From assembly GCA_012729455.1 (NCBI GenBank), contig JAAYDC010000020.1, positions 1 through 62,866 of the forward strand: DNA of 62,866 bases, in the 5' to 3' direction. The position numbers and the translations under genes were made by a program. The notes below the pieces were generated by a model. It was not told the DNA's origin. It did no database searches and saw only the letters and a program-made list of their open reading frames with translations. Source of the stretch: Chloroflexota bacterium (lineage in GTDB: Bacteria > Chloroflexota > Anaerolineae > UBA1429). The first letter of the stretch is position 1, and every line of letters begins with the position of its first letter. Shown piece after piece: positions 1-62,866 of this stretch.

Positions 1-335
1 AACTCGATGCCCGGGTTCAGGTCCATCCACTCTTTGGCGTAGATGGCCATGGCCTCACGCTTGGGGGCCTTGGGATCCGGGTTTTCCAACGCCGAGGTCG
101 GTGTGTAGGCCTGAGCGTAGAACTCGAGGTCACCCTGGAACCCAACAGCCTCCGGAGCCGCGGTCGGCTCAGTCTTCTCGGGGGCCTTGGTCGGTTCGGT
201 CTTCTCGGGGGCCTTGGTGGGCTCCGCCTCGGGGGCGGCGGTAGGGGCTGCCGGCTGGCAGGCCGCTGCTACCACGGCGACGCCTGCGAGTGCAGAGATC
301 TTTAAAAAGTCACGGCGCTTCATGTTCGTATCCAT
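1..335 (-). CDS. Solute-binding lipoprotein, N-terminal part (truncated by window edge)
   Basis: Reverse-strand reading frame starting at the ATG at 335, preceded by GGAGG at a good distance. About 111 residues are visible before the window ends. The N-terminus carries a twin-arginine-like motif (RRDFLK), a hydrophobic stretch and a lipobox (VAAAC), so the product should be exported and lipid-anchored. A Pro/Thr/Glu/Lys-rich linker follows, containing two copies of a 9-residue unit, then the start of a folded domain. The layout (Tat or Sec lipoprotein with low-complexity linker) is typical of family 1 sugar ABC solute-binding proteins in Chloroflexota. The ligand cannot be judged from this fragment. 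A good promoter lies about 180 bases upstream, so the message has a long leader. Confidence 0.75.
   Translation of the reverse strand, partial: MDTNMKRRDFLKISALAGVAVVAAACQPAAPTAAPEAEPTKAPEKTEPTKAPEKTEPTAAPEAVGFQGDLEFYAQAYTPTSALENPDPKAPKREAMAIYAKEWMDLNPGIE
165..218. repeat. Two tandem 27-bp units in the lipoprotein linker
   Basis: Positions 165-191 and 192-218 are near-identical in-frame copies, encoding a 9-residue Pro/Thr/Lys/Glu unit between the lipobox and the binding domain. Such linkers hold the domain away from the membrane and vary by slippage. Confidence 0.7.
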
Positions 336-589
336 TTACAGATTCCTCCAAACTAGAATGTTGAAACCACGATATCACGAACGGACAACTACAGTGACTG
401 AGACGCGTTACCTCCTTATCTGGTTAATAACCTTGTATTTCGTTGCCCAAGCGTAATTGCTGCGTGGACAGCAGATGAACCTTATCGAGTGATTAGCCGA
501 TTCAGCTAAGCATTTTTAAGTATAAAATAGTCCCTGACGAATGTCAAGCGGGTTCTTTACGGAAAAATTAAAGATTCTTAGACAGATAA
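336..589. other. Intergenic region: long leader of the solute-binding protein gene
   Basis: No credible gene lies here. On the minus strand it holds the promoter (519-547) and about 177 bases of transcribed leader before the ATG at 335. I recognised no riboswitch fold. Confidence 0.5.
519..547 (-). promoter_or_regulatory. Sigma-70-like promoter for the solute-binding protein gene
   Basis: Reading the minus strand: TTGACA (547-542), a 17-base spacer, then TATACT (524-519). It lies just beyond the terminator of the aldo/keto reductase gene and points at the lipoprotein gene. Confidence 0.65.
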
Positions 590-626
590 AATAAACTGCC
601 GACCAACATCGCAGGTTGGCCGGCAG
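590..626 (-). terminator. Rho-independent terminator after the ferredoxin-type aldo/keto reductase
   Basis: A roughly 12-bp hairpin with one wobble (arms 596-607 and 615-626) is followed on the minus strand by a T-rich run. It lies 17 bases past the stop at 643. Confidence 0.75.
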
Positions 627-642
627 TGAGGGGAAGGCAGTC

Positions 643-1809
643 TCAGCGCATAGAGTCGGGCACGCAGCTATAGGCTTCACCCTCGCCCAAAACGGCGTGC
701 ACCAGGGGCATCCACTCGCTGATGGGGATCGACTGCGGACATTTGCTCTCGCACTCACGGCAAGCCACACACTTGCTGGCACGTTTATCCTGGTCCAGAC
801 CCTTGTAGCGGTTGCGCGAGTTTTCGAGTACGTTGTACATTGAGCCATCGTTAAAGATCGAAAAGTTACCAGGGATATCGACGCCATGTGGGCAAGGCAT
901 GCAATACTTGCACGCCGTACAGGGCACCAGGCATAGCTCGTTATACTTGTCCACCACCTGGGCGATCAATGCCAACTCGGAATCACTCAGGTTGTCGCAC
1001 CCAGAGCGCTTGGCATATTCCAGGTTCTGCTCGGTCTGTTCCATGTTGCTCATGCCGCTCAGTGCTATAGAAACCTCGGGCTTGTTCCACAGCCACTGCA
1101 GAGCCCACTCGACTGGTGTGCGCTTGTGCTCGTACTGGTCATAGAGGGCGCGCACCTCGGCCGGCGGATTCGCCAGCTTGCCGCCCGGGAGCGGCTCCAT
1201 CACCACGACCGCCAATTCGCGTTCCGCGGCAGCCTTGAGCCCGGCGGTACCGGCTTGCTCGTTTTCGTTCAGAATGTTGTACTGGATCTGGGTGAATTCC
1301 CACTTGTCATAGGCGTTCAGGATCTCCATAAAGACCTCGAACTTGTCGTGGAACGAAAAGCCCAGGTGGCGGATGCGCCCATCGGCCAGGGCTTTTTCGG
1401 CCCAATCCAGCACTCCCATGGGATAGACCTTGTCCCACAAGTCCTTGTTGAGGCTGTGCAACAGGTAAAAATCGACGTGATTAGTCTGCAGGCGCTTGAG
1501 CTGCTCGTTGAGCAGGCGGTCAAAGTCGGCGGGCTCGTTGCACAGCCACACCGGCAGCTTGGTGGCTACAAAGACCTTGGCACGGTAGTCATCCTGCAAG
1601 GCTTTGCCTACCAGGATCTCGCTGTTGCCCCCATGGTAGCCATAGGCGGTATCAATATAGTTTACGCCCTCATCGATGGCGTGTCGCAACATACGGATCG
1701 CTTCGGGCTCGTTGATCTCTTCGTATTTGCTGAGCGTCGGCAAACGCATACAGCCAAACCCCAATGCTGATACCTCGATACCGGTCTTGCCAAAACTGCG
1801 ATACTGCAT
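643..1809 (-). CDS. Aldo/keto reductase with C-terminal 4Fe-4S ferredoxin domain
   Basis: 388 residues; start at the ATG at 1809 behind AAGGAG. The N-terminal 270 residues are an AKR TIM barrel, with the catalytic tetrad visible as Asp53, Tyr58 (in DTAYGY), Lys84 (ATKLP) and His118 (LLHS). The C-terminal 100 residues carry two cysteine clusters, CTACKYCMPCP and CVACRECESKCPQ, as in 4Fe-4S ferredoxins. This architecture is common in anaerobes. It is predicted to reduce a carbonyl substrate with NADPH or with electrons passed through the clusters; the substrate is unknown. It lies downstream of a second AKR and a GntR regulator on the same strand, so it probably belongs to that operon, although the 128-base gap could hold another promoter. 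Confidence 0.9.
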   Translation of the reverse strand: MQYRSFGKTGIEVSALGFGCMRLPTLSKYEEINEPEAIRMLRHAIDEGVNYIDTAYGYHGGNSEILVGKALQDDYRAKVFVATKLPVWLCNEPADFDRLLNEQLKRLQTNHVDFYLLHSLNKDLWDKVYPMGVLDWAEKALADGRIRHLGFSFHDKFEVFMEILNAYDKWEFTQIQYNILNENEQAGTAGLKAAAERELAVVVMEPLPGGKLANPPAEVRALYDQYEHKRTPVEWALQWLWNKPEVSIALSGMSNMEQTEQNLEYAKRSGCDNLSDSELALIAQVVDKYNELCLVPCTACKYCMPCPHGVDIPGNFSIFNDGSMYNVLENSRNRYKGLDQDKRASKCVACRECESKCPQSIPISEWMPLVHAVLGEGEAYSCVPDSMR

Positions 1810-1937
1810 TTCCTCTGCTCCTTGTTAATATCCGCGCTCTAGGTCGGTGCTGATCATGACTCACATATCATCAGGCGCCTAGCGCTCAATCGTCGCCAGG
1901 CGTTCTGCAGATAGACTGATCAGGAGAATCGGTCGGC

Positions 1938-2879
1938 TCAAGCGATGGTCTCCTCGATGCGCTTGACCAGGTCGTCCGAGAGCTCAGTCTCGACGGCAGC
2001 GACGTTTTCGCGCACTTGCTCGGGCTTGGTTGCGCCCGTGATGACGCTTGAGACGCCCGCCTTTTTCAGCAGCCAGGCCAACGCCAGCTGCGAGCGGCTC
2101 AGGCCGGCTTCTTTCGCCAACGGTTCCAGCCTCTTGACCTTGGCTACCGTTGCCTCGTTGTACCAGCGCTCACGAAGTCCGCCCTCACGCGCTAGGCGGC
2201 TGCCTTCGGGCAGGCCGTTATCGTACTTGCCAGTGAGAATGCCGGTTGCCAGCGGTGAAAAGGTCGTCAGGCCGATGCCGTTGGGTTCGACCACAGGCAG
2301 AATCTCTTTTTCGACACGCTCGCGCACCAGCAGATTGTACTGGGGTTGCTCGACAGAAGGCCCGTACAGGTTGTGCTCACGCGCCAGCGCAACGGCTTGT
2401 GCGATCTGCTCGCCGCTCCATTCGCTGGTGCCCCAGTAGAGCACCTTGCCCTGATGCACCAAATCGGACATGGCGCGCACCGTCTCTTCGAGCGGTGTTT
2501 CGGTATCGTAACGATGGCAGTAATAGATATCGAGGTAGTCGGTGCCAATGCGCTTGAGCGACTTGTCGATCGACTCACGGATGTGCTTGCGCGAAAGTCC
2601 GCGGTCATTGGGGTCGTCGCTCATCGGCCAGTAGAGTTTGCTCGAGATCACCAGGGTGTGGCGCGGGTAATCCGCCAGGATGGCACCCATTTGACGCTCG
2701 GCCTCACCGCGTGCATAGGCATCGGCGATATCGTAAAAGTTGATGCCGAGATCATAGGCGGTTGTGATGATTTGTCTGGCCAGTTTGGCATCTTTGATGC
2801 TTTCGCCAAAGGTGGTCCAGCCGCCCAGCCCGAGAACGGATAGTTTGATGCCTGCGTTACCCAGCCGACGGTATTTCAT
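1938..2879 (-). CDS. Aldo/keto reductase, Kv-beta-like family
   Basis: 313 residues. Cytosolic NADPH-dependent oxidoreductase with a TIM-barrel fold. The tetrad is intact: Asp50 and Tyr55 (DIADAY), Lys81 (SSKLYW) and His122 (YYCHRYD). The opening MKYRRLGNAGIKLSVLGLG and the barrel resemble the voltage-gated potassium channel beta-subunit-like AKRs of bacteria. Members often act on aldehydes such as methylglyoxal or on sugars; the substrate here is unknown. Its 5' end overlaps the upstream GntR regulator gene by 23 bases, so the two are translationally linked and this AKR is the likely target of that regulator. Confidence 0.88.
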   Translation of the reverse strand: MKYRRLGNAGIKLSVLGLGGWTTFGESIKDAKLARQIITTAYDLGINFYDIADAYARGEAERQMGAILADYPRHTLVISSKLYWPMSDDPNDRGLSRKHIRESIDKSLKRIGTDYLDIYYCHRYDTETPLEETVRAMSDLVHQGKVLYWGTSEWSGEQIAQAVALAREHNLYGPSVEQPQYNLLVRERVEKEILPVVEPNGIGLTTFSPLATGILTGKYDNGLPEGSRLAREGGLRERWYNEATVAKVKRLEPLAKEAGLSRSQLALAWLLKKAGVSSVITGATKPEQVRENVAAVETELSDDLVKRIEETIA

Positions 2880-3630
2880 TGGAGTCCTCCGTAGATTCGT
2901 GTATTATGGTGTGATCGGTTATGTTGGTGTTTTCAGCCTGAACTTTAACCGCAAAGCGATGCGAGGCTTGCATGTGTGCGCCCATCACCTCTCGTGCGCC
3001 CTGTTGATCCCGCTCCAGGATGCGTGCTGCCAGCTTCTGGTGATAACTGATGCCCACACGGGGGGCTCCCTGCGCCTGCGATGAGAGTGAGATCACCTGC
3101 GACCAGATACTCACCAGCGGCTCGAGTACAACCAACAGGAATTCGTTGTGCGCGGCACGTGCCACCGCCAGGTGAAAGTCGAGGTCAGCGGCAATAAAGG
3201 CGTCCAAGTCTTCGGTATTGGTCTGCATGGCTGCCAGACTCTCGTTGAGTGCAGCGTGGTCGGCCTCAGTGGCGCGCTGGCTGGCCAAGCCGGCAGCTTC
3301 GATCTCCAGGCTGCGGCGCAGAGCGAAAAAGTCGTCCAGTGACCCGCGGCAGTTGCCCATTTTGAAAAAGAGCTTGAGCATATCGGCAGCGTGTTGAGCA
3401 CTTGGCTCCTGAATAAAGGTGCCGCATCCAGGTTTGATAGCTACCAAACCGCGCTGCGAGAGCACTTGCAGGGCTTCGCGGATCACCGGGCGCGAGACGC
3501 CCAGCCTCTCTGCCAGATCGCGCTCGGGGGGCAGGCGGTCGCCGACACGCAGGGCTTCACTTTCGATCAGCCCCTGTATCTGTTCTGCCACTTGCGCCGG
3601 TAAAGATGAGCGCTTGATCTGGATATCCAA
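2857..3630 (-). CDS. GntR-family transcriptional regulator, FadR/FCD subfamily
   Basis: 257 residues. The N-terminal winged helix spans roughly residues 8-75 (recognition region RDLAERLGVSRPVIREAL). An FCD ligand-binding domain fills about residues 95-225, with the usual Asp/His metal ligands visible in DLDFHLAVA and in the late MGAHMQASHR segment. FCD regulators usually sense small carboxylates or sugar acids, such as uronates or lactate. The gene overlaps the downstream aldo/keto reductase. A perfect-arm palindrome with the TGGTCnGACCA core typical of this subfamily sits at its transcription start, so autoregulation is likely. Confidence 0.92.
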   Translation of the reverse strand: MDIQIKRSSLPAQVAEQIQGLIESEALRVGDRLPPERDLAERLGVSRPVIREALQVLSQRGLVAIKPGCGTFIQEPSAQHAADMLKLFFKMGNCRGSLDDFFALRRSLEIEAAGLASQRATEADHAALNESLAAMQTNTEDLDAFIAADLDFHLAVARAAHNEFLLVVLEPLVSIWSQVISLSSQAQGAPRVGISYHQKLAARILERDQQGAREVMGAHMQASHRFAVKVQAENTNITDHTIIHESTEDSNEIPSAG

Positions 3631-3653
3631 GTCATCTGCCTTTGGTTAGGTAT

Positions 3654-3668
3654 GGTGGTCTGACCACC
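3654..3668. promoter_or_regulatory. Palindromic GntR/FCD operator
   Basis: GGTGGTC-T-GACCACC, a 15-base palindrome with one central base. It matches the FadR-type TGGTnnnACCA pattern and falls just at and after the predicted transcription start of the regulator gene. Confidence 0.75.
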
Positions 3669-3674
3669 TGAACA

Positions 3675-3703
3675 AGTGTAACGGGTATTGATTGGCTTGT
3701 CAA
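3675..3703 (-). promoter_or_regulatory. Promoter of the GntR-AKR-AKR operon
   Basis: On the minus strand: TTGACA (3703-3698), a 17-base spacer, TACACT (3680-3675). Predicted start is near 3668, at the edge of the operator, so bound repressor would block initiation. Confidence 0.7.
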
Positions 3704-3830
3704 GCCATGTCAGCCGACCGAGAATCTGTTCGACGAGGTCATCTATCCCTGCTATTGGAACCTGCCGTCGCGAGAGACGTTCTAGTAGTAAGAAGTCAAT
3801 GCAGCGGATGCGATGGACAGGAGGTAAGCG

Positions 3831-4592
3831 ATGAGGATCGTCATGATCTTGGTACTAGTGGTATCCCTGCTGGGCTGCAAATCGACGCTGCCTATGGTGC
3901 AGGAGGACTGGCAAGCCTCGATTACGGCGTTGCGAACCTATCAGGCGCAGTTTCCCTTCCCGCAGGATCTGCAAAGTGGCACCCGGAAACACGATGCCGA
4001 GGAGCTCGACGTGATGCACTATTTTACGATCCTGACCAGGCTGCGTATGCGCGCAGGTTATACGCTTGACTGGGTTTATCACTTTGACGGGATGGGCGGA
4101 TATCCCGTGCTGTATGCGCGTCCCACAGACCAGGCGCCCTTTGATACCGAGGCCGAACTGCTCGCACAAATCGAACGCGACCCGTCGCAGGATCCGCGCG
4201 ACTATAACAATTACCTGGAGGTGGAGGACAGCCCGGCCGGGTTTTTCCAGCTGATGGTGCTGCAGCGCGTCGGGCCGCAGTTTTTCCTCTTCTGGCACGC
4301 TGCCTATAACGACACTCGGGTCATCACCAACCGCGAAGCGCTCAATCAGGTGCTGGATAAAGAGTACTTTGGCAGCCGGCTGCCCACCACGGTACAACTG
4401 CGTGCCAAACTGCTCAAGACAGAGCCGGTTATCCGTATGGAAAAGGACCGGGTGACGCTCGAGTTGCTCGTCTTTACCGCCTGGGGCGGTTTTCATAAGG
4501 ATGTTTGGGTCTTTGAGCGTAACGCGCCCTATAACATCATCTCGCGCGAGGCCGAAACGCTGGTGCCGTATGAGGTCGGGGTGATGTTCTAA
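3831..4592 (+). CDS. Hypothetical lipoprotein
   Basis: 253 residues, starting at an ATG behind AGGAGG. The first 16 residues form a short hydrophobic signal ending in a lipobox (LLGC), so the product is probably a lipid-anchored envelope protein. The rest is a soluble domain rich in aromatic residues, with no motif I recognise. It stands alone on the plus strand between two minus-strand operons. No function can be assigned. Confidence 0.7.
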   Translation: MRIVMILVLVVSLLGCKSTLPMVQEDWQASITALRTYQAQFPFPQDLQSGTRKHDAEELDVMHYFTILTRLRMRAGYTLDWVYHFDGMGGYPVLYARPTDQAPFDTEAELLAQIERDPSQDPRDYNNYLEVEDSPAGFFQLMVLQRVGPQFFLFWHAAYNDTRVITNREALNQVLDKEYFGSRLPTTVQLRAKLLKTEPVIRMEKDRVTLELLVFTAWGGFHKDVWVFERNAPYNIISREAETLVPYEVGVMF

Positions 4593-4597
4593 GAAAA

Positions 4598-4625
4598 GCG
4601 GGGGAGCTCGAGCGAGCTCCCCCGC
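4598..4625. terminator. Strong hairpin between convergent genes
   Basis: Perfect 12-bp stem (arms 4598-4609 and 4614-4625) with a 4-base loop. On the minus strand it is followed by CTTTTC, so it best serves the oxidoreductase gene ending at 4632, and probably also the lipoprotein gene. Confidence 0.8.
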
Positions 4626-4631
4626 TGATGG

Positions 4632-5705
4632 CTAGAGCGAGAGTCCCAGCATCTCGTAAAGCGGGTTGCCCATCGTGGCTAACGGCAACATCACTGCCGC
4701 GCGCTGACGCGATGACTCGTACGCCGCCATCAACACTTCGAGTGTGGCGCGTGCCGATTCGGCATTGAGGGTGTGCGGGGCGCCCGTCTCGATGGTGGTG
4801 ATCAGGTCGCGGATCAGACGCGCATGTGCGGTATCGGTCTTGGGACGGTCAGTCTCCACCGGGATACTGACGACCTCGCCGCCGTGCACCAGACGCACCC
4901 AGGGGATGCCTTCTGTCGGTGCATCGCCGTCGATCTGGATCTCGCCCTTGGTGCCGTGCAGGATGAACTTGTGATAGTTGGGCCCCGACACATCCGGCCA
5001 CAACGCCACCGGTTCACTACCGATCGGGATGGCGCCGCAGGTGTGCCAACCGCGCACGCCATTCTCAAAGCAGTACATCAGTGAGGTGGCGTTTTCAACC
5101 TCACCGCCCCAGCCCAGGCGGTGCTCGCGGAAATCGGTCTGCGCAAATACCCAGCTGACGGTCAGGTCGTCGTTATACCAGCGTGCCAGGTCGATTGTGT
5201 GCGTGCCATCCACCGGCAGAGAGCTGAAGGGGTGTCCGTGCGTTTCGATAAAGGTCAGCTTGCCGATATCGCCCTGCTTGAGGGCGCGGTAAGCCGCCTG
5301 ATATTGGGCATTGTAACGGCGCTGGTGCCCAACCACCAGCACCACACCGGCATCCTGGCAGGTGCGGATCATCGCGTTGGCCTCACCCAGGTTCATCGCG
5401 ATGGGCTTTTCGCATATGATGCCCTTGGGTTTGAACGCTGCCGTGGTGATGGTCATCTCAGCGTGCTGCTGATGTAGTGAGACGATCGCCACCAGGTCGG
5501 GGCGTTCCTTGTCCATCATTTCGCGGTAATCGGTATAGCGGTGTTCCTCGGCGATGCCATATTGCTCGCCGAACCCCTTGACCGCCTCTGGCAGGATATC
5601 GGCACAAGCCACCAAATCGACATTGGGGATGGCTTTAAAGCCGTTGGCGTGTGCGCGCGACATGCGCCCGGTTGCGATTACTGCGGCTCGATAACGATTC
5701 TCCAT
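4632..5705 (-). CDS. Gfo/Idh/MocA-family oxidoreductase
   Basis: 357 residues. NAD(P)-dependent sugar or inositol dehydrogenase-like protein. The N-terminal Rossmann half (residues 1-125) ends with the family motif CEKPIAMN, whose Lys is catalytic. The C-terminal alpha/beta half contains the HxxDLARWY segment (HTIDLARWY) that supplies the catalytic His. The nucleotide-binding loop reads IATGRMSRAH, slightly off the usual GxGxxG. The gene follows a URO-D-like gene by 16 bases and is likely co-transcribed with it. Substrate unknown; a modified sugar is probable given the surroundings. Confidence 0.9.
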   Translation of the reverse strand: MENRYRAAVIATGRMSRAHANGFKAIPNVDLVACADILPEAVKGFGEQYGIAEEHRYTDYREMMDKERPDLVAIVSLHQQHAEMTITTAAFKPKGIICEKPIAMNLGEANAMIRTCQDAGVVLVVGHQRRYNAQYQAAYRALKQGDIGKLTFIETHGHPFSSLPVDGTHTIDLARWYNDDLTVSWVFAQTDFREHRLGWGGEVENATSLMYCFENGVRGWHTCGAIPIGSEPVALWPDVSGPNYHKFILHGTKGEIQIDGDAPTEGIPWVRLVHGGEVVSIPVETDRPKTDTAHARLIRDLITTIETGAPHTLNAESARATLEVLMAAYESSRQRAAVMLPLATMGNPLYEMLGLSL

Positions 5706-5721
5706 GGTTGCTCCTTTTCAG

Positions 5722-6876
5722 TTATGCAAATGCGCGATGCATGCGATCGCAATAGTGCTGCACGTTTTCCCACTTGGCGTCCGGCGGCAGGCGATGGTCG
5801 GGGCACGGCAGGTAGCCGCCTAAATCCACCAGTGCTTTCAGGCGCTCGACCTCGGCATCGATGGCAGCATAATCATAGGCGAACACCTTTTTATCCATCC
5901 CGCCCACGCCGCGCAGCGCTTTGCCATACAGCTCGCGCCAAGGGGCAATCGAGGCGTGCCAGGTACCAACTTCGATCGGGAACATGGTGTTGACGCCGTT
6001 TTCCAGCCAAATCGGCACCAGGGCATCGATCTTGCCGTCGCAATCCAGCGAGACGATCTCGATTCCATAGCTGTTGATCAGCTCAGTGATGCGCTTGTAA
6101 TGCGGGCCGACTTTGGAGCGAAAGACGCGCGGGTTGATGAGCGGTCCAGTGTTAAAGCAGATATCCTCCCAAAAGTGGGCAAAGTCGAACTTGGCGCCGC
6201 TTTCGAGCGCCATCTTGGTGCCCTGATAGCAGATCTCGGCGACGGTGTTGATGATCTCGTCAAAGAGCGGTTCGTCATCGACCATCAAAAAGGCCGAGCC
6301 CGTCACGCCAAGAAAGTTGCGGATATTGCCGTACAGGCTGCCACAATGCAGACCATAGAGGTAGTCGCGCGTATCAGCGCGCAGGAACTCGACCCCGCCC
6401 TGATCCCAACGCTGCATGTGGTCGTTAACCCGCACCCAGGCATGCGTCACGCGTTCGGGGTCCCACTGCAGCTTGGGCTTGAAGAGCTCTTCCCACTCGC
6501 GTCGCCCCTTGAAGAGGTGCTCGATTTCGGTGGGGATGCCGGTCGCACCGGGGATCTCGAGTACGATCACGCCCTCACTGTTGAGCACCTTGCGGCCGCC
6601 ATCCGGCAGTTCTTCGATTACCTGGTAATCAAAACCCGGGCGCAGGTGCGTGTGCACGTGAAATGCCGAGTAATAGTTGAGGTCAAAACCGAGTTTCTCG
6701 CTGATGATAGCATCGGTAGGGTTGCCATCTGCCCAGTCGCGCGCTTCCTGGGCCGTCAGATGGCCCTCATCAGCCCACTTGTCGAGGGTCTCGTTCCAAA
6801 AGCCGAAGTGGGCGATCGGCAGGCGGTCATACGGTTGGTACTTTAAAACGGCCATCACACGTTGACGGTTGTTCAT
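5722..6876 (-). CDS. URO-D-like (uroporphyrinogen decarboxylase superfamily) protein
   Basis: 384 residues from the ATG at 6876, chosen because AGGA lies 7 bases ahead and the N-terminus (NNRQRVMAVLKY...DRLP) matches the family; an upstream in-frame start at 6933 would overlap the promoter. The fold is the URO-D TIM barrel. Superfamily members include heme-pathway HemE and corrinoid methyltransferases such as MtaA and CmuA. No other heme gene is nearby and the Gfo/Idh gene follows, so a role in sugar or methyl-group metabolism is more likely than heme synthesis. The segment SLDCDGKIDALVP near residue 290 is typical of the non-HemE branch. Confidence 0.82.
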   Translation of the reverse strand: MNNRQRVMAVLKYQPYDRLPIAHFGFWNETLDKWADEGHLTAQEARDWADGNPTDAIISEKLGFDLNYYSAFHVHTHLRPGFDYQVIEELPDGGRKVLNSEGVIVLEIPGATGIPTEIEHLFKGRREWEELFKPKLQWDPERVTHAWVRVNDHMQRWDQGGVEFLRADTRDYLYGLHCGSLYGNIRNFLGVTGSAFLMVDDEPLFDEIINTVAEICYQGTKMALESGAKFDFAHFWEDICFNTGPLINPRVFRSKVGPHYKRITELINSYGIEIVSLDCDGKIDALVPIWLENGVNTMFPIEVGTWHASIAPWRELYGKALRGVGGMDKKVFAYDYAAIDAEVERLKALVDLGGYLPCPDHRLPPDAKWENVQHYCDRMHRAFA

Positions 6877-6904
6877 GGCAAGGTCCTTTAGATAAGCTGT
6901 GAGC

Positions 6905-6933
6905 ACGTTACTCGCATTGAGATGTGCTGTCAA
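6905..6933 (-). promoter_or_regulatory. Candidate promoter for the URO-D-like / Gfo-Idh pair
   Basis: Minus strand: TTGACA (6933-6928), 17-base spacer, TAACGT (6910-6905). Perfect -35, weak -10. Confidence 0.45.
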
Positions 6934-6958
6934 CTGCTGTATGCTCCTACAGAGCGGT

Positions 6959-6986
6959 TTGCTAGATACCGTACTTGAGTTAAGAT
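6959..6986 (+). promoter_or_regulatory. Candidate promoter for the glycyl radical enzyme gene
   Basis: TTGCTA, 16-base spacer, TAAGAT, about 27 bases ahead of the ATG at 7013. It is divergent from the URO-D promoter, so the two may share control. Confidence 0.35.
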
Positions 6987-7012
6987 GTCCTCAGAACCAA
7001 TGAGGTAAACAT

Positions 7013-9217
7013 ATGTCAGTCTTCGCACCGCCTCTAACCCACCAAAGTGAGCGCATCCAGCGCTTTATCCGCGAGAGTCGCGTGCGTGCCGAGCAGCCAC
7101 CCGAACAGCTGCGCCGCCGGAACTATGCTGAGCTGTTCCTGGGCCAGTATGCCGACTTATCTTTTGGCGAGCGCTATGCTCGCTCGCTGGCGGGCTCCCT
7201 GCTGTGTGAGCCGATCTACCTGCTGCCCGATGAGCAGCTCATCGGCATGCTCTACCAGGTAGGACCATCCGTACCGTTGGCGCCCGAGCTCGTGGAAGGG
7301 CTGGCGCCGTTTGATGTGTACAAGGCCCTGAACGGCCAACAGGCCGCCGAAATCGAGCCTTACTCGCGTCCGGGCGCCTCGTTCGGTCATGTCGGCTGGC
7401 GTTGGGAGCGCCTGCTCGAGCTCGGCATCGAAGGACTGCTGTGCGAGTTGGGTGAGTATCTGACAGGCGCGTGCGACGACGAGGCACGTGCACTTTACCA
7501 GGGTGCTATCATTTTGTGGCAGGCCGTGTTGGAATGGAACGACCTGCACGTGCATGCCCTTGAAGAGGCTGCTGCCGCTGCCAACGGCGCAGAGCGCCGC
7601 CGTCTGGAGTATCTGGCTGAGGTATGCCGGCGGGTTCCGCGCAAGCCTGCTGAGACCTTTCACGAGGCGCTGCAGAGCTTTTACATGCAGCATCTGGCGG
7701 TGATGTTCGAAAACCCTTATGGCGGTAACGGCCCAGGGCGCATGGATCAGCTCCTGTGGCCATATCTCGAACGCGACTTACAGGCCGGCTATATCACCTG
7801 GCAGGGCGCCCGCGAGCTCATCGACGAGGTACTGATCCGCTTTGACGAGCGTCTCTACCGCAGCGATGGCTGGGTCGAGGCCGTCACCGTAGGAGGTTCG
7901 CTGGCCGATGGCACCACTACGGTTAACCCGCTCTCGTACCTGATCGTCTCGGCGATCATCGAGCTTGACCAGACCCACCCATCGGTATATGTGCGCCTGA
8001 GCCGCTCGAGCCCGTCGGATTTTGTCAACCTCACTACCCAGTACCTGCTGGATGGGCGCAACCGCGCACAGGTTTATTCGGATGAGGCTTGTCTGCCGGC
8101 TATCGAAAGCGGCGGAGTGACGCCCGAGGATGCCGCCGAGTTCATGGCGGGCGGCTGCATGGAACCGAGCGCCCAGGGGCGTGCCAGCGACCTGAACTTT
8201 TCCTGCACCCACAACGTCGCTAAGACGCTGGAACTGGTGCTGACCGGCGGAATCGATCTCCTGACAGGTAAGCAGTTCATACAGCTGGATAAGACCCTGA
8301 CCGACTATCCGACCTACGAGGCTCTGCAGGCTGCCTTTGCCCAGGAGCTGACCCGCGAGTATGCCCTGATGACGCGCGGACTGGATATTGCCAGCGAAGA
8401 AATGGCGCGTCTGCGGCCTTGCTATCTGCTTTCGAGCCTGGTGGACGATTGCCTGGAGCGCGGCCGCGAGCAGCAGGCTGGGGGCGCGCGCTACCACGAT
8501 TATGGTTTTGCCCCGCTGGGAATCACTTCCGCCGCCGATGCGCTGTATGCCATCCGGCGTGCCGTCTACGAGCAAGGTACGGTCAGCGCGCAGGCGTTGC
8601 TGGATGCACTCTACAGCAACTACCGCGACCAGGAACCCCTGCGCACGCTCCTGACGCGTGTGCCCAACTTTGGCGAAGACGATGCCGGCGCCGATGAATG
8701 TGCTCGCTGGGTGCTCAAGACCGTCTGCGATGCCGCCGCTGCGACGCGCACGCGCTTTTACGGGCGCTTAAAGCCAATGGTGTTTAACTTTGTGTGGACG
8801 CCCGGCGCCTCAGCTGCCCTGGGTGCTGCCGCGGATGGCAGTCATGCCGGCAGCATCATCGGGCATGGCCTCACTCCGCGCAGACTCGCCATGGGGCGCG
8901 GGGTAACAGTGGCGATGAATTCGGTGTTCAAGCTGGATTGCTCGACTCTGTGCGGGGTCGGCACCACCATGTGGGATGTAGATGAGCGCTGGATCACCCC
9001 CGAGCTGATGCGCTCCCTGATGCTGACCTTTTTCGAGGGCGGCGGGATGGTGTTGCAGGGTAATACCACCTCAGTGGCAGACTTGCAGCGTGCCGCCGAA
9101 TATCCCGAACAGTATCAGCACCTGATTGTGCGGGTGGGCGGCTTTTCGGCCCGCTTTGTGGGGCTGGATAAAGCCCTGCAGCAGGAGATCATCGCACGCT
9201 ATCGCCACAGCGGTTAA
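7013..9217 (+). CDS. Glycyl radical enzyme (pyruvate formate-lyase superfamily)
   Basis: 734 residues, ATG behind GAGG. The thiyl-radical cysteine is Cys382 in GGCMEPS. The CxE arrangement is the mark of glycyl radical dehydratases, lyases and decarboxylases rather than true pyruvate formate-lyase, which has CC. The C-terminal glycyl radical loop is RVGGFSARFV, with the radical glycine at Gly710. The protein is therefore expected to be an oxygen-sensitive enzyme that must be activated by a radical-SAM activase. No such activase gene is present in this window, although it usually sits next door. Substrate not predictable; neighbours are a URO-D-like protein and a glycosidase. Confidence 0.9.
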   Translation: MSVFAPPLTHQSERIQRFIRESRVRAEQPPEQLRRRNYAELFLGQYADLSFGERYARSLAGSLLCEPIYLLPDEQLIGMLYQVGPSVPLAPELVEGLAPFDVYKALNGQQAAEIEPYSRPGASFGHVGWRWERLLELGIEGLLCELGEYLTGACDDEARALYQGAIILWQAVLEWNDLHVHALEEAAAAANGAERRRLEYLAEVCRRVPRKPAETFHEALQSFYMQHLAVMFENPYGGNGPGRMDQLLWPYLERDLQAGYITWQGARELIDEVLIRFDERLYRSDGWVEAVTVGGSLADGTTTVNPLSYLIVSAIIELDQTHPSVYVRLSRSSPSDFVNLTTQYLLDGRNRAQVYSDEACLPAIESGGVTPEDAAEFMAGGCMEPSAQGRASDLNFSCTHNVAKTLELVLTGGIDLLTGKQFIQLDKTLTDYPTYEALQAAFAQELTREYALMTRGLDIASEEMARLRPCYLLSSLVDDCLERGREQQAGGARYHDYGFAPLGITSAADALYAIRRAVYEQGTVSAQALLDALYSNYRDQEPLRTLLTRVPNFGEDDAGADECARWVLKTVCDAAAATRTRFYGRLKPMVFNFVWTPGASAALGAAADGSHAGSIIGHGLTPRRLAMGRGVTVAMNSVFKLDCSTLCGVGTTMWDVDERWITPELMRSLMLTFFEGGGMVLQGNTTSVADLQRAAEYPEQYQHLIVRVGGFSARFVGLDKALQQEIIARYRHSG

Positions 9218-9220
9218 GCG

Positions 9221-9251
9221 CAGAGGTGCTGCGGATCAGGCAGCACCTCTG
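9221..9251. terminator. Hairpin between convergent glycyl radical enzyme and glycosidase genes
   Basis: Perfect 12-bp stem (9221-9232 with 9240-9251), 7-base loop. There is no long T run on either side, but its place between two stops suggests a bidirectional terminator. Confidence 0.65.
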
Positions 9252-9262
9252 TATGCGGGTGT

Positions 9263-11323
9263 TCAGTCGAGGTAGAGCGCGAACATGCGCAGTGTCTCGA
9301 GGGTGGGCACGCTAAAGACGACCGCGTCATCCTCCAGGCGATACGCCCAGGCCTTTTCATCCGGCAGGAGCTGCAGGGCGCGCACGGTCTTGCCGCAGGT
9401 ATCTGCCCGTACCTCGATGTCGTTGACCGGGATATTGGGCAGGTCCTTCTGAAAGTTCACCAGGCTGATGATCATCCGCCCACGGTCGGGTTGCCGGTAG
9501 CTGGTGACCTCGACGGCTTTGGGTGCGCAGGTGCTCACACTAAAAGGTCCCGCCAGCAGGCGCATCCATTCCGCAAAGGTGTCGCGATGCATATCGGCAG
9601 CCTCGATCGTGCCGGTGCAGTAGAGGCACATGCCCTTGCCAAAGTGGTTCAGGATCAGGGCAGGGTGCTCGCTGGGGATGCCCGGCGGGTTGGAATGGAT
9701 CGAGGCATAGTGGCGCGGGTCACTCGGCAGGGTATAGGGCAGGGTGAGGGTGCCCAACACCTCGGCGCCATCATGGGCACGCACAATCACCTGGGCCTTG
9801 TCGAGGCCAAGGGGCCACTGCACGCTGTAGCTGGGGAAGTAAGCCTCGCCAGCCTTGGTCGGCGCTATATAGGTGAACGTCTCAGCGGTTTTGCCCTCAT
9901 ACGAGGCGCCGAACACATCGGCGAGCATAAAGTCGCTCTGACGCTGGCCGTCGTTGCGCAGCGCACTGGCGTCGCCGCTGGCGTACAGGATGCCGCCCCC
10001 GCGCACCCACTCGCGCAGGGCGTCTGCTTCTTCTGCAGATAGTGTCAGCATGTTGGGCAGCACGATCGCCTTGAATTTGTTCAGCTCGCCAAGCGAGTTG
10101 CGTGTGAACACTCCGTAAGGGATGTGCTCCTCCGCCAGGGTGCGTGCGGCCCGGAATATCGCCTGCAGGTGCGGTGCCTCCCACGAGAGGGTCGGGTCGT
10201 CGATCTGCTTGCCGGAATCGGACGGGTCGTACTTGGCTTCCGTGTTCAGGTAGATGCCGACATCCTGCACCTGCTGTCCGCCCACAAAGCGCTCATAGGG
10301 CTTGGTACGCTCAAACACACACCTCATTGTCTTATAGATATCTGGGTTGATCGTGCCGATCGGGTCGATAGCGTCGATGAACAAAAATGCGCTGGAATCG
10401 GCCAGGCAGGCTGATGCCTTGGCTTCCAGCAGTTCGGGGCTCTTTTTAGCGGTATGGTTGTTCAGGTTGATGGCAAAGGTGGTCATGAATTCTTGCGGCA
10501 GGTTGGGGCTGAGGTTGTGGAAGAGCTTGCGTACCACCGAGCCCTCCAGAGAATCGCCATAAAAGTCGCCGCCGACATAGTCGCTAGCCTTGGCCAGGCG
10601 CTCGGTCACGGCTGTGCGCCAGCCTAGAGGATAGGTCGAGCCCTGGTGCTGCACCGTCACGCCAGGGGCGGCCTCGCGCACCACATTGGTGATCTCCATA
10701 GCAAACTCGTTCAACCAGGCTTCGCGCTTGCGCTGGAAGGTAACCCAAACAGGGTTCTCCCAGTTGACGGTGGTGGGCAACTCGGAGCCCATCTCGGCTT
10801 TGAAGCGTTTGCGGCAATATTCGCAATAGCACACATTCGGCCAAAAGGTCATATCCAGAAAGATGCCTTCGAACTGGTACTGCTGGCACAGCTCGCGCAC
10901 ATGCGCGGCGGAGTAGGCGCGGTGGGGCGAGTTGGGGCAGCACAGGCCATAACGGCTGGCTTCTGCAACGCCCTCGCCGTTTGGATGGCGCATGCGCCAG
11001 TCGGGCTGATGGCGGTATTGGTAGTCGTCATAGATCAAGGTGAAATAGGTGATGACTGGGATCCCGCGCTTATGAAAACCCTCCACCACCGGCCCAAAGA
11101 TGTCGCGCCCTTTGAGCGCTTTGTGCTGGTGCCCGATTTGCGTGGGATAGTAGCACAAGCCCACGTGCGAGTTGGCATATACCATGGCGGCATCCGCTTG
11201 GGCAGAACAAACCGTGTCGACATAAAAATCCGGGTCGAAACGCGAAAGAAACTGGTCGTTCCAATCGGTGATGTGCATGTCGATCAGATTGCGGCGAAAA
11301 GAGTGTTGATACCATTTGCTCAT
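9263..11323 (-). CDS. GHL6-like glycoside hydrolase with beta-galactosidase trimerisation-type domain
   Basis: 686 residues, ATG behind AGGAGG. The N-terminal TIM-barrel-like part (residues 1-330) has the look of the hypothetical glycosyl hydrolase GHL6 family: an invariant-looking FEGIFLDMTFWP segment, an adjacent CYCEYCRKRF cysteine cluster, and HQGSTYP. The region about residues 380-600 resembles the class-I glutamine-amidotransferase-like trimerisation domain seen behind GH42 barrels (KAIVLPNMLTLSAEEADALR). No signal peptide, so it is cytosolic and would act on imported oligosaccharides. Substrate unknown; alpha-L-fucosides or galactosides are plausible by analogy only. It has its own strong promoter. 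Confidence 0.8.
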   Translation of the reverse strand: MSKWYQHSFRRNLIDMHITDWNDQFLSRFDPDFYVDTVCSAQADAAMVYANSHVGLCYYPTQIGHQHKALKGRDIFGPVVEGFHKRGIPVITYFTLIYDDYQYRHQPDWRMRHPNGEGVAEASRYGLCCPNSPHRAYSAAHVRELCQQYQFEGIFLDMTFWPNVCYCEYCRKRFKAEMGSELPTTVNWENPVWVTFQRKREAWLNEFAMEITNVVREAAPGVTVQHQGSTYPLGWRTAVTERLAKASDYVGGDFYGDSLEGSVVRKLFHNLSPNLPQEFMTTFAINLNNHTAKKSPELLEAKASACLADSSAFLFIDAIDPIGTINPDIYKTMRCVFERTKPYERFVGGQQVQDVGIYLNTEAKYDPSDSGKQIDDPTLSWEAPHLQAIFRAARTLAEEHIPYGVFTRNSLGELNKFKAIVLPNMLTLSAEEADALREWVRGGGILYASGDASALRNDGQRQSDFMLADVFGASYEGKTAETFTYIAPTKAGEAYFPSYSVQWPLGLDKAQVIVRAHDGAEVLGTLTLPYTLPSDPRHYASIHSNPPGIPSEHPALILNHFGKGMCLYCTGTIEAADMHRDTFAEWMRLLAGPFSVSTCAPKAVEVTSYRQPDRGRMIISLVNFQKDLPNIPVNDIEVRADTCGKTVRALQLLPDEKAWAYRLEDDAVVFSVPTLETLRMFALYLD

Positions 11324-11361
11324 GGGGATGCCCTCCTATCTCGGCGTTAGATCATTGGTTA

Positions 11362-11390
11362 AAGGTAGCCGTGTGGAAGTCAAGTGTCAA
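11362..11390 (-). promoter_or_regulatory. Promoter of the GHL6-like gene
   Basis: Minus strand: TTGACA (11390-11385), 17-base spacer, TACCTT (11367-11362). The gene starts 38 bases further on. Confidence 0.6.
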
Positions 11391-11409
11391 GGCTGAGAAG
11401 GGCATCTAT

Positions 11410-11437
11410 TTGACACTCGCCCCAAAGCGCTTACAAT
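11410..11437 (+). promoter_or_regulatory. Promoter of the tRNA-Lys/Leu/Gly cluster
   Basis: TTGACA (11410-11415), 16-base spacer, TACAAT (11432-11437). The predicted start lies a few bases ahead of the first tRNA at 11452. Confidence 0.75.
11422..11436. promoter_or_regulatory. Possible LacI-type operator core
   Basis: Contains the palindrome AAGCGCTT (11425-11432) in a TTGTAAGCGCTTTGG context on the minus strand, close to the LacI/CcpA operator pattern. It overlaps the spacer and -10 of the tRNA promoter and lies 35 bases upstream of the glycosidase promoter. It could be chance. Confidence 0.25.
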
Positions 11438-11451
11438 TAAGACCGCTTTGA

Positions 11452-11524
11452 GGGCCGCTAGCTCAATTGGCAGAGCAAATGACTCTTAATCATTCGGTTT
11501 GAGGTTCGATTCCTCAGCGGCTCA
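11452..11524 (+). tRNA. tRNA-Lys (anticodon CTT)
   Basis: 73 bases. Acceptor GGGCCGC pairs with GCGGCTC (one G-U), the D arm is GCTC...GAGC, the anticodon stem AATGA/TCATT has loop CTCTTAA, and the T arm is TGAGG-TTCGATT-CCTCA. CCA is not encoded. Confidence 0.97.
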
Positions 11525-11547
11525 TCGGTGGCTGATGCCCGGATTTC

Positions 11548-11629
11548 GGGGGAGTGTCGGAACTGGCAGACGAGCATGACTTAGGATCATGTGGAGCAAT
11601 CCGTGAGAGTTCAAGTCTCTCCTTCCCCA
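11548..11629 (+). tRNA. tRNA-Leu (anticodon TAG)
   Basis: 82 bases, with the long variable arm of a class II tRNA. Acceptor GGGGGAG pairs with CTTCCCC; anticodon stem CATGA/TCATG with loop CTTAGGA; T arm GAGAG-TTCAAGT-CTCTC. Confidence 0.95.
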
Positions 11630-11654
11630 CTGGAGACAAGCCTCCATTCCCAGC

Positions 11655-11726
11655 GCGGAAGTGGCTCAGTGGTAGAGCATCTCCTTGCCAAGGAGAGAGT
11701 CGCGGGTTCGAATCCCGTCTTCCGCT
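11655..11726 (+). tRNA. tRNA-Gly (anticodon GCC)
   Basis: 72 bases. Acceptor GCGGAAG pairs with CTTCCGC; anticodon stem TCTCC/GGAGA with loop TTGCCAA; T arm GCGGG-TTCGAAT-CCCGT (ends in a G-U pair). Third and last tRNA of the cluster. Confidence 0.96.
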
Positions 11727-11762
11727 CAGCGCCTCGTCTAGTAGGTGCCTGTCCGCACTCAA

Positions 11763-11797
11763 GCTGGTTCACGGGGGTGCCCGGAGCCAGCCTTTTT
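11763..11797 (+). terminator. Rho-independent terminator of the tRNA cluster
   Basis: Two-part stem: GCTGGTTC pairs with GAGCCAGC and the inner CGGG pairs with CCCG, followed by CTTTTT. It lies between tRNA-Gly and tig. Confidence 0.8.
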
Positions 11798-11847
11798 CTG
11801 CCAGGTTACGAGCGATGAATCCGCAAGCTGTCTGAGGGAGGACTACA

Positions 11848-13227
11848 TTGAGGGTTACAACCGAAACCATCGCCACGCGTGAGGTTGAGCTGACCATCGA
11901 GCCGGATCAGGAAGCCGTCGACCGCGCGATGCGCAAAGCTGCCCAACAGATCACCAAATGGCGCCCGATGGCCGGGTACCGTCCGGGCAAAGCGCCCTAT
12001 GCGATGGTCGAGCGCGTCTTTGGCAGAGAGACAATTCTGGACGAGGCGATCCGTGAGATGGCCGACAGCCTCTACCGCGACGCCCTCGCCGAAACCAAGC
12101 TCGAGCCTTTTGAGCCCGGCCAATTGGATATCGAGTCCAAGGACCCGGTGGTATTAAAGGTCAAGGTCTCGTTGATGCCCGAGGTCGACCTGGGTGACTA
12201 TCAGGCGCTAAAGATGGAGTCGGTGCCGACGCCGACCATTTCGGATGAAATGATCGACAAGCGCATCGAGGCCATCCGCCGTCAGCACGCTGAATACAAC
12301 CCGGTAGATCGGCCGGTACAGATGGGCGACCAGATCGTCACCTCAACCATCGGCACGGCTGAGGAAAAAGAAGTACTGCGTCGTGAAGACCAGACCATGC
12401 TGCTCAACGACTCGCTCCAGCCTGAGGGCTACGCCGAGGCGCTGTTGGGCATGTCGTCGGGTGATGAGCGTACCTTTAGCCTGCACTATGCCGATGACTA
12501 TGCTGACAGCAACCTGGCTGGTAAGGACGTGACCTTTCAGGTCAAGCTGACCACGGTGCGCGAAACGCGTCTGCCCGAGATCGATGACGATCTGGCCAAG
12601 ATGGCTGGCGACTATGCTACCGTCGACGAGATGCGCGCCGGTGTAGCCGAGCGCCTGCAGGCCGAAGAAGAGCGCCGTGTACGTGCGCAAGAACGTGAGG
12701 CTGCTATCGACTTGTTGGTGAGTAATGCCAAAGTCGAGTATCCCGAAGAAGCGCTCAAGCACGAGATCGACGGGTCGCTCGCCAGGCAGCAAGCCAGGTT
12801 GCAGCAGTATGGCTTTACCTGGCCGAATTACCTAAAAATGATCGGCAAAACCGAGGATGACATGCGCAACGACATCCGCGAGGATGCCGAAAAGGGTATG
12901 ATCCGCCGCCTGGTGATCAACAAGTTTGCCGAAGCCGAAAAACTCGAGGTCAGCAACGAAGAGATGACCAACGGCATCGGCAACTTGGCCGCCTCCTATG
13001 GAGAGCACGCCCAGCAGATTATTGACCAGATGCGCGATCGCCGCGCGCTGCTCTCGTTCTATGGCGATATGCTGATGGAAAAGTCGATGCGCCGCCTGGT
13101 GTCGCTGCTGACGGGCCGCCCTGAAGAACAGCCTGCCGAGGATGAGGTGCTTGAGCCAGGCACTGAGGAGGCTGAGACGCCCGAGGATCAGCTGGACGAG
13201 GCGTCCGAGGCGCCAGCGACCGAGTAA
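11848..13227 (+). CDS. tig: Trigger factor
   Basis: 459 residues, from a TTG start at 11848 behind GGGAGG with 6-base spacing. This is the ribosome-bound chaperone and peptidyl-prolyl isomerase. The N-terminal ribosome-binding domain (about 1-145) contains MAGYRPGKAPY, the family's GFRxGKxP signature with Tyr for Phe. The FKBP-like domain follows (about 155-240), then the helical chaperone arms. The last 35 residues are a very acidic Glu/Pro/Ala tail, as in many Chloroflexota and Actinobacteria. It is followed after 30 bases by clpP-clpX, the widespread tig-clpP-clpX proteostasis operon. Confidence 0.95.
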   Translation: MRVTTETIATREVELTIEPDQEAVDRAMRKAAQQITKWRPMAGYRPGKAPYAMVERVFGRETILDEAIREMADSLYRDALAETKLEPFEPGQLDIESKDPVVLKVKVSLMPEVDLGDYQALKMESVPTPTISDEMIDKRIEAIRRQHAEYNPVDRPVQMGDQIVTSTIGTAEEKEVLRREDQTMLLNDSLQPEGYAEALLGMSSGDERTFSLHYADDYADSNLAGKDVTFQVKLTTVRETRLPEIDDDLAKMAGDYATVDEMRAGVAERLQAEEERRVRAQEREAAIDLLVSNAKVEYPEEALKHEIDGSLARQQARLQQYGFTWPNYLKMIGKTEDDMRNDIREDAEKGMIRRLVINKFAEAEKLEVSNEEMTNGIGNLAASYGEHAQQIIDQMRDRRALLSFYGDMLMEKSMRRLVSLLTGRPEEQPAEDEVLEPGTEEAETPEDQLDEASEAPATE

Positions 13228-13257
13228 AGTTTGGTGTAGGGCTACGGAGGAAAACAT

Positions 13258-13868
13258 ATGTACCCGCGCAACTTGATCCCGATGGTGATCGAATCGAGTG
13301 GGCGTTCGGAGCGTGCTTATGATATCTATAGCCTGCTCCTGAAGGAACGCATCATCTTTTTGGGCTCTGCCATCGATGACAATGTCGCCAACCTGACGGT
13401 GGCACAGATCCTGTATCTGGCGCGCGAGGATCCCGAGCGCGAGATTCGTCTGTATATCCACAGCCCCGGCGGGATTATCTATGCTGGTCTGGCGATCTAT
13501 GACACCATGCAGATGGTGCCCTGCCCGATCGAGACCATCGCCGTGGGCAGCACCGCCAGTTTTGGTACGGTACTGCTGGCAGCCGGCACGCCCGGACGCC
13601 GCTATGCGCTGCCAAACGCCACGGTGCACATCCACCAGCCTCTGGGCGGTGCCCAGGGCCAGGCTACCGAGATCCAGATTCAAGCAGACGAGATCCTGCG
13701 CCTGCGTAAGCGTCTGAACGCGATCCTGGCCAAGCACACCGGGCAGCCAATCGAGCGCATTGAACTCGATACCGAGCGCGACCACTTTATGACGGCCGAA
13801 CAGGCCAAGGAATATGGCCTGGTGGATACTGTGCTGCAGCCCAACCAGCCCCAGCCGGAGCCCAAGGA

Positions 13869-13872
<4 letters not shown>
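13258..13872 (+). CDS. clpP: ATP-dependent Clp protease proteolytic subunit
   Basis: 204 residues, ATG behind GGAGG. Serine peptidase forming the tetradecameric chamber fed by ClpX. The triad can be placed at Ser101 (GSTASFG), His126 (VHIHQPLGG) and Asp171 (LDTERD). The residues around the serine differ from the common GxAASMG, having Thr and Phe. The stop overlaps the clpX start (ATGA), so the two are translationally coupled. Confidence 0.95.
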
Positions 13873-15101
<1,229 letters not shown>

Positions 15102-15144
15102 TCGCGCCGCCTCTCGCGCCAGTACTAGATTAGGAGGCAACCCC

Positions 15145-17790
15145 ATGAACAGCTCCGAAATTCGCAGCCGCTTTTTGGCGTTTTTCGCTGCCCATGGGCA
15201 TACCATCGTGCCGAGCGGCTCGCTGGTGCCCGGCAATGACCCGACCCTGCTGTTTGCCAATGCTGGCATGGTGCAGTTTAAGGATGTGTTTGTCGGCCTT
15301 GAACAGCGTCCCTACAAACGGGCGGTAACGGCACAAAAGTGTATGCGCGTCTCTGGCAAACATAACGACCTCGAGACGGTGGGCCCTTCGCCGCGTCATC
15401 ACACCTTTTTTGAGATGCTGGGCAACTTTTCGTTTGGCGACTATTTCAAGCGTAATGCCATTATCCTTGCCTGGCAGTTCCTTACCGTAGAGCTGCAGCT
15501 CGACCCGCAGCGGCTCTGGCCGACGGTGTACCTCGACGACGACGAAGCCTTTGCGCTGTGGCAGGAGATCGCCGGCATGCCGGCTGCGCGCATTTCGCGC
15601 CTCGGCCGCGAAGATAACTTTTGGACGATGGGCGATACGGGCCCCTGTGGGCCGGATTCCGAGATCATGTACGACCGTGGAACCCAGTATTGTACCTGCC
15701 ATCGTGACGACTGCAGCCCCGCTACCGGATGCGACCGCTTTCTCGAGATCTGGAACCTGGTCTTTATGCAGTTCGAAGCCCTGCAGGACGGCTCGGTTGT
15801 GCCGCTTCCCAAGCCCAGCGTGGATACCGGCTTGGGGTTGGAGCGCATCACTTCGATCCTGCAGGGGGTCGATAGCAACTATGGTACCGACCTCTTTATG
15901 CCGATCATATTAAAGGTGCAGAGCCTGCTCGGGCATAGCGATGCCCAGCGCCTTGCCAACCCGACCCCTTATCGCGTGATCGCCGACCACTCGCGCGCGC
16001 TGGCGTTTCTGATTGCCGATGGTGTACTGCCCGGCAACGAAGGCCGCAGCTATGTGCTGCGCATGGTGCTCAGGCGGGCGGCGCGCTACGGGCGCATGCT
16101 CGGCTTCCAGCAGCCGTTTTTGGCCGAGACGGTGCAATCCGTCATCGACCTGATGGGCGGACATTACACCGAGTTGGTCGCGCGGGCCGATTTTATCCGC
16201 CAGGTGGTGACGCGCGAAGAGGTCCAGTTCCTCAGCACACTCAGCCAAGGGCTGGTGCGCCTGGATGAAGTGGTAGCGCGTGTGCGTACTGCCGGCGAGA
16301 CGGTCATCCCTGGCGCGGAGGCCTTTCGCCTTTACGATACCTATGGCTTTCCGCTCGAGCTGACGCGCGACGCTCTGGCAGAAAGCGGCATGACGGTGGA
16401 TGAAGCCGGGTTCCGCCAGGCTATGGCCCAACAAAAGGAGCGTGCCCGCTCTGCCAAACAAACCAGCCTGGGGGCGGCGGCCGATATCTACCAGCACCTC
16501 GGCTTGGCGCCCAGCCAGTTCACCGGCTATGCCGGCACCTCTGGCGGCGGTACGGTCGTGGCCATGCTCAGCGATGGAAAAGCGGTTGACCGCATCAGCG
16601 CCGGCCAGGAGGCTGAAGTAGTGCTCGACAGCACTCCCTTTTACGGCGAATCGGGCGGCCAGGTGGGAGATAGCGGCTGGCTGCGCACCGAATTCGGCAG
16701 CGCGCGCGTGCTGGATACCTACCACCCGATAACATCCATCACCACGCATCGTATAAGCCTGGAAGAAGGCTCGCTGGCCGTTGGCGACCAGGTGCAGGCC
16801 GAGGTCGACTGTGAAAGGCGGCTCGACATCGCCCGTAACCACACCGCCACCCACCTTTTACACCGCGCACTGCGTCAGGTGTTGGGCGAGCACGCCGCAC
16901 AATCCGGCTCACTCGTCACCGACCAGGTGCTGCGCTTTGACTTTTCGCACCTGCAGGCGCTCTCGGCAGACGAGTTGAGCGAGGTCGAGGATCGCGTAAA
17001 TGCCGCGATCCGCGATGCGCGTCCAGTCTTCACCGAGGTGATGCCCTACGACCAGGCCATCCGCGGCGGTGTGGTGGCGCTCTTTGGTGAGAAATACGGC
17101 TCGGAAGTGCGGGTGGTTAACGTCGAGGATTTCAGCGCCGAGTTGTGCGGTGGTACGCATGTGCGTAATACGGGCGAAATCGGCCTGCTGTTGATCACGT
17201 CCGAGGGCAGCATCGGGTCAGGCTTAAGGCGCATCGAAGCCGTGACTGGCCGTGCCGCTCTGCAGTTAGTGCGCTCCCGCAACCAGACGATGCTGGACAT
17301 GCGCCAAACGTTGGGTGCCAAGGCTGGGGAGGAGCTGCGGCGTACTCAAGCTCTGCTCGTTGAGTTGGAGCAGGCGCGCCGGCAGTTAGAGGCCGACCAG
17401 CGCCAGTTTGCCGAGGCCGAGGTCGATCGGCTGCTCGAAAGCGGCCGCGAGATTAACGGCGTGTATCTGCTGACAGTCCAGGTGCATGCGTCTTCGGCCG
17501 AAGCGCTGCGCGAGATGGCCGACCGCTTCTGCGACAAGTTTGGTTCCGCAATTGTGGCTTTGGGCGCGGTCATCAACGGAAAACCGCTCCTGGTGGTCTC
17601 TGTGACGCCGGATGTGATCGCCCGCGGCGCGCATGCCGGCCAGATGGTGGCAGCTGCCGCCAAGGAAGTAGGCGGTGGGGGCGGCGGTAAGCCCAATATG
17701 GCACAGGCGGGCGGACGCGACCCTGTCCGGCTGCCGGATGCTCTGGCCAAAATAACGGCTCTTGCCGAGGCCGTGCTCTCGCAGGTATAA
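15145..17790 (+). CDS. alaS: Alanyl-tRNA synthetase
   Basis: 881 residues, close to the usual 875, behind AGGAGG. Class II synthetase with the N-terminal aminoacylation domain (FANAGMVQFKDVF is motif 1-like), an editing domain with zinc ligands His566 and His570 (HTATH) and Cys668 plus His672 (CGGTH), and the C-terminal oligomerisation/DHHA1 region ending in GGGGGGKPNMAQAGG. Charges tRNA-Ala and hydrolyses mischarged Ser or Gly. It follows clpX by 43 bases. Confidence 0.98.
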   Translation: MNSSEIRSRFLAFFAAHGHTIVPSGSLVPGNDPTLLFANAGMVQFKDVFVGLEQRPYKRAVTAQKCMRVSGKHNDLETVGPSPRHHTFFEMLGNFSFGDYFKRNAIILAWQFLTVELQLDPQRLWPTVYLDDDEAFALWQEIAGMPAARISRLGREDNFWTMGDTGPCGPDSEIMYDRGTQYCTCHRDDCSPATGCDRFLEIWNLVFMQFEALQDGSVVPLPKPSVDTGLGLERITSILQGVDSNYGTDLFMPIILKVQSLLGHSDAQRLANPTPYRVIADHSRALAFLIADGVLPGNEGRSYVLRMVLRRAARYGRMLGFQQPFLAETVQSVIDLMGGHYTELVARADFIRQVVTREEVQFLSTLSQGLVRLDEVVARVRTAGETVIPGAEAFRLYDTYGFPLELTRDALAESGMTVDEAGFRQAMAQQKERARSAKQTSLGAAADIYQHLGLAPSQFTGYAGTSGGGTVVAMLSDGKAVDRISAGQEAEVVLDSTPFYGESGGQVGDSGWLRTEFGSARVLDTYHPITSITTHRISLEEGSLAVGDQVQAEVDCERRLDIARNHTATHLLHRALRQVLGEHAAQSGSLVTDQVLRFDFSHLQALSADELSEVEDRVNAAIRDARPVFTEVMPYDQAIRGGVVALFGEKYGSEVRVVNVEDFSAELCGGTHVRNTGEIGLLLITSEGSIGSGLRRIEAVTGRAALQLVRSRNQTMLDMRQTLGAKAGEELRRTQALLVELEQARRQLEADQRQFAEAEVDRLLESGREINGVYLLTVQVHASSAEALREMADRFCDKFGSAIVALGAVINGKPLLVVSVTPDVIARGAHAGQMVAAAAKEVGGGGGGKPNMAQAGGRDPVRLPDALAKITALAEAVLSQV

Positions 17791-17797
17791 TTGCGGC

Positions 17798-19072
17798 ATG
17801 AGTTTTATGGCGAATATCATGAACCCCGTCAAAGGGTTGCTGACACGGTTGTTCAACTCGCGCAACCTGGCAGCCAACGCTTTCTCGCGCCACAGTCTGA
17901 TCACCTGGAGCGAAGGCAGCGTTCAGGCATGCATTGCCCGCTTTAACAACGGCTCTGCCGAGTTACTGGGCGTGGCCAATAGCCTGGTGAACGGCCTTGA
18001 GACGAGCGGTAATCCCGATATGGATCGTTGGGGCTTTGGCTGTGAGCAGGCCTTGCACCAGGCTGAGGAAATGACCCACGCCGAGGGTGGTACGCGTGTC
18101 GTTTCGGACCATCTGGCGCTCGGCATCCCCTGCGACCTCGTGCAAGCCATGCCCCTGGTCGTTACCCGCAATCGGCGCGGCCAAAACGACCCGATCGGCC
18201 GCATGGAGATCCAGGCACTGCTGGATCGCGGTTACTGCGAGGCCAGCGATTCGCTCGATATCCAGAACTCCAGGCTGCAGATCGTGCACAGCACCATCGG
18301 GCAGTTTCGCCTGGATGGACAGGTGGTTGCCAACCCGCTCGGGCTGCACGGCTCTGAACTTGAGGCTTCGCTCTACTTTTCGCTCTTGCCGCTCGAGTGG
18401 CTGCGTGCCAGTCAACGCCTGGCGCAGCAGCTCCTCGTGCAGGTTAGCCTGCTAGTGCCCGAAGAGGTCGCTCTGGCTAACTATATCAGCGACGAATCAG
18501 CCTGGCTGGTAATCCTGGACTATCACTATACCCTGATCGGCCTGGTCGCCGGCGGGCAGCTTTACTGGTCGAGCAAGATACCGATCGGCGAACGCGAGAT
18601 CATTGCCGATGCCGGGCGTATGATGGCGATGCAGGGGCGCGAGGTGGACGTGCTGATGCGCACCTACCGCGAGGGGCGCCTCTCCGAGGAAGCCGAAAAC
18701 CGCCTGGCCAGGGCGTTGTGGTATCACCTGAGGCGCTGGATGTCGACCCTGGCGCAGGAGGCGGCGGACGTCCTTGCCAACCTGCCAGAGCAGCCTGAGC
18801 GTATGTACTGGATCGACCAATCCGGCAACCTGAGCGAAGCGCAGGATGCGTTGCGCACTCAATTGTGGGCTCAGCTGATGGGCGGCGACAGCGCCCCGGA
18901 GATTGTCGAACTAGAGACGACACGTGTATCCGAGATCATGGATTGCACTGCTCAGACCAACAGCCCCGTATATACCCTTACACGGGCAACCGCCCTGACG
19001 GTAGCGCGTATTACCAGCAATACCGATAAATGGGATTGGCGGTTGTTGCAGAGTGTACGCAAGTTGGGATAG
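17798..19072 (+). CDS. Degenerate actin-fold protein, FtsA/PilM-like
   Basis: 424 residues from the ATG at 17798; an in-frame earlier start would overlap alaS. The pattern follows FtsA/PilM: an opening beta-hairpin (SLITWSEGSVQACIARF, then AELLGVANSLV) where FtsA has its first phosphate loop and GVG strand; a second hairpin (AWLVILDYHYTLIGLVAGG) where phosphate loop 2 should be; and a late MYWIDQSGN where the adenosine motif GGG should be. In all three places the Asp-Ile-Gly/Gly-Gly residues that bind ATP are missing, so this is probably a pseudo-actin scaffold. It is followed by a single-span baseplate-J-like protein, ruvX and mltG with short gaps or overlaps. Assignment rests on pattern, not on a database match. 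Confidence 0.6.
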   Translation: MSFMANIMNPVKGLLTRLFNSRNLAANAFSRHSLITWSEGSVQACIARFNNGSAELLGVANSLVNGLETSGNPDMDRWGFGCEQALHQAEEMTHAEGGTRVVSDHLALGIPCDLVQAMPLVVTRNRRGQNDPIGRMEIQALLDRGYCEASDSLDIQNSRLQIVHSTIGQFRLDGQVVANPLGLHGSELEASLYFSLLPLEWLRASQRLAQQLLVQVSLLVPEEVALANYISDESAWLVILDYHYTLIGLVAGGQLYWSSKIPIGEREIIADAGRMMAMQGREVDVLMRTYREGRLSEEAENRLARALWYHLRRWMSTLAQEAADVLANLPEQPERMYWIDQSGNLSEAQDALRTQLWAQLMGGDSAPEIVELETTRVSEIMDCTAQTNSPVYTLTRATALTVARITSNTDKWDWRLLQSVRKLG

Positions 19073-19087
19073 GAAATCGGAGGATCG

Positions 19088-20593
19088 TTGGTAACCGCGA
19101 ATGTGCTCTATCTGAGCCAGCACGATACCCTCGACGCGATTCGGTCGTATATGCGCACGTTGCCGGTGGGTACGCAGCTGTGGCTGGTTGCCCCGATTCT
19201 CTCGCGCACTTTTGATAGTTTGGTCAACCTCAAACTGCTCAAGCGAGCTGCGGATGCCGCCGCGCTGGACCTGCGCCTGGTGTCCTTGCGCGGCCCGGTA
19301 CGTTTGCTTAGCCGCGAGGCAGACATCCCCACCTATTTGTTCCTGCCGCTCGGCCTGGTATCTACCACCAAACGCACCCTGCGCGGGTCAATGACCGAGC
19401 GCCAGTACCAGGTGTCTGAACGCCGTGCACGCTTCTATGCCGACAAACCGCTCGTCCGAGGCTTTAGTGCCGCCACGCTGACGCTGGCGGCGACCGTGCT
19501 GGTGATCGCTATTGTGGGCATGGCGGCTGCGGTATTTGTCCCCAGCGCCACCATCAACCTGCGCCCGGTGACCGCCAGAGTAGCAGGCTACTTTCCGGTG
19601 CAGGCCGATACGCGCTTCCAGGAGCCCGACCTTGAGCGCCTGGTGATCCCAGCGCGCAGCCTGGAGCTGGTGGTCGATGGGCATGGCGATATTGCCACCA
19701 CCGGCCGCTCTGATATCCCTGACGGAGTCGCCGAGGGCAGTGTCGTTTTTACCAACAAGACCGGCGATGAAGTGGCCATCCCAGTCGGCACGATTGTGCG
19801 TACCGCGGGCGAGGTACCGGCGCGCTTTCGCACCACCGAGACGGTCTCGGTGGCGGGCGGTGAGGGCAACACGGTGCGCGCGGCGGTGGTCTCGGTTGAT
19901 CCGGGACCCAGCGGTAACGTGGATGCCCAAACCATCAAGGAGGTCGAGGGAGTTCTCGGCACTCAGGTAATCGTCGATAACGATGCCCCGACAGGCGGAG
20001 GCTCGTTGCGCAGTGTGGCAACAGTCGGCTTTGACGATTTCAACCGTCTGCGCACCCAACTCAGCAACCAGCTGCGCCAGCAGGCCTTTGATTCGATCAA
20101 CGCCAACCTCGCAGAAAGCGAATATGTGCCGCCTTCAACAGTCGAGGTGCAGATCCTCTCCCAAACCGGAGATCAGGTGGTCGATCAGCAGGCAGAGCGC
20201 CTGGGCATGACCATGAAGCTACGCGTGCGCGCCATGGCGGTGGATGTTGAGTCGCTGCGCCTGATCGCCAAGGCCTTCCTGGAGCACCAGGCCGGCGGTA
20301 CGGGCGAGGTAATCCTGGATAGTGTCGATGTGCAGCTTTCTGGCGAGGTGCGCACGGTCGGTACCGCGCTCGAGTTTGGTGCACAAGCCAGCGGCGAGTT
20401 GGGTCCGCGTATCGATGTAGAAGCGGTACGCCAAGAGATCCAGCGCAAGACGCCCGACGAGGCTGCCCAGCTGCTGAGCGAGGAATACCAGCTGGCAGCG
20501 CCGACTGAGATTATCCTGGAACCGGATTGGTGGCCGTTCCTGCCGATTATTGACCAGCGCTTAAAGATCTTTGTGCTCGCGCCCAAACCATGA
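19088..20593 (+). CDS. Single-span membrane protein with baseplate-J-like extracytoplasmic domain
   Basis: 501 residues, from a TTG start behind GGAGG. Residues 1-125 form a cytoplasmic domain with a Rossmann-like look (strands TQLWLVAP and LDLRLVSL). One transmembrane helix spans about 127-151. The outside part (152-501) has the hallmarks of baseplate J/gp47-like proteins: FTNKTGDEVAIPVGTIV, PGPSGNVDAQTI and repeated beta-rich stretches. In phage this fold is structural; in Chloroflexota and other monoderm-like lineages such proteins recur next to ruvX. The topology, cytoplasmic domain plus one helix plus extracytoplasmic domain behind an actin-like protein, recalls PilM-PilN. It ends overlapping ruvX by four bases. 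Confidence 0.7.
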   Translation: MVTANVLYLSQHDTLDAIRSYMRTLPVGTQLWLVAPILSRTFDSLVNLKLLKRAADAAALDLRLVSLRGPVRLLSREADIPTYLFLPLGLVSTTKRTLRGSMTERQYQVSERRARFYADKPLVRGFSAATLTLAATVLVIAIVGMAAAVFVPSATINLRPVTARVAGYFPVQADTRFQEPDLERLVIPARSLELVVDGHGDIATTGRSDIPDGVAEGSVVFTNKTGDEVAIPVGTIVRTAGEVPARFRTTETVSVAGGEGNTVRAAVVSVDPGPSGNVDAQTIKEVEGVLGTQVIVDNDAPTGGGSLRSVATVGFDDFNRLRTQLSNQLRQQAFDSINANLAESEYVPPSTVEVQILSQTGDQVVDQQAERLGMTMKLRVRAMAVDVESLRLIAKAFLEHQAGGTGEVILDSVDVQLSGEVRTVGTALEFGAQASGELGPRIDVEAVRQEIQRKTPDEAAQLLSEEYQLAAPTEIILEPDWWPFLPIIDQRLKIFVLAPKP

Positions 20594-21021
20594 GTGCGAT
20601 CCTGTCCCTCGACGTTGGTGACGAGCGCATCGGTGTGGCGATCTCTGATGAGACGCTCACCCGCGCGCGTCCGCTGGCGGTGATCCGCCGTGTCTCGGGC
20701 AGAGCCAGCTATCTGCAACTGCTCGAATTGATCAACATTCATGCGGTTGAGCGGATCGTGGTGGGTTGGCCGCTTCTGCCCGATGGAAGCGAGGGCAAAC
20801 AGGTGCGTTCGGTGCAGGCTTATCTCAACGGTTTGGCGGTTTATACCAGCCTGCCAGTGGTATGCTGGGATGAACGCCTCTCGACTAGCGAGGCCAGCGA
20901 ACTCTTACGTGCCGGCGGCGGTTCGCGGAAGCGACAGGCCTCTAGGCTCGATGCGGCGGCCGCGGCAGTCATATTGCAGCAATATCTGGACGAACGAAAC
21001 GAAAGGTTGCGCGAACCATGA
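20590..21021 (+). CDS. ruvX: Putative pre-16S rRNA nuclease / Holliday junction resolvase RuvX (YqgF)
   Basis: 143 residues. RNase H-fold nuclease starting with SLDVGDERIGVAISDE, whose Asp is catalytic. The GWPLLPDGSEGKQ segment and WDERLSTSEA supply the other conserved acids, and the late DAAAAAVILQQYL is typical. YqgF matures 16S rRNA in E. coli and has been proposed as a resolvase. Overlaps both neighbours by ATGA, so it is translated in one unit with the baseplate-J-like protein and mltG. Confidence 0.93.
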   Translation: MSAILSLDVGDERIGVAISDETLTRARPLAVIRRVSGRASYLQLLELINIHAVERIVVGWPLLPDGSEGKQVRSVQAYLNGLAVYTSLPVVCWDERLSTSEASELLRAGGGSRKRQASRLDAAAAAVILQQYLDERNERLREP

Positions 21022-22163
21022 GAGCCGTTCGTATTTTCCTGCGCATCGTGTCTTTGGTGGTGGGTATCTCGGCAGTCGTGATCGTACTGTCGACTGCCCT
21101 GGTGTATTTGCTGCGCGATGCCGAGACGTGCTCACCCAAGCAAGGCTATGTGGTTACCACCAATACGATCGAGCGCTCAATTTTGTGGGTGTATTTGCAG
21201 ATGCATCGCGACGAGATCGATGTGCCTGCCGATGCTGAGGATGCTACCGTAACCGAGTTCACTGTCGATGAAGGCGAAAGTCTCAACTCGGTGTCGATGC
21301 GCCTGAGGTATAACGGGCTCATTAATAACGCCGATCTGTTTCGCCGTTATGTGCAATACCATGGCAGCGATGTAGGCATCCAGGCTGGGTCGTTTGCGCT
21401 GCGGCGAGATATGACGATCCAGCAGATTATGAAGGAACTGCAGTTTGGGCAAAAGCTGTCCTTCTCGGTGACCATCGTAGAAGGCTTGCGCGCCGAAGAG
21501 ATCGGTGCTTTGCTGGAAGCCTCGGGCATCTGCAGCGCGCAAGAGTTTGTCAGTATCGTCTTACAGGGCAGGGTGCCGGCAGATTTTATCGGTGAACGGC
21601 CAGAAGGCGGTTCCACATCGCTCGAGGGCTTTTTGTACCCGGATACCTATGAGCTGATCAAAAACTCGCCCGCTGACGATGTGGTGTTGAAACTGCTCGA
21701 TAACTGGGATAGGCGCGTACCGAGTGAGTTGCGCGACCAGGCTGGGTCCAACGGGCTTACCCTCTACCAGACGGTGATCCTCGCGTCGATCATCGAGCGC
21801 GAGGCGGTCGTCGCCGACGAGATGCCCACCATCGCGAGTGTCTATATTAACCGTCTGCGCCAGTCGATGCATCTGCAGGCTGACCCGACCGTACAGTATG
21901 CCAAGGGACTGCAGGTAGGTACCTGGTGGCCGCCTCTCACCACCGAAGACCTACAGAGTGTGCAGAGCACCTATAACACTTATGTGCACTTTGGCTTGCC
22001 CCCCGGGCCGATCTGCAACCCCGGCATTGATGCGCTGCAGGCTGCCCTCAATCCAGAGAGCACTGACTATATATACTTTGTTGCCAAGGGCGATGGCACC
22101 CACGCTTTTGCCACCACCTTCGAAGAACATCTGGCCAATATACAGCAGTATGCTGGCCAATAG
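21018..22163 (+). CDS. mltG: Endolytic transglycosylase MltG
   Basis: 381 residues. One N-terminal transmembrane helix (about residues 8-32) is followed by a LysM-like subdomain (about 70-130) and the YceG catalytic domain. The catalytic glutamate is Glu260 in ASIIEREA, matching the family's ASIVExE. It cuts nascent peptidoglycan strands and probably sets their length. RuvX-MltG adjacency is common in bacteria. Confidence 0.95.
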   Translation: MRAVRIFLRIVSLVVGISAVVIVLSTALVYLLRDAETCSPKQGYVVTTNTIERSILWVYLQMHRDEIDVPADAEDATVTEFTVDEGESLNSVSMRLRYNGLINNADLFRRYVQYHGSDVGIQAGSFALRRDMTIQQIMKELQFGQKLSFSVTIVEGLRAEEIGALLEASGICSAQEFVSIVLQGRVPADFIGERPEGGSTSLEGFLYPDTYELIKNSPADDVVLKLLDNWDRRVPSELRDQAGSNGLTLYQTVILASIIEREAVVADEMPTIASVYINRLRQSMHLQADPTVQYAKGLQVGTWWPPLTTEDLQSVQSTYNTYVHFGLPPGPICNPGIDALQAALNPESTDYIYFVAKGDGTHAFATTFEEHLANIQQYAGQ

Positions 22164-22174
22164 GGAGTTTGGTT

Positions 22175-22942
22175 TTGCTGATTGATCTGCACTTTCATAC
22201 CAGCCGCTATTCAGGATGTGGCCGTTCAAGCCCCGAGGAGATGCTCTCCAGTGCTCAAGCCGCTGGCTTACAGGCCATCTTTATTACCGAACACCACCGC
22301 CGCTGGGCAGCCGATGAGCTCGCTGAACTGCAGGCGCTATTCCCTGGTGTAGCGGTATACTCAGGGCTGGAGGTTACTACCGCTGAGGGCGAGGATCTGC
22401 TGATCTATGGCGTGCCGCCCGAGGTACCCTTTGAGTTTGGCATGCCTGCCCATGAGGCGATTGCGCAGGCCCGCGCCTATGACAGCTTTATCATCCTGGC
22501 GCATCCTTACCGCTACAACCCTACGGTGCCAGACGAAATCGCGGTATCCGTCGATGCCATCGAGGTGCACTCGATCCACATCCTCGAGCACGCACGCGAG
22601 GGTGCGTATGCGCTGGCTGAAAAACACGCCAAGCTCGCGGTAGCAGCATCCGACGCCCATCACCACAGTGCTGTGGGGTTGTATGCTCTCGAGACGGTCG
22701 GCCAGCAGCCCGATGAGGCTGCCATCATGCTCGCCTTGCGGGGCGGTGCCTTTTCCTTGTACTCTGACCGCACGCGTCTGGCAGCGATGAACGCGCTGGT
22801 GCTGGCGAATCTGGACGAGGTCAAGGCGCGTCTTGCAGCAGGTGAGCCGTCTGAGGAGATTGCCTCGCAAGTGGCGGGGTTTAACTATCAGTTGGTCGTG
22901 GCGCTTTCCAAGGGGCTCGCGTTTACTTTCCCGCTCGTGTAA
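22175..22942 (+). CDS. PHP-domain metal-dependent phosphoesterase
   Basis: 255 residues from a TTG at 22175, preferred because GGGAG lies 7 bases ahead; the TTG at 22169 would be too close. The N-terminal IDLHFHT plus SGC opening, ITEHHRRW, the middle LAHPYRYN and the late SDAHHHS give the His/Asp metal ligands of PHP phosphoesterases. This group includes histidinol phosphatase-like and nucleoside 3',5'-bisphosphate phosphatase-like enzymes. Substrate unknown. It is 11 bases behind mltG and ends back-to-back with the convergent MFS gene. Confidence 0.85.
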   Translation: MLIDLHFHTSRYSGCGRSSPEEMLSSAQAAGLQAIFITEHHRRWAADELAELQALFPGVAVYSGLEVTTAEGEDLLIYGVPPEVPFEFGMPAHEAIAQARAYDSFIILAHPYRYNPTVPDEIAVSVDAIEVHSIHILEHAREGAYALAEKHAKLAVAASDAHHHSAVGLYALETVGQQPDEAAIMLALRGGAFSLYSDRTRLAAMNALVLANLDEVKARLAAGEPSEEIASQVAGFNYQLVVALSKGLAFTFPLV

Positions 22943-24271
22943 TCAGGAACCCTCGCCGAACTCGTCCTTTTCGGTCTCGCGCGATACCGGACGAAAGTCG
23001 ATGCGCGCCATGGCCTCACGGTGCTTGCGGCCTTCTTCCTCAAGGTTTTGCACCGAGCGCAATAGGAATGCCAGCAGACCCAGTGACAGGGTCCCCAACC
23101 CGGCGATGATGTACCAAACATGCACCCCAAAGATGTCCGAAAGCGGCCCGGCGATCACCAACCCCAGGGGCGAGATCACCGAGATCAAGCTGTTGAACAC
23201 CGTCAGCACGCGCCCCTGTACGCGCAGATCCACCGACGACTGAATAATCGCCGTGAGGGGGGCATTAGCCACCGAAACCATTAACCCGGCGATAAAGGCG
23301 CCTGCTACAGCCAGGTTAAGGAGGTGCGGTGGGCTAAACCCGATGATCAACGTGCCAATGCCAACTCCCACCAATCCGCCCGCCACTGTATAGACCTTTT
23401 TTCGCGTACCGCCCCAAATCGAGAGTACCACCCCGCCGATAAAGATGCCGATCCCCATGGCGCACTGCACAAAGCCCAGATCCTTGGCACCGCCGTGAAA
23501 ATAGTTGCGCACCAGGATCGGCCCCAGCGAGACAGTGGGTGACATGATAAAGTAGACCAGCCCGCCGAGCAGCATCACGGTACGCAAGCCCGGCCAGCGC
23601 AACACATAGCGCAGGCCGATACGGATATCGTTCTTGATGCTGCCGACTTTGGATTGTATGTCGCCCGGCCCGAAGCGTACCGGTGGTTGCGGGATGGCTG
23701 TGATCGCCAGGGGAATGATGCCGATCAGTGCTGTGGAGACGTCCACCGCCATGATGCTCCACAATGGCATAAAGGTCAGTAAAAACGCGGCTACGGGCGG
23801 TGCGACGATCATCAATGCGCCCTGCAGGGTCTGGTTCATACCGCCGATGCGTCCCAGTTGGTTTTCGGGCACCATCAGAGGTACCGAGGCGGCCATTGCC
23901 GGCCATTGGAAAACTCCACCCACAGAGCGCATGAACATAATGGCAAAGATGTGCCAGGGCCGCACGTGGTTGGTATAAAAGAGCAACAACAGCACCAGCG
24001 AGAGCAAGGCAATCGAACCGTCCGAGAGGATCATAACCCGTTTGCGGTTCCAACGGTCGACCAGGGCTCCCGCCCAGGGGGCTACAAAGATATAAGGCAG
24101 GGCGCTGACAATGCTGGCAAAGGCCAGCACCGTGGCCGAGTTGGTCTGTTCTGCCAGGTGCCAGATCAGCGCGAACTGGACGATCGAGCTGCCAAATGTC
24201 GAAACCGCCTGACCGCCCCATATGGTGAAAAAGGGGCGCATCCAGGCTCTATTCTCTGACTTTATCGTCAT
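22943..24271 (-). CDS. MFS transporter, MefE/DHA3-like
   Basis: 442 residues with about 12 hydrophobic helices. The loop after helix 2 has the MFS motif (WAGALVDRWNRKRVMILSDG). The opening WGGQAVSTFGSSIVQFALIWHL and the long hydrophilic C-terminal tail are typical of the macrolide-efflux-like (DHA3) branch, so drug or metabolite export by proton antiport is the likely role. It follows the YhaM-like gene by 39 bases on the same strand. Confidence 0.88.
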   Translation of the reverse strand: MTIKSENRAWMRPFFTIWGGQAVSTFGSSIVQFALIWHLAEQTNSATVLAFASIVSALPYIFVAPWAGALVDRWNRKRVMILSDGSIALLSLVLLLLFYTNHVRPWHIFAIMFMRSVGGVFQWPAMAASVPLMVPENQLGRIGGMNQTLQGALMIVAPPVAAFLLTFMPLWSIMAVDVSTALIGIIPLAITAIPQPPVRFGPGDIQSKVGSIKNDIRIGLRYVLRWPGLRTVMLLGGLVYFIMSPTVSLGPILVRNYFHGGAKDLGFVQCAMGIGIFIGGVVLSIWGGTRKKVYTVAGGLVGVGIGTLIIGFSPPHLLNLAVAGAFIAGLMVSVANAPLTAIIQSSVDLRVQGRVLTVFNSLISVISPLGLVIAGPLSDIFGVHVWYIIAGLGTLSLGLLAFLLRSVQNLEEEGRKHREAMARIDFRPVSRETEKDEFGEGS

Positions 24272-24310
24272 ACCTCATCCTGGTAGCGTAGACGCGGCGG
24301 TTGCGACAGT

Positions 24311-25285
24311 TCAGCTTTCGGCGCTGTCTTCCGTCCAGCCGCGTTCTCCGCGATACAGCTTTGTGTCGTGCATCATACTGCGTTCAGTAAACGGGCCTTC
24401 ATTGGGGTCTTCCCGTTCGAGATGGTCGACCGCTCCGCGCGCGTCGCCATCCAAGTTATCCGCATAGTGCAGGATTATCGCTTCTACCGTCATCGGGATG
24501 ACTGGCGAGCCGTTCTCGTATTTACCGTGGTGCGATAAAATCGCATGCACCACCCGCAGGCGCAGTTCGGCGGGGAACCCCGGGCACGCTGCGATAGCCT
24601 GCTCGACCATCGAGGCGCCGATATACAGGTGCGACCAGAGCGCGCCTTCATCGGTAAAGCCAAAGGTGAGCGGGTCGTAGGCGCGCACCTTGCCGATATC
24701 GTGCAGCAACGCGCCGCACAGCGCCAGGTCCTGATCGACATTCGGGTAGAGCCCGCAAGCCGCCAACACAATGCGCGCCACGCTCAGGGTGTGCTCGAGT
24801 AACCCGCCCACGCAGGCGTGATGGTTGAACTTGCTGGCCGGCGCACTGATAAACTGTGCGCGCAGCTCGGGATTGTCCAGGAGCTGGCTCAGCAGGTGGG
24901 CAAGGTGGGGGTTGCGGATATCAGCCAGCAGGGCATCTAACTCGGCGAGCATTTCGTCGCGCGGGCGCTGCGCCGTCGGCAGGAACTCGCTTAGATCGAC
25001 TAGCTTGGTTGGCACGATGCTATCCATATTGACCTGCAGCTGGTTGCGAAACTCGCCGATCTGTCCGCTCACCTCGACACCGCTGCCAACCTCGAGCTTG
25101 TCGGCCACTGCCTGCTGCACATCAAACAGCACACCGGCGATCGTCCCGCTTTTATCGGCCAGCAAAGTGCGCAGCATCAGATTGCCGGCGCGCGTCTTGT
25201 AGAGCGTCTTTTCGCGCAGCATAAAGCTTTGGCGCCTGAGGAGCATGTTAAGCGACAGGTTGGCGACCGGGATGCGCGGAACCAT
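24311..25285 (-). CDS. 3'-5' exoribonuclease, YhaM-like (OB fold plus HD domain)
   Basis: 324 residues. The N-terminal 100 residues look like an OB nucleic-acid-binding fold (GTIAGVLFDVQQAV, VEVSGQIGEFRNQLQV). The HD phosphohydrolase domain follows, with HTLSVAR, LLHDIGKV, LSHHGKYENGS and YADNLDG carrying the metal ligands. This matches the Firmicutes exonuclease YhaM/CBF1, which trims RNA and single-stranded DNA. The promoter region upstream is shared with the nucleoside phosphorylase gene. Confidence 0.9.
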   Translation of the reverse strand: MVPRIPVANLSLNMLLRRQSFMLREKTLYKTRAGNLMLRTLLADKSGTIAGVLFDVQQAVADKLEVGSGVEVSGQIGEFRNQLQVNMDSIVPTKLVDLSEFLPTAQRPRDEMLAELDALLADIRNPHLAHLLSQLLDNPELRAQFISAPASKFNHHACVGGLLEHTLSVARIVLAACGLYPNVDQDLALCGALLHDIGKVRAYDPLTFGFTDEGALWSHLYIGASMVEQAIAACPGFPAELRLRVVHAILSHHGKYENGSPVIPMTVEAIILHYADNLDGDARGAVDHLEREDPNEGPFTERSMMHDTKLYRGERGWTEDSAES

Positions 25286-25308
25286 TCGAGTTCACCTTTA
25301 TACCGGGT

Positions 25309-25325
25309 TATAATCCCTGATTATA
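25309..25325. promoter_or_regulatory. Overlapping divergent -10 elements in a palindrome
   Basis: The palindrome ATAATC-CCT-GATTAT puts a TATAAT on each strand between the divergent YhaM-like and nucleoside phosphorylase genes. On the plus strand a weak -35 (TTCGAG, 18-base spacer) precedes it. Confidence 0.5.
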
Positions 25326-25386
25326 TCATCCCTTACGAAGAAGGTTAAAATCCGTTACTTTGAGCAGCCAGAGGGGAGGGTTGAGC

Positions 25387-26709
25387 ATGCGAATGGTGGA
25401 TTTTATCGCGGCTAAGCGGGATGGCCAGGAGCATACCGCCGCCGAGTTACATGAACTGATCACGCGCCTGACGGCGGATGACCTGCACGATTACCAGCTA
25501 TCCGCCTGGCTCATGGCGGTGCTGTGGCGCGGTATGACGGAGCGCGAGACGATCACCCTGACGGAGGCCATGATCCACTCCGGCGAAGTGCTCGACCTGC
25601 ACGACCTGGCCGACTGGATCGTCGACAAGCACTCGACTGGCGGCGTGGGTGATAAAACTACCCTGGTGGTAGCGCCCCTGGTGGCGGCTGCCGGGTTACC
25701 GGTTGTCAAGATGTCGGGGCGCGGCTTGGGCTATACGGGCGGCACGCTCGACAAGCTCGAAGCCATCCCCGGCTTTAACGTTAACCTGGATATCGACGCC
25801 CTGCGCACTACAGTGCAAGCGCATGGCATTGCATTGGCCGGGCAGACCGCCCAACTGGCGCCGGCAGATGGCAAGCTCTATGCCTTGCGCGATGTCACGG
25901 CTACCGTTCCCAGCCTGCCGCTGATCGCCAGCTCGATCATGAGCAAAAAGATCGCCTCGGGCGCAGATGCCATCGCCCTGGATGTCAAGGTTGGGCGTGG
26001 CGCCTTTATGGAGACCCTGCCGGAAGCCCGCGCACTTGCCGAGCTGATGATGCGCATCGGGCAGGGGCTGGGCAAGCAAGTGTCGGCGCTGCTGGCGGAT
26101 ATGAGCCAACCGCTGGGACTGGCAGTGGGCAATGCCCTGGAAGTAGCCGAAGCCGTGCGCACGCTGGCTGGGTGCGGTCCGGCCGACTTGGTGGAGCACT
26201 GCCTGGTGCTGAGTGCAGAAATGCTGCTTCTGGGCAAGGTGGCCGGCACACCGACAGAGGCGCGCCAGCGCGTTGAGCAGCTGCTATCCAGTGGGGCGGG
26301 TTTGGACAAGTTTCGCGAGTGGGTGGCAGCCCAGCAGGGCGACCCGCGTGTAGCAGATGACCTGACTCTCTTGCCCAGCGCGCCGGTGATCAGCGAGTTG
26401 GTGAGCAGCCAGGACGGCTACATTCAGGGCATCGATGCGCGCGAGGTCGGGTTGATCGCAGGTGCCCTCGGTGCCGGGCGTGAGCGCAAGGGCGAGGCTG
26501 TCGACCCGGCGGTCGGCATTGTTCTGCATCACAAGGCTGGCGAGGCGGTCAGCCGCAACCAGCCGTTGGCCGCTATCCATGCACGCAAAACCGAGCAGGC
26601 CGATGCTGCTGCTCGCCGCCTGGATGACGCCATCCGTATCGGCGACGAGCGCGTTGCGCCGCCGCCAACAGTATACGAGGTGCTGTGCGCCCCAGCGCTC
26701 ACCAGCTGA
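25387..26709 (+). CDS. pdp: Pyrimidine-nucleoside phosphorylase
   Basis: 440 residues from the ATG at 25387, chosen because GGGAGGG lies 6 bases ahead. It splits uridine or thymidine with phosphate into base and (deoxy)ribose-1-phosphate. The signature around KMSGRGLGYTGGTLDKLE is intact, and the phosphate-binding DKHSTGGVGDKTT is present. The C-terminal domain ends with the usual lipoyl-like lobe. It could be a thymidine phosphorylase (deoA); the length favours the pyrimidine-nucleoside type. Its stop overlaps the convergent glycosyltransferase gene by 11 bases. Confidence 0.93.
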   Translation: MRMVDFIAAKRDGQEHTAAELHELITRLTADDLHDYQLSAWLMAVLWRGMTERETITLTEAMIHSGEVLDLHDLADWIVDKHSTGGVGDKTTLVVAPLVAAAGLPVVKMSGRGLGYTGGTLDKLEAIPGFNVNLDIDALRTTVQAHGIALAGQTAQLAPADGKLYALRDVTATVPSLPLIASSIMSKKIASGADAIALDVKVGRGAFMETLPEARALAELMMRIGQGLGKQVSALLADMSQPLGLAVGNALEVAEAVRTLAGCGPADLVEHCLVLSAEMLLLGKVAGTPTEARQRVEQLLSSGAGLDKFREWVAAQQGDPRVADDLTLLPSAPVISELVSSQDGYIQGIDAREVGLIAGALGAGRERKGEAVDPAVGIVLHHKAGEAVSRNQPLAAIHARKTEQADAAARRLDDAIRIGDERVAPPPTVYEVLCAPALTS

Positions 26710-27892
26710 CGAAGCGGCGTTCTGCGGTAATGCGCTCCATCACAGCACGGGTCTGCTCAGCGATGCGCTTCCAGTTATAGGTGGTGAGCACCTCGCGGTA
26801 GGCATTTTCGACGCGCTGCGTCGCCCATTCGGGATGCTGCAGGGTGTGCAGGATGCCCCACGCGCAGGATTCGGGGCTGTTGGGATAGATCGTGATCCCT
26901 GTTTCGCCGTGCTTGACCACTTCTTTGAGCCCGCCGACATCCGAGACCACCACTGGTACCCGAGCGGCCATAGCCTCCAGTGCTACGATACCAAAGGGCT
27001 CGTACAGGCTGGGGAAGACCGCGCAATCCGAGACGGCAAAGATGCGGTTACGCTCCTCATCCGAGATAAAGCCCGCCAGCATCACGTGGCGATCCAGCCA
27101 GAGCTCGTGGATCAACGACTGGACATAACTGAGCTCCGGACCGCGTCCGGCCAAGACGAACCTTACATTAGGCATCAGGTTCAATACGTGTACCGCGGAG
27201 CGTACCAGGATAGCAGCGCCCTTTTCGGACACCATGCGCCCTACGAAAAAGACCAGCTTTTCACTGGGGTTGGCGTAACGTAAGCGCACCTCGGCCAGAT
27301 CGGTCCCATAGAGCACGGCAAAGGGAGCCGGATCGATGCCGTTATAGATCACATCGATCTTGTCGTTCGGAACCTGCAGGTAATCCATCAATTCCTGGCG
27401 CATATACTCGGTGCAGCAGATCACCCGCCAGGATTCATAGGCCAGCTGCCACTCGGCGGAGTTGACACGTTGGGCCATCTCGGAACCCAGTGTACCGTGT
27501 CCGCGCCCGCGCTCGGTGGCGTGGATGGTTGCCAGGAGCGGCAGGTGAAAGGCGTTCTTCAGGCGGATAGCCGCAAAGCTGGTGAGCCAGTCGTGGGTAT
27601 GCACCAGATCAAAGGGGCCGTACATACGCACGATCTGTTCCGAGGCATTATAGAGCAGCTCGTTGATGTATTCGGCGCGCTGGTAAAAGTCGTCGATGGT
27701 GTTGGGGGTGGGGATCCGGTGCACGGTGAGCAACCCGTCGTTTTCAACACTCGGCGTGCCCTCAGGTACCGAGGTCACCAGATGGATCTGTACGCCGCAC
27801 TCCACCAGGGCGGGCACGAGCTCAGCCACCGCTTTGCCTAAACCGCCCACCACAAAAGGAGGGTATTCCCAGCTCAACATCAGAACGCGCAT
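26699..27892 (-). CDS. GT4-family glycosyltransferase, starch/glycogen synthase-like
   Basis: 397 residues. GT-B fold: the N-terminal half opens with MLSWEYPPFVVGGLGKAVAEL, as in starch and glycogen synthases, and has the HTHDWL motif. The C-terminal half contains VFFVGRMVSEKG and the nucleotide-sugar-binding PSLYEPFGIVALEAMA. It uses an activated glucose donor (ADP- or UDP-glucose) to extend an alpha-glucan or a related acceptor. Shorter than GlgA (about 480), closer to the bacterial GlgM-like group. It is expressed from its own promoter at 27920-27947. Confidence 0.88.
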   Translation of the reverse strand: MRVLMLSWEYPPFVVGGLGKAVAELVPALVECGVQIHLVTSVPEGTPSVENDGLLTVHRIPTPNTIDDFYQRAEYINELLYNASEQIVRMYGPFDLVHTHDWLTSFAAIRLKNAFHLPLLATIHATERGRGHGTLGSEMAQRVNSAEWQLAYESWRVICCTEYMRQELMDYLQVPNDKIDVIYNGIDPAPFAVLYGTDLAEVRLRYANPSEKLVFFVGRMVSEKGAAILVRSAVHVLNLMPNVRFVLAGRGPELSYVQSLIHELWLDRHVMLAGFISDEERNRIFAVSDCAVFPSLYEPFGIVALEAMAARVPVVVSDVGGLKEVVKHGETGITIYPNSPESCAWGILHTLQHPEWATQRVENAYREVLTTYNWKRIAEQTRAVMERITAERRFVSW

Positions 27893-27916
27893 CCTGCCGC
27901 CTCCCCACGTTTTGAT

Positions 27917-27944
27917 TTGATTATATGGTAAGCGCGGATACTAT
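27917..27944 (+). promoter_or_regulatory. Divergent promoter for the CQLG repeat protein
   Basis: TTGATT (27917-27922), 16-base spacer, TACTAT (27939-27944). It almost fully overlaps the opposite-strand promoter, so the two genes likely compete for polymerase. Confidence 0.4.
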
Positions 27945-27947
27945 CAA
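27920..27947 (-). promoter_or_regulatory. Promoter of the GT4 glycosyltransferase gene
   Basis: Minus strand: TTGATA (27947-27942), 16-base spacer, TATAAT (27925-27920). It overlaps a divergent candidate on the plus strand. Confidence 0.65.
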
Positions 27948-27969
27948 GGAGAACGACACGGAGGTTACC

Positions 27970-28365
27970 ATGGCAGATTCACTCGAACAGACGCTGGCCC
28001 TTTGGGCAAAGAATGGCCTGGTCGCCTGTGTGGAGGCGCATTCCCAGGCACAGCGCCTGGGAATCAGCCCTGAAGCGCTGGGCCAGGCGATCAACGCGCA
28101 CGGCGGCATCCGTGTGAACCGTTGCCAGCTGGGCTTTTTCGGCTATGGAGAAAAGAGCCTCGGCAAGCACCGCATCGTGTTGGCTGCGCAGGATATCCTG
28201 CCGGAGATTGAGGAGGCCTTGCTCAGCAACGCCCGCGATGGTGTGGTGAGCTGTCAGCATGTGTGGGCAGTGGCCAAAGCTTTCGAATACCCCTACCTGG
28301 GGATCGCCAATATCGCCGAAGCGATGGGGATCAAGGTCAAGCCCTGCCAGCTAGGCTGCTTTTAA
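27970..28365 (+). CDS. Unrecognised internally duplicated protein with two CQLGxF motifs
   Basis: 131 residues from the ATG at 27970, behind GGAGG with 5-base spacing. The protein is a tandem duplication. Repeat 1 (residues 16-57) runs from GLVAC to IRVNRCQLGFF, and repeat 2 (91-131) runs from GVVSC to IKVKPCQLGCF. Each repeat has a cysteine near its start (20 and 95) and one in CQLG (52 and 126), with almost equal spacing (32 and 31). The middle of each repeat looks like a helical pair ending in a wing-like strand. Paired cysteines could bind metal, or the repeats could be winged-helix-like. No signal or membrane segment. Function unknown. Confidence 0.75.
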   Translation: MADSLEQTLALWAKNGLVACVEAHSQAQRLGISPEALGQAINAHGGIRVNRCQLGFFGYGEKSLGKHRIVLAAQDILPEIEEALLSNARDGVVSCQHVWAVAKAFEYPYLGIANIAEAMGIKVKPCQLGCF

Positions 28366-28371
28366 CGATCT

Positions 28372-28400
28372 TTGACATCGCCTGGCGGGGGATGTATCAT
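28372..28400 (+). promoter_or_regulatory. Promoter for the 28420 gene
   Basis: TTGACA, 17-base spacer, TATCAT, placed 7 bases after the previous stop and about 20 before the ATG at 28420. Confidence 0.6.
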
Positions 28401-28419
28401 GCTCCTGCGAGGAGGAGAG

Positions 28420-28719
28420 ATGGCTAGAGCTGCAAAGGGCATGAATTATGGGTTGATAACCGCGCTGTTTTCACAAAGCGGATCGGCTGTCGAACGCATG
28501 CCAGTGCGTGCCCGTAAAGTATACCTGGAGCGCCACCTGCAGCTGGTCGAAGCACAGATCCGTGCCCTGGCAGACGAGCTCGGTTTTGACCTCGATGAAA
28601 GCGAACCGCCTCCTGCCGACCAGGCACTCGACCTCGAGCGTTGGGATTCGCTCGTCAGCCTGGATTACCTCCTGGCTGCCCGCGATGCCCTGCGTGAAAC
28701 CATCACGCACTTACGGTAG
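28420..28719 (+). CDS. Hypothetical protein
   Basis: 99 residues from the ATG at 28420 behind AGGAGG. Soluble, mostly helical, with a predicted long helix (VYLERHLQLVEAQIRALADEL) and an acidic middle. No motif I recognise. Confidence 0.6.
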   Translation: MARAAKGMNYGLITALFSQSGSAVERMPVRARKVYLERHLQLVEAQIRALADELGFDLDESEPPPADQALDLERWDSLVSLDYLLAARDALRETITHLR

Positions 28720-28778
28720 CCGCGAGCTGTGTTATATCCCGTGCGGCATTACTGCATCCCGCGTCACGAGCACCGCTG

Positions 28779-29015
28779 ATGGCCTCATCGCACACCCGCT
28801 GGCGCGACCTACCCGATAAACAGCGCGCGAAACAAATTCTGCTGGTCGTGTTTTGGTCGGCGATCGTCGTGCTCTATATGCTGGGTGCCTTTGGTTGGTT
28901 GCTCAGACGCCAGTATCAGAGCGCGTTCGAAGCACCTACACCAACCGTTACAGCTACCGCTACAGCTGGATCGAGCGAGCCGACCCTGTTCCCCACCTTG
29001 ACGCCGGACCCATAA
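28779..29015 (+). CDS. Small single-span membrane protein
   Basis: 78 residues. A charged N-terminus is followed by one transmembrane helix (about residues 21-44) and a short Pro/Thr-rich tail (PTPTVTATATA), a low-complexity style frequent in exported Anaerolineae proteins. The ribosome site is weak, so the start and even the gene are uncertain. Confidence 0.45.
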   Translation: MASSHTRWRDLPDKQRAKQILLVVFWSAIVVLYMLGAFGWLLRRQYQSAFEAPTPTVTATATAGSSEPTLFPTLTPDP

Positions 29016-29026
29016 ATCGCTATCCT
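28998..29026 (+). promoter_or_regulatory. Candidate promoter of the M42 peptidase operon
   Basis: TTGACG, 17-base spacer, TATCCT. It overlaps the end of the small membrane protein gene and lies 46 bases ahead of the first peptidase start. Confidence 0.45.
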
Positions 29027-29071
29027 TGCACAGTTATACGCACCGCAACAACACTGAGGCGGAGGTAATAT

Positions 29072-30127
29072 ATGGATATCGTCGGGCTGATGCGCACGCT
29101 CTCCAGTGCCACCGGCATCTCGGGCTATGAGTGCGCCCTGGCCGAAAGCGTCCGCCAGGCATTCCAGCCATTCGCGGATGAGTTCAGCGTCGATACACTC
29201 GGCAACCTGATCGCTCTGAAACGTGCCACGCGTCCTGTGGCAGGTGTGCGCCGCTCGATCATGCTGGCTGGCCACATGGATGAGATCGGCATGATCGTTA
29301 AAGAGGTCAAAGATGGCTACCTGCGAGCCACCGACGTAGGCGGGATCGACTTTCGCACTTTGCTTGGTCAGGAAGTGGTGGTGCACGGCGTGCGCGACCT
29401 GCCGGGTGTCATCGGTGCGCGTCCGCCGCATGTGTTGGCTGCTACAGATTATGAAAAACCCGTCCCGTGGGATCAGTTCTTTATCGACATCGGTTTACCT
29501 GCTGACCAGGTCTCAGAGCTGGTGCACGTCGGTGACCTGGTGAGCCTGCGGCGCGAGTTCATCGAGCTGGCAGAAGGCCATGTCTCGGGCAAGGCTTTTG
29601 ACGACCGCGCCGGCGTTGCCAGCCTGGCCGTCTGCCTGGAGCAGCTCAGCAGCCTTCAACACAGCTGGGATGTTTATGCCATCGCGACCACCCAGGAGGA
29701 GACTGGCTTAAAGGGCGCCACCACCGCTGCTTATGGCATCAACCCGGATATCGGCATTGCCGTCGATGTGGGGTTTGGCGCGCAGAGCGGTGTAGCAGAG
29801 CACGAGTCGATCCGCATGAACGCCGGCCCGGCTATCGCGATCGGCCCCAATGTCCACCCCAAGATGCAGGCGCGCCTGATGGCGGTTGGCGACCTAAACG
29901 AGGTCCCTTACCAAAAGGAAGTGATCCCTGGCGCCAGCGGCACGGATGGCTGGGCGATTCAGGTGGCGCGCGCAGGAATCCCCACGGCGGTGCTCTCGAT
30001 TCCCCTGCGCTATATGCACACTACCGTCGAGACGCTCAATGTCAAGGATATCGAACGCGCCGGGCGCCTGATGGCACTCTTTATCAGCGGGCTGGACGAA
30101 GCCTTTGCTGCAGACTTGGGTCTCTAA
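29072..30127 (+). CDS. M42-family aminopeptidase (first of three)
   Basis: 351 residues, ATG behind GGAGG. Cytosolic di-metal aminopeptidase of the glutamyl aminopeptidase/TET type. Ligands visible: His68 (LAGHMDE), Asp177 (KAFDDRAG), Glu209-Glu210 (TTQEETG), an Asp in GIAVDVGFG and a His in RYMHTTVE. M42 enzymes form dodecameric shells that trim peptides left by proteases. First gene of a tandem run of three, with gaps of 12 bases and then an overlap. Confidence 0.92.
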   Translation: MDIVGLMRTLSSATGISGYECALAESVRQAFQPFADEFSVDTLGNLIALKRATRPVAGVRRSIMLAGHMDEIGMIVKEVKDGYLRATDVGGIDFRTLLGQEVVVHGVRDLPGVIGARPPHVLAATDYEKPVPWDQFFIDIGLPADQVSELVHVGDLVSLRREFIELAEGHVSGKAFDDRAGVASLAVCLEQLSSLQHSWDVYAIATTQEETGLKGATTAAYGINPDIGIAVDVGFGAQSGVAEHESIRMNAGPAIAIGPNVHPKMQARLMAVGDLNEVPYQKEVIPGASGTDGWAIQVARAGIPTAVLSIPLRYMHTTVETLNVKDIERAGRLMALFISGLDEAFAADLGL

Positions 30128-30139
30128 GGAGGGGAAATC

Positions 30140-31192
30140 GTGCTGCTGAAAACGCTCTCTGAAGCACGCGGAGTTTCGGGCAACGAAGCGGCCATCCGTG
30201 AGATCCTGCTACCAGCGGTCGAACCGTTCATCGACGAGCACCGCGTGGATGCCTTGGGCAACCTGATCTGCCTGCGCAAAGCGCGCCGCGAGCGCGTGGC
30301 CGGCGGATCTGAACGCGTACTGGTGGCGGCGCACATGGACGAGATCGGCCTAATCATCACCGACATCAACAGCGACGGGTCGCTGCGCTATGCCAAGGTT
30401 GGCGGCATCGACGACCGCACGCTGCTATCCAAGCAGGTGCTGGTAGGTGAGAAGGCCGTGCCGGGAGTAATTGGTTTTCGGCCGATCCACCTGATCGGGC
30501 GGGGCGGGCTCGAGAAAAAGGCCGATATCAGCCAGACGGTCGTCGATATTGGCGCAAGCTCTAAAGAGAGCGCCGCCAGATTGGTGCAGGTAGGCGACTA
30601 TGTCACCTTCCGCACCGGTTTTGAGGTGCTTGCTGAAGATGGGTTGCGCTGCGCCAAAGGCAAGGCTTTTGACGACCGGGTTGGTTGTGCGGTGCTGGTA
30701 GAAGCACTGCAGGGCGACTATGCCTTTGATCTCTATGCCGTCTTTACCACTCAGGAAGAGGTCGGCTTGCGCGGAGCGCGGGTGGCTGGCTATCGCATTA
30801 ATCCCGATATCGCCATTGCCCTCGAGGGCACCGTGTGCGACGACCTGCCCAAAGAGAAAGATGCCGATGTGACGCCGGTGACTCAGCTGGGACACGGTCC
30901 GGCGGTTTCCTATCGCGATAGTTCGGTGATCTGCGACAAGAACCTGGTGCGGCTCATTACCGAAACCGCAGCCGCTGAGGGGATTCCCTGGCAGTATCGC
31001 CGCAGTGCCGTGGGTGGCACCGATGCCGGCGCCCTGCATCTGGTGCGCGAGGGTGTGCGTGCCGCGGTGATCTCGGTGCCCTGCCGTTACATCCATGCGC
31101 CCGTCAGTATGGTCAGTTTGAACGATTTCGATAACGCCGTCAGGCTGGTTAAAGCCGTTCTTACACATCTTGAAGGAGGCCTTGAGGCATGA
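30140..31192 (+). CDS. M42-family aminopeptidase (second of three)
   Basis: 350 residues, GTG start behind GGAGGGG. Same metal-ligand set as its neighbours (AAHMDEIG, KAFDDRVG, TTQEEVG, RYIHAP), except that the fifth ligand position is Glu (IALEGT) rather than Asp, a known alternative in the family. The last bases overlap the third gene (ATGA). Confidence 0.92.
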   Translation: MLLKTLSEARGVSGNEAAIREILLPAVEPFIDEHRVDALGNLICLRKARRERVAGGSERVLVAAHMDEIGLIITDINSDGSLRYAKVGGIDDRTLLSKQVLVGEKAVPGVIGFRPIHLIGRGGLEKKADISQTVVDIGASSKESAARLVQVGDYVTFRTGFEVLAEDGLRCAKGKAFDDRVGCAVLVEALQGDYAFDLYAVFTTQEEVGLRGARVAGYRINPDIAIALEGTVCDDLPKEKDADVTPVTQLGHGPAVSYRDSSVICDKNLVRLITETAAAEGIPWQYRRSAVGGTDAGALHLVREGVRAAVISVPCRYIHAPVSMVSLNDFDNAVRLVKAVLTHLEGGLEA

Positions 31193-32178
31193 AAGCGCTC
31201 ATCAAGGAACTGGTGGAGGCCTTCGGGCCGTCTGGATACGAGGAGCAGGTCGCCGAACTGATCCGTGCCAAAGCGCAAGCGGTTGCCGATGACATCCGCA
31301 CCGATAACCTCGGCAACTTGATCGTGCTAAAAAAGGGCACGGGCGGCGGAAAGCGGGTGATGATCTCAGCCCATATGGACGAGATCGGCCTGATCGTCAG
31401 CTATATCGATAAAAAGGGCTTTGCGCGCTTTAACCCGGTGGGCGGATTACCCATATCAACCATGACGGGCGCGCGGGTGCGCTTTGCCAACGGCACCGTC
31501 GGGGTTATTTATAACGAAAAGGACGGCTGGGCCGGCCCCGGTTCTCTGGCGGATTGTTACATCGATACAGGCGCCACCTGCCCGGAGGATTCGCCGGTGC
31601 AGATCGGCGATGTGGCCTGCATCAACCGACCGATGGAAGAGCTGGGCCCGCGCCTGACCTCCAAAGCCATGGATGACCGCATCGGCTGCGCGGTGGCCCT
31701 GCAGGCGCTGCTCGAGCTGCCGGCCTCGCCCAACGACGTCTATTTCGTGTTCAGCGTGCAGGAAGAGGTTGGTTGCCGCGGCGCGATGGTAGCGGCTTTT
31801 GGCATAGAGCCGGATGTGGCGGTGGCGGTGGACGTGACCTCCTGGGGAGATACCCCGCAAGCCAAGCCGATGGCGATCGAGCTGGGCAAAGGTCCGGCGA
31901 TCAAGGTCAAGGATGGCGGTATGCTGGCGCATTCAGGCGTCAAGCGCTGGATGGTAGCCTCAGCCGAGGCGGCTGGCGTGCCCTACCAGCTCGAAGTACT
32001 GATTGGCGGTACGACGGATGCCTATACCATCCAGACTGCACGCGCCGGCGTGCCGACGGGCTGCCTTTCGGTGCCGACCCGCTACGTGCACAGTCCTTCG
32101 GAAGTGGTTGATTATAACGACGTGCTGAACGCCACGCGCCTGATGGTACAGATGCTGGCTAACCCGATCAGCTGGTAG
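31189..32178 (+). CDS. M42-family aminopeptidase (third of three)
   Basis: 329 residues. Ligand motifs SAHMDEIG, KAMDDRIG, SVQEEVG, VAVDVTSWGD and RYVHSPSE are all intact. About 20 residues shorter than its two neighbours. Probably a paralogue with a different residue preference, assembling either alone or in mixed shells. A clear terminator follows. Confidence 0.92.
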   Translation: MKALIKELVEAFGPSGYEEQVAELIRAKAQAVADDIRTDNLGNLIVLKKGTGGGKRVMISAHMDEIGLIVSYIDKKGFARFNPVGGLPISTMTGARVRFANGTVGVIYNEKDGWAGPGSLADCYIDTGATCPEDSPVQIGDVACINRPMEELGPRLTSKAMDDRIGCAVALQALLELPASPNDVYFVFSVQEEVGCRGAMVAAFGIEPDVAVAVDVTSWGDTPQAKPMAIELGKGPAIKVKDGGMLAHSGVKRWMVASAEAAGVPYQLEVLIGGTTDAYTIQTARAGVPTGCLSVPTRYVHSPSEVVDYNDVLNATRLMVQMLANPISW

Positions 32179-32192
32179 AGGCATATACTCGA

Positions 32193-32226
32193 GACGCCGC
32201 CCACCACGGGCGGCGTCTTTGCTTTG
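32193..32226 (+). terminator. Rho-independent terminator of the M42 operon
   Basis: Perfect 10-bp GC-rich stem (32193-32202 with 32208-32217), 5-base loop, then TTTGCTTTG. Confidence 0.85.
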
Positions 32227-32257
32227 ACTATCAAAAAGAACGGCGGCAGGTGTCTCC

Positions 32258-33298
32258 CTATCCCTGGCTGGCGCGCCAAGAGCGCAGCAGGGTTATGCCG
32301 GTCGTGGCATCTGCAGGGGTGTAGGCTTCGTCCAGATTTAAAAACACCAGCTTGTGCTGACGGCACAGATCGAGGAGGCGCGGCATGTTGTTGAGCTCGG
32401 GCTGCGACATGTTGATGCCGTAGAGGTTGCGGCTGGTGACCATATCCGCTATGAACTGATCGCCGCACCCGCAAAAGTGAATGCAGCCGCCAAAGGCATC
32501 TAGCACGCGCTGGTCATAGGGCTGAACAAACTCGCGGTACTGAGCGGTCGAGAGCATTACGGCGCTGTCGTCGCGCAGCATGGTACCCCCGCGCTGCCAC
32601 AGATTCCAGTGCACCGTCCAGTCGTTGCCATTGCCGGCAGCTTTCTTCCAGGCGCGCAGCCAGGCGATATATGTCTCGGTCACCAGGTCCAGCAGGGCGT
32701 GCACCATCTCGGGGCAGTCGTAAAATCCCAAAAAGATATCGGGCCCCCACAAAAGATGGGCCACATCAAAGGGGCCCTGCAGGTCGGGGTGATAGATCTG
32801 CGTAATCTGGCTCAGCGCAGGATAGTGGACCAGGATCTCGCGGTAATACTGGGTGGTATCCAGGCAGCGCTCACCGAGTCCGGCACGCACATCGGGCACG
32901 CCGCGGTCGAGCAGCGCGCGGATGGCATCGCGGTTGGGCAGATGGTGCGCCCACGGCATCGATGACTCGGTGAGCTGCCAGTCGGCGCCGAAAATCGAGG
33001 GCAGGATGACCGTGCCATAGTTTGCACGGATGGTGACAGGATAGTCGTCACCCGTCTGATAGTGCAGGTACCCAGCCCGCAGTTGCTCGAGCAGCATCAG
33101 CTCGCGATCCTCAAAACTGTCGTTGTAAGCCGGAGCAGGCCAGTCGGCGTCTGCGAGCGGAGGCAGGTCGCTCCACACAAACGGCAGCTGCTCGAGCGGC
33201 TCGCCCTCAAAAACCGCACGAAAGCGTGCCGCGATGCGTTCGTCGCGTTCTGGGCGCGCAATGCGCTCGAATTTAGCGAGATAGGTGTGCAATGGCAT
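32258..33298 (-). CDS. URO-D-like protein with HxCxC motif
   Basis: 346 residues. URO-D superfamily TIM barrel, well away from true HemE. The segment CIHFCGCGDQF carries His274, Cys276 and Cys278, recalling the zinc-binding HxC of the corrinoid methyltransferases MtaA and MtbA. A methyl-transfer or unknown decarboxylase role is possible. The 5' end overlaps the upstream YfhO-like gene by 26 bases, so the two are probably co-transcribed. Confidence 0.8.
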   Translation of the reverse strand: MPLHTYLAKFERIARPERDERIAARFRAVFEGEPLEQLPFVWSDLPPLADADWPAPAYNDSFEDRELMLLEQLRAGYLHYQTGDDYPVTIRANYGTVILPSIFGADWQLTESSMPWAHHLPNRDAIRALLDRGVPDVRAGLGERCLDTTQYYREILVHYPALSQITQIYHPDLQGPFDVAHLLWGPDIFLGFYDCPEMVHALLDLVTETYIAWLRAWKKAAGNGNDWTVHWNLWQRGGTMLRDDSAVMLSTAQYREFVQPYDQRVLDAFGGCIHFCGCGDQFIADMVTSRNLYGINMSQPELNNMPRLLDLCRQHKLVFLNLDEAYTPADATTGITLLRSWRASQG

Positions 33299-35888
33299 TG
33301 CGGATCAGCCTCCCTGTCGTTTTGAACCAGTCTGTATTATAGCGAAACTCGACCTGATGGCTGCCTGCCGGAATAGCCAGGGCTCGAAAAGCCCCCTGAG
33401 CAAGAATAATATCGGCCGGCTGCCCGTCGATGGTGGCCTCCCAGCCGGGGTAATTGAGGTCCGCCAGCACCAGGTAGCCAGGCTCGTGTGTATTGGTCTG
33501 TATGGTCACGCGCTGGTCTTTGTAATGGGTGATCTCGGCCTCGGGAGGTGTGCCAGACAGCGCCTCGAACTGGAGCTCGCCATCCCGAACCTTTGCCTGG
33601 TCGTTGGTCAGCAGGTAAGCGCGCGGATAGGCGTCATGGTTTTGATACACCACCGCATCCTCGGTGCGATAGATCAGGCGATGATCACCCTGGCCGATCA
33701 GGTGGTTGAGCAGGATACGCTCACCAGAGGGCGTCATCAGGCGGATCTGTTCAATGCGCACGAACGCCTCGGGTATAGTCGGCTCGATCAGGATGGAACT
33801 GATGGTAAAGGGCTGGGTAAAGGGCAGCGTCGCCAGGTAAGTATGGCCGGCATGTTCGACAGGTCCCAGACCTGAGCGTGCCACAAAGGTGTTGGCGATG
33901 GGCGCCGGCGGGTAACGGATCGAGCTGACCACATCGGGCCGTTCATAAGCCCATTCGGCTGATTCAATGCCGGCACGGATCGGCATGGTGAGGAGCTCGT
34001 CGTTTGCACCGCGCAAGTAGATGTTGGCCGCCAGTTCACCGGATTCCATCCGGGTCGAGTGCGAGAGGTACGACTCGACCTCAAGCGTTAAAACGGCTGT
34101 CGGGGTTATCTCCATCGTGCGGTTGTAGGGCAGGTTGGCAAAGGGGTTATGCACGTCGTACAGCTCGCTGGCGGCATCCACTGGTAAAAGCTGCGGAATA
34201 ACATAGTACTTGACATTCATCTGGTTGAGTTTGGCAGCATCGAGTGCGTTGGTATAGGCCTGGTAGCGCTGTGGTATCAGCGGGATATACAGGTTGGCGC
34301 TGCGCAGGCCATAGGTGGCAGCATAGTTGGGGTAGAGCGACTCTTTTTGCACAAACTCGATCGGCAGGATCTCTTCTTTGGTATAGAGGCGATAGAGGGT
34401 GGTGTCGTGCGAGAGCCAGTCAGCCAGCACTGGTACCGTGCGGATCACCTCCAGCGGTTGGGAACGGCTATAGGTCAGGTTCAGCACGCGCTGAAACCCA
34501 TACAGATCCACCACCACCAGCCCAACTGCCAGGATTGCCCAACCATACCGCTCGATCTGGCGGGAACCGGCCAGCAGCATCAGCGCCAGCAGCGCCGCGC
34601 CGGCTGGCAATGCCCAGCGCAGCTCGATGAGTGCCTCGACATCCGGGCGCGTGGCGATCACCACCCAGAGTGCCAGGATGCCAGCCGCGAGGATCGCCGT
34701 TAGCAGCTTGCCCCAGCACCGCATCTCTGTTCGCCGCGGCAGAAGCTCCTCAAACCCCAGCACCGCCAGTCCAGCCAGTCCCAGCGAGCTCCACATGATA
34801 AAGCGTGACGGCACACGAAAGAGGTTCAGTACCGGAATACATGCTATCAGAGGGTACACCGGGTTATAGCTGCCGAGTGAGAGCACGAATCCGCCCAGTG
34901 CCATAACCAGCAGAAACCAGCGTTCGCTGCAACGGCTGCGCAGCACGCCCCATAGTGCCAGAAGCAGTGGCAGCCAACCGATGTACACCATCACCTCTAT
35001 CGAACCGAGCGGCCACGGGTTGCCGCGGAACCACGGCACCAGATAAGTGACGCTCATCAGCGGGTGGAACGAAAAGCTGGTAAGGTAAGCCACATCCAGA
35101 CCGCCGGCGCGGTCCGAAAGCTGCGAGAGCTCCCAGCCGGTAACCAGCTGGGGCAGTGCCACAGCCGTGCCAAACCCAACCGCCGCTGCCGCCATCAACA
35201 CCGGCACCCACCGCTGCCGAGCGCGCTGCGGATCATCCGACACGCGCAGACGACGCAGCGTGAGGTCGATGGCATACAGTCCAGCTGCCAGCATCACCAG
35301 AAGCGACATCTGGGCGTGCCCGGCCAGGAACTGCAGGGCAACGCAGGCGAACAACCCCGTTGCCCAGCGCCATGAGCGTGTGGCATAGAGCTGGCGCAGA
35401 CACAACAGCACCCACGGCATCCAGCTGGTCACTGTGGTGATCGAGAGGTGCGGATAATGCGCCGCAAAGAAACCGCCCAGGGCAAACACACAGCTCCCCA
35501 GCAGCGCTGCCAGGCGCCCCGTTCCCCAGCTGCGCGCCCACAGATAACAACCCAGTGCGCACCAGGCGGTGTGCAGGATCAGGGTCGCGTTGAGCGAAAG
35601 GTCGACCGGCAAGATCGCCAAGAGCAGCCAGTTGAGCGGGTAGATGCCGCCAACTTCACCCTCTGCCAGCAGCGGATATCCCAGCCCGAGGCTGGCATCC
35701 CACCAGGGCAGCTGGCCTGCGCTTAAAGCTTTTTGCAGCGTCACGCGCTGGGGCAGGTAGCCGCGCGCGGTATCACCCGAGTAGAAACCGTTAGATGCCC
35801 AAATGAGGTGGCCGAAAAAGAGGCTGAGGAGAAACACGGCAGCCGCTATGCCCAGCAGGTACCTGGTATGGGAATGCGCCAACTTCAT
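33273..35888 (-). CDS. YfhO-like multi-span membrane protein
   Basis: 871 residues from the ATG at 35888; the upstream TTG is also possible. The first 560 residues hold about a dozen transmembrane helices, with large loops after the first one (GFYSGDTARGYLPQR, AEGEVGGIYPLNWLL) as in YfhO and GT-C glycosyltransferases. The C-terminal 300 residues form an outside beta-rich domain that ends with GYLVLADLNYPGWEATIDGQ, the YfhO signature. YfhO proteins glycosylate lipoteichoic acid or other surface glycans in Firmicutes. The role here, decorating envelope glycans, is inferred. Confidence 0.85.
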   Translation of the reverse strand: MKLAHSHTRYLLGIAAAVFLLSLFFGHLIWASNGFYSGDTARGYLPQRVTLQKALSAGQLPWWDASLGLGYPLLAEGEVGGIYPLNWLLLAILPVDLSLNATLILHTAWCALGCYLWARSWGTGRLAALLGSCVFALGGFFAAHYPHLSITTVTSWMPWVLLCLRQLYATRSWRWATGLFACVALQFLAGHAQMSLLVMLAAGLYAIDLTLRRLRVSDDPQRARQRWVPVLMAAAAVGFGTAVALPQLVTGWELSQLSDRAGGLDVAYLTSFSFHPLMSVTYLVPWFRGNPWPLGSIEVMVYIGWLPLLLALWGVLRSRCSERWFLLVMALGGFVLSLGSYNPVYPLIACIPVLNLFRVPSRFIMWSSLGLAGLAVLGFEELLPRRTEMRCWGKLLTAILAAGILALWVVIATRPDVEALIELRWALPAGAALLALMLLAGSRQIERYGWAILAVGLVVVDLYGFQRVLNLTYSRSQPLEVIRTVPVLADWLSHDTTLYRLYTKEEILPIEFVQKESLYPNYAATYGLRSANLYIPLIPQRYQAYTNALDAAKLNQMNVKYYVIPQLLPVDAASELYDVHNPFANLPYNRTMEITPTAVLTLEVESYLSHSTRMESGELAANIYLRGANDELLTMPIRAGIESAEWAYERPDVVSSIRYPPAPIANTFVARSGLGPVEHAGHTYLATLPFTQPFTISSILIEPTIPEAFVRIEQIRLMTPSGERILLNHLIGQGDHRLIYRTEDAVVYQNHDAYPRAYLLTNDQAKVRDGELQFEALSGTPPEAEITHYKDQRVTIQTNTHEPGYLVLADLNYPGWEATIDGQPADIILAQGAFRALAIPAGSHQVEFRYNTDWFKTTGRLIRNAIAHLSR

Positions 35889-35926
35889 GGACAAGCCCCC
35901 CCCGGCTGCCGGGTGTGCACTGCATT

Positions 35927-36346
35927 TTAGAGGACTGGCCGGATCCCGAGGTATACTTGGCCGCCTATGAGCATGCGCAGTAGCGTCTCGGGGGAACGGC
36001 GGTCGAGCAAGGCATGCAGCTCGACAATGCTGAGCGGCTGGTTGCCATTAGCCAGGAAAGTGCGAAAGACGGCATCCACAATTGGGGTGGTGGCGTCGAT
36101 AAAGTTGGGCTCGTTGACACAGTGCGCGCGCAGCGCCTGCCACACTCCGTCCAGAGTAGTGACCTCTCCGGTCACTTCGTCCACCCAGTCGATCTGTTCG
36201 GCGTCATCCAGGTTGCCGAAATCCGCCTGGCAGCTTGAGCACATCGCCTCGCGGATATAAAAGCGCAGATCAAGCTGGCTAGATTGCCACCACTGCAGGT
36301 CGATGTGAAACTTGGTATCGATGGTAGGACGCTGCCATCTGCTCAT
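35927..36346 (-). CDS. Unrecognised protein with zinc-ribbon-like cysteines (partner gene B)
   Basis: 139 residues from the ATG at 36346, since AGGAGG lies 6 bases ahead; a longer reading frame starting at 36544 would run inside the neighbour. A CSSC pair sits at about residues 36-39, with a further Cys at 76, so metal binding is possible. The C-terminal part (LSIVELHALLDRRSPETLL, then GGQVYLGIRPVL) has the strand-helix-helix-wing look of a winged helix. The ribosome site overlaps the stop of the 562-residue upstream gene. Function unknown. Confidence 0.7.
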   Translation of the reverse strand: MSRWQRPTIDTKFHIDLQWWQSSQLDLRFYIREAMCSSCQADFGNLDDAEQIDWVDEVTGEVTTLDGVWQALRAHCVNEPNFIDATTPIVDAVFRTFLANGNQPLSIVELHALLDRRSPETLLRMLIGGQVYLGIRPVL

Positions 36347-36356
36347 CACATTCCTC

Positions 36357-38045
36357 CTAGGCCTGCGCGTATTGGATGACGGGATCTTTGATCGCTTCGC
36401 CGCGCGATGCCAGAGGCCGTTCAAACATCTCTTCGGGGGTCTGATAGATGACCTTTTGCTGGGCTGAATCGAGCGCCCAGAAACCACCGCCAAGGGGCGA
36501 ATAACAGGCCCGCCGGGTAAGCTCAGCAAAGACAGCCACCGCACTCACACGCCGGACCATATTGGCAGCAGAGTAGATGCTCTTGGCGTGCACGGTGCGG
36601 TTGCTCGAGAGCTTAGCCAGCTCGGTAAAGACGTGCATCACGATCGCCGAGAGGGGTGTGCTGTTTTCTTCCGAGGCGCGCATAGCGTTGGCCACGGCAT
36701 CCCACTTGGGCACATCGATCACCATATTACGGTCGGCCTTGATCTCGAGTGCCACGCGCTGGTTTTGCAGTGTAAGAGTGCCATCGCTCACTGAAGCTGA
36801 GCAGATCCACTCGCTCTTTTTTCCGCGCACCGGCGTAATGGCAATGTTCCAACTGAGCGGCTCTGCAGCGGACGTGAGAGTGATCATGCCGCCCACGCAC
36901 ATGCGCACGCGCTTGTACCAGTCTTCCAACCCGGCGATGTATCCCTCGGCCGGGCACAGCCAGGCGTCAAAAGTCTGCCCGCTGCGGCTCTCGATCAGCT
37001 TGATGGCGACATAACGCGCCGACCGATCTGGCACGGACTCCAGCAAGCGCTCATTAACCGGCAGCGTGCCGGCGTACAGGTGCGGGAAGTTGAGCTCTAC
37101 GAGCACCTCGTCACTGCCGGAGGTAGCTCCAGGCACGATATCCAGCTCATCACCAATTTGCTCCACCAGCTCGAGCATGGTCGAACCGATCAGCTCACTG
37201 CCCTGGGTGCGCTGGGCCGGCACGAGGATCCAGGGGCGCTCAAAGACGGCAGCCGGCATGACGGCGCGCAGCTGCCACAGCGGGCGTTCGCTGGAAGCGA
37301 CGTTGACAAAGCGCTCATCCTTGCCAAGCGCCAGGTTGAGCGCAAAGCGCTGCGCCTCGGGCGAGGCGGCCAACTCAAGGTTAATGCCCTGCAGGATCTC
37401 TTCTTCGGGCAGGGGATGCTGAGCAAGGTCGATCATTGCCTCAGCCAGGTTGAGCACCCCGATGCCCATCTCGGGCAGCAGCTCCCGCAGGAACCAGACG
37501 TCTTCAAAGGTGACAAACTCGCGGTTTTTTACCAGAACTGCCTTTAGCTTGTCGGCAACATAGGGGCTAAAATCGGCGATCAGGTCCTCTTCGCTAACAG
37601 AGTCGTCGCTTTTACCGACCAACTGGTCGAGCGGTACGTTGAGGGCATGCTCGTACGGAAAGTCGCACACAAAGGCGGCGTCGGGGCGCTTGTCTTCGAA
37701 CTGGACCTGCATGACGTTAAAAGGCCCATACTTGGGGTTACGCCCCTCACGCAGGCTGAGCACACGCCCGCGCGCAAAATCAAAGGCGGTAAAGATCAGG
37801 CGCTGCCCCACCTCATAGGTGCCTTGGGGCTGGTAGATATCGCCGCTGGTGGCCAGGGTGGCGGCCGCTTCGCGCTCGTTCTGGTAGCGGTGCGAGATGA
37901 TCGCCCCCGCCAGGGCTTCGATGGATAGAGGCCGGCTGGCTTCGAGGATCTGGCCAGTGACGAGGTCACGGTCACCTTCACTGACCTGAAACTCGTCGCG
38001 CCAAAACTCCAGGGTCTGTGTCTGCAGCTTTCCGGCCACACCCAT
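36357..38045 (-). CDS. Unrecognised conserved-looking protein (partner gene A)
   Basis: 562 residues from the ATG at 38045, behind GGAGGAG; the longer frame to 38177 would cross the tRNA-Val gene and is rejected. Near residue 35 there is a winged-helix-like stretch (LSIEALAGAIISHRYQNEREA), then GDIYQPQGTYEVGQRLIFTAF, which looks like a beta barrel. The rest is a mix of alpha/beta and helical regions without a motif I know. Codon use and spacing look native. It is followed by partner gene B after 10 bases. No signal or transmembrane segment, so cytosolic. Confidence 0.7.
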   Translation of the reverse strand: MGVAGKLQTQTLEFWRDEFQVSEGDRDLVTGQILEASRPLSIEALAGAIISHRYQNEREAAATLATSGDIYQPQGTYEVGQRLIFTAFDFARGRVLSLREGRNPKYGPFNVMQVQFEDKRPDAAFVCDFPYEHALNVPLDQLVGKSDDSVSEEDLIADFSPYVADKLKAVLVKNREFVTFEDVWFLRELLPEMGIGVLNLAEAMIDLAQHPLPEEEILQGINLELAASPEAQRFALNLALGKDERFVNVASSERPLWQLRAVMPAAVFERPWILVPAQRTQGSELIGSTMLELVEQIGDELDIVPGATSGSDEVLVELNFPHLYAGTLPVNERLLESVPDRSARYVAIKLIESRSGQTFDAWLCPAEGYIAGLEDWYKRVRMCVGGMITLTSAAEPLSWNIAITPVRGKKSEWICSASVSDGTLTLQNQRVALEIKADRNMVIDVPKWDAVANAMRASEENSTPLSAIVMHVFTELAKLSSNRTVHAKSIYSAANMVRRVSAVAVFAELTRRACYSPLGGGFWALDSAQQKVIYQTPEEMFERPLASRGEAIKDPVIQYAQA

Positions 38046-38082
38046 GAACTCCTCCTCCATCGACCCGCGCCTGCCAGGCGAG

Positions 38083-38155
38083 TGGGCGAAACAGGGCTCG
38101 AACCTGTGACCTCTTCCTTGTAAGGGAAGCGCTCTCCCAGCTGAGCTATTCGCCC
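38083..38155 (-). tRNA. tRNA-Val (anticodon TAC)
   Basis: 73 bases. Acceptor GGGCGAA pairs with TTCGCCC, the anticodon stem CTTCC/GGAAG has loop CTTACAA, and the T arm is ACAGG-TTCGAGC-CCTGT. It stands alone, upstream of partner gene A on the same strand. Confidence 0.97.
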
Positions 38156-38179
38156 GCATCCCAAAGCGATCAGACACGC

Positions 38180-38208
38180 ATTATAGCCGCAAGCGCGGAT
38201 TACGTCAA
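38180..38208 (-). promoter_or_regulatory. Strong promoter for tRNA-Val
   Basis: Minus strand: TTGACG (38208-38203), 17-base spacer, TATAAT (38185-38180). With no terminator seen before 38045, it may also drive the unknown gene pair. Confidence 0.75.
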
Positions 38209-38229
38209 TGTCTCGCCCAAAGAGACGTA

Positions 38230-39900
38230 CTACATCACTTCCGGGGCTGACATGCCCATCAGCACCAGGGTGCGCGCCAGTGCGATGCGACAAGCGGCTA
38301 CCAGTTTTAAACGCGCAGCAGTGATGGCTTCCGTCCCCGGCTCCAGGTTCACGACCCGGCAATCGCGGTAAAACGCGTGCAGAGCGCTGGCCAGCTCTTG
38401 GGCATAATACGTCAGATGGTGCGGCTCGAGGTTTTGCGCGGCCAGGCGCACCACATCGGGCAGGCGGATCATGCGACGCATCAGAGTTTGTTCGGCTGGC
38501 TCGGTCAGCAGCGCCAGGTCACCGGCAGAATAGTCAATATCCGTTGCGTGGCGCAGGATCGAGCAGGTGCGCGCGTGCGCATATTGCACATAAAAGACCG
38601 GGTTGGCATCCGACTGTTCTTTGGCCAGGTCGAGGTCGAAATCCATCTGTGAGTTGGCATCGCGCGCCAGCAGGAAAAAGCGCACCGCGTCCGAGCCGAC
38701 CTCGCTGAGCACCTCACGCAGGGTGATAATATCGCCGGTACGCTTGGAAAGGCGCACGATCTCACCGCTGCGCTTGAGCGTCACCAGTTGGTACAGCAGG
38801 ATCGTCAGGCGCTGCGGGTCGATCCCCAGGCCCTGCAGCATGGCGTGCATGCGCGGCACATGCCCCTGATGGTCGGCACCCCATACGTCGATGACACGGT
38901 CAAACCCGCGCAGCACGAACTTGTCATAATGATAGGCAATATCCGAGGCAAAGTAGCCCGGCGTGCCGTCCGAGCGCACTACCACTTCATCCTTGTTGAC
39001 GCCAAAGGCGCTGGCCTTGAACCACAGGGCGCCGTCATGCTGCTCGAGGTAACCGCCGCGTTCGAGAATGGCGATGGCAGTATCATAAGTGCCGTCGTGA
39101 TACAGGCTGGCCTCCGAAAACCAGCGGTTGTAATGGATACCCATCAGCGCCAGGTCGCTTTCGATATCGGCGACCACACGCCGTAACCCCTCGCGGCCCA
39201 AATCGGCCACCGCCTGGCTGCGCTCCATCTCCAGATACTGCCGGCCTGCCTCGGCTACGATGGCACTGCCCATCTCGACCATATAGGCGCCCATGTAGCC
39301 ATCCGCGGGCATCTCGGCATCGACACCGAGCGCCTGGGCGTAGCGAGCATACAGCGTTTCGCCAAACATCCTGACACGGCTTCCGGCATCATTCACGTAA
39401 TATTCGCGTTCAACGCGATAACCGGCTGCCTCCAGCACCCTGGCCACGGTATCACCCAGCACGGCGTTGCGCGCGGCACCGATGTGCAGCGGCCCAGTGG
39501 GGTTGGCCGAGACGAACTCGACCTGCACGCTGCGGCCTTCACCGAGTGAAACCTCGCCAAAGTGCTCCGGAGCGCTCAGGATAGCCTCGATCTGGTTGGT
39601 GAGCCATTCTGCGCGATAGCGCATATTGATGTAACCAGGCCGTACCGCCTGCAGCTCGGCGATCGATTCGAGCACTGGCATGTGCCGCACCAATGTCTCG
39701 GCGATCTGTATGGGCGCCAGGCGCAGGATGCGCGCCAGCTGCATGGAAATGGGGGTCGCCAGGTCGCCCAAGGTCTCATCCTTGGGGCGCTCGAGGGGAA
39801 TCTCGGCGAGCAGCTCACCCGCGGGCAACTCCCCGGCCTGTTGAGCATGTTGAAGGGCAGTATGCAAGGCGGCCTTGATTTCGGCGTCGGCTGATACCAT
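38230..39900 (-). CDS. argS: Arginyl-tRNA synthetase
   Basis: 556 residues from the ATG at 39900, which overlaps the polA stop (TGATG). Class I synthetase: HIGH motif at TGPLHIGAARN, and a degenerate KMSKS as RLSKRTGD, usual in ArgRS. The N-terminal tRNA D-loop-binding domain covers about residues 1-110, and the C-terminal helical anticodon-binding domain ends the protein (LARTLVLMGMSAPE). It charges tRNA-Arg. Confidence 0.97.
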   Translation of the reverse strand: MVSADAEIKAALHTALQHAQQAGELPAGELLAEIPLERPKDETLGDLATPISMQLARILRLAPIQIAETLVRHMPVLESIAELQAVRPGYINMRYRAEWLTNQIEAILSAPEHFGEVSLGEGRSVQVEFVSANPTGPLHIGAARNAVLGDTVARVLEAAGYRVEREYYVNDAGSRVRMFGETLYARYAQALGVDAEMPADGYMGAYMVEMGSAIVAEAGRQYLEMERSQAVADLGREGLRRVVADIESDLALMGIHYNRWFSEASLYHDGTYDTAIAILERGGYLEQHDGALWFKASAFGVNKDEVVVRSDGTPGYFASDIAYHYDKFVLRGFDRVIDVWGADHQGHVPRMHAMLQGLGIDPQRLTILLYQLVTLKRSGEIVRLSKRTGDIITLREVLSEVGSDAVRFFLLARDANSQMDFDLDLAKEQSDANPVFYVQYAHARTCSILRHATDIDYSAGDLALLTEPAEQTLMRRMIRLPDVVRLAAQNLEPHHLTYYAQELASALHAFYRDCRVVNLEPGTEAITAARLKLVAACRIALARTLVLMGMSAPEVM

Positions 39901-42650
39901 CAATTCATCTCCATCCAGTTTGATCCGGTCGCAGTACCGACCTGCACGGGCACCCTGAGCGGCATGGCATGTTCCATAATGCCGACAATTGCCTGGCGCA
40001 CGTGTTCGAGCTCGCCGTGCGGCACCTCAAACACCAGCTCATCGTGCACCTGCAGGATCATGCGCGTCTTGAACTTGGCCGCCAGTGACCGGTCGATCTC
40101 GATCATCGCCAGCTTGATCATGTCGGCGGCGCTGCCCTGGATCGGCATGTTGACCGCGGCGCGTTCGGCACGCTGGCGCAGCACCGCCGCCGTGCTGCGG
40201 TTCTGCAGCTCTGGAAAGTAGCGTCGGCGTCCCAGCACGGTCTCGACATAGCCGTGTTCGCGGGCAAAGGCCTTGATTTCGTCAAGGTATTGCTTGACGC
40301 GCTTGAAGCGCGCGAAATAGGCGGCGGTGAACTTGGATGCCTCGCCCACCGACAAGTCGGTGCGTGCCGAGAGCCCAAAATCGGACATACCATACATCAG
40401 CCCAAAGTTGATTGCCTTGGCCAGACTGCGCTGATCTTTGGTGACGTTTTCCGGCGGAATGCCATAGATCGCCGCGGCGGTGGTGGTGTGCACATCCTCG
40501 TCGCGCTCAAAGGCGCCGATCATCTCAGGGTCTTCGGAAAAGTGCGCGAGCAGCCGGAGCTCAATCTGCGAGTAATCGCAGGATAGCAGTGTCGCGCCCT
40601 CAGGCGCCACAAAAGCAGAGCGCACGCGCTGGCCCATCTCGGTGCGCACCGGGATGTTTTGCAGATTAGGGTTGCTCGAGCTCAGCCGCCCGGTGGCAGA
40701 GCCGGTCTGGTTAAAGCTGGTGTGGATGCGCCCGGTAGCCGGGTTGATCAGCTGAGGCAGGGCATCCAGGTACGTGCCGCGCAGCTTTTCCATCTGGCGC
40801 TGCTCAAGGATCAGTGGCACAATCGGATGTGCATGGCGCAGCTCTTCCATCACGGCAGCATCTGTAGAATAGCCGGTCTGGGTGCGCCGGCCAGTCTGCA
40901 GTTTTAACTCCTTAAAGAGCACGTCACCGAGCTGCTTGGGCGAGGCTACGTTGAACGGGTGGCCTGCCAGCTGGTAGATCTCACTGAGGGTTTTGCTGAT
41001 GCGATCACCCAGCTCAGCGCTCATCTCCTGCAGTACTAGCGGGTCGACGACCATACCGTGCATTTCCATACGCATCAGCACCGGCACCAACGGCATTTCG
41101 AGTTCTTCAAACAGTTTGGTCAGCTTGCGCTCGACCAGCTGCGGGCGCAGCTTGTCGACCAGCTGCAGCGTCATGTCGGCATCCGCAGTTGCGTAGGGGG
41201 CAGCCTGGCTGACGGCTACCTGGTCCATTGTCTTTTGGTTCTTGCCCTTGCCGATCAGTGCGTCGATCGGGGTCATCTCGACCCCCAGCTGGATAAAAGC
41301 CTGGTTCTTGAGCCCCAGGCCGCGCCCCTCGGGCTCGAGCAGCCAGGCAGCGATCATGGTGTCAAACACCAGCCCTTCCACATGCAGACCATGCTGCTCC
41401 AGCACAATCAGGTCGAAATCAGCATTGTGCAGCACTTTGGGTAGCTTAGCATCCGCCAGAAGCGGGCCCAGATGCTGGCGCACCAGCTCGAGCGGCAGCT
41501 GCGGTTCTGTCTCGAGTAAGCCCACGTGGCCGATCGGCAGGTAAAAAGCGCGTCCTGGTTCGGCCGCCAGAGAGATGCCCACCAGCTCGGTTTGCATCGG
41601 ATTGGTTGAGGTGGTCTCGGTATCCAACGCCATCAGGGAGGCTCCCTTGAGCTCTTCCACCAGTTCAAGCAACGCTGTCTCGCTGTTAGTGACGCGATAG
41701 TCAGCCGCCGTCTCTGGCTGGGGAGCGGCGTGTACCGGTTCAGCGAACAGCGTGCCCTGAAGTGGAGTTTCGTCGGCCGGGGCACGCGGGATGCGCCCCA
41801 CCAGCGAGGTAAACCCGAGCTCGCGCAGCAGCTGCATCACCGCCGCGCGGTCGAATTCACCCCACAGCGTGAGGTTGCCGAGTTCGATGCCCGGCACGTC
41901 ACGCACGATCGTGACCAGCTGCTTGCTCTCGCGGGCTGCCTCTCGGCCTGCTTCGAGCGCTTTGCGGGTGCGCTCGGGTTTGACCTCGTAGAGGCGCTCA
42001 TAGATACCCTCGACGGAGCCATATTGCGCCACGAGACTGGTGGCGCCCTTTTCCCCGATGCCGCGCACGCCGGGGATGTTATCCGAGCTATCCCCCTTGA
42101 GCGCCTTGTAGTCGATCAGCTGAGTGGGTTTGAGGGTATAGCGCTCGTTGATGCGCGTTTCGTCGTAAAGCACAGCCTCGCCCATGCGGCCCTGCGGCGC
42201 GAGTACCCGCACCAGTGGCGAGACGAGCTGAAAGGTGTCAGTATCGCCAGTGATGATGATCGTGTCGATGCCCTGACCCTCGGCCTGTTTGGAGAGCGTC
42301 CCGAGCAGATCGTCGGCCTCGTAGCCTTCTTTGGTGAACACGGGGATGCTAAAGGCTTCGGCCAGGGTCTTGATCTGCTCGATCTGCACGCGCAGATCGT
42401 CGGGCATGGCTTGACGGGTGGCTTTGTAATCCGGGTAGAGCTCGTGGCGAAAGGTTTTGCCGGCATCAAAGGTCAGCACCACGTAATCCGGCGGGTAGTC
42501 GGCGATCGCCTTGAGCAGCATGCTGGCAAAGCCATAGATGGCGTTGGCGGGTTCGCCCCGCAGAGTGGTCATCGGCTGCAGGGCATAATAGGCCCGATAA
42601 GCCAGGGCATGTCCATCGAGCAGCATCAAACGGCGCGGTTTTGTGCTCAT
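39900..42650 (-). CDS. polA: DNA polymerase I
   Basis: 916 residues from the ATG at 42650, behind AGGAGG. A longer frame to 43364 exists but overlaps the sialidase gene and is rejected. Domain order: 5'-3' nuclease (1-290, with DGHALAYRAYYAL, EADDLLGTL and KGDSSDNIPGVRGIG), 3'-5' exonuclease (about 310-500), then polymerase A (CDYSQIELRLLAH, KAINFGLMYGMSDFGL, QVHDELVFE). The proofreading residues look intact (LDTETTS, HNADFD, YATADAD), unlike the inactive exonuclease of Taq or Bacillus. Fills gaps in repair and lagging-strand synthesis. argS follows by overlap. Confidence 0.97.
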   Translation of the reverse strand: MSTKPRRLMLLDGHALAYRAYYALQPMTTLRGEPANAIYGFASMLLKAIADYPPDYVVLTFDAGKTFRHELYPDYKATRQAMPDDLRVQIEQIKTLAEAFSIPVFTKEGYEADDLLGTLSKQAEGQGIDTIIITGDTDTFQLVSPLVRVLAPQGRMGEAVLYDETRINERYTLKPTQLIDYKALKGDSSDNIPGVRGIGEKGATSLVAQYGSVEGIYERLYEVKPERTRKALEAGREAARESKQLVTIVRDVPGIELGNLTLWGEFDRAAVMQLLRELGFTSLVGRIPRAPADETPLQGTLFAEPVHAAPQPETAADYRVTNSETALLELVEELKGASLMALDTETTSTNPMQTELVGISLAAEPGRAFYLPIGHVGLLETEPQLPLELVRQHLGPLLADAKLPKVLHNADFDLIVLEQHGLHVEGLVFDTMIAAWLLEPEGRGLGLKNQAFIQLGVEMTPIDALIGKGKNQKTMDQVAVSQAAPYATADADMTLQLVDKLRPQLVERKLTKLFEELEMPLVPVLMRMEMHGMVVDPLVLQEMSAELGDRISKTLSEIYQLAGHPFNVASPKQLGDVLFKELKLQTGRRTQTGYSTDAAVMEELRHAHPIVPLILEQRQMEKLRGTYLDALPQLINPATGRIHTSFNQTGSATGRLSSSNPNLQNIPVRTEMGQRVRSAFVAPEGATLLSCDYSQIELRLLAHFSEDPEMIGAFERDEDVHTTTAAAIYGIPPENVTKDQRSLAKAINFGLMYGMSDFGLSARTDLSVGEASKFTAAYFARFKRVKQYLDEIKAFAREHGYVETVLGRRRYFPELQNRSTAAVLRQRAERAAVNMPIQGSAADMIKLAMIEIDRSLAAKFKTRMILQVHDELVFEVPHGELEHVRQAIVGIMEHAMPLRVPVQVGTATGSNWMEMN

Positions 42651-42668
42651 GTCAGGCCTCCTGCGGAT

Positions 42669-42697
42669 ATTATAAGGAATCCGTAGCGTTGCTTCAA
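42669..42697 (-). promoter_or_regulatory. Promoter of polA-argS
   Basis: Minus strand: TTGAAG (42697-42692), 17-base spacer, TATAAT (42674-42669). The leader to the ATG is only about 12 bases and consists mostly of the ribosome site. Confidence 0.7.
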
Positions 42698-42746
42698 CCA
42701 TACTATGGCGCTTGACCAATGGTGTGTACTGGTTTAGTTTTCTGCT

Positions 42747-43767
42747 ATGCAAGCGAGCTATCAGTTCATCCATACGCCGCACGCGCGCTTTACCAGTTGC
42801 CATGCCGCCAGCCTGAGCTTGTTGCCGGATGGCCGTCTGGCGGTGGTCTACTTTGCCGGCGGTTATGAGGGGTCGAGCGATTCGGCGCACCTCTTTAGTT
42901 ACCTGCGGGATGACGGCACCTGGCACTCCCCTGCCGTGCTGCAGGCAACCGAGGGACGCGCCGCGGGCAACGCCATCTTGTGGACGCTGCCTGAAGGGCG
43001 CATCGCGTTGATCTATACCCTCTCTCACAGCAGCGGCCGGGTCATCTGGGACGAAGCGCGCATTTATGCACGTTATTCGTGGGATGCAGGCGCCAGCTGG
43101 AGCGAGCAGCACACCATCACCGAGGAACTGGGTTTTATCTGTCGGCAGCCCGGATTGGTGCTGGATGGTGGCGAGTGGCTGCTGCCGATCTATGACAACC
43201 GCAACCTCGACGCTGGTAACGAGGGCAGCGTCCTGATCTCGGATGACCAGGGCCGCCACTGGCAGCGCTATGGCCGGCCGGCTGACGGCTGATGCAGGCC
43301 TGGCACAACCGTGTGTGATCGACTTGGGCGCCGGGCAGCTGCGTGCTTGGCTGCGCAGCCGCATCTACTGGAACGGTGCCTCGCCCGAATGGGCATGCCT
43401 CTATCGCGGTGATTCGTTTGATGCGGGGCGTAACTGGTCCGTTCCGCAGCGCACGGCCATCCAGAACAACAGCTCGTTCCAGCTTACGCGTCTGGCGAAC
43501 GGCTGGCTGGCGTTGGTTTATAACCACCAGCGCGCGCCGCAACGCTCTCCTCTCAATATTGCGCTGTCGGCGGATAACGGCAATAGCTGGTTCGCAGGCC
43601 GCGAGCTGGAGCCCTATGACACATCCGGTGCCGAATACTCTTACCCGTCGATCGCCCAGACGGCCGACGGCTTGCTGCACATTGCCTATACTTGGCGGCG
43701 TACGCACATCCGCCATGTGTGCTGCAGCCTGGAATGGATCGCCCAGGGCAATACGTTGCCAGGATAG
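42747..43767 (+). pseudogene. Sialidase-like (BNR/Asp-box) gene, frameshifted
   Basis: Two frames together give about 340 residues of one six-bladed-propeller sialidase-like protein. Frame 1 (42747-43292) and frame 2 (through 43767) join near 43280, where one extra C in the repetitive GGCCGGCCGGC tract shifts reading. Four Asp boxes are visible: SWDAGASW, SDDQGRHW, SFDAGRNW and SADNGNSW, two in each half. The join reads naturally as ...RYGR-LTADAGLAQP. There is no signal peptide and no ribosome site; a weak promoter (TTGACC, 17, TAGTTT) ends just before the ATG, so a leaderless message is possible. Could also be a sequencing error. Confidence 0.7.
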
Positions 43768-43784
43768 GGCGGCTGTGCTATTCT
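43756..43784 (+). promoter_or_regulatory. Candidate promoter of rnc-smc
   Basis: TTGCCA, 17-base spacer, TATTCT, starting inside the end of the sialidase remnant and lying 33 bases ahead of the rnc start. Confidence 0.5.
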
Positions 43785-43816
43785 AGACCGAATACTCGAA
43801 GGATCAGCAAGACTCC

Positions 43817-44542
43817 ATGAGCCCTCACTTTCAACGCCCGAGTAACCTGGACGAGCTCCAGGATGTATTGGGCCTGCATTTCAGCTGGCCTGCACTGCTG
43901 ATCCAAGCCCTCACGCATCCCTCATATGTCAACGAACAGCCTGGCAGCGACGAGGATGATAACCAGCGCCTAGAGTTCCTGGGAGATGCCATCCTCAGCT
44001 TTATCGTGGGAGACTGGCTTTATAACCACTACCCTGCCTCGCGCGAGGGCGAACTAACCAGTCTGCGCGCCTCTATCGTGCGCACCGAAAGCCTGGCAGA
44101 GGTGGCTGGCTGGTTGGGTTTGGGCGAGATGATGCGCTTTGGGCGTGGCGAAAAGGCCAACGGCGGATCAGAGCGTCCTGCCAATCTGTGCGCTGCCTTT
44201 GAAGCATTGATCGGTGCGGTTTACCTGGATAGTGGCATCGAGCATGTGCGCAAGTGGCTGTGGATGCTGCTGGATTCGCACGCCGATCAAATTGAAGCTC
44301 ATCGCCTGGCGCGCGATAGCAAAAGCACGCTTCAGGAACTGGTCCAGTTCAAGCTTAAAGTTACCCCAGTCTATAGCATACTGCGTACCAGCGGACCTGA
44401 TCATGCCAAACGTTTTACCGCAGTGGTCAGCATCAACGGTGCGGTGTGGGGCCAGGGGAGCGGGTATTCCAAACAGGCTGCCGAACAGGCGGCGGCAGCG
44501 GCTGCCCTCATCTACCAAGAGGAGCAGGGCATCTTTCAATGA
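43817..44542 (+). CDS. rnc: Ribonuclease III
   Basis: 241 residues. The RNase III signature NQRLEFLGDAIL sits at 49-60, with catalytic acids Glu53 and Asp57; the second pair is in CAAFEALIGAVYLD. The C-terminal dsRNA-binding domain (about 165-235) ends with GYSKQAAEQAAAAAAL. Cuts double-stranded RNA in rRNA processing and regulation. It overlaps smc by four bases. Confidence 0.97.
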   Translation: MSPHFQRPSNLDELQDVLGLHFSWPALLIQALTHPSYVNEQPGSDEDDNQRLEFLGDAILSFIVGDWLYNHYPASREGELTSLRASIVRTESLAEVAGWLGLGEMMRFGRGEKANGGSERPANLCAAFEALIGAVYLDSGIEHVRKWLWMLLDSHADQIEAHRLARDSKSTLQELVQFKLKVTPVYSILRTSGPDHAKRFTAVVSINGAVWGQGSGYSKQAAEQAAAAAALIYQEEQGIFQ

Positions 44543-47500
44543 GATTAAAGCGTCTGGAACTGCAAGGCTTTAAGAGCTTTGCCAGCCGTACCATATTCAG
44601 CTTTGAAGATGGCATCACCGCCATCGTCGGACCCAACGGCTCGGGGAAATCCAACATTGCCGATGCTGTGCGCTGGGTCATGGGCGAGCAGAGCTATTCC
44701 AGCATGCGCGCTAAAACCACCGAAGATATGATCTTTGCGGGCACACGCACGCGTGCCAAACTCGGCATGGCCGAGGTTATCCTGGTGTTTGATAACACCA
44801 CCGGCTGGCTGCCGCTCGAATACAGCGAGGTCTCGGTTGGCCGGCGAGCATATCGCTCGGGCGAAAACGAGTACCTGCTGAATGGTGCGCGCGTGCGCTA
44901 TCGCGATTTGCTGGATCTCTTTGGCGGTGCGGGCCTGGCGCGCAGCAATTATACCGTCATCAGCCAGGGCATGGTCGATGCAGCCTTGTCGCTGCGCCCT
45001 GAAGCACGCCGCGCGCTCTTTGAAGAGGCTGCCGGCGTTACGCCGCAACTGCGCAAGCGTGAAGAGACCATCCAGCGCATTGCCGAGGCCGAACGCAACC
45101 TGCAGCGCGTCGCCGATATCATCCATGAGCTGGAGCCGCGCGTGCGCAGCCTGCAGCGCCAAGCTGAACGTGCTCAGGAGCAGGCCATCCTGCGGCGCGA
45201 TCTGACGGAACTGCAGCGCATCTGGTACGCCTACCAGTGGCAAAACCTCTCAAGCCGTCTGGCGCGTGCCGAGGTGTTATTGGAAGAATGCGCTCAGGCG
45301 GTGGTAACCCTGCAGGGGCGTGCAGAGCGTCTGGAGGATGCGCGCCGTAATGTGGCAGCCGAATTGCAGGCGGCTGTGCAGGCCCACAGCCATCTCACCG
45401 AGCAGCGCACAACCCTGAACGACCGCATCGTTTCGTTGCGGCGCGATAGTCTGCTGGCCTCTGAACGCATCAAGCTGTATACTCAGCAGCTTCAAGGAGC
45501 CGAGCAGGATATCCGCATGGCCGAAAGCCGTCTGCGCGTGGTCCTCGATGAGGCCGAGTTGGCAGAGCGCGAGCTGCTTGATGAGCAATCCGCGCTTGAG
45601 CTCAGCCGCAACGCACTGGTGGAGGCCCGTCAGGCTCAGGCGCATTCCGAGACACTGCGCCGCGACCTGAGCCAACGGGTTGGGCGTGCTCAGAATGCCC
45701 TCAACCGTGTCGTGACTGCGCTGGCAGCTATCGAAGCCCAGCTTACGCAATCCAAACAACACCTGCTGGAACTTGAACGCGACGCATCCGGCGGCGCTGC
45801 CAGGCTCAATGGTCTGAAAGAAGAGACCAGTGCACTGCGCGCCCAGTGCAGTCAGCTCGAATCGACCTTACAAGCACAGCTTGCCCAACAAACCGAGGCA
45901 CGCACCCGCCAGCAGGTGCTGGAGGCTGACCTGGTGCAACACCAGCAGAGCCTTGCCGATCTGGCACAGGCCCAGCGCCAGGCTGCCAGCCAGGTCGAAG
46001 CGCTGCAATCGCGGTATGAGCTCCAACAAAGACTGCGTCAGGAGATGCCCGGCTATCATCCCGGCGTACGCAGCGTGTTGTCAGCATCATCTGGGCTAAA
46101 GGGCTTGCTCGGAACCGTGGCGAGCCTCATGCAGGTGCTGGCGCGCTACGAGGAGGCTATCGAGGCTGCCGCGGGTCCGCGCCTGCAGCACGTGGTGGCA
46201 CAGCGCTGGGCTGATGCCGAAGCTGCCATCGCGCACCTGAAAAAGAGCGGGGTCGGCTGGGCCACCTTTATGCCGCTCGACACGCTGCGTGCGCGTCCGG
46301 CCTTGCAGGTCACCCCAGAGGCGGGGGTGCATGGCACGGCCAGCAGCCTGGTCCGTTATGATGCAGCCCTGCAGCCGGTCTACGAGATGGTGCTCGGCAG
46401 CGTAGTGGTGGTAGATGATCTGCCTACCGCGCGCCGGCTGTTGCATCGTTGGCCCAATGCCTCGTTGTTGGTGACCCTGGCGGGAGAAACCGTCCAACCT
46501 AACGGAGTTTTGAGCGGCGGAACGCGCCGCAGTAGCAGTACTCTGCTGGCTCAGGAGCGCGCCTGGCGCGAACTGCCCGCCCAGCTTGATGCAGCGCGCG
46601 CCGGCGAAGCCAAAGCACAGGCTGCCCTCACCGAGGCGCTCGAAGCGCAAAAGTTGGCGCAAACGCGCATCACCGAGGTTGCTGAGCAAATAGCCGGGCA
46701 ACAGCAGGCCATTGACGAGCAACGCGCTGCCCTGAGCCAGGCTGAACACCACCTGCGCCAGCGCGAGGCGGACCTTGACTGGCAAAGCGAGCGTCGCACG
46801 CGCGATCTGTCGGAACTGGATAAGCTGCACCGCGAGATAGAGCGCCTGGCCGATGAGCTGGCTCAGCAAAAGAGCCAGCAGGAGGCCGTTCAGACAGAGC
46901 TGCAACAGGCTTCACAGGAGGCCGTCTCGTTCGACGAGTCGCCGCGCCAGCAGTTAGCGGCACTGGAGACACGCACGGCGATCCTCGAACGCACCCTGGA
47001 GAGCCAGCGTACTCTGTTAGCCAGCCATCGCGCCAGCCAGGAGCAGCTGCAAGCCCAGCAGCAGGCGAAACGCATGCAGGTAAAAGAACTCGAGAGCGCT
47101 ATCGCAGCACAGCAAGCTGCGCATCGCCAGCTGGAGGCTAGCCTGGCAGAGACCGCACAGCAGCAAAGCGAGCTGCGTGCCCAGCTGGAGCCATTGAGCG
47201 AGCATCGCACTGCGCTGGAAAGCGAGCTGCGCAACACCGAGCGCGCCCAGCTAACCTTGCAGTCTGAACAGGGCGAAGCGCGTCTGGAGCTTGACCGCGT
47301 GCGCCAGACGCTCGAACAGTACCAGCGCGAGCTGGCGGCGCTGCAGAACGAACTTGAGGGCGACCTGCATATCACGCTGCCTGCCAATAGCGCGCCGCAG
47401 CAGATGCACCTTGATTTAAAGGTCGGCCAGGCAACCCTGCCGCCCCTCAGTGCCCTGCCGGCCGGCTTGGAGGACCAGTTGCGCAGCCTGAAGGCCACGA

Positions 47501-48105
47501 TCCGCCGTCAGGGCGACGTAAACCCGGAGGCGCCGGCCGAGTATGCCGAAACCAACGCTCGCTTCACCTTTATGCGCACCCAGGAAGACGACCTGCGCAG
47601 CGCAATTGCTTCGCTGCGCGAGGTGATCGTCGAGCTGGATGCCCTCGTCGAGCACGAGATGCTGGCAACATTCAAGCAGGTGCGGCAATGGTTCAGCACC
47701 TATTTCAACATGCTTTTTTCGGGGGGCTCAGCCTCGCTCTATCTGACGGACCCTGAGCATCCCAGTGACTCGGGGGTTGATATCTCGGCACGCCCACCCG
47801 GCAAGCGCACCACGAGCCTATCCATGCTTTCGGGCGGCGAGCGCTCGCTGACGGCTGTGGCGTTGATTTTCAGCCTCTTGCAGGCGCATCCCGTGCCGTT
47901 CTGCTTCCTCGATGAGGTAGACGCCGCCCTGGATGAGGCCAACATCTTTCGCTTTCGCGATCTGCTGCGCAGCCATGCTTCCGATACCCAGTTTATTATC
48001 ATTACTCATAACCGGCGCACGATCGAGATCGCCCAAACGATCTATGGCATCGCCATGGGGGAGCAGGGCATCTCGCAGGTGGTCTCGCTCAAGGTTGATG
48101 GATAG
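44539..48105 (+). CDS. smc: Chromosome partition protein SMC
   Basis: 1188 residues from the ATG at 44539, which overlaps the rnc stop. The Walker A is GPNGSGKSN at residues 31-39. Two long coiled coils (about 165-500 and 680-1000) flank a hinge (about 505-670) that contains LKGLLGTVASLM. The C-terminal head has the signature SMLSGGERSLTAVAL and Walker B CFLDEVDAALDEAN. With ScpA and ScpB it forms the condensin that loops and segregates chromosomes. scpB is next door in convergent orientation. Confidence 0.98.
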   Translation: MRLKRLELQGFKSFASRTIFSFEDGITAIVGPNGSGKSNIADAVRWVMGEQSYSSMRAKTTEDMIFAGTRTRAKLGMAEVILVFDNTTGWLPLEYSEVSVGRRAYRSGENEYLLNGARVRYRDLLDLFGGAGLARSNYTVISQGMVDAALSLRPEARRALFEEAAGVTPQLRKREETIQRIAEAERNLQRVADIIHELEPRVRSLQRQAERAQEQAILRRDLTELQRIWYAYQWQNLSSRLARAEVLLEECAQAVVTLQGRAERLEDARRNVAAELQAAVQAHSHLTEQRTTLNDRIVSLRRDSLLASERIKLYTQQLQGAEQDIRMAESRLRVVLDEAELAERELLDEQSALELSRNALVEARQAQAHSETLRRDLSQRVGRAQNALNRVVTALAAIEAQLTQSKQHLLELERDASGGAARLNGLKEETSALRAQCSQLESTLQAQLAQQTEARTRQQVLEADLVQHQQSLADLAQAQRQAASQVEALQSRYELQQRLRQEMPGYHPGVRSVLSASSGLKGLLGTVASLMQVLARYEEAIEAAAGPRLQHVVAQRWADAEAAIAHLKKSGVGWATFMPLDTLRARPALQVTPEAGVHGTASSLVRYDAALQPVYEMVLGSVVVVDDLPTARRLLHRWPNASLLVTLAGETVQPNGVLSGGTRRSSSTLLAQERAWRELPAQLDAARAGEAKAQAALTEALEAQKLAQTRITEVAEQIAGQQQAIDEQRAALSQAEHHLRQREADLDWQSERRTRDLSELDKLHREIERLADELAQQKSQQEAVQTELQQASQEAVSFDESPRQQLAALETRTAILERTLESQRTLLASHRASQEQLQAQQQAKRMQVKELESAIAAQQAAHRQLEASLAETAQQQSELRAQLEPLSEHRTALESELRNTERAQLTLQSEQGEARLELDRVRQTLEQYQRELAALQNELEGDLHITLPANSAPQQMHLDLKVGQATLPPLSALPAGLEDQLRSLKATIRRQGDVNPEAPAEYAETNARFTFMRTQEDDLRSAIASLREVIVELDALVEHEMLATFKQVRQWFSTYFNMLFSGGSASLYLTDPEHPSDSGVDISARPPGKRTTSLSMLSGGERSLTAVALIFSLLQAHPVPFCFLDEVDAALDEANIFRFRDLLRSHASDTQFIIITHNRRTIEIAQTIYGIAMGEQGISQVVSLKVDG

Positions 48106-48136
48106 GATCCTGCCGGCGAAGAGGCGGGCAGTTAGC

Positions 48137-48658
48137 TCACAGGTCCAGCGAGACGGCCTCGGGCATGGGGGGCAACTCGGAGAGGTTGTTGATGCCCAGG
48201 TACTGCAGGAACTCGGGGGTGGTGGCATATAACACAGGCCGGCCGACCGATTCCAGGCGGCCTGCCGGGGTCACCAGCGAACGTGAGATCAGGCTATGCA
48301 GGGCGCCCTCGCAGTTCACCCCGCGTAGCGCTTCGATAACGGCGCGCGTGACGGGCTGGCGATAGGCGATGATCGCCAGTGTTTCCATGGCAGCTGCTGA
48401 AAGCTTGCCGATGGTTTCCACGCCCAGGTACTGCTCCACCACTGCGCTGCACTCAGGGGCGGTCGTCAGCTGCACGATCGTGCCGTTGCGCTGCACGCGC
48501 AGACCGTGTTCGCATAGCGCTGCCTCAAGCTGCTGCAAGGCCTCGATAACAGACGGCTCGTCGCTTTCCAAAATACGTACCAGCTCGGCCACGCTCAAGG
48601 GGCTATCCGCCACAAAAAGCAGGGCTTCGATGTTGCGCATCAGGTCACTGTGAGGCAC
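48137..48658 (-). CDS. scpB: Segregation and condensation protein B
   Basis: 173 residues from a GTG start behind AGGAG. Two winged-helix domains (about 1-80 and 85-165). The family motif LSAAAMETLAIIAYRQPVTR and the following IEALRGVNCEGALHSL are clear. It dimerises on the ScpA kleisin of the SMC complex. Convergent with smc; scpA is not in the window. Confidence 0.95.
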   Translation of the reverse strand: MPHSDLMRNIEALLFVADSPLSVAELVRILESDEPSVIEALQQLEAALCEHGLRVQRNGTIVQLTTAPECSAVVEQYLGVETIGKLSAAAMETLAIIAYRQPVTRAVIEALRGVNCEGALHSLISRSLVTPAGRLESVGRPVLYATTPEFLQYLGINNLSELPPMPEAVSLDL

Positions 48659-48892
48659 ACGTACTCCTAGCAGACTGTAATTGGTAGTAACGGTTTCTCT
48701 GATGGGCTGTCAGGCGCCAGCTTGATTAATGTCCTGTCTGTGTTAGCGCTGCATCGCATCAACTGTCGCGAGCAAACACCCAGTTGGCCTTGGATTTACT
48801 CGCTCGCAATACCAACGATTCGCTCCCCAATGTATAACAGCTCCAGGCTGCCTCTTGGAGAGCGAATCGCTGTAGATTACATCGGGAATCGA

Positions 48893-49522
48893 CTAGACCG
48901 TTGGGTCAGCCGGGGGCTCAGGTGGTGCCGACGGCGGAACCTCGCTTGGCGGTGTTACCGCCACGGACGCTACCGCTGCAGCGGGTCCCTTTGGATACGG
49001 CGCCTGAGTGACTTTGATGGCCACCTTGTTGCGGATCTTTAATCCCAGCTGGGTCTCGATGATATCTGTGGCGATCTTGGCCACCTGGTCAGTAATGGAA
49101 ACGATGTTGGCGCCCGGGCTGACATCCAATTCGACCGCCACTTCTACATCCTTGCCGCGGCTGCGCACACGCGGTCGCACGGTGCGAACGTTGGGCAGCT
49201 CGTCGATGCGATACTCTAGGCTCTTGGAGATCGACTGGATGCTCATCCACGTGTCGCTGTTACCAGTCCCCTGCACGCGGGCTACCCGTAGTTTGGGTCG
49301 GCGTACCTCCAAGAACAGTAGCAGCACCAGTAGGGCGATCGCGATCACCGAGCCGATCACCAGGTAGAGCCAAAAGGTGCCGTCGAAGATGCGTTCCTGC
49401 AGCATGGCGACGGCGCCGGCCAGGAACACAACCACCTCTACTGGGCGCACCAAAAAGAACACGATCAGTCCGATCAGTAACAAGATCAGCAAAACCATCA
49501 CAACACGGTTAAAGATGTTCAT
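48893..49522 (-). CDS. amaP: Alkaline-shock membrane anchor protein, AmaP-like (Asp23 family)
   Basis: 209 residues. Two transmembrane helices (about residues 9-25 and 49-71) are followed by an Asp23/DUF322-type domain (about 80-165) with the strand pattern VAVELDVSPGANI and VAKIATDIIETQLGL. The C-terminal tail is Pro/Ala-rich. In Staphylococcus AmaP holds Asp23 at the membrane and links it to cell-envelope stress. A separate asp23 gene is not seen here. Own promoter at 49560-49588. Confidence 0.85.
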   Translation of the reverse strand: MNIFNRVVMVLLILLLIGLIVFFLVRPVEVVVFLAGAVAMLQERIFDGTFWLYLVIGSVIAIALLVLLLFLEVRRPKLRVARVQGTGNSDTWMSIQSISKSLEYRIDELPNVRTVRPRVRSRGKDVEVAVELDVSPGANIVSITDQVAKIATDIIETQLGLKIRNKVAIKVTQAPYPKGPAAAVASVAVTPPSEVPPSAPPEPPADPTV

Positions 49523-49559
49523 ATACTTGCTCCTTGATCACATCCAGCCACTGAACCCC

Positions 49560-49588
49560 ATTATAGGCGAGCCGCGAATGCGTGTCTA
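49560..49588 (-). promoter_or_regulatory. Promoter of the AmaP-like gene
   Basis: Minus strand: TAGACA (near 49588-49583), 17-base spacer, TATAAT (near 49565-49560). Confidence 0.6.
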
Positions 49589-49604
49589 GATTCTATATGC
49601 ACAA

Positions 49605-51595
49605 TTAAGTCAGGATCGCGACCTCGTAAGCCGGCAGCTCTAGGACGCCGCTTACCGTTTTACCGCTGATCAGCTCGCGCATCTCGCCATTCAGCACATA
49701 CTGCACCGGCGAGGCGCTGTGGTTGAGCACAAAGGTGAGCGTCTTGCCATCCAGCACCCGCTGGGTGACTTCGAGCCCCTCCGGCAGTTCGTCCGCGCAT
49801 GCAACGCCCGCCTCGCTCAGCATCCAGGAGAACAGCTTGCATAGATCGGGTGTCTCCAGCATGGTACCCAGGTAGTAGGCTTGTCCGCTGCGGTACTTAC
49901 TGCGGGTCAGCGCAGGTTGGCCAGCGTAATAATCCGACGTATAGCGCGCCAGCACCTCGGTCCCTCTTTTCGGTGCCAGCACATCGCACCAGGTCGAGCC
50001 GTTCATGCGCACGCCCTGCAGGGCGGGGGCATCGATCTCGAGGGCGATACCGTTCGAGTTATTGACCCCGATAGCGTCATATTCCTCGATCTCGAGCCCG
50101 AACAGATCCGCCAGCAGCCCCGGTAGCGGTTCACTGCTGACACGGTTGGAGGTATCTTTAACGCCGCTGCACGCGCCCAGCCATAGCGTCCCGCCCTTGG
50201 CCACATAACCGCACAGGTTTTCAGCCAGCGCGTCATCCACCAGGTGCAGGATCGGTGCTACCACCGCCTTGTAGGGCGTCAGGTCGGCATCCGGCGGCAC
50301 GATATCGATGGCTACCCCCAACCGATGCAGAGCGCGATAGGAGGCCGTCATGATCCAGTTAAAGGTCAGGCCCTGTGCGCCGGGCTGCAGGCGCAGCGTG
50401 CGCGAATCGTCATAGTTGAGGATCATCGCCACCTGCTTGGGCGACATGCCGCCGGTCAAAGTGTTGCTGATCCTGGCCAGCTCCTGGCCCATTTGCTGCA
50501 CTTCCCTGTAGCGTCGGCGCGGCTGCCCGTGGTGCTCCAGGATGCCGTGCCAGTATTCCTCGGTATTGTAGCGGCAGCTGCGCCACCTGAAAAAGACGAT
50601 CCCATCTGCGCCGTGCGCAATGCCCTGGTAAGCCCATAACCGCAATTACCCGGGCTTGGGCTGACGGCTCATTACCTGCCAGCCGCTAGGTCCAGCCTGC
50701 TATTCCATCACCCAAAACGGCGTGTCTTTTATACCGCGCATGGTAGCGTGGTTGAGGGCGATATGAGCCGGGTCGTCGGCCTGAAAGATGGGATAGTTAT
50801 CCCACGAAACGAAATCCAGCTCGCGTGCCAAGTGAAAGTAGTCGATCTCTTGAAAGTTATAGCCCATCAGGTTGTGAGTGATGCGCTGCCGGGCGGGAAC
50901 CAATGTGCGCAGTACATCGATCTACTCCTGCTGAAACGAGACCCACTGGTCCGATGAAAAGCGCCAATAATCCAGTTCCAGGCTGGGGTTGGAGACTCCC
51001 GTCGAATCAAGCGGCACCGGGATCTGCGACCAGCTGCTATAGTCGTGGCTCCAGAAATGCGTGCCCCACGCATCTGCCAGAGCCTCAAGGGTGCCATAGC
51101 GCGCCTGCAGCCAGATCTGGAAGGCCGCGCGGCACTGCCCGCAATAGCAGCGCGCGTGGTGGCAGCCGAACTCGTTATCCAGCTGCCAGCCGATCACAGC
51201 CGGGTTATCGGCATAGTGCTCTGCCATGACGCGCGTGATTTCACGCGAAAGGCGCCGATAGGTGGGGCTGGTGGGGCAGTATTGGCGCCGTTCCCCAAAG
51301 GTGAGCGGATGCCCATTACGTTCCCACAGCATTATGTCTGGATAGGCAGCACACAACCAAGCCGGTGGAGCCGCCGTCGGTGTACCCAGCACGCACTGGA
51401 TGCCGCGCGCCGTCAGCGTTTCGATGGCGCGGTCGAGCCAATCCCAGTGGTACTCTCCCTGGTGCGGTTCAAAGAGCGACCAGGCAAACTCGCCCATACG
51501 CACCACGTTCAGGCCGGCTTCCTGCATCAGGCGAGCGTCGGTTTCCCAGCGTTCCTCGGCCAGTGTTCCGGATAGTAGTCTGCTCCAAAGTACAT
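49605..51595 (-). pseudogene. GH42 beta-galactosidase gene with one frameshift and three nonsense codons
   Basis: All parts of a GH42 beta-galactosidase of about 660 residues are present in order. The true start is the ATG at 51595 (behind GAGGTG), giving MYFGADYYPEHWP. A missing G near 51555-51559 (expected CCGGAG, seen CCGAG) shifts the frame. After that the frame is constant but is cut by TAG at 50924-50922, TAG at 50702-50700 and TAA at 50648-50646. At each stop the family normally has a Gln (FQxEQID, VMEQQAGP, KPGQLRLWAY), so each is explained by one C-to-T change in CAG or CAA. Catalytic residues are still readable: the acid/base Glu in QLDNEFG and the nucleophile in WVME just before the second stop. 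The trimerisation domain (49605-50300 or so) is otherwise intact. Part of the minus-strand sugar block. Confidence 0.85.
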
Positions 51596-51608
51596 GCCGC
51601 CACCTCAC

Positions 51609-51635
51609 AAAAAGCCCTCTCTTTACAGAGAGGGC
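51609..51635 (-). terminator. Rho-independent terminator after the sugar isomerase gene
   Basis: Perfect 9-bp stem (51614-51622 with 51627-51635), 4-base loop, and a run of five T on the minus strand. It separates the isomerase operon from the decayed GH42 gene. Confidence 0.85.
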
Positions 51636-51647
51636 AGGTTGTTTGCG

Positions 51648-52415
51648 TTACAGCGCCCGCAGGAATGCGATCGCCTGCTGGATATCGCCGATCGGGTCGG
51701 GGCCGACCTCGCGCTCGATGGTATAAAAGCCGTCGTAGCCAAAGCTGCGCAGCTTGCCCACGTACCACGGAAAGTCGACATCGCCCTGACCAAGGGGCAC
51801 CTCGAGCTTGCCCTTGGCATCTTTGGCGTGCGTATGCACGATGTAGGGGCGCAGGGCATCCACTGCGGCGCGATGGTCATAGCCATAAATGATAAAGTTT
51901 GCCGGATCAAAGTTCACGCGAATTGCACGCGTCTTCAAGCTCTCGATCAGGCTCACCAGGGTCACGCCCTCTTCGGGGCCGGTTTCGGTGGCCAGCACAG
52001 CACCCACCGAGTCGGCATAGGCACCCACTTCTTCCAGGGCTTTGACCAGCACACCCCAAACCGGGTCGTTTTTATCGGCGGGGACATGGCCGATGTGGGT
52101 GGTGATGATCGTAGTGCCCAGGTCGAGCGCCAGGTCGATGTTGGCTTTGATACGCGGGATCAGGTCGCGGTTCTTGGCTTCATCCACCAGCCCCTGGCCA
52201 AAATCGCTGCAGGTGGCGCTGAGGGTCAGGCCCAGATCGGCCAACAGCTTGGCCACATCTGCGCGCTTTTCCTTGGGCAGATTTTCCGGCGAGAGCGGGC
52301 CGCTGGTGGTATAGAACTGCACGCCATCAGCGCCGATCTCGGCGGCCTTTTTCATGCCATCCCACACACCCAAACCCATGTTGTCGGCAAAGACTCCAAC
52401 TTTCAAGCCCTGCAT
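51648..52415 (-). CDS. Sugar phosphate isomerase/epimerase (xylose-isomerase-like TIM barrel)
   Basis: 255 residues, ATG behind AGGAG. Xylose-isomerase-like TIM barrel: metal ligands are visible as Glu in ATETGPEE, Asp in VNFDPANFIIYG, His in VHTHAKDAKG and Glu in TIEREVG. Members interconvert keto- and aldo-sugars or epimerise them. Follows an MFS gene by 32 bases and precedes a terminator, so it ends that operon. Confidence 0.88.
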   Translation of the reverse strand: MQGLKVGVFADNMGLGVWDGMKKAAEIGADGVQFYTTSGPLSPENLPKEKRADVAKLLADLGLTLSATCSDFGQGLVDEAKNRDLIPRIKANIDLALDLGTTIITTHIGHVPADKNDPVWGVLVKALEEVGAYADSVGAVLATETGPEEGVTLVSLIESLKTRAIRVNFDPANFIIYGYDHRAAVDALRPYIVHTHAKDAKGKLEVPLGQGDVDFPWYVGKLRSFGYDGFYTIEREVGPDPIGDIQQAIAFLRAL

Positions 52416-52447
52416 ACGTCTCCTTTGTCGGTTATGGTTCGTGACTA

Positions 52448-53671
52448 TTATACTTGGTCAGCGTTTGCCGTAAAGCGCCTGTCAAAGAGCAGCACCAGCA
52501 ATGCTACCATGCCAAACAGGGCGCCCGAGATCAGAAAGACGGCGCGGTCGGTCGAGATAATCAGCAGATACGAGCCCAGCATGGGTCCCAGAGCCGTGCC
52601 GATCGACCCGGCGCTGGTGGAAAGACCGATCGTGACGCCAGCCTGGTCGAGCGGTGCCGAGTTGACCACCATGGCGTTGATGCTGGATGCCAACCCGCCC
52701 TGGAAGATGCCCTGCACCACGCGCAGGACGCCCAGTACCAGCACGCTCGCGGCAAAGCCCTGCGGCAGATACATGAGCGCCATCCCCAGCGCGCAGATGA
52801 AAACCGTACGCGCATATCCGACGTGGTCGCTTATGCGCCCCACCACCAGAGCGGCAACCGCAGCACTGAGCGCAAAGACCCCCGAGATGGTACCGGCGGT
52901 AGATGCCAGTCGCGAGCTATCGCTCACCAGGCGCTGGATCGTGAGCGGCAGGACCGGCCCGAGCAGCCCAAGGGTCAGGTTGATCACCAGCACGATGGCT
53001 GTCAGGCGCAGAAGCGGGCCCGTCTGCAGGAGCGCCCGGAAGCCCGACAGCGCTGGCGTGTGCGTGCGCGGCTGAGGTGCCGCTTTGAGATGCGGTTCGC
53101 GCGTCAACACGGCCACGATCAGGAGTGAAACCCCCGCCAGCACCGCGGCTGCAAAAAAGACCGAGCGGTAGCTCCAGGCATCCGCCACATAGCCACCGAT
53201 CATCGGCCCCAACGACGCGCCGATAAAGACGGCGGTCTGCACCAATCCAAGGCCATACGCCAGGCGGTCCTTGGGCGAGCCCACCGCCACCAGAGCGGAA
53301 GCAGCTGCCGGTGTGCCAGTGAAAAAGCCCTGAATCATGCGCAGCACCAGCAGCTGCTGTGGGGTGCGTGCCAAGCCCATCAGCACCAGGACGGTGGTGG
53401 TGGCGATCATAGAGCGCACCAGCATCATCTTGCGGCCAAAGCGGTCGCCCAGGAACCCCCAGATGGGGGTGGCGATGGCAAAGGCCACCGCACCGGTCGC
53501 CTGATAGATGCCCGTCCAGCGCGCTACCTCGTTGAGGTCGGTGATGCCCATCTGCTGGATATAGTAGGGCACCAGGATCAGGGCCGCGTTGAATGCCAGG
53601 ATGGTCAGCAGTTCGGCAGCGACGATCGCCCACAGGTTGATCTGCCACTGCTCCAGACGCCTAAAGCGCAT
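52448..53671 (-). CDS. MFS transporter, sugar or multidrug type
   Basis: 407 residues with about 12 hydrophobic helices. The loop 2-3 motif GFLGDRFGRKMMLVRS is the canonical MFS motif A, and the second copy VVGRISDHVGYARTVF lies after helix 8. Position between a GH78-like enzyme and a sugar isomerase favours sugar or oligosaccharide uptake, although the sequence resembles the multidrug (DHA1) branch. The ATG at 53671 has only a weak ribosome site. Confidence 0.88.
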   Translation of the reverse strand: MRFRRLEQWQINLWAIVAAELLTILAFNAALILVPYYIQQMGITDLNEVARWTGIYQATGAVAFAIATPIWGFLGDRFGRKMMLVRSMIATTTVLVLMGLARTPQQLLVLRMIQGFFTGTPAAASALVAVGSPKDRLAYGLGLVQTAVFIGASLGPMIGGYVADAWSYRSVFFAAAVLAGVSLLIVAVLTREPHLKAAPQPRTHTPALSGFRALLQTGPLLRLTAIVLVINLTLGLLGPVLPLTIQRLVSDSSRLASTAGTISGVFALSAAVAALVVGRISDHVGYARTVFICALGMALMYLPQGFAASVLVLGVLRVVQGIFQGGLASSINAMVVNSAPLDQAGVTIGLSTSAGSIGTALGPMLGSYLLIISTDRAVFLISGALFGMVALLVLLFDRRFTANADQV

Positions 53672-53699
53672 TGGTCTGCGCCCCGCGCATCAGATACCG

Positions 53700-53728
53700 C
53701 CTGGCCGCGGCAATGTAGCGCGGCCAGG
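53700..53728. other. Hairpin between GH78-like and MFS genes
   Basis: Perfect 9-bp stem (53700-53708 with 53720-53728) without a T run, so it is more likely a processing or partial attenuation site than a full terminator. Confidence 0.4.
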
Positions 53729-53739
53729 TGAGGGATCGA

Positions 53740-56145
53740 TCAGAGTTGGTTATCGCCGGCATGCAGTTCGCGTTCACCCTGCGGAGTAACCAGACTGCCC
53801 GTCACCCCATCCGGCAGCGTGATGCTGCCCTGCAACCCATTGCCAGCCTTGTGCAGGTCAAAGCGCACCTCTCCGCCGGCAATGTGCGGGAAGGCTCCCC
53901 TGATGCTATTCAACGGACCCAGCTGCGGTTGGATACGCAGCCTTGCAGCCCCGGGCGCGACCGGCTTGGCACCAAAGATCGAGGTAAAGTAATGATAGAT
54001 CGGGTGGGCGCCCCAGGCGTGGCAATCCGAGCGCGAGGGCTCGGGCGATTCCAGCACTGTTTTGAACCCCTGCTTGGCCAGATCGAACCAGAAATCCAGC
54101 CCCTTGATCAGGGCATCCATCTCGCCTACCTTGGCGTATGCCTCGAACAGATAGTGGCTAAAGTAAACTGTGCAGCGCGCTATGTCAGCGCTCAGCAGGT
54201 TGCGCACCATCATGGCCTGGCGCTCAGCATCCAGTGTATCGGTAAGGATCGCCAGCGCCTGGACATGCTCAGAGTAGAGCGTATGGTTGGGGTCGTCCGC
54301 CAGCAGACCGCGCGAGGCATCCCAGAAGGTATCGGCTATGGCGCGCTTGAGGCGGCCGGCAACTTCTCCCCAATGTGCTGCCAGGTGGCTGTGGCCAAAG
54401 GTCTCGTGCAGGCTGACCCCGCGCTGCAGGGCGTAGAGATAGATCAGGTTGAGCAGCGCCGAATAACCGCTCACGCCCTCGGGCGGGATGCCGGCGCTCC
54501 AGGTGGGCACCCAGTCACAAAAGTTCCAGCCGCGCGGAGCGATCATCAGCCCGTTGGGCTGCAGATACTGCGCCAGCCCGGCCAGCACGGCGTCCACGCC
54601 CAAGAGCGATTTTTTGACGATCTCACTGTCGCCGCGCCACATCATCAGGTCGTGCACCATCGCCACCCACCAGGCCGAAAAGCCCGGGATGACCTGCGGG
54701 ATCTGCGAGGGATAGCGGCTCTTGGTCAGGCCATCCGCCGCGCGCGACCAGTCGAACAGCTGCACCGATTTTTCCGGCAACAGGCAATCCGCGTCCGTCA
54801 GATAGGTGACCAGCACCTCTAAACGGCCGTCGCCGGCATACATCAGCTGCTCGTAAAAGGGACAATCCATATAGGTCTCGTGCGAGCACATCTGCAGGGT
54901 GCGGAACATCATCGGGATGGTGCTGGCCAGGCGCGCGTCGTTGGCCTCAAAGCGCGCCTTGTTCTCGAGCGGGTAGCGCTCTTCGCGCCATACCAGGCGT
55001 TCGATCGTCAGCGCATCCTCCGCCGTGGCGATGTTTATCTCGACATAACGCCCGCAGCGCCACCACAGGGTGTCGTACACGCGCCGCTGACCACCTTCGA
55101 ACACAAAACGGTCGTGCGGGCCGATGAAGATCTTGTTGGCGACCTCGTCGCGGTTGCCCTTGTGCATGTGGTGGCCTTCGCCGGGCTCAAAGAGGCCCTC
55201 CGCCCAGCCCATACGCAGCATCGCGCCATTACCGCCGCTGGTCTCGAGCTCTGGGAAGGCGCAGTAATAGTCGCCCAGGTCGATGATCAGCCGTTGCGAG
55301 CTGCCGGCTGGCACCTTTAGCGAGCCTTTTCCCTCCAGCAGGACTTGCCACTCGGCGGCCAGTCCGACCTGATGCCGATCGAGCAGCACGACTGCTTCGC
55401 CGGCATCCGGCGATTCAGCCTGGCGCACGGTCCCGAGCTGGCGCGGCACTTCGATCATCGCCGGCAGCTGCGCGCTCACCAGGAAGGGAGCGCTTAACCG
55501 GTCGGCCGTCTCGAGTCCATAATACGGATTGTGGTTGCCGCCCACCGGTACACGCAGCTTGGCCGCAGCTTGCCAATCGCCGGGCGCCTGCGCGTCGTGC
55601 TGCCAGCCCCACGGCAACTGCGACCCTTCCGTCAGGAAGGACCATCCCACCACAAAATAGGCGCGGATGTTAACCGGCTCCTGGGTAAAGGTGTTCATGC
55701 GGCAAACCTGCCACTCGGCGGCACCCGTCGAAAGCAGCTCGGTGTAGGGCGCCTCTGCCATCAGCAGAAAGCCTGGCACGAGCGTCATTTGTGCCATGGG
55801 TGAGCCGTCACGCGGCAACCACCAGGCGCGTACCGCCAGCAGGTGGTCGCCGGCATCCAGCTTGAGTTCATAGGTCTCGAACGACCAATGCGCCGGATCG
55901 CCGCGTTCGGGTCCACGCCCCTGGCGCACACCGTCGCAAAAGAACTCATAGCGCTGATCGGCCGAGAGGTGTACGCGGATCGTGGCGGCTTTATCCAGAT
56001 GAAATGGCAGGCGAAACGCCAGCACCGCGGCATCGCCGGGAGCACAATCGGGGTGCCAGATCCAGTGCACCGGGCAGCCCCAGGCATCCATTGAGCCGGG
56101 AGCACCGACGTTCGGGAAAGGGTTTCCTTGATAGGCGACGCGCAT
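53740..56145 (-). CDS. GH78-like alpha-L-rhamnosidase
   Basis: 801 residues, ATG behind AGGAGG. N-terminal beta-sandwich domains (about 1-330) with a RYEFFCDGVRQGRGPERGD loop lead into an (alpha/alpha)6 barrel. The segment METYMDCPF-like (ETYMDCPFYEQLMYAGDGRLE) is the GH78 hallmark, and SRSDCHAWGAHPIYHY closes the barrel. A C-terminal beta domain follows. No signal peptide, so it cleaves imported rhamnosides in the cytosol. It follows the DUF3343 gene by 10 bases, although the two functions are unrelated. Confidence 0.88.
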   Translation of the reverse strand: MRVAYQGNPFPNVGAPGSMDAWGCPVHWIWHPDCAPGDAAVLAFRLPFHLDKAATIRVHLSADQRYEFFCDGVRQGRGPERGDPAHWSFETYELKLDAGDHLLAVRAWWLPRDGSPMAQMTLVPGFLLMAEAPYTELLSTGAAEWQVCRMNTFTQEPVNIRAYFVVGWSFLTEGSQLPWGWQHDAQAPGDWQAAAKLRVPVGGNHNPYYGLETADRLSAPFLVSAQLPAMIEVPRQLGTVRQAESPDAGEAVVLLDRHQVGLAAEWQVLLEGKGSLKVPAGSSQRLIIDLGDYYCAFPELETSGGNGAMLRMGWAEGLFEPGEGHHMHKGNRDEVANKIFIGPHDRFVFEGGQRRVYDTLWWRCGRYVEINIATAEDALTIERLVWREERYPLENKARFEANDARLASTIPMMFRTLQMCSHETYMDCPFYEQLMYAGDGRLEVLVTYLTDADCLLPEKSVQLFDWSRAADGLTKSRYPSQIPQVIPGFSAWWVAMVHDLMMWRGDSEIVKKSLLGVDAVLAGLAQYLQPNGLMIAPRGWNFCDWVPTWSAGIPPEGVSGYSALLNLIYLYALQRGVSLHETFGHSHLAAHWGEVAGRLKRAIADTFWDASRGLLADDPNHTLYSEHVQALAILTDTLDAERQAMMVRNLLSADIARCTVYFSHYLFEAYAKVGEMDALIKGLDFWFDLAKQGFKTVLESPEPSRSDCHAWGAHPIYHYFTSIFGAKPVAPGAARLRIQPQLGPLNSIRGAFPHIAGGEVRFDLHKAGNGLQGSITLPDGVTGSLVTPQGERELHAGDNQL

Positions 56146-56155
56146 GAGAGCCTCC

Positions 56156-56398
56156 TTATTTGGTTAGCTGTGAGCGATCCAATTTGTGTATGTCGACGAT
56201 TTCGACCTTGCCATCCGCGAGCAGCTGGCGCACCTCGTCGCGCTGGGACCAGTTGATGCGCACTGCCAGGCCGCAATCGCTCGAAAACTCGCGCGGAGTC
56301 GGGATCAGTTGTTCGGTGTAGCCCGCCCGCCGCAGCAATTGCTCAGCCTTGAGCGCCGAGGAGGTGTTGGGCACCAGCACGACACCGTATTGGCTCAT
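56156..56398 (-). CDS. DUF3343 family small protein
   Basis: 80 residues. The conserved SSDCGLAVRI places Cys42 in the family's hallmark CGLA context. DUF3343 proteins lie beside NifS/CsdA-like desulfurases and are proposed to carry sulfur or selenium on that cysteine. It starts overlapping the end of such a gene by four bases, fitting that idea. Confidence 0.82.
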   Translation of the reverse strand: MSQYGVVLVPNTSSALKAEQLLRRAGYTEQLIPTPREFSSDCGLAVRINWSQRDEVRQLLADGKVEIVDIHKLDRSQLTK

Positions 56399-57546
56399 GA
56401 ACGGCTGATCCGTGCCAGGACTGCGATGGCGGCATCAACATCCCCCGCGGTGGTGGCGGCGCCCACCGAGAGGCGCACACAGCCCTCTGGGAAGGTGCCC
56501 AGGGTGCGGTGAGCCGCAGGGGCGCAATGCAGTCCCACGCGGCTGAGGATGCCTTCGCGCTGGTCGAGCTGCCAGCCAACCTCGGAGACATGTTGGCCGG
56601 CGACTGTCAGCGCGATGTTGCCGATCTGCTCATCCGGCCGGCCTGGGCCGTAGACGCGTATGTTGGGGAGCTCTGCAATACCCTGCAACAGTCGCTCGCA
56701 CAGGGCACAGTCGTGTGCGCGGCGCTCTGCCACGCCATCCGCCAATACCATGCGCACACCGGCGCCTAGCCCGGCAATGCCGACACCGTTGGGCGTGCCA
56801 GATTCGTATTTATCCGGCAGTGACGTGGGCTGCTCTTCGTGCTCCGAGCGGCTGCCAGTGCCCCCGCGCACCAACGGCTCGAGCTGCGCCGGGTCAAAGC
56901 CATCGCCCAGTACAAGCCCACCTACGCCGGGCGGGCCGCCCAGAGCTTTGTGGCCTGAAAACACCAGTAGGTCGATGCCCAGCTCACGCATATCCAGCGG
57001 TAGAATCCCGAGTGTCTGAGCGGCATCCACCGCCAGCAGTGCGCCAGCCGCATGCGCCATAGCCGCCGCCTTGCCGACGGGCAGGATCGTGCCGCACACG
57101 TTAGAGGCGTGCGTAAGGATCACCAACTGGGTCGGTGTATTGAGCTTGCTCGCCAGGTCGCCGAGATCCAGGCGCCCCTGAGCGTCGCAGTGCACCGTGG
57201 CTACATCGATGCCGCGGCTGGCCTGCAGGTGGCGCAGTGGGCGCATCACCGAGTTGTGCTCGATGCTGCTGGTCAGCACGCGGGCGCCCGGTTTGAGCAA
57301 GCCCATCAGCACCAGGTTGAGCGCTTCGGTGGCGTTGAGGGTGAAAATGACGCGCAGCGGATCATCCAGGTTGACCAACTCGGCAAGCGCTTCGCGCGTC
57401 TCATAGATCGCCCGGCCGGCTGCGATCGACAGGCTATGCCCGGAACGGCCCGGGTTACCGCCGGCTTTTTCGAGGAATGCGAGCATGGCGTCAGTCACCT
57501 CGGGCGCCTTGGGCCACGAAGTGGCCGCATAGTCGAGGTAGATCAT
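56395..57546 (-). CDS. Cysteine desulfurase-like class V aminotransferase
   Basis: 383 residues. PLP enzyme of the NifS-like group: PLP lysine Lys200 in FSGHKALGGPPG and the catalytic Cys341 in RVGLHCAPAAHRTLG. It would take sulfur (or selenium) from cysteine or selenocysteine onto Cys341. Overlap with the DUF3343 gene argues that DUF3343 is the acceptor. This branch is distinct from IscS and SufS and often sits in selenium-related loci. Confidence 0.9.
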   Translation of the reverse strand: MIYLDYAATSWPKAPEVTDAMLAFLEKAGGNPGRSGHSLSIAAGRAIYETREALAELVNLDDPLRVIFTLNATEALNLVLMGLLKPGARVLTSSIEHNSVMRPLRHLQASRGIDVATVHCDAQGRLDLGDLASKLNTPTQLVILTHASNVCGTILPVGKAAAMAHAAGALLAVDAAQTLGILPLDMRELGIDLLVFSGHKALGGPPGVGGLVLGDGFDPAQLEPLVRGGTGSRSEHEEQPTSLPDKYESGTPNGVGIAGLGAGVRMVLADGVAERRAHDCALCERLLQGIAELPNIRVYGPGRPDEQIGNIALTVAGQHVSEVGWQLDQREGILSRVGLHCAPAAHRTLGTFPEGCVRLSVGAATTAGDVDAAIAVLARISRS

Positions 57547-57586
57547 GCCGCACCCGCAGTGTGCTGGTACCCACCTGGCTGGGGGC

Positions 57587-58090
57587 TCATCGCAGGTCCT
57601 TGATCAGCATGCGCTGAGCGGTGCGGTAGCCGGCCTTTTCGTAGAGCCCCACAGCGCGCTGGTTAAACTCCCAAACCTTTAAGCTCAGGCGCTGCCAGCC
57701 CAACTCAGCGGCAACCTGTTCGGCATGCTCCAGCAGGCTGCGGCCAATGCCCTGGCTGCGCCAGCCCTCTTTGACGGCCACCGCCTCGATGTTGCCCGCC
57801 AGGCATTTGATCACTTTGGGCGAGTGTGCAGCGGTCTGCTTGAGGAGCAGGACTCCCAGCACAGTGTCGTCCTCAACCGCCACCCACATCAGGCAGGCAG
57901 GATCAGCCAGCCAACCACGGATTTCGGCATCCGGCGATTGCACCCGGCTGGAGGGCACAAAGATATCGGGCTCTGCGAGGTGGTGCAGCGTCTGCACCTC
58001 GTTCAGGAGCGGGATAATGCCGGCAATGTCGCCCTCTGCCGCCGCACGGATCTGCCACGGGTGCGCGCTGCTCGAAGCGGGCCGGCTCAT
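57587..58090 (-). CDS. GNAT-family N-acetyltransferase
   Basis: 167 residues. Acetyl-CoA-binding motif A is visible in IEAVAVKEGWRSQGIGRSLLEHA, followed by the RLSLKVWEFNQRAVGLYEKAGY motif B. The substrate is unknown. It overlaps the end of the ABC transporter gene by four bases. Confidence 0.9.
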   Translation of the reverse strand: MSRPASSSAHPWQIRAAAEGDIAGIIPLLNEVQTLHHLAEPDIFVPSSRVQSPDAEIRGWLADPACLMWVAVEDDTVLGVLLLKQTAAHSPKVIKCLAGNIEAVAVKEGWRSQGIGRSLLEHAEQVAAELGWQRLSLKVWEFNQRAVGLYEKAGYRTAQRMLIKDLR

Positions 58091-59886
58091 GAGGCCGCTC
58101 CCGTCTCGGCCAGGAGTGGTTTCTCTTCGGCGATCAACAGGTTGGGTTCGAGGCGATTCTGCGCTTCCACCAGGTGGCGGTAGAGTCCGCCCATGTCCAT
58201 CAACTCCTGGTGTGTGCCGGTTTCAGCTATCTGGCGGCCCTCCAGCACCACGATGCGATCGGCGTTGCGGATGGTCGAGAGGCGATGGGCGATAATAATG
58301 GTGGTGCGATTGACGATCAGGCGCTCAAGCGCTTCCTGGATCAGCAACTCGGTCTCAGTATCGACCGACGAGGTCGCCTCATCCAGGATCAGGATCGGCG
58401 CATCCTTGAGCACCGCACGGGCGATCGCCAGACGCTGCTTTTGTCCGCCGGAGAGCTTGACACCGCGCTCGCCGATGATCGTGTCGTAGCCATCCTGCAG
58501 GTTGGTGATGAATTCGTGGGCGTTGGCCACCTCGGCCGCCGCAACGATCTCCTCCTGGCTGGCGCCCTCGCGTCCAAAGGCGATATTTTCGCGCACGGTG
58601 CCATGGAACAGAAACACGTTTTGCAGCACGAACGAAATCTGCTCACGCAACGACTTGATCGTCAGGTCGCGGATATCGTGCCCATCCAGGGTGATGGCGC
58701 CCGAAGTCACGTCGTAAAAGCGCGGCAGGAGGCTGGCCATGGTCGTCTTGCCGACGCCGGTCGGCCCCACCAGGGCAATCACTTGGCCGGCAGCGATGTC
58801 GAGGTCAATGTGCTCGAGTACCTCGTCGCCTCGCGAATAGTGAAAGGATACGTCTTTAAAAGCGATCTCCCCCCGGGCGCGGCCGGGAAGGGCGATGGCA
58901 TCGGGGCGGTTATCGACATCAGGCTGTTCATTGAGCAGTTCTGCCACACGGTCGGCCCCGGCCAGGGCTTCCAGCATAGCCTCCCAGGCGCCGCTGAGTG
59001 ACCTGACGGGCGCGTAAAACATCTCCAGATATAAAAAGTATGCCACCAGGTCTTCGATCGGCAGCACCTGCTGAAAGGCCAGACGCCCGCCGAAATAGAT
59101 CACGATCAGGGTGCCCAGCGATGAGGCGAACTCGATGAACGGGCCAAAGGTGGCCATCATCTTAAGCGCCTCCAGGTTGGAGTCGCGAAAGCGGTCGATA
59201 TTGGTGCTGATGCGCACTGCTTCGGGCTCTTCGCGCGTAAAAGCCTTGATCTCGCGGATGCCCGAGAGGTTCTCATTGAGCTGGGCGTTCAACTCGGCCA
59301 GCTCCTTTTGGCGCGCACGAAAGGCAGGGTGCACCCGCGTGGCAAACAGCCGCATGGCAATCACGATCAACGGTATGGGGATGAGCGTCAGCAGCATCAG
59401 CTGCCAGTTCATGCTGATCAGCACTACGCTCACACCCACCAGCGTAAGGGCGTTGACCACCGTATCCGGTACAGCGTGCGCGATCAGCGATTCAAAGTAA
59501 CCTGAGTCATTGACCATGCGCGACATCAGCTGGCCGGTTTGCTGATCTTCGTAAAAGCGCAGTGAAAGGCGCTGCAAGTGGGTATAGATCTGGCGGCGTG
59601 CATCTGCCACCACCCCCCAGCCAGCTTTATGCGCCATATAGCTGCGCACAAAGGCCAGTCCGGCGCGCGCGATGTAAATTACCAGCAGACCGAGCGACAA
59701 CTTTAAAATCAGTTGAGCAGACTCGTTATCCCAGGTGCCCTGGCTGACAGCTCCCACCAGTGTGCGCACCACCTGGGGCGTGAGCAGCTGCACGCCCACC
59801 AGCAGGATCATCGCGATGATGGTGATAACCAGGTAGGGGATGTAACGCTCTGTATAGCGGAACACAAAACCGAGGCGTTTCAACAT
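58087..59886 (-). CDS. ABC transporter, fused permease and ATPase (MsbA/multidrug type)
   Basis: 599 residues. Six transmembrane helices in about residues 15-310 form the exporter permease, followed by the ATPase with Walker A GPTGVGKTT, Q loop SFVLQNVFLFHG, signature LSGGQKQR and Walker B ILILDEATSS. It acts as a homodimer or with a half-transporter partner not present here. Likely exports lipid, drug or peptide. First gene of the minus-strand run, with its own promoter. Confidence 0.93.
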   Translation of the reverse strand: MLKRLGFVFRYTERYIPYLVITIIAMILLVGVQLLTPQVVRTLVGAVSQGTWDNESAQLILKLSLGLLVIYIARAGLAFVRSYMAHKAGWGVVADARRQIYTHLQRLSLRFYEDQQTGQLMSRMVNDSGYFESLIAHAVPDTVVNALTLVGVSVVLISMNWQLMLLTLIPIPLIVIAMRLFATRVHPAFRARQKELAELNAQLNENLSGIREIKAFTREEPEAVRISTNIDRFRDSNLEALKMMATFGPFIEFASSLGTLIVIYFGGRLAFQQVLPIEDLVAYFLYLEMFYAPVRSLSGAWEAMLEALAGADRVAELLNEQPDVDNRPDAIALPGRARGEIAFKDVSFHYSRGDEVLEHIDLDIAAGQVIALVGPTGVGKTTMASLLPRFYDVTSGAITLDGHDIRDLTIKSLREQISFVLQNVFLFHGTVRENIAFGREGASQEEIVAAAEVANAHEFITNLQDGYDTIIGERGVKLSGGQKQRLAIARAVLKDAPILILDEATSSVDTETELLIQEALERLIVNRTTIIIAHRLSTIRNADRIVVLEGRQIAETGTHQELMDMGGLYRHLVEAQNRLEPNLLIAEEKPLLAETGAAS

Positions 59887-59944
59887 ACGTTCGACTCCAG
59901 AACACCGCGTTTGAACGGTATATTGTTAATAGGATGGTTAGTCC

Positions 59945-59972
59945 ATTATACCCGAAGCGGTATCGATCGCAA
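59945..59972 (-). promoter_or_regulatory. Promoter of the ABC transporter operon
   Basis: Minus strand: TTGCGA (59972-59967), 16-base spacer, TATAAT (59950-59945). The leader to the ATG is about 50 bases. Confidence 0.6.
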
Positions 59973-60006
59973 GGTAAATGCACCATTACCGGCCTGATAC
60001 AAGCTG

Positions 60007-60034
60007 TTGATGTATTTTATATAACGATTACAAT
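60007..60034 (+). promoter_or_regulatory. Candidate promoter of the GAF/PAS protein
   Basis: TTGATG, 16-base spacer, TACAAT, about 70 bases ahead of the chosen ATG at 60105. Confidence 0.5.
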
Positions 60035-60104
60035 TAACGTAGCAAGTGTCTCTTGCCCATTGGAACATTCCGGGATGGCTACCGGGTACACAAAGGCAGG
60101 CTGT

Positions 60105-62795
60105 ATGCGTCGTTTGTTAAACCTTCAACAGTCGTCTTCTCACATTCTTGAGGATGTCCGCCGCCAAATCCTGCAAATCACACTCAAGGGTATGGCAGTC
60201 GTGGTTGTATTGGCTGTCAGCGCGTGGTTGATCTTCCAGCAGGGCGTTGACACCTTTCCCAGAATATCCATACTGCAGATGTCCACTCTCATTATGGTGG
60301 TGGTGGCGATCGCGGCATCCTACATCCTCAGTGTCAAATGGCGTACTGAGCCGGCTGCTGCCGTTATCCTGATCGTTTTCAGTGCAGCAGTCTTGCTCAA
60401 CTCGTTCTCGAGCGACCTGATGCGCTCGCGCGGTATCTTTTTCGTGACAATCCCGATCGTGTTGGCTTCGACCGTCTTGCCGTCGCGCTATGCGGCTGTT
60501 TTTGCCATCTTTATCAACATCCTGTCGATCATTGTTGGATACCTGCAAACCCACGCCATCGCAATTTCCGGCTCGGCGGCGGTGGCGTTTATCTCGGTGA
60601 TCTCGTACATCGGGGCGCTCAGCCTCGAGACGGTGGTAAGTGCGCTCGAAGTGAACCTGCAGGCGCGCCAGGGTGCCCAGGAGGCGCTGCGGCGGCGGCT
60701 CTCCGCCGAACAACTGATCGGCAGCATCACGCTGCAGTTGGTGGGGCTGCAGCCAAGTGAGCTCGACAGCGGACTGCGCTCGGTGCTGCAGTCAATCGGT
60801 AAATACCTGGATGTCGATCGCTGCTACATCAGCCAAATCTCGGCCGATGGCAGCGTCGCCAGCCTGGTGCATGACTGGCACAGCGAGGTCAGCGAAGAAA
60901 ATATCTACCCTAGCACGCGAGGCACGGTAGATTTGCTGATCTGGTCGCACCTGCGCTTTAGCGGCGAAGAAGGCCTGGCAATCGATGACGTCCTCAAGCT
61001 TGCCGATATCAGCGATATTGAACGCGAGGCTTGGAATGCGGCTCAGGTGCGCTCCGTCATGGCGATGCCGATGATGGTGCAGGATACCCTTTCGGGTTTT
61101 ATCGCCTGCGATACGTTCTCGCAGCCGCGCGAATGGACCGACGACAATATCCAGATGCTCAAGCTCGCAGCCGGTATCCTCTCCAACGTGCTGGTTCGCG
61201 GGCGCGTGCAATCCGACCTGTTGCAGAACGAAGAACGCTTAAAGTTGGCGCTCTCTGCTGCCGACCTGGGTATCTACAACCTCAACCTGAATACCGGCGT
61301 GATTCACGTTGATGAGCGTTACCAAACGATGTTGGGCTATAACCCGCGCGAGAGCGAGCTGCGGCTGGATGATTTTATGAACTTGGTCCATCCGGACGAT
61401 CGCCAGCGCCTTGAGCGCATGATCGTGCGCCAGCGCATGACCAAGGACCGCGTCCCCGAGATCGAGTACCGTGTCCTCAACAATGAAGGAGAATACCGCT
61501 GGATCCTCGACCGCGGACACACCGTGCGCGACCCGCAATCCGGCGAACCGCTGCGCATCACCGGTACCCGCCAGGACGTGACTGCCCGCAAGCAGATGGA
61601 GACCGAAATCAATGCTGCCGAGACGCGCTACCGCAACCTGGTGGAGCATCTGCCGGCAGTGGTCTATCTTGCGCGCGACAGCGGGATGGTCTATGTCAGC
61701 CCGCAGATCGAGTCAATCCTCGGCTATACTCAGGAGGAATATCTCTTTAGCCCCAACCGCTGGCGCGACTTTATTCATTCAGAAGACTTTGACCTGGTCA
61801 GCAAGGCTTTTGCTAAACGAAACATCCACGAAACCACGGCGGTCGAGTACCGTGCAACCCATAAAGATGGCCATATGGTCTGGCTGCACGACGAATCGAC
61901 CCTGGTAGCCGATAAATCCACTCAGACTTATTATATCCAGGGTATCCTGCAGGATATTACCGAACGTATCGAGATCGAGAGCACCATCCGTGAAAGCCAG
62001 ACCAACCTGGCACTCGCCCAGCAGATCGCCGGTGTGGGCGGCTGGAACCTGGAGGTCTCGACCGGCCAGTTGACGCTATCCGAAGACCTGCTGCGCCAGT
62101 TCGGCGCCACCGACCGCACCGACCTGCCCACCTACCCCGAGACCCTGCAGCTCTATATCCATCCCGATTATTGGCCGTCACTGCAGGTCGCCATCGACGA
62201 AGCCCTGGCGGGCGGGCCGGATGTCGACATGAACGTGCGCATGTACATGCCCGGCGATATTCCCTTTTTCGTGCATATGAAGAGCACCTCGGTGCGCGAC
62301 CGCACCGGCAAGGTGGTGCGCCTGGTGGGCATGATCCAGGATATCACCGAGCGCATATTCAGCGAGGAGGCTTTCCAGACCTGTCTGGCCAACCTGGTGC
62401 TCACCGAAGATGTCGGCCGCATGGGCACCTGGATGTGGGATGTGCGCAGCCAGATCTTCTCCTTTTCAGAACGCAGTCTCAAAACCCTGGCACTTGAAAG
62501 ACACGTCACGGGTGGGCTCACTTATGAATGGTTCCTTTCGCGCGTGCACCCGGACGACCGTACGCATGTCGATGAGCAGCTGCAGGCCACCATCACCCAG
62601 GGGGCGGACACTCATTTCCTGCTGCGGCTAGTCTCGCCCAACGAAGGATCGGCGATCTGCCACATGGCTGCGGTGGCACGCCGCGATACCACGGGCGCCA
62701 TCAACAAGGTCGTCGGTGTGATCCAGAATATCAGCAGCATTCATGGCGCTTTCTTTGCCAAGCATTCTGGGGGCTCACAACCAGAGGCGCAATAG
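60105..62795 (+). CDS. Membrane GAF/multi-PAS sensor without an output domain
   Basis: 896 residues from the ATG at 60105, favoured by AAAGG 8 bases ahead; longer in-frame starts at 59934 and 60075 are possible. Five or so transmembrane helices lie in about residues 25-180. A GAF domain (about 205-345, ending GFIACDTFSQPREWT) follows. Then come four PAS domains, the first three with PAC-type ends (GTRQDVTARKQME, GILQDITERIEIE, GMIQDITERIFSEE) and the last with VVGVIQNISS. After the last PAS the protein simply stops: no histidine kinase, GGDEF, EAL, phosphatase or methyl-accepting domain is present. It may signal through the gene beginning at 62817. Confidence 0.85.
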   Translation: MRRLLNLQQSSSHILEDVRRQILQITLKGMAVVVVLAVSAWLIFQQGVDTFPRISILQMSTLIMVVVAIAASYILSVKWRTEPAAAVILIVFSAAVLLNSFSSDLMRSRGIFFVTIPIVLASTVLPSRYAAVFAIFINILSIIVGYLQTHAIAISGSAAVAFISVISYIGALSLETVVSALEVNLQARQGAQEALRRRLSAEQLIGSITLQLVGLQPSELDSGLRSVLQSIGKYLDVDRCYISQISADGSVASLVHDWHSEVSEENIYPSTRGTVDLLIWSHLRFSGEEGLAIDDVLKLADISDIEREAWNAAQVRSVMAMPMMVQDTLSGFIACDTFSQPREWTDDNIQMLKLAAGILSNVLVRGRVQSDLLQNEERLKLALSAADLGIYNLNLNTGVIHVDERYQTMLGYNPRESELRLDDFMNLVHPDDRQRLERMIVRQRMTKDRVPEIEYRVLNNEGEYRWILDRGHTVRDPQSGEPLRITGTRQDVTARKQMETEINAAETRYRNLVEHLPAVVYLARDSGMVYVSPQIESILGYTQEEYLFSPNRWRDFIHSEDFDLVSKAFAKRNIHETTAVEYRATHKDGHMVWLHDESTLVADKSTQTYYIQGILQDITERIEIESTIRESQTNLALAQQIAGVGGWNLEVSTGQLTLSEDLLRQFGATDRTDLPTYPETLQLYIHPDYWPSLQVAIDEALAGGPDVDMNVRMYMPGDIPFFVHMKSTSVRDRTGKVVRLVGMIQDITERIFSEEAFQTCLANLVLTEDVGRMGTWMWDVRSQIFSFSERSLKTLALERHVTGGLTYEWFLSRVHPDDRTHVDEQLQATITQGADTHFLLRLVSPNEGSAICHMAAVARRDTTGAINKVVGVIQNISSIHGAFFAKHSGGSQPEAQ

Positions 62796-62816
62796 CATCA
62801 GCCACAGGAGGTAACA

Positions 62817-62866
62817 TGCAAAGCAGCCATTTTGATGGATGCCGTTCGATCATGTGGTACGACCAA
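62817..62866 (+). CDS. Unknown gene, N-terminal fragment cut by window end
   Basis: ATG at 62817 behind AGGAGG with 6-base spacing, 21 bases past the sensor stop. Only 17 bases-triplets-worth of residues can be read (MQSSHFDGCRSIMWYD...), so nothing can be said of function. The position suggests co-transcription with the sensor. Confidence 0.65.

Follow-up and report, generated by a model that had tools for sequence, protein, structure and literature searches.

Gene organisation of the locus

The window, a stretch of 62,866 nt from a Chloroflexota bacterium of the class Anaerolineae, is contig C16 of a genome of 2.64 Mb, which is 99% complete. Four consecutive open reading frames of the initial annotation were confirmed at their positions, specifying protein A (424 aa), protein B (501 aa), RuvX (143 aa) and MltG (381 aa). 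A fifth gene, alaS, had not been included there, yet it is part of the conserved order; its stop lies at position 17790, directly upstream of the gene for A. The genes are as follows:

15145..17790, plus strand: alaS, an open reading frame; first gene of the kept order alaS-(A)-B-ruvX-mltG, found beside A-B in the majority of loci in class and phylum
17798..19072, plus strand: protein A, 424 aa, FtsA/PilM-like actin fold with SHS2-type insert, nucleotide motifs lost (AlphaFold2 prediction, fold matches, Pfam and TIGR models)
19088..20593, plus strand: protein B, 501 aa, bitopic, with a Baseplate_J-like ectodomain (AlphaFold2 prediction, one transmembrane segment, Pfam PF04865)
20590..21021, plus strand: ruvX (YqgF), intact-looking (Pfam RuvX, E 6e-38)
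21018..22163, plus strand: mltG (YceG endolytic transglycosylase), one N-terminal transmembrane segment, intact-looking (Pfam YceG, E 1e-86; TIGR00247 above cut-off)

Translation of A possibly starts at the in-frame ATG at 17819, where the nearest orthologue begins, and B starts with TTG preceded by GGAGG. The ATGA overlaps described before are present between B and ruvX (20590-20593) and between ruvX and mltG (21018-21021). Both family assignments are strong, with 130.6 bits in Pfam and 94.1 bits to TIGR00250 (cut-off 43.25) for RuvX, and 290.9 bits in Pfam and 243.6 bits to TIGR00247 (cut-off 103.4) for MltG.

Fold and family assignment of protein A

The structure of A was predicted with AlphaFold2 using 39 orthologues (pLDDT 91.3, pTM 0.89). 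Among the closest folds was FtsA 7q6g with a Z score of 29.2 and an rmsd of 3.7 over 355 residues; FtsA structures gave Z scores from 24 to 29, PilM structures 24.4 (2ych) and 20.6 (5eou), and MreB followed behind both with about 16. By its predicted structure, A is a member of the FtsA/PilM branch of the actin fold, SHS2-type insert included. The FtsA/PilM outline recognised earlier was therefore borne out, and a fold other than actin was not obtained.

Sequence models placed A less clearly. The match to Pfam SHS2_FTSA (E 3e-5) is slightly below the cut-off of that model, and the match to the FtsA equivalog TIGR01174 (E 1e-5, 24.8 bits) is below its cut-off of 175.85. An orthologue with intact nucleotide motifs reached 118 bits with TIGR01174 (E down to 4e-34), still below this cut-off, and 39 bits with the PilM model. 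No match of A to PilM_2 (PF11104) or pilM (TIGR01175) was found up to E 1; PilM_2 gave weak matches in six of the 39 orthologues. A has no membrane segment, and scoring of its terminal helices for membrane targeting by hydrophobic moment gave mixed values. On the features tested, A shares properties of the fold with both PilM and FtsA but cannot be assigned to either family.

A is an extra actin relative in this genome. An own FtsA is encoded beside ftsZ in the dcw cluster on contig C8, and a second FtsZ and two MreB proteins were detected; identity of A with the FtsA or MreB of the genome was rejected, since these are found elsewhere. The two FtsZ copies are located on C12 (6552-6836, L139) and C8 (56399-56680, L140), and only the latter was seen beside ftsA. 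At locus L088, the gene for canonical FtsA (9363-10595) is accompanied in the dcw cluster by murC, murB, ddl, an FtsQ-like gene and ftsZ, all named from their sequences, and the C-terminus of canonical FtsA forms a strong amphipathic helix with a moment of 0.93. A could be a second division protein that has taken over part of the septal role of FtsA, perhaps together with the second FtsZ. FtsA as the best family model and the presence of two FtsZ genes would fit, but with a normal FtsA adjoining FtsZ, and with A lost from many relatives in the class that have B, we consider this very improbable.

Loss of the ATP motifs

The nucleotide motifs were compared in an alignment of 52 A proteins. WSEG (residues 37-40), DYHYT (241-245) and QSGN (341-344) occupy alignment columns holding DxGT, DxGG(G)T and GGGS in orthologues, so that replacement of the ATP loops in all three places, as suspected from the single sequence, is visible column by column. 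Most members of the window's family have, in addition, lost a fourth contact, the pair E284/K287 of intact orthologues. The affected positions are:

17903..17917, plus strand: former phosphate-1 loop, residues 36-40, TWSEG (intact: D-x-G-T), from the alignment of 52 A proteins
18512..18532, plus strand: former phosphate-2 loop, residues 239-245, ILDYHYT (intact: D-x-G-G-x-T-T), from the same alignment
18647..18658, plus strand: former nucleotide-contacting helix, positions 284 and 287 (intact: E..K; mostly D and M in the window's family), the contact being assigned by analogy to FtsA
18815..18823, plus strand: former adenosine loop, residues 340-342, DQS (intact: GGG; D340 is fixed in the window's family), from the same alignment

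Intact motifs are found in other classes, for example DIGTEYAKALV, DVGGGTTDIALV and GGGSALP, and, within the window's own class, in the majority of families with A. D36, G38, D239, G241, E284, K287, G340, G341 and G342 are conserved to 87-100% in the intact proteins and changed in most or all of the window's family, in which tryptophans 37, 78, 201, 257 and 308 are newly conserved. As far as the alignment tells, the loss is lineage-specific, other lineages of the phylum having ATP-competent-looking orthologues at this locus. Since these retain the motifs, A is not a new kind of actin on account of its lost loops.

Besides the window's family, the families f8, f18 and f23 are without ATP motifs. 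In a tree of alaS, the four families group with f42 with an SH-aLRT support of 94. The tree of A requires up to three changes to account for the motif loss, and a single loss was not rejected (p-AU 0.216); one event would thus be allowed by this tree, not demonstrated. In f42 (L125, L129, L134, L138), the gene for A is gone entirely, which makes this family a possible end point of a path from active actin over ATP-less actin to loss.

A decaying gene for A was considered and rejected on the basis of dN/dS and of the A/B identity ratio. Between L047 and L049, two closely related loci with ATP-less A, dN/dS of A is 0.05-0.09 and thus similar to the values for alaS, B and mltG; in intact pairs it varies from 0.05 to 0.31. 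The identity ratio is 1.01 in the window's family, A being as conserved as B, versus 0.77 in intact lineages. Loss of the ATP motifs is accompanied by tighter constraint on the remainder of A. In the window's family, the substitution pattern indicates that the motifs are lost under strong selection, with new fixed residues in the old pocket.

Domain layout of protein B

For B, an AlphaFold2 model with a pLDDT of 90.9 and a pTM of 0.54 was obtained, the latter value leaving the mutual arrangement of the domains unsure. Three parts can be delineated:

19088..19363, plus strand: cytosolic alpha/beta N-terminal domain, residues 1-92 (about), proposed docking site of A; in 61 of 61 loci with A, absent from ten loci without A
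19484..19540, plus strand: transmembrane helix, residues 133-151 (hydropathy 2.74; helix 125-150 in the AlphaFold2 model)
19718..20005, plus strand: baseplate-J-like beta domain, residues 211-306 (Z 14.9 against the phiCD508 baseplate protein 9gb2_G, with 91 residues aligned)

The outer part has a further C-terminal region beyond the baseplate-J-like domain. The match to Baseplate_J (PF04865) has an E value of 1e-7 and, with 31.8 bits, is above the cut-off of 21.1. Together with the membrane helix and the fold match, it confirms the layout proposed initially, a cytoplasmic domain, one helix and a baseplate-J-like outer domain. B shares the fold of phage Baseplate_J/gp6 and passes the Pfam cut-off for this family, but only residues 211-306 match well, the domain is held by a membrane helix, and the neighbouring genes are alaS, ruvX and mltG, not tail genes. 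Searches of PDB and Pfam with the N-terminal domain yielded chance matches only and no known family. Its fold resembles LpxH with a Z score of about 6, a common arrangement, and neither an enzymatic motif nor a known signalling family was found in it.

Distribution of A and B in Chloroflexota

Of the genomes sampled, roughly nine in ten of the class and seven in ten of the phylum have B. It was detected in 127 of 130 good Anaerolineae genomes, while high-scoring A was found in about 42 of 199 genomes of the class. In the phylum survey, 182 of 251 genomes harbor B and about 70 have A. The scores of A in these start at 171 bits and are well separated from those of FtsA, which do not exceed 114 bits. 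A contig profile scan with a narrow sequence set revealed named relatives of B at 14 loci, all in Chloroflexota and mostly in Anaerolineae. Being more widespread and often alone, B is the core and A an optional partner. Twenty genomes with B had no strong match to A; in one of them (L123), B is preceded by a diverged A, and most others have B immediately after alaS.

Where A is present and both genes are on the contig, A is directly upstream of B on the same strand with a gap of 0-390 bp. In the window's family, A was found in 15 of 15 genomes, and every locus fetched has the order A-B-ruvX-mltG. The order alaS-(A)-B-ruvX-mltG recurs across Chloroflexota, with or without A, also in other classes. 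In family f7 (L053, L056), A, B and ruvX are together although neither alaS nor mltG is in the region, which suggests that A-B is a unit of its own. On the alaS tree, the distribution of A requires at least six gains or losses; since A always takes the same position, this is most simply explained by A having been present early and lost repeatedly. The neighbourhood survey envisaged in the initial annotation has thus shown a tightly kept pair, and for A the separation that would have spoken against the proposal was not observed. A literature search revealed no description of the A-B pair.

Association of A with the N-terminal domain of B

All 61 loci with A, 41 in the class and 20 distinct ones outside, specify a B protein with the N-terminal domain. 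In ten loci of families f63 and f96, B has a basic, unstructured-looking tail instead, and A is absent. Outside the class, the association is significant with a Fisher p of 1.5e-4, a value not corrected for kinship, and as loss of the domain was seen in two families only, the rule rests on few independent events. The reverse rule fails, the domain occurring also without A. Decay of the domain upon loss of A was tested and not seen; it is no less conserved without A. Apparently, the domain serves a function independent of A and has further partners.

The possibility that A and B share a neighbourhood only, carried along with unrelated roles in the alaS-ruvX-mltG string, would agree with the frequent occurrence of B alone and with the lack of decay just described. 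Against it, A always adjoins B, even in f7 without alaS and mltG nearby, and is confined to loci in which B has the N-terminal domain; we regard mere neighbourhood as quite improbable.

Residual distances of A, given alaS, correlated best with those of the N-terminal domain of B (r 0.51), followed by RuvX (0.38), the B ectodomain (0.34) and MltG (0.22). A tracked the N-terminal domain over the ectodomain in 400 of 400 subsamples, over RuvX in 97%, and over MltG in all. The ectodomain, in turn, correlated best with MltG among the other genes of the operon (0.50). All operon genes show positive residual correlations, so that this co-variation is suggestive only. As a correlation, the pattern would fit docking inside and action outside, and the sequence comparisons taken together suggest that A may dock on the cytosolic domain of B.

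B-like proteins in family f70

In f70, which belongs to another class, the cytosolic domain and the membrane helix of B are separated by a low-complexity linker of some 400-500 residues (L186, 7346-10024; L208, 7511-10504). Tandem B-like paralogues were also found in this family at L204 (2097-10305), L206 (6743-9430), L207 (1284-9308) and L212 (8942-11407), two of these arrays being followed by a ribonucleotide-reductase small-chain-like gene. Several of the paralogues consist of a Ser/Thr kinase, one helix and a baseplate-J-like ectodomain. The kinase paralogues thus show the outer domain to be a movable module joined to varied cytosolic parts, which supports a sensing or anchoring role.

PASTA-type Ser/Thr kinases such as PknB and PrkC offer a layout for comparison. 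The f70 paralogues share with them the succession of kinase, one helix and outer domain, but B at the present locus is without kinase, and its outer domain is baseplate-J-like, not PASTA. B could accordingly be mainly a receptor or sensor, with the outer domain reading the state of the wall or surface, the cytosolic domain relaying it and A regulating the output. Fusion of the same kind of ectodomain via one helix to protein kinases, in tandem arrays, speaks for such a role, as does the wide occurrence of B without A, with the N-terminal domain conserved there. The kinase paralogues, however, are encoded elsewhere in the genome with no A adjoining, and the searches revealed neither enzymatic motif nor signalling family in the N-terminal domain of B. 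We judge a main function in sensing to be rather unlikely.

Comparison with known actin-bitopic systems

A resembles FtsA, the partner of FtsN, in fold and SHS2-type domain, and it is likewise encoded beside a one-helix membrane protein. It differs from FtsA in scoring below the equivalog cut-off, in being located outside the dcw cluster and in the loss of the ATP motifs in the window's family. The actin modules of GspL/EpsL and BfpC do without the usual ATP role. In these proteins, actin-like domain and membrane helix are combined in one polypeptide; here, two genes are involved, A has no transmembrane segment, and some orthologues at this locus look ATP-competent. In GspL/EpsL of type II secretion and in BfpC of type IVb pili, a cytosolic module with a PilM-like actin fold is connected to a membrane scaffold (PMC4471445, PMC3984277).

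With PilM-PilN, the pair shares the actin-like fold (Z 24.4 to 2ych) and a bitopic partner, but B differs from PilN in its additional cytosolic domain and its baseplate-J-like ectodomain. An inner-membrane platform of the PilM-PilN or GspL type, serving a pilus or secretion machine, could explain the PilM match, the bitopic protein encoded next door and the precedent of such machines using PilM-like actin folds in proteins other than PilM (PMC4471445, PMC3984277). Several results argue against it. A PilN model matched nothing in the genome, although it is insensitive, matching only two of 14 control genomes; FtsA models outscored PilM models for the intact orthologue, 118 versus 39 bits; the genes next to the pair include none recognised as belonging to a pilus or secretion machine; and B has no PilN-like layout. 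A platform of this kind is of low probability. Of the PilM-PilN-like scaffold proposed in the initial annotation, the actin-like A, its tight linkage to B and its restriction to loci with the N-terminal domain remain, whereas B is not PilN-like and no PilN was found with the insensitive model.

A putative membrane scaffold

Going beyond the computed folds, gene order, motif loss, selection and restriction of A to B with the N-terminal domain, we infer physical docking, a function at the wall and a possible link to MltG. A and B might form a Chloroflexota membrane scaffold in which cytosolic, actin-like A is linked via B to the wall side, independently of ATP in the window's family; the chances for this model are about even. 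B would span the membrane once, offering its cytosolic alpha/beta domain as a docking platform for the FtsA-type A, and the baseplate-J-like outer domain would have its site of action on the side of the wall, perhaps close to peptidoglycan or MltG. Docking or polymerisation of A would probably be ATP-gated in the lineages that keep the ATP motifs, which are the majority of those with A. In the window's family, A may now be a nucleotide-independent scaffold or adaptor, as are GspL and BfpC relative to PilM.

Of the earlier proposal, the connection to MltG has the least support. In other bacteria, alaS, ruvX and mltG are near each other as well, and adjacency to ruvX-mltG is therefore weak evidence of a shared role; the position of A-B next to mltG may reflect inherited gene order only. 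A more far-reaching version, a cytoskeletal link of Chloroflexota's own in which an FtsA-derived actin on a baseplate-J receptor steers wall cleavage, one family having turned the ATP-driven partner into a fixed, ATP-free scaffold, appears doubtful.

The best reading of the sequence comparisons is that A-B constitutes a real, phylum-wide module, which would work like an actin-bitopic scaffold. If A docks on B, a further pair of this type would stand beside FtsA-FtsN and PilM-PilN. ATP-competent-looking and ATP-less orthologues at one locus would allow the contribution of nucleotide binding to such scaffolds to be tested cleanly and, should the steering scaffold be true, would offer a natural before-and-after comparison of the role of ATP in a bacterial actin. 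The pair would also give a first handle on the organisation of the wall machinery in a phylum with little cell-envelope genetics.
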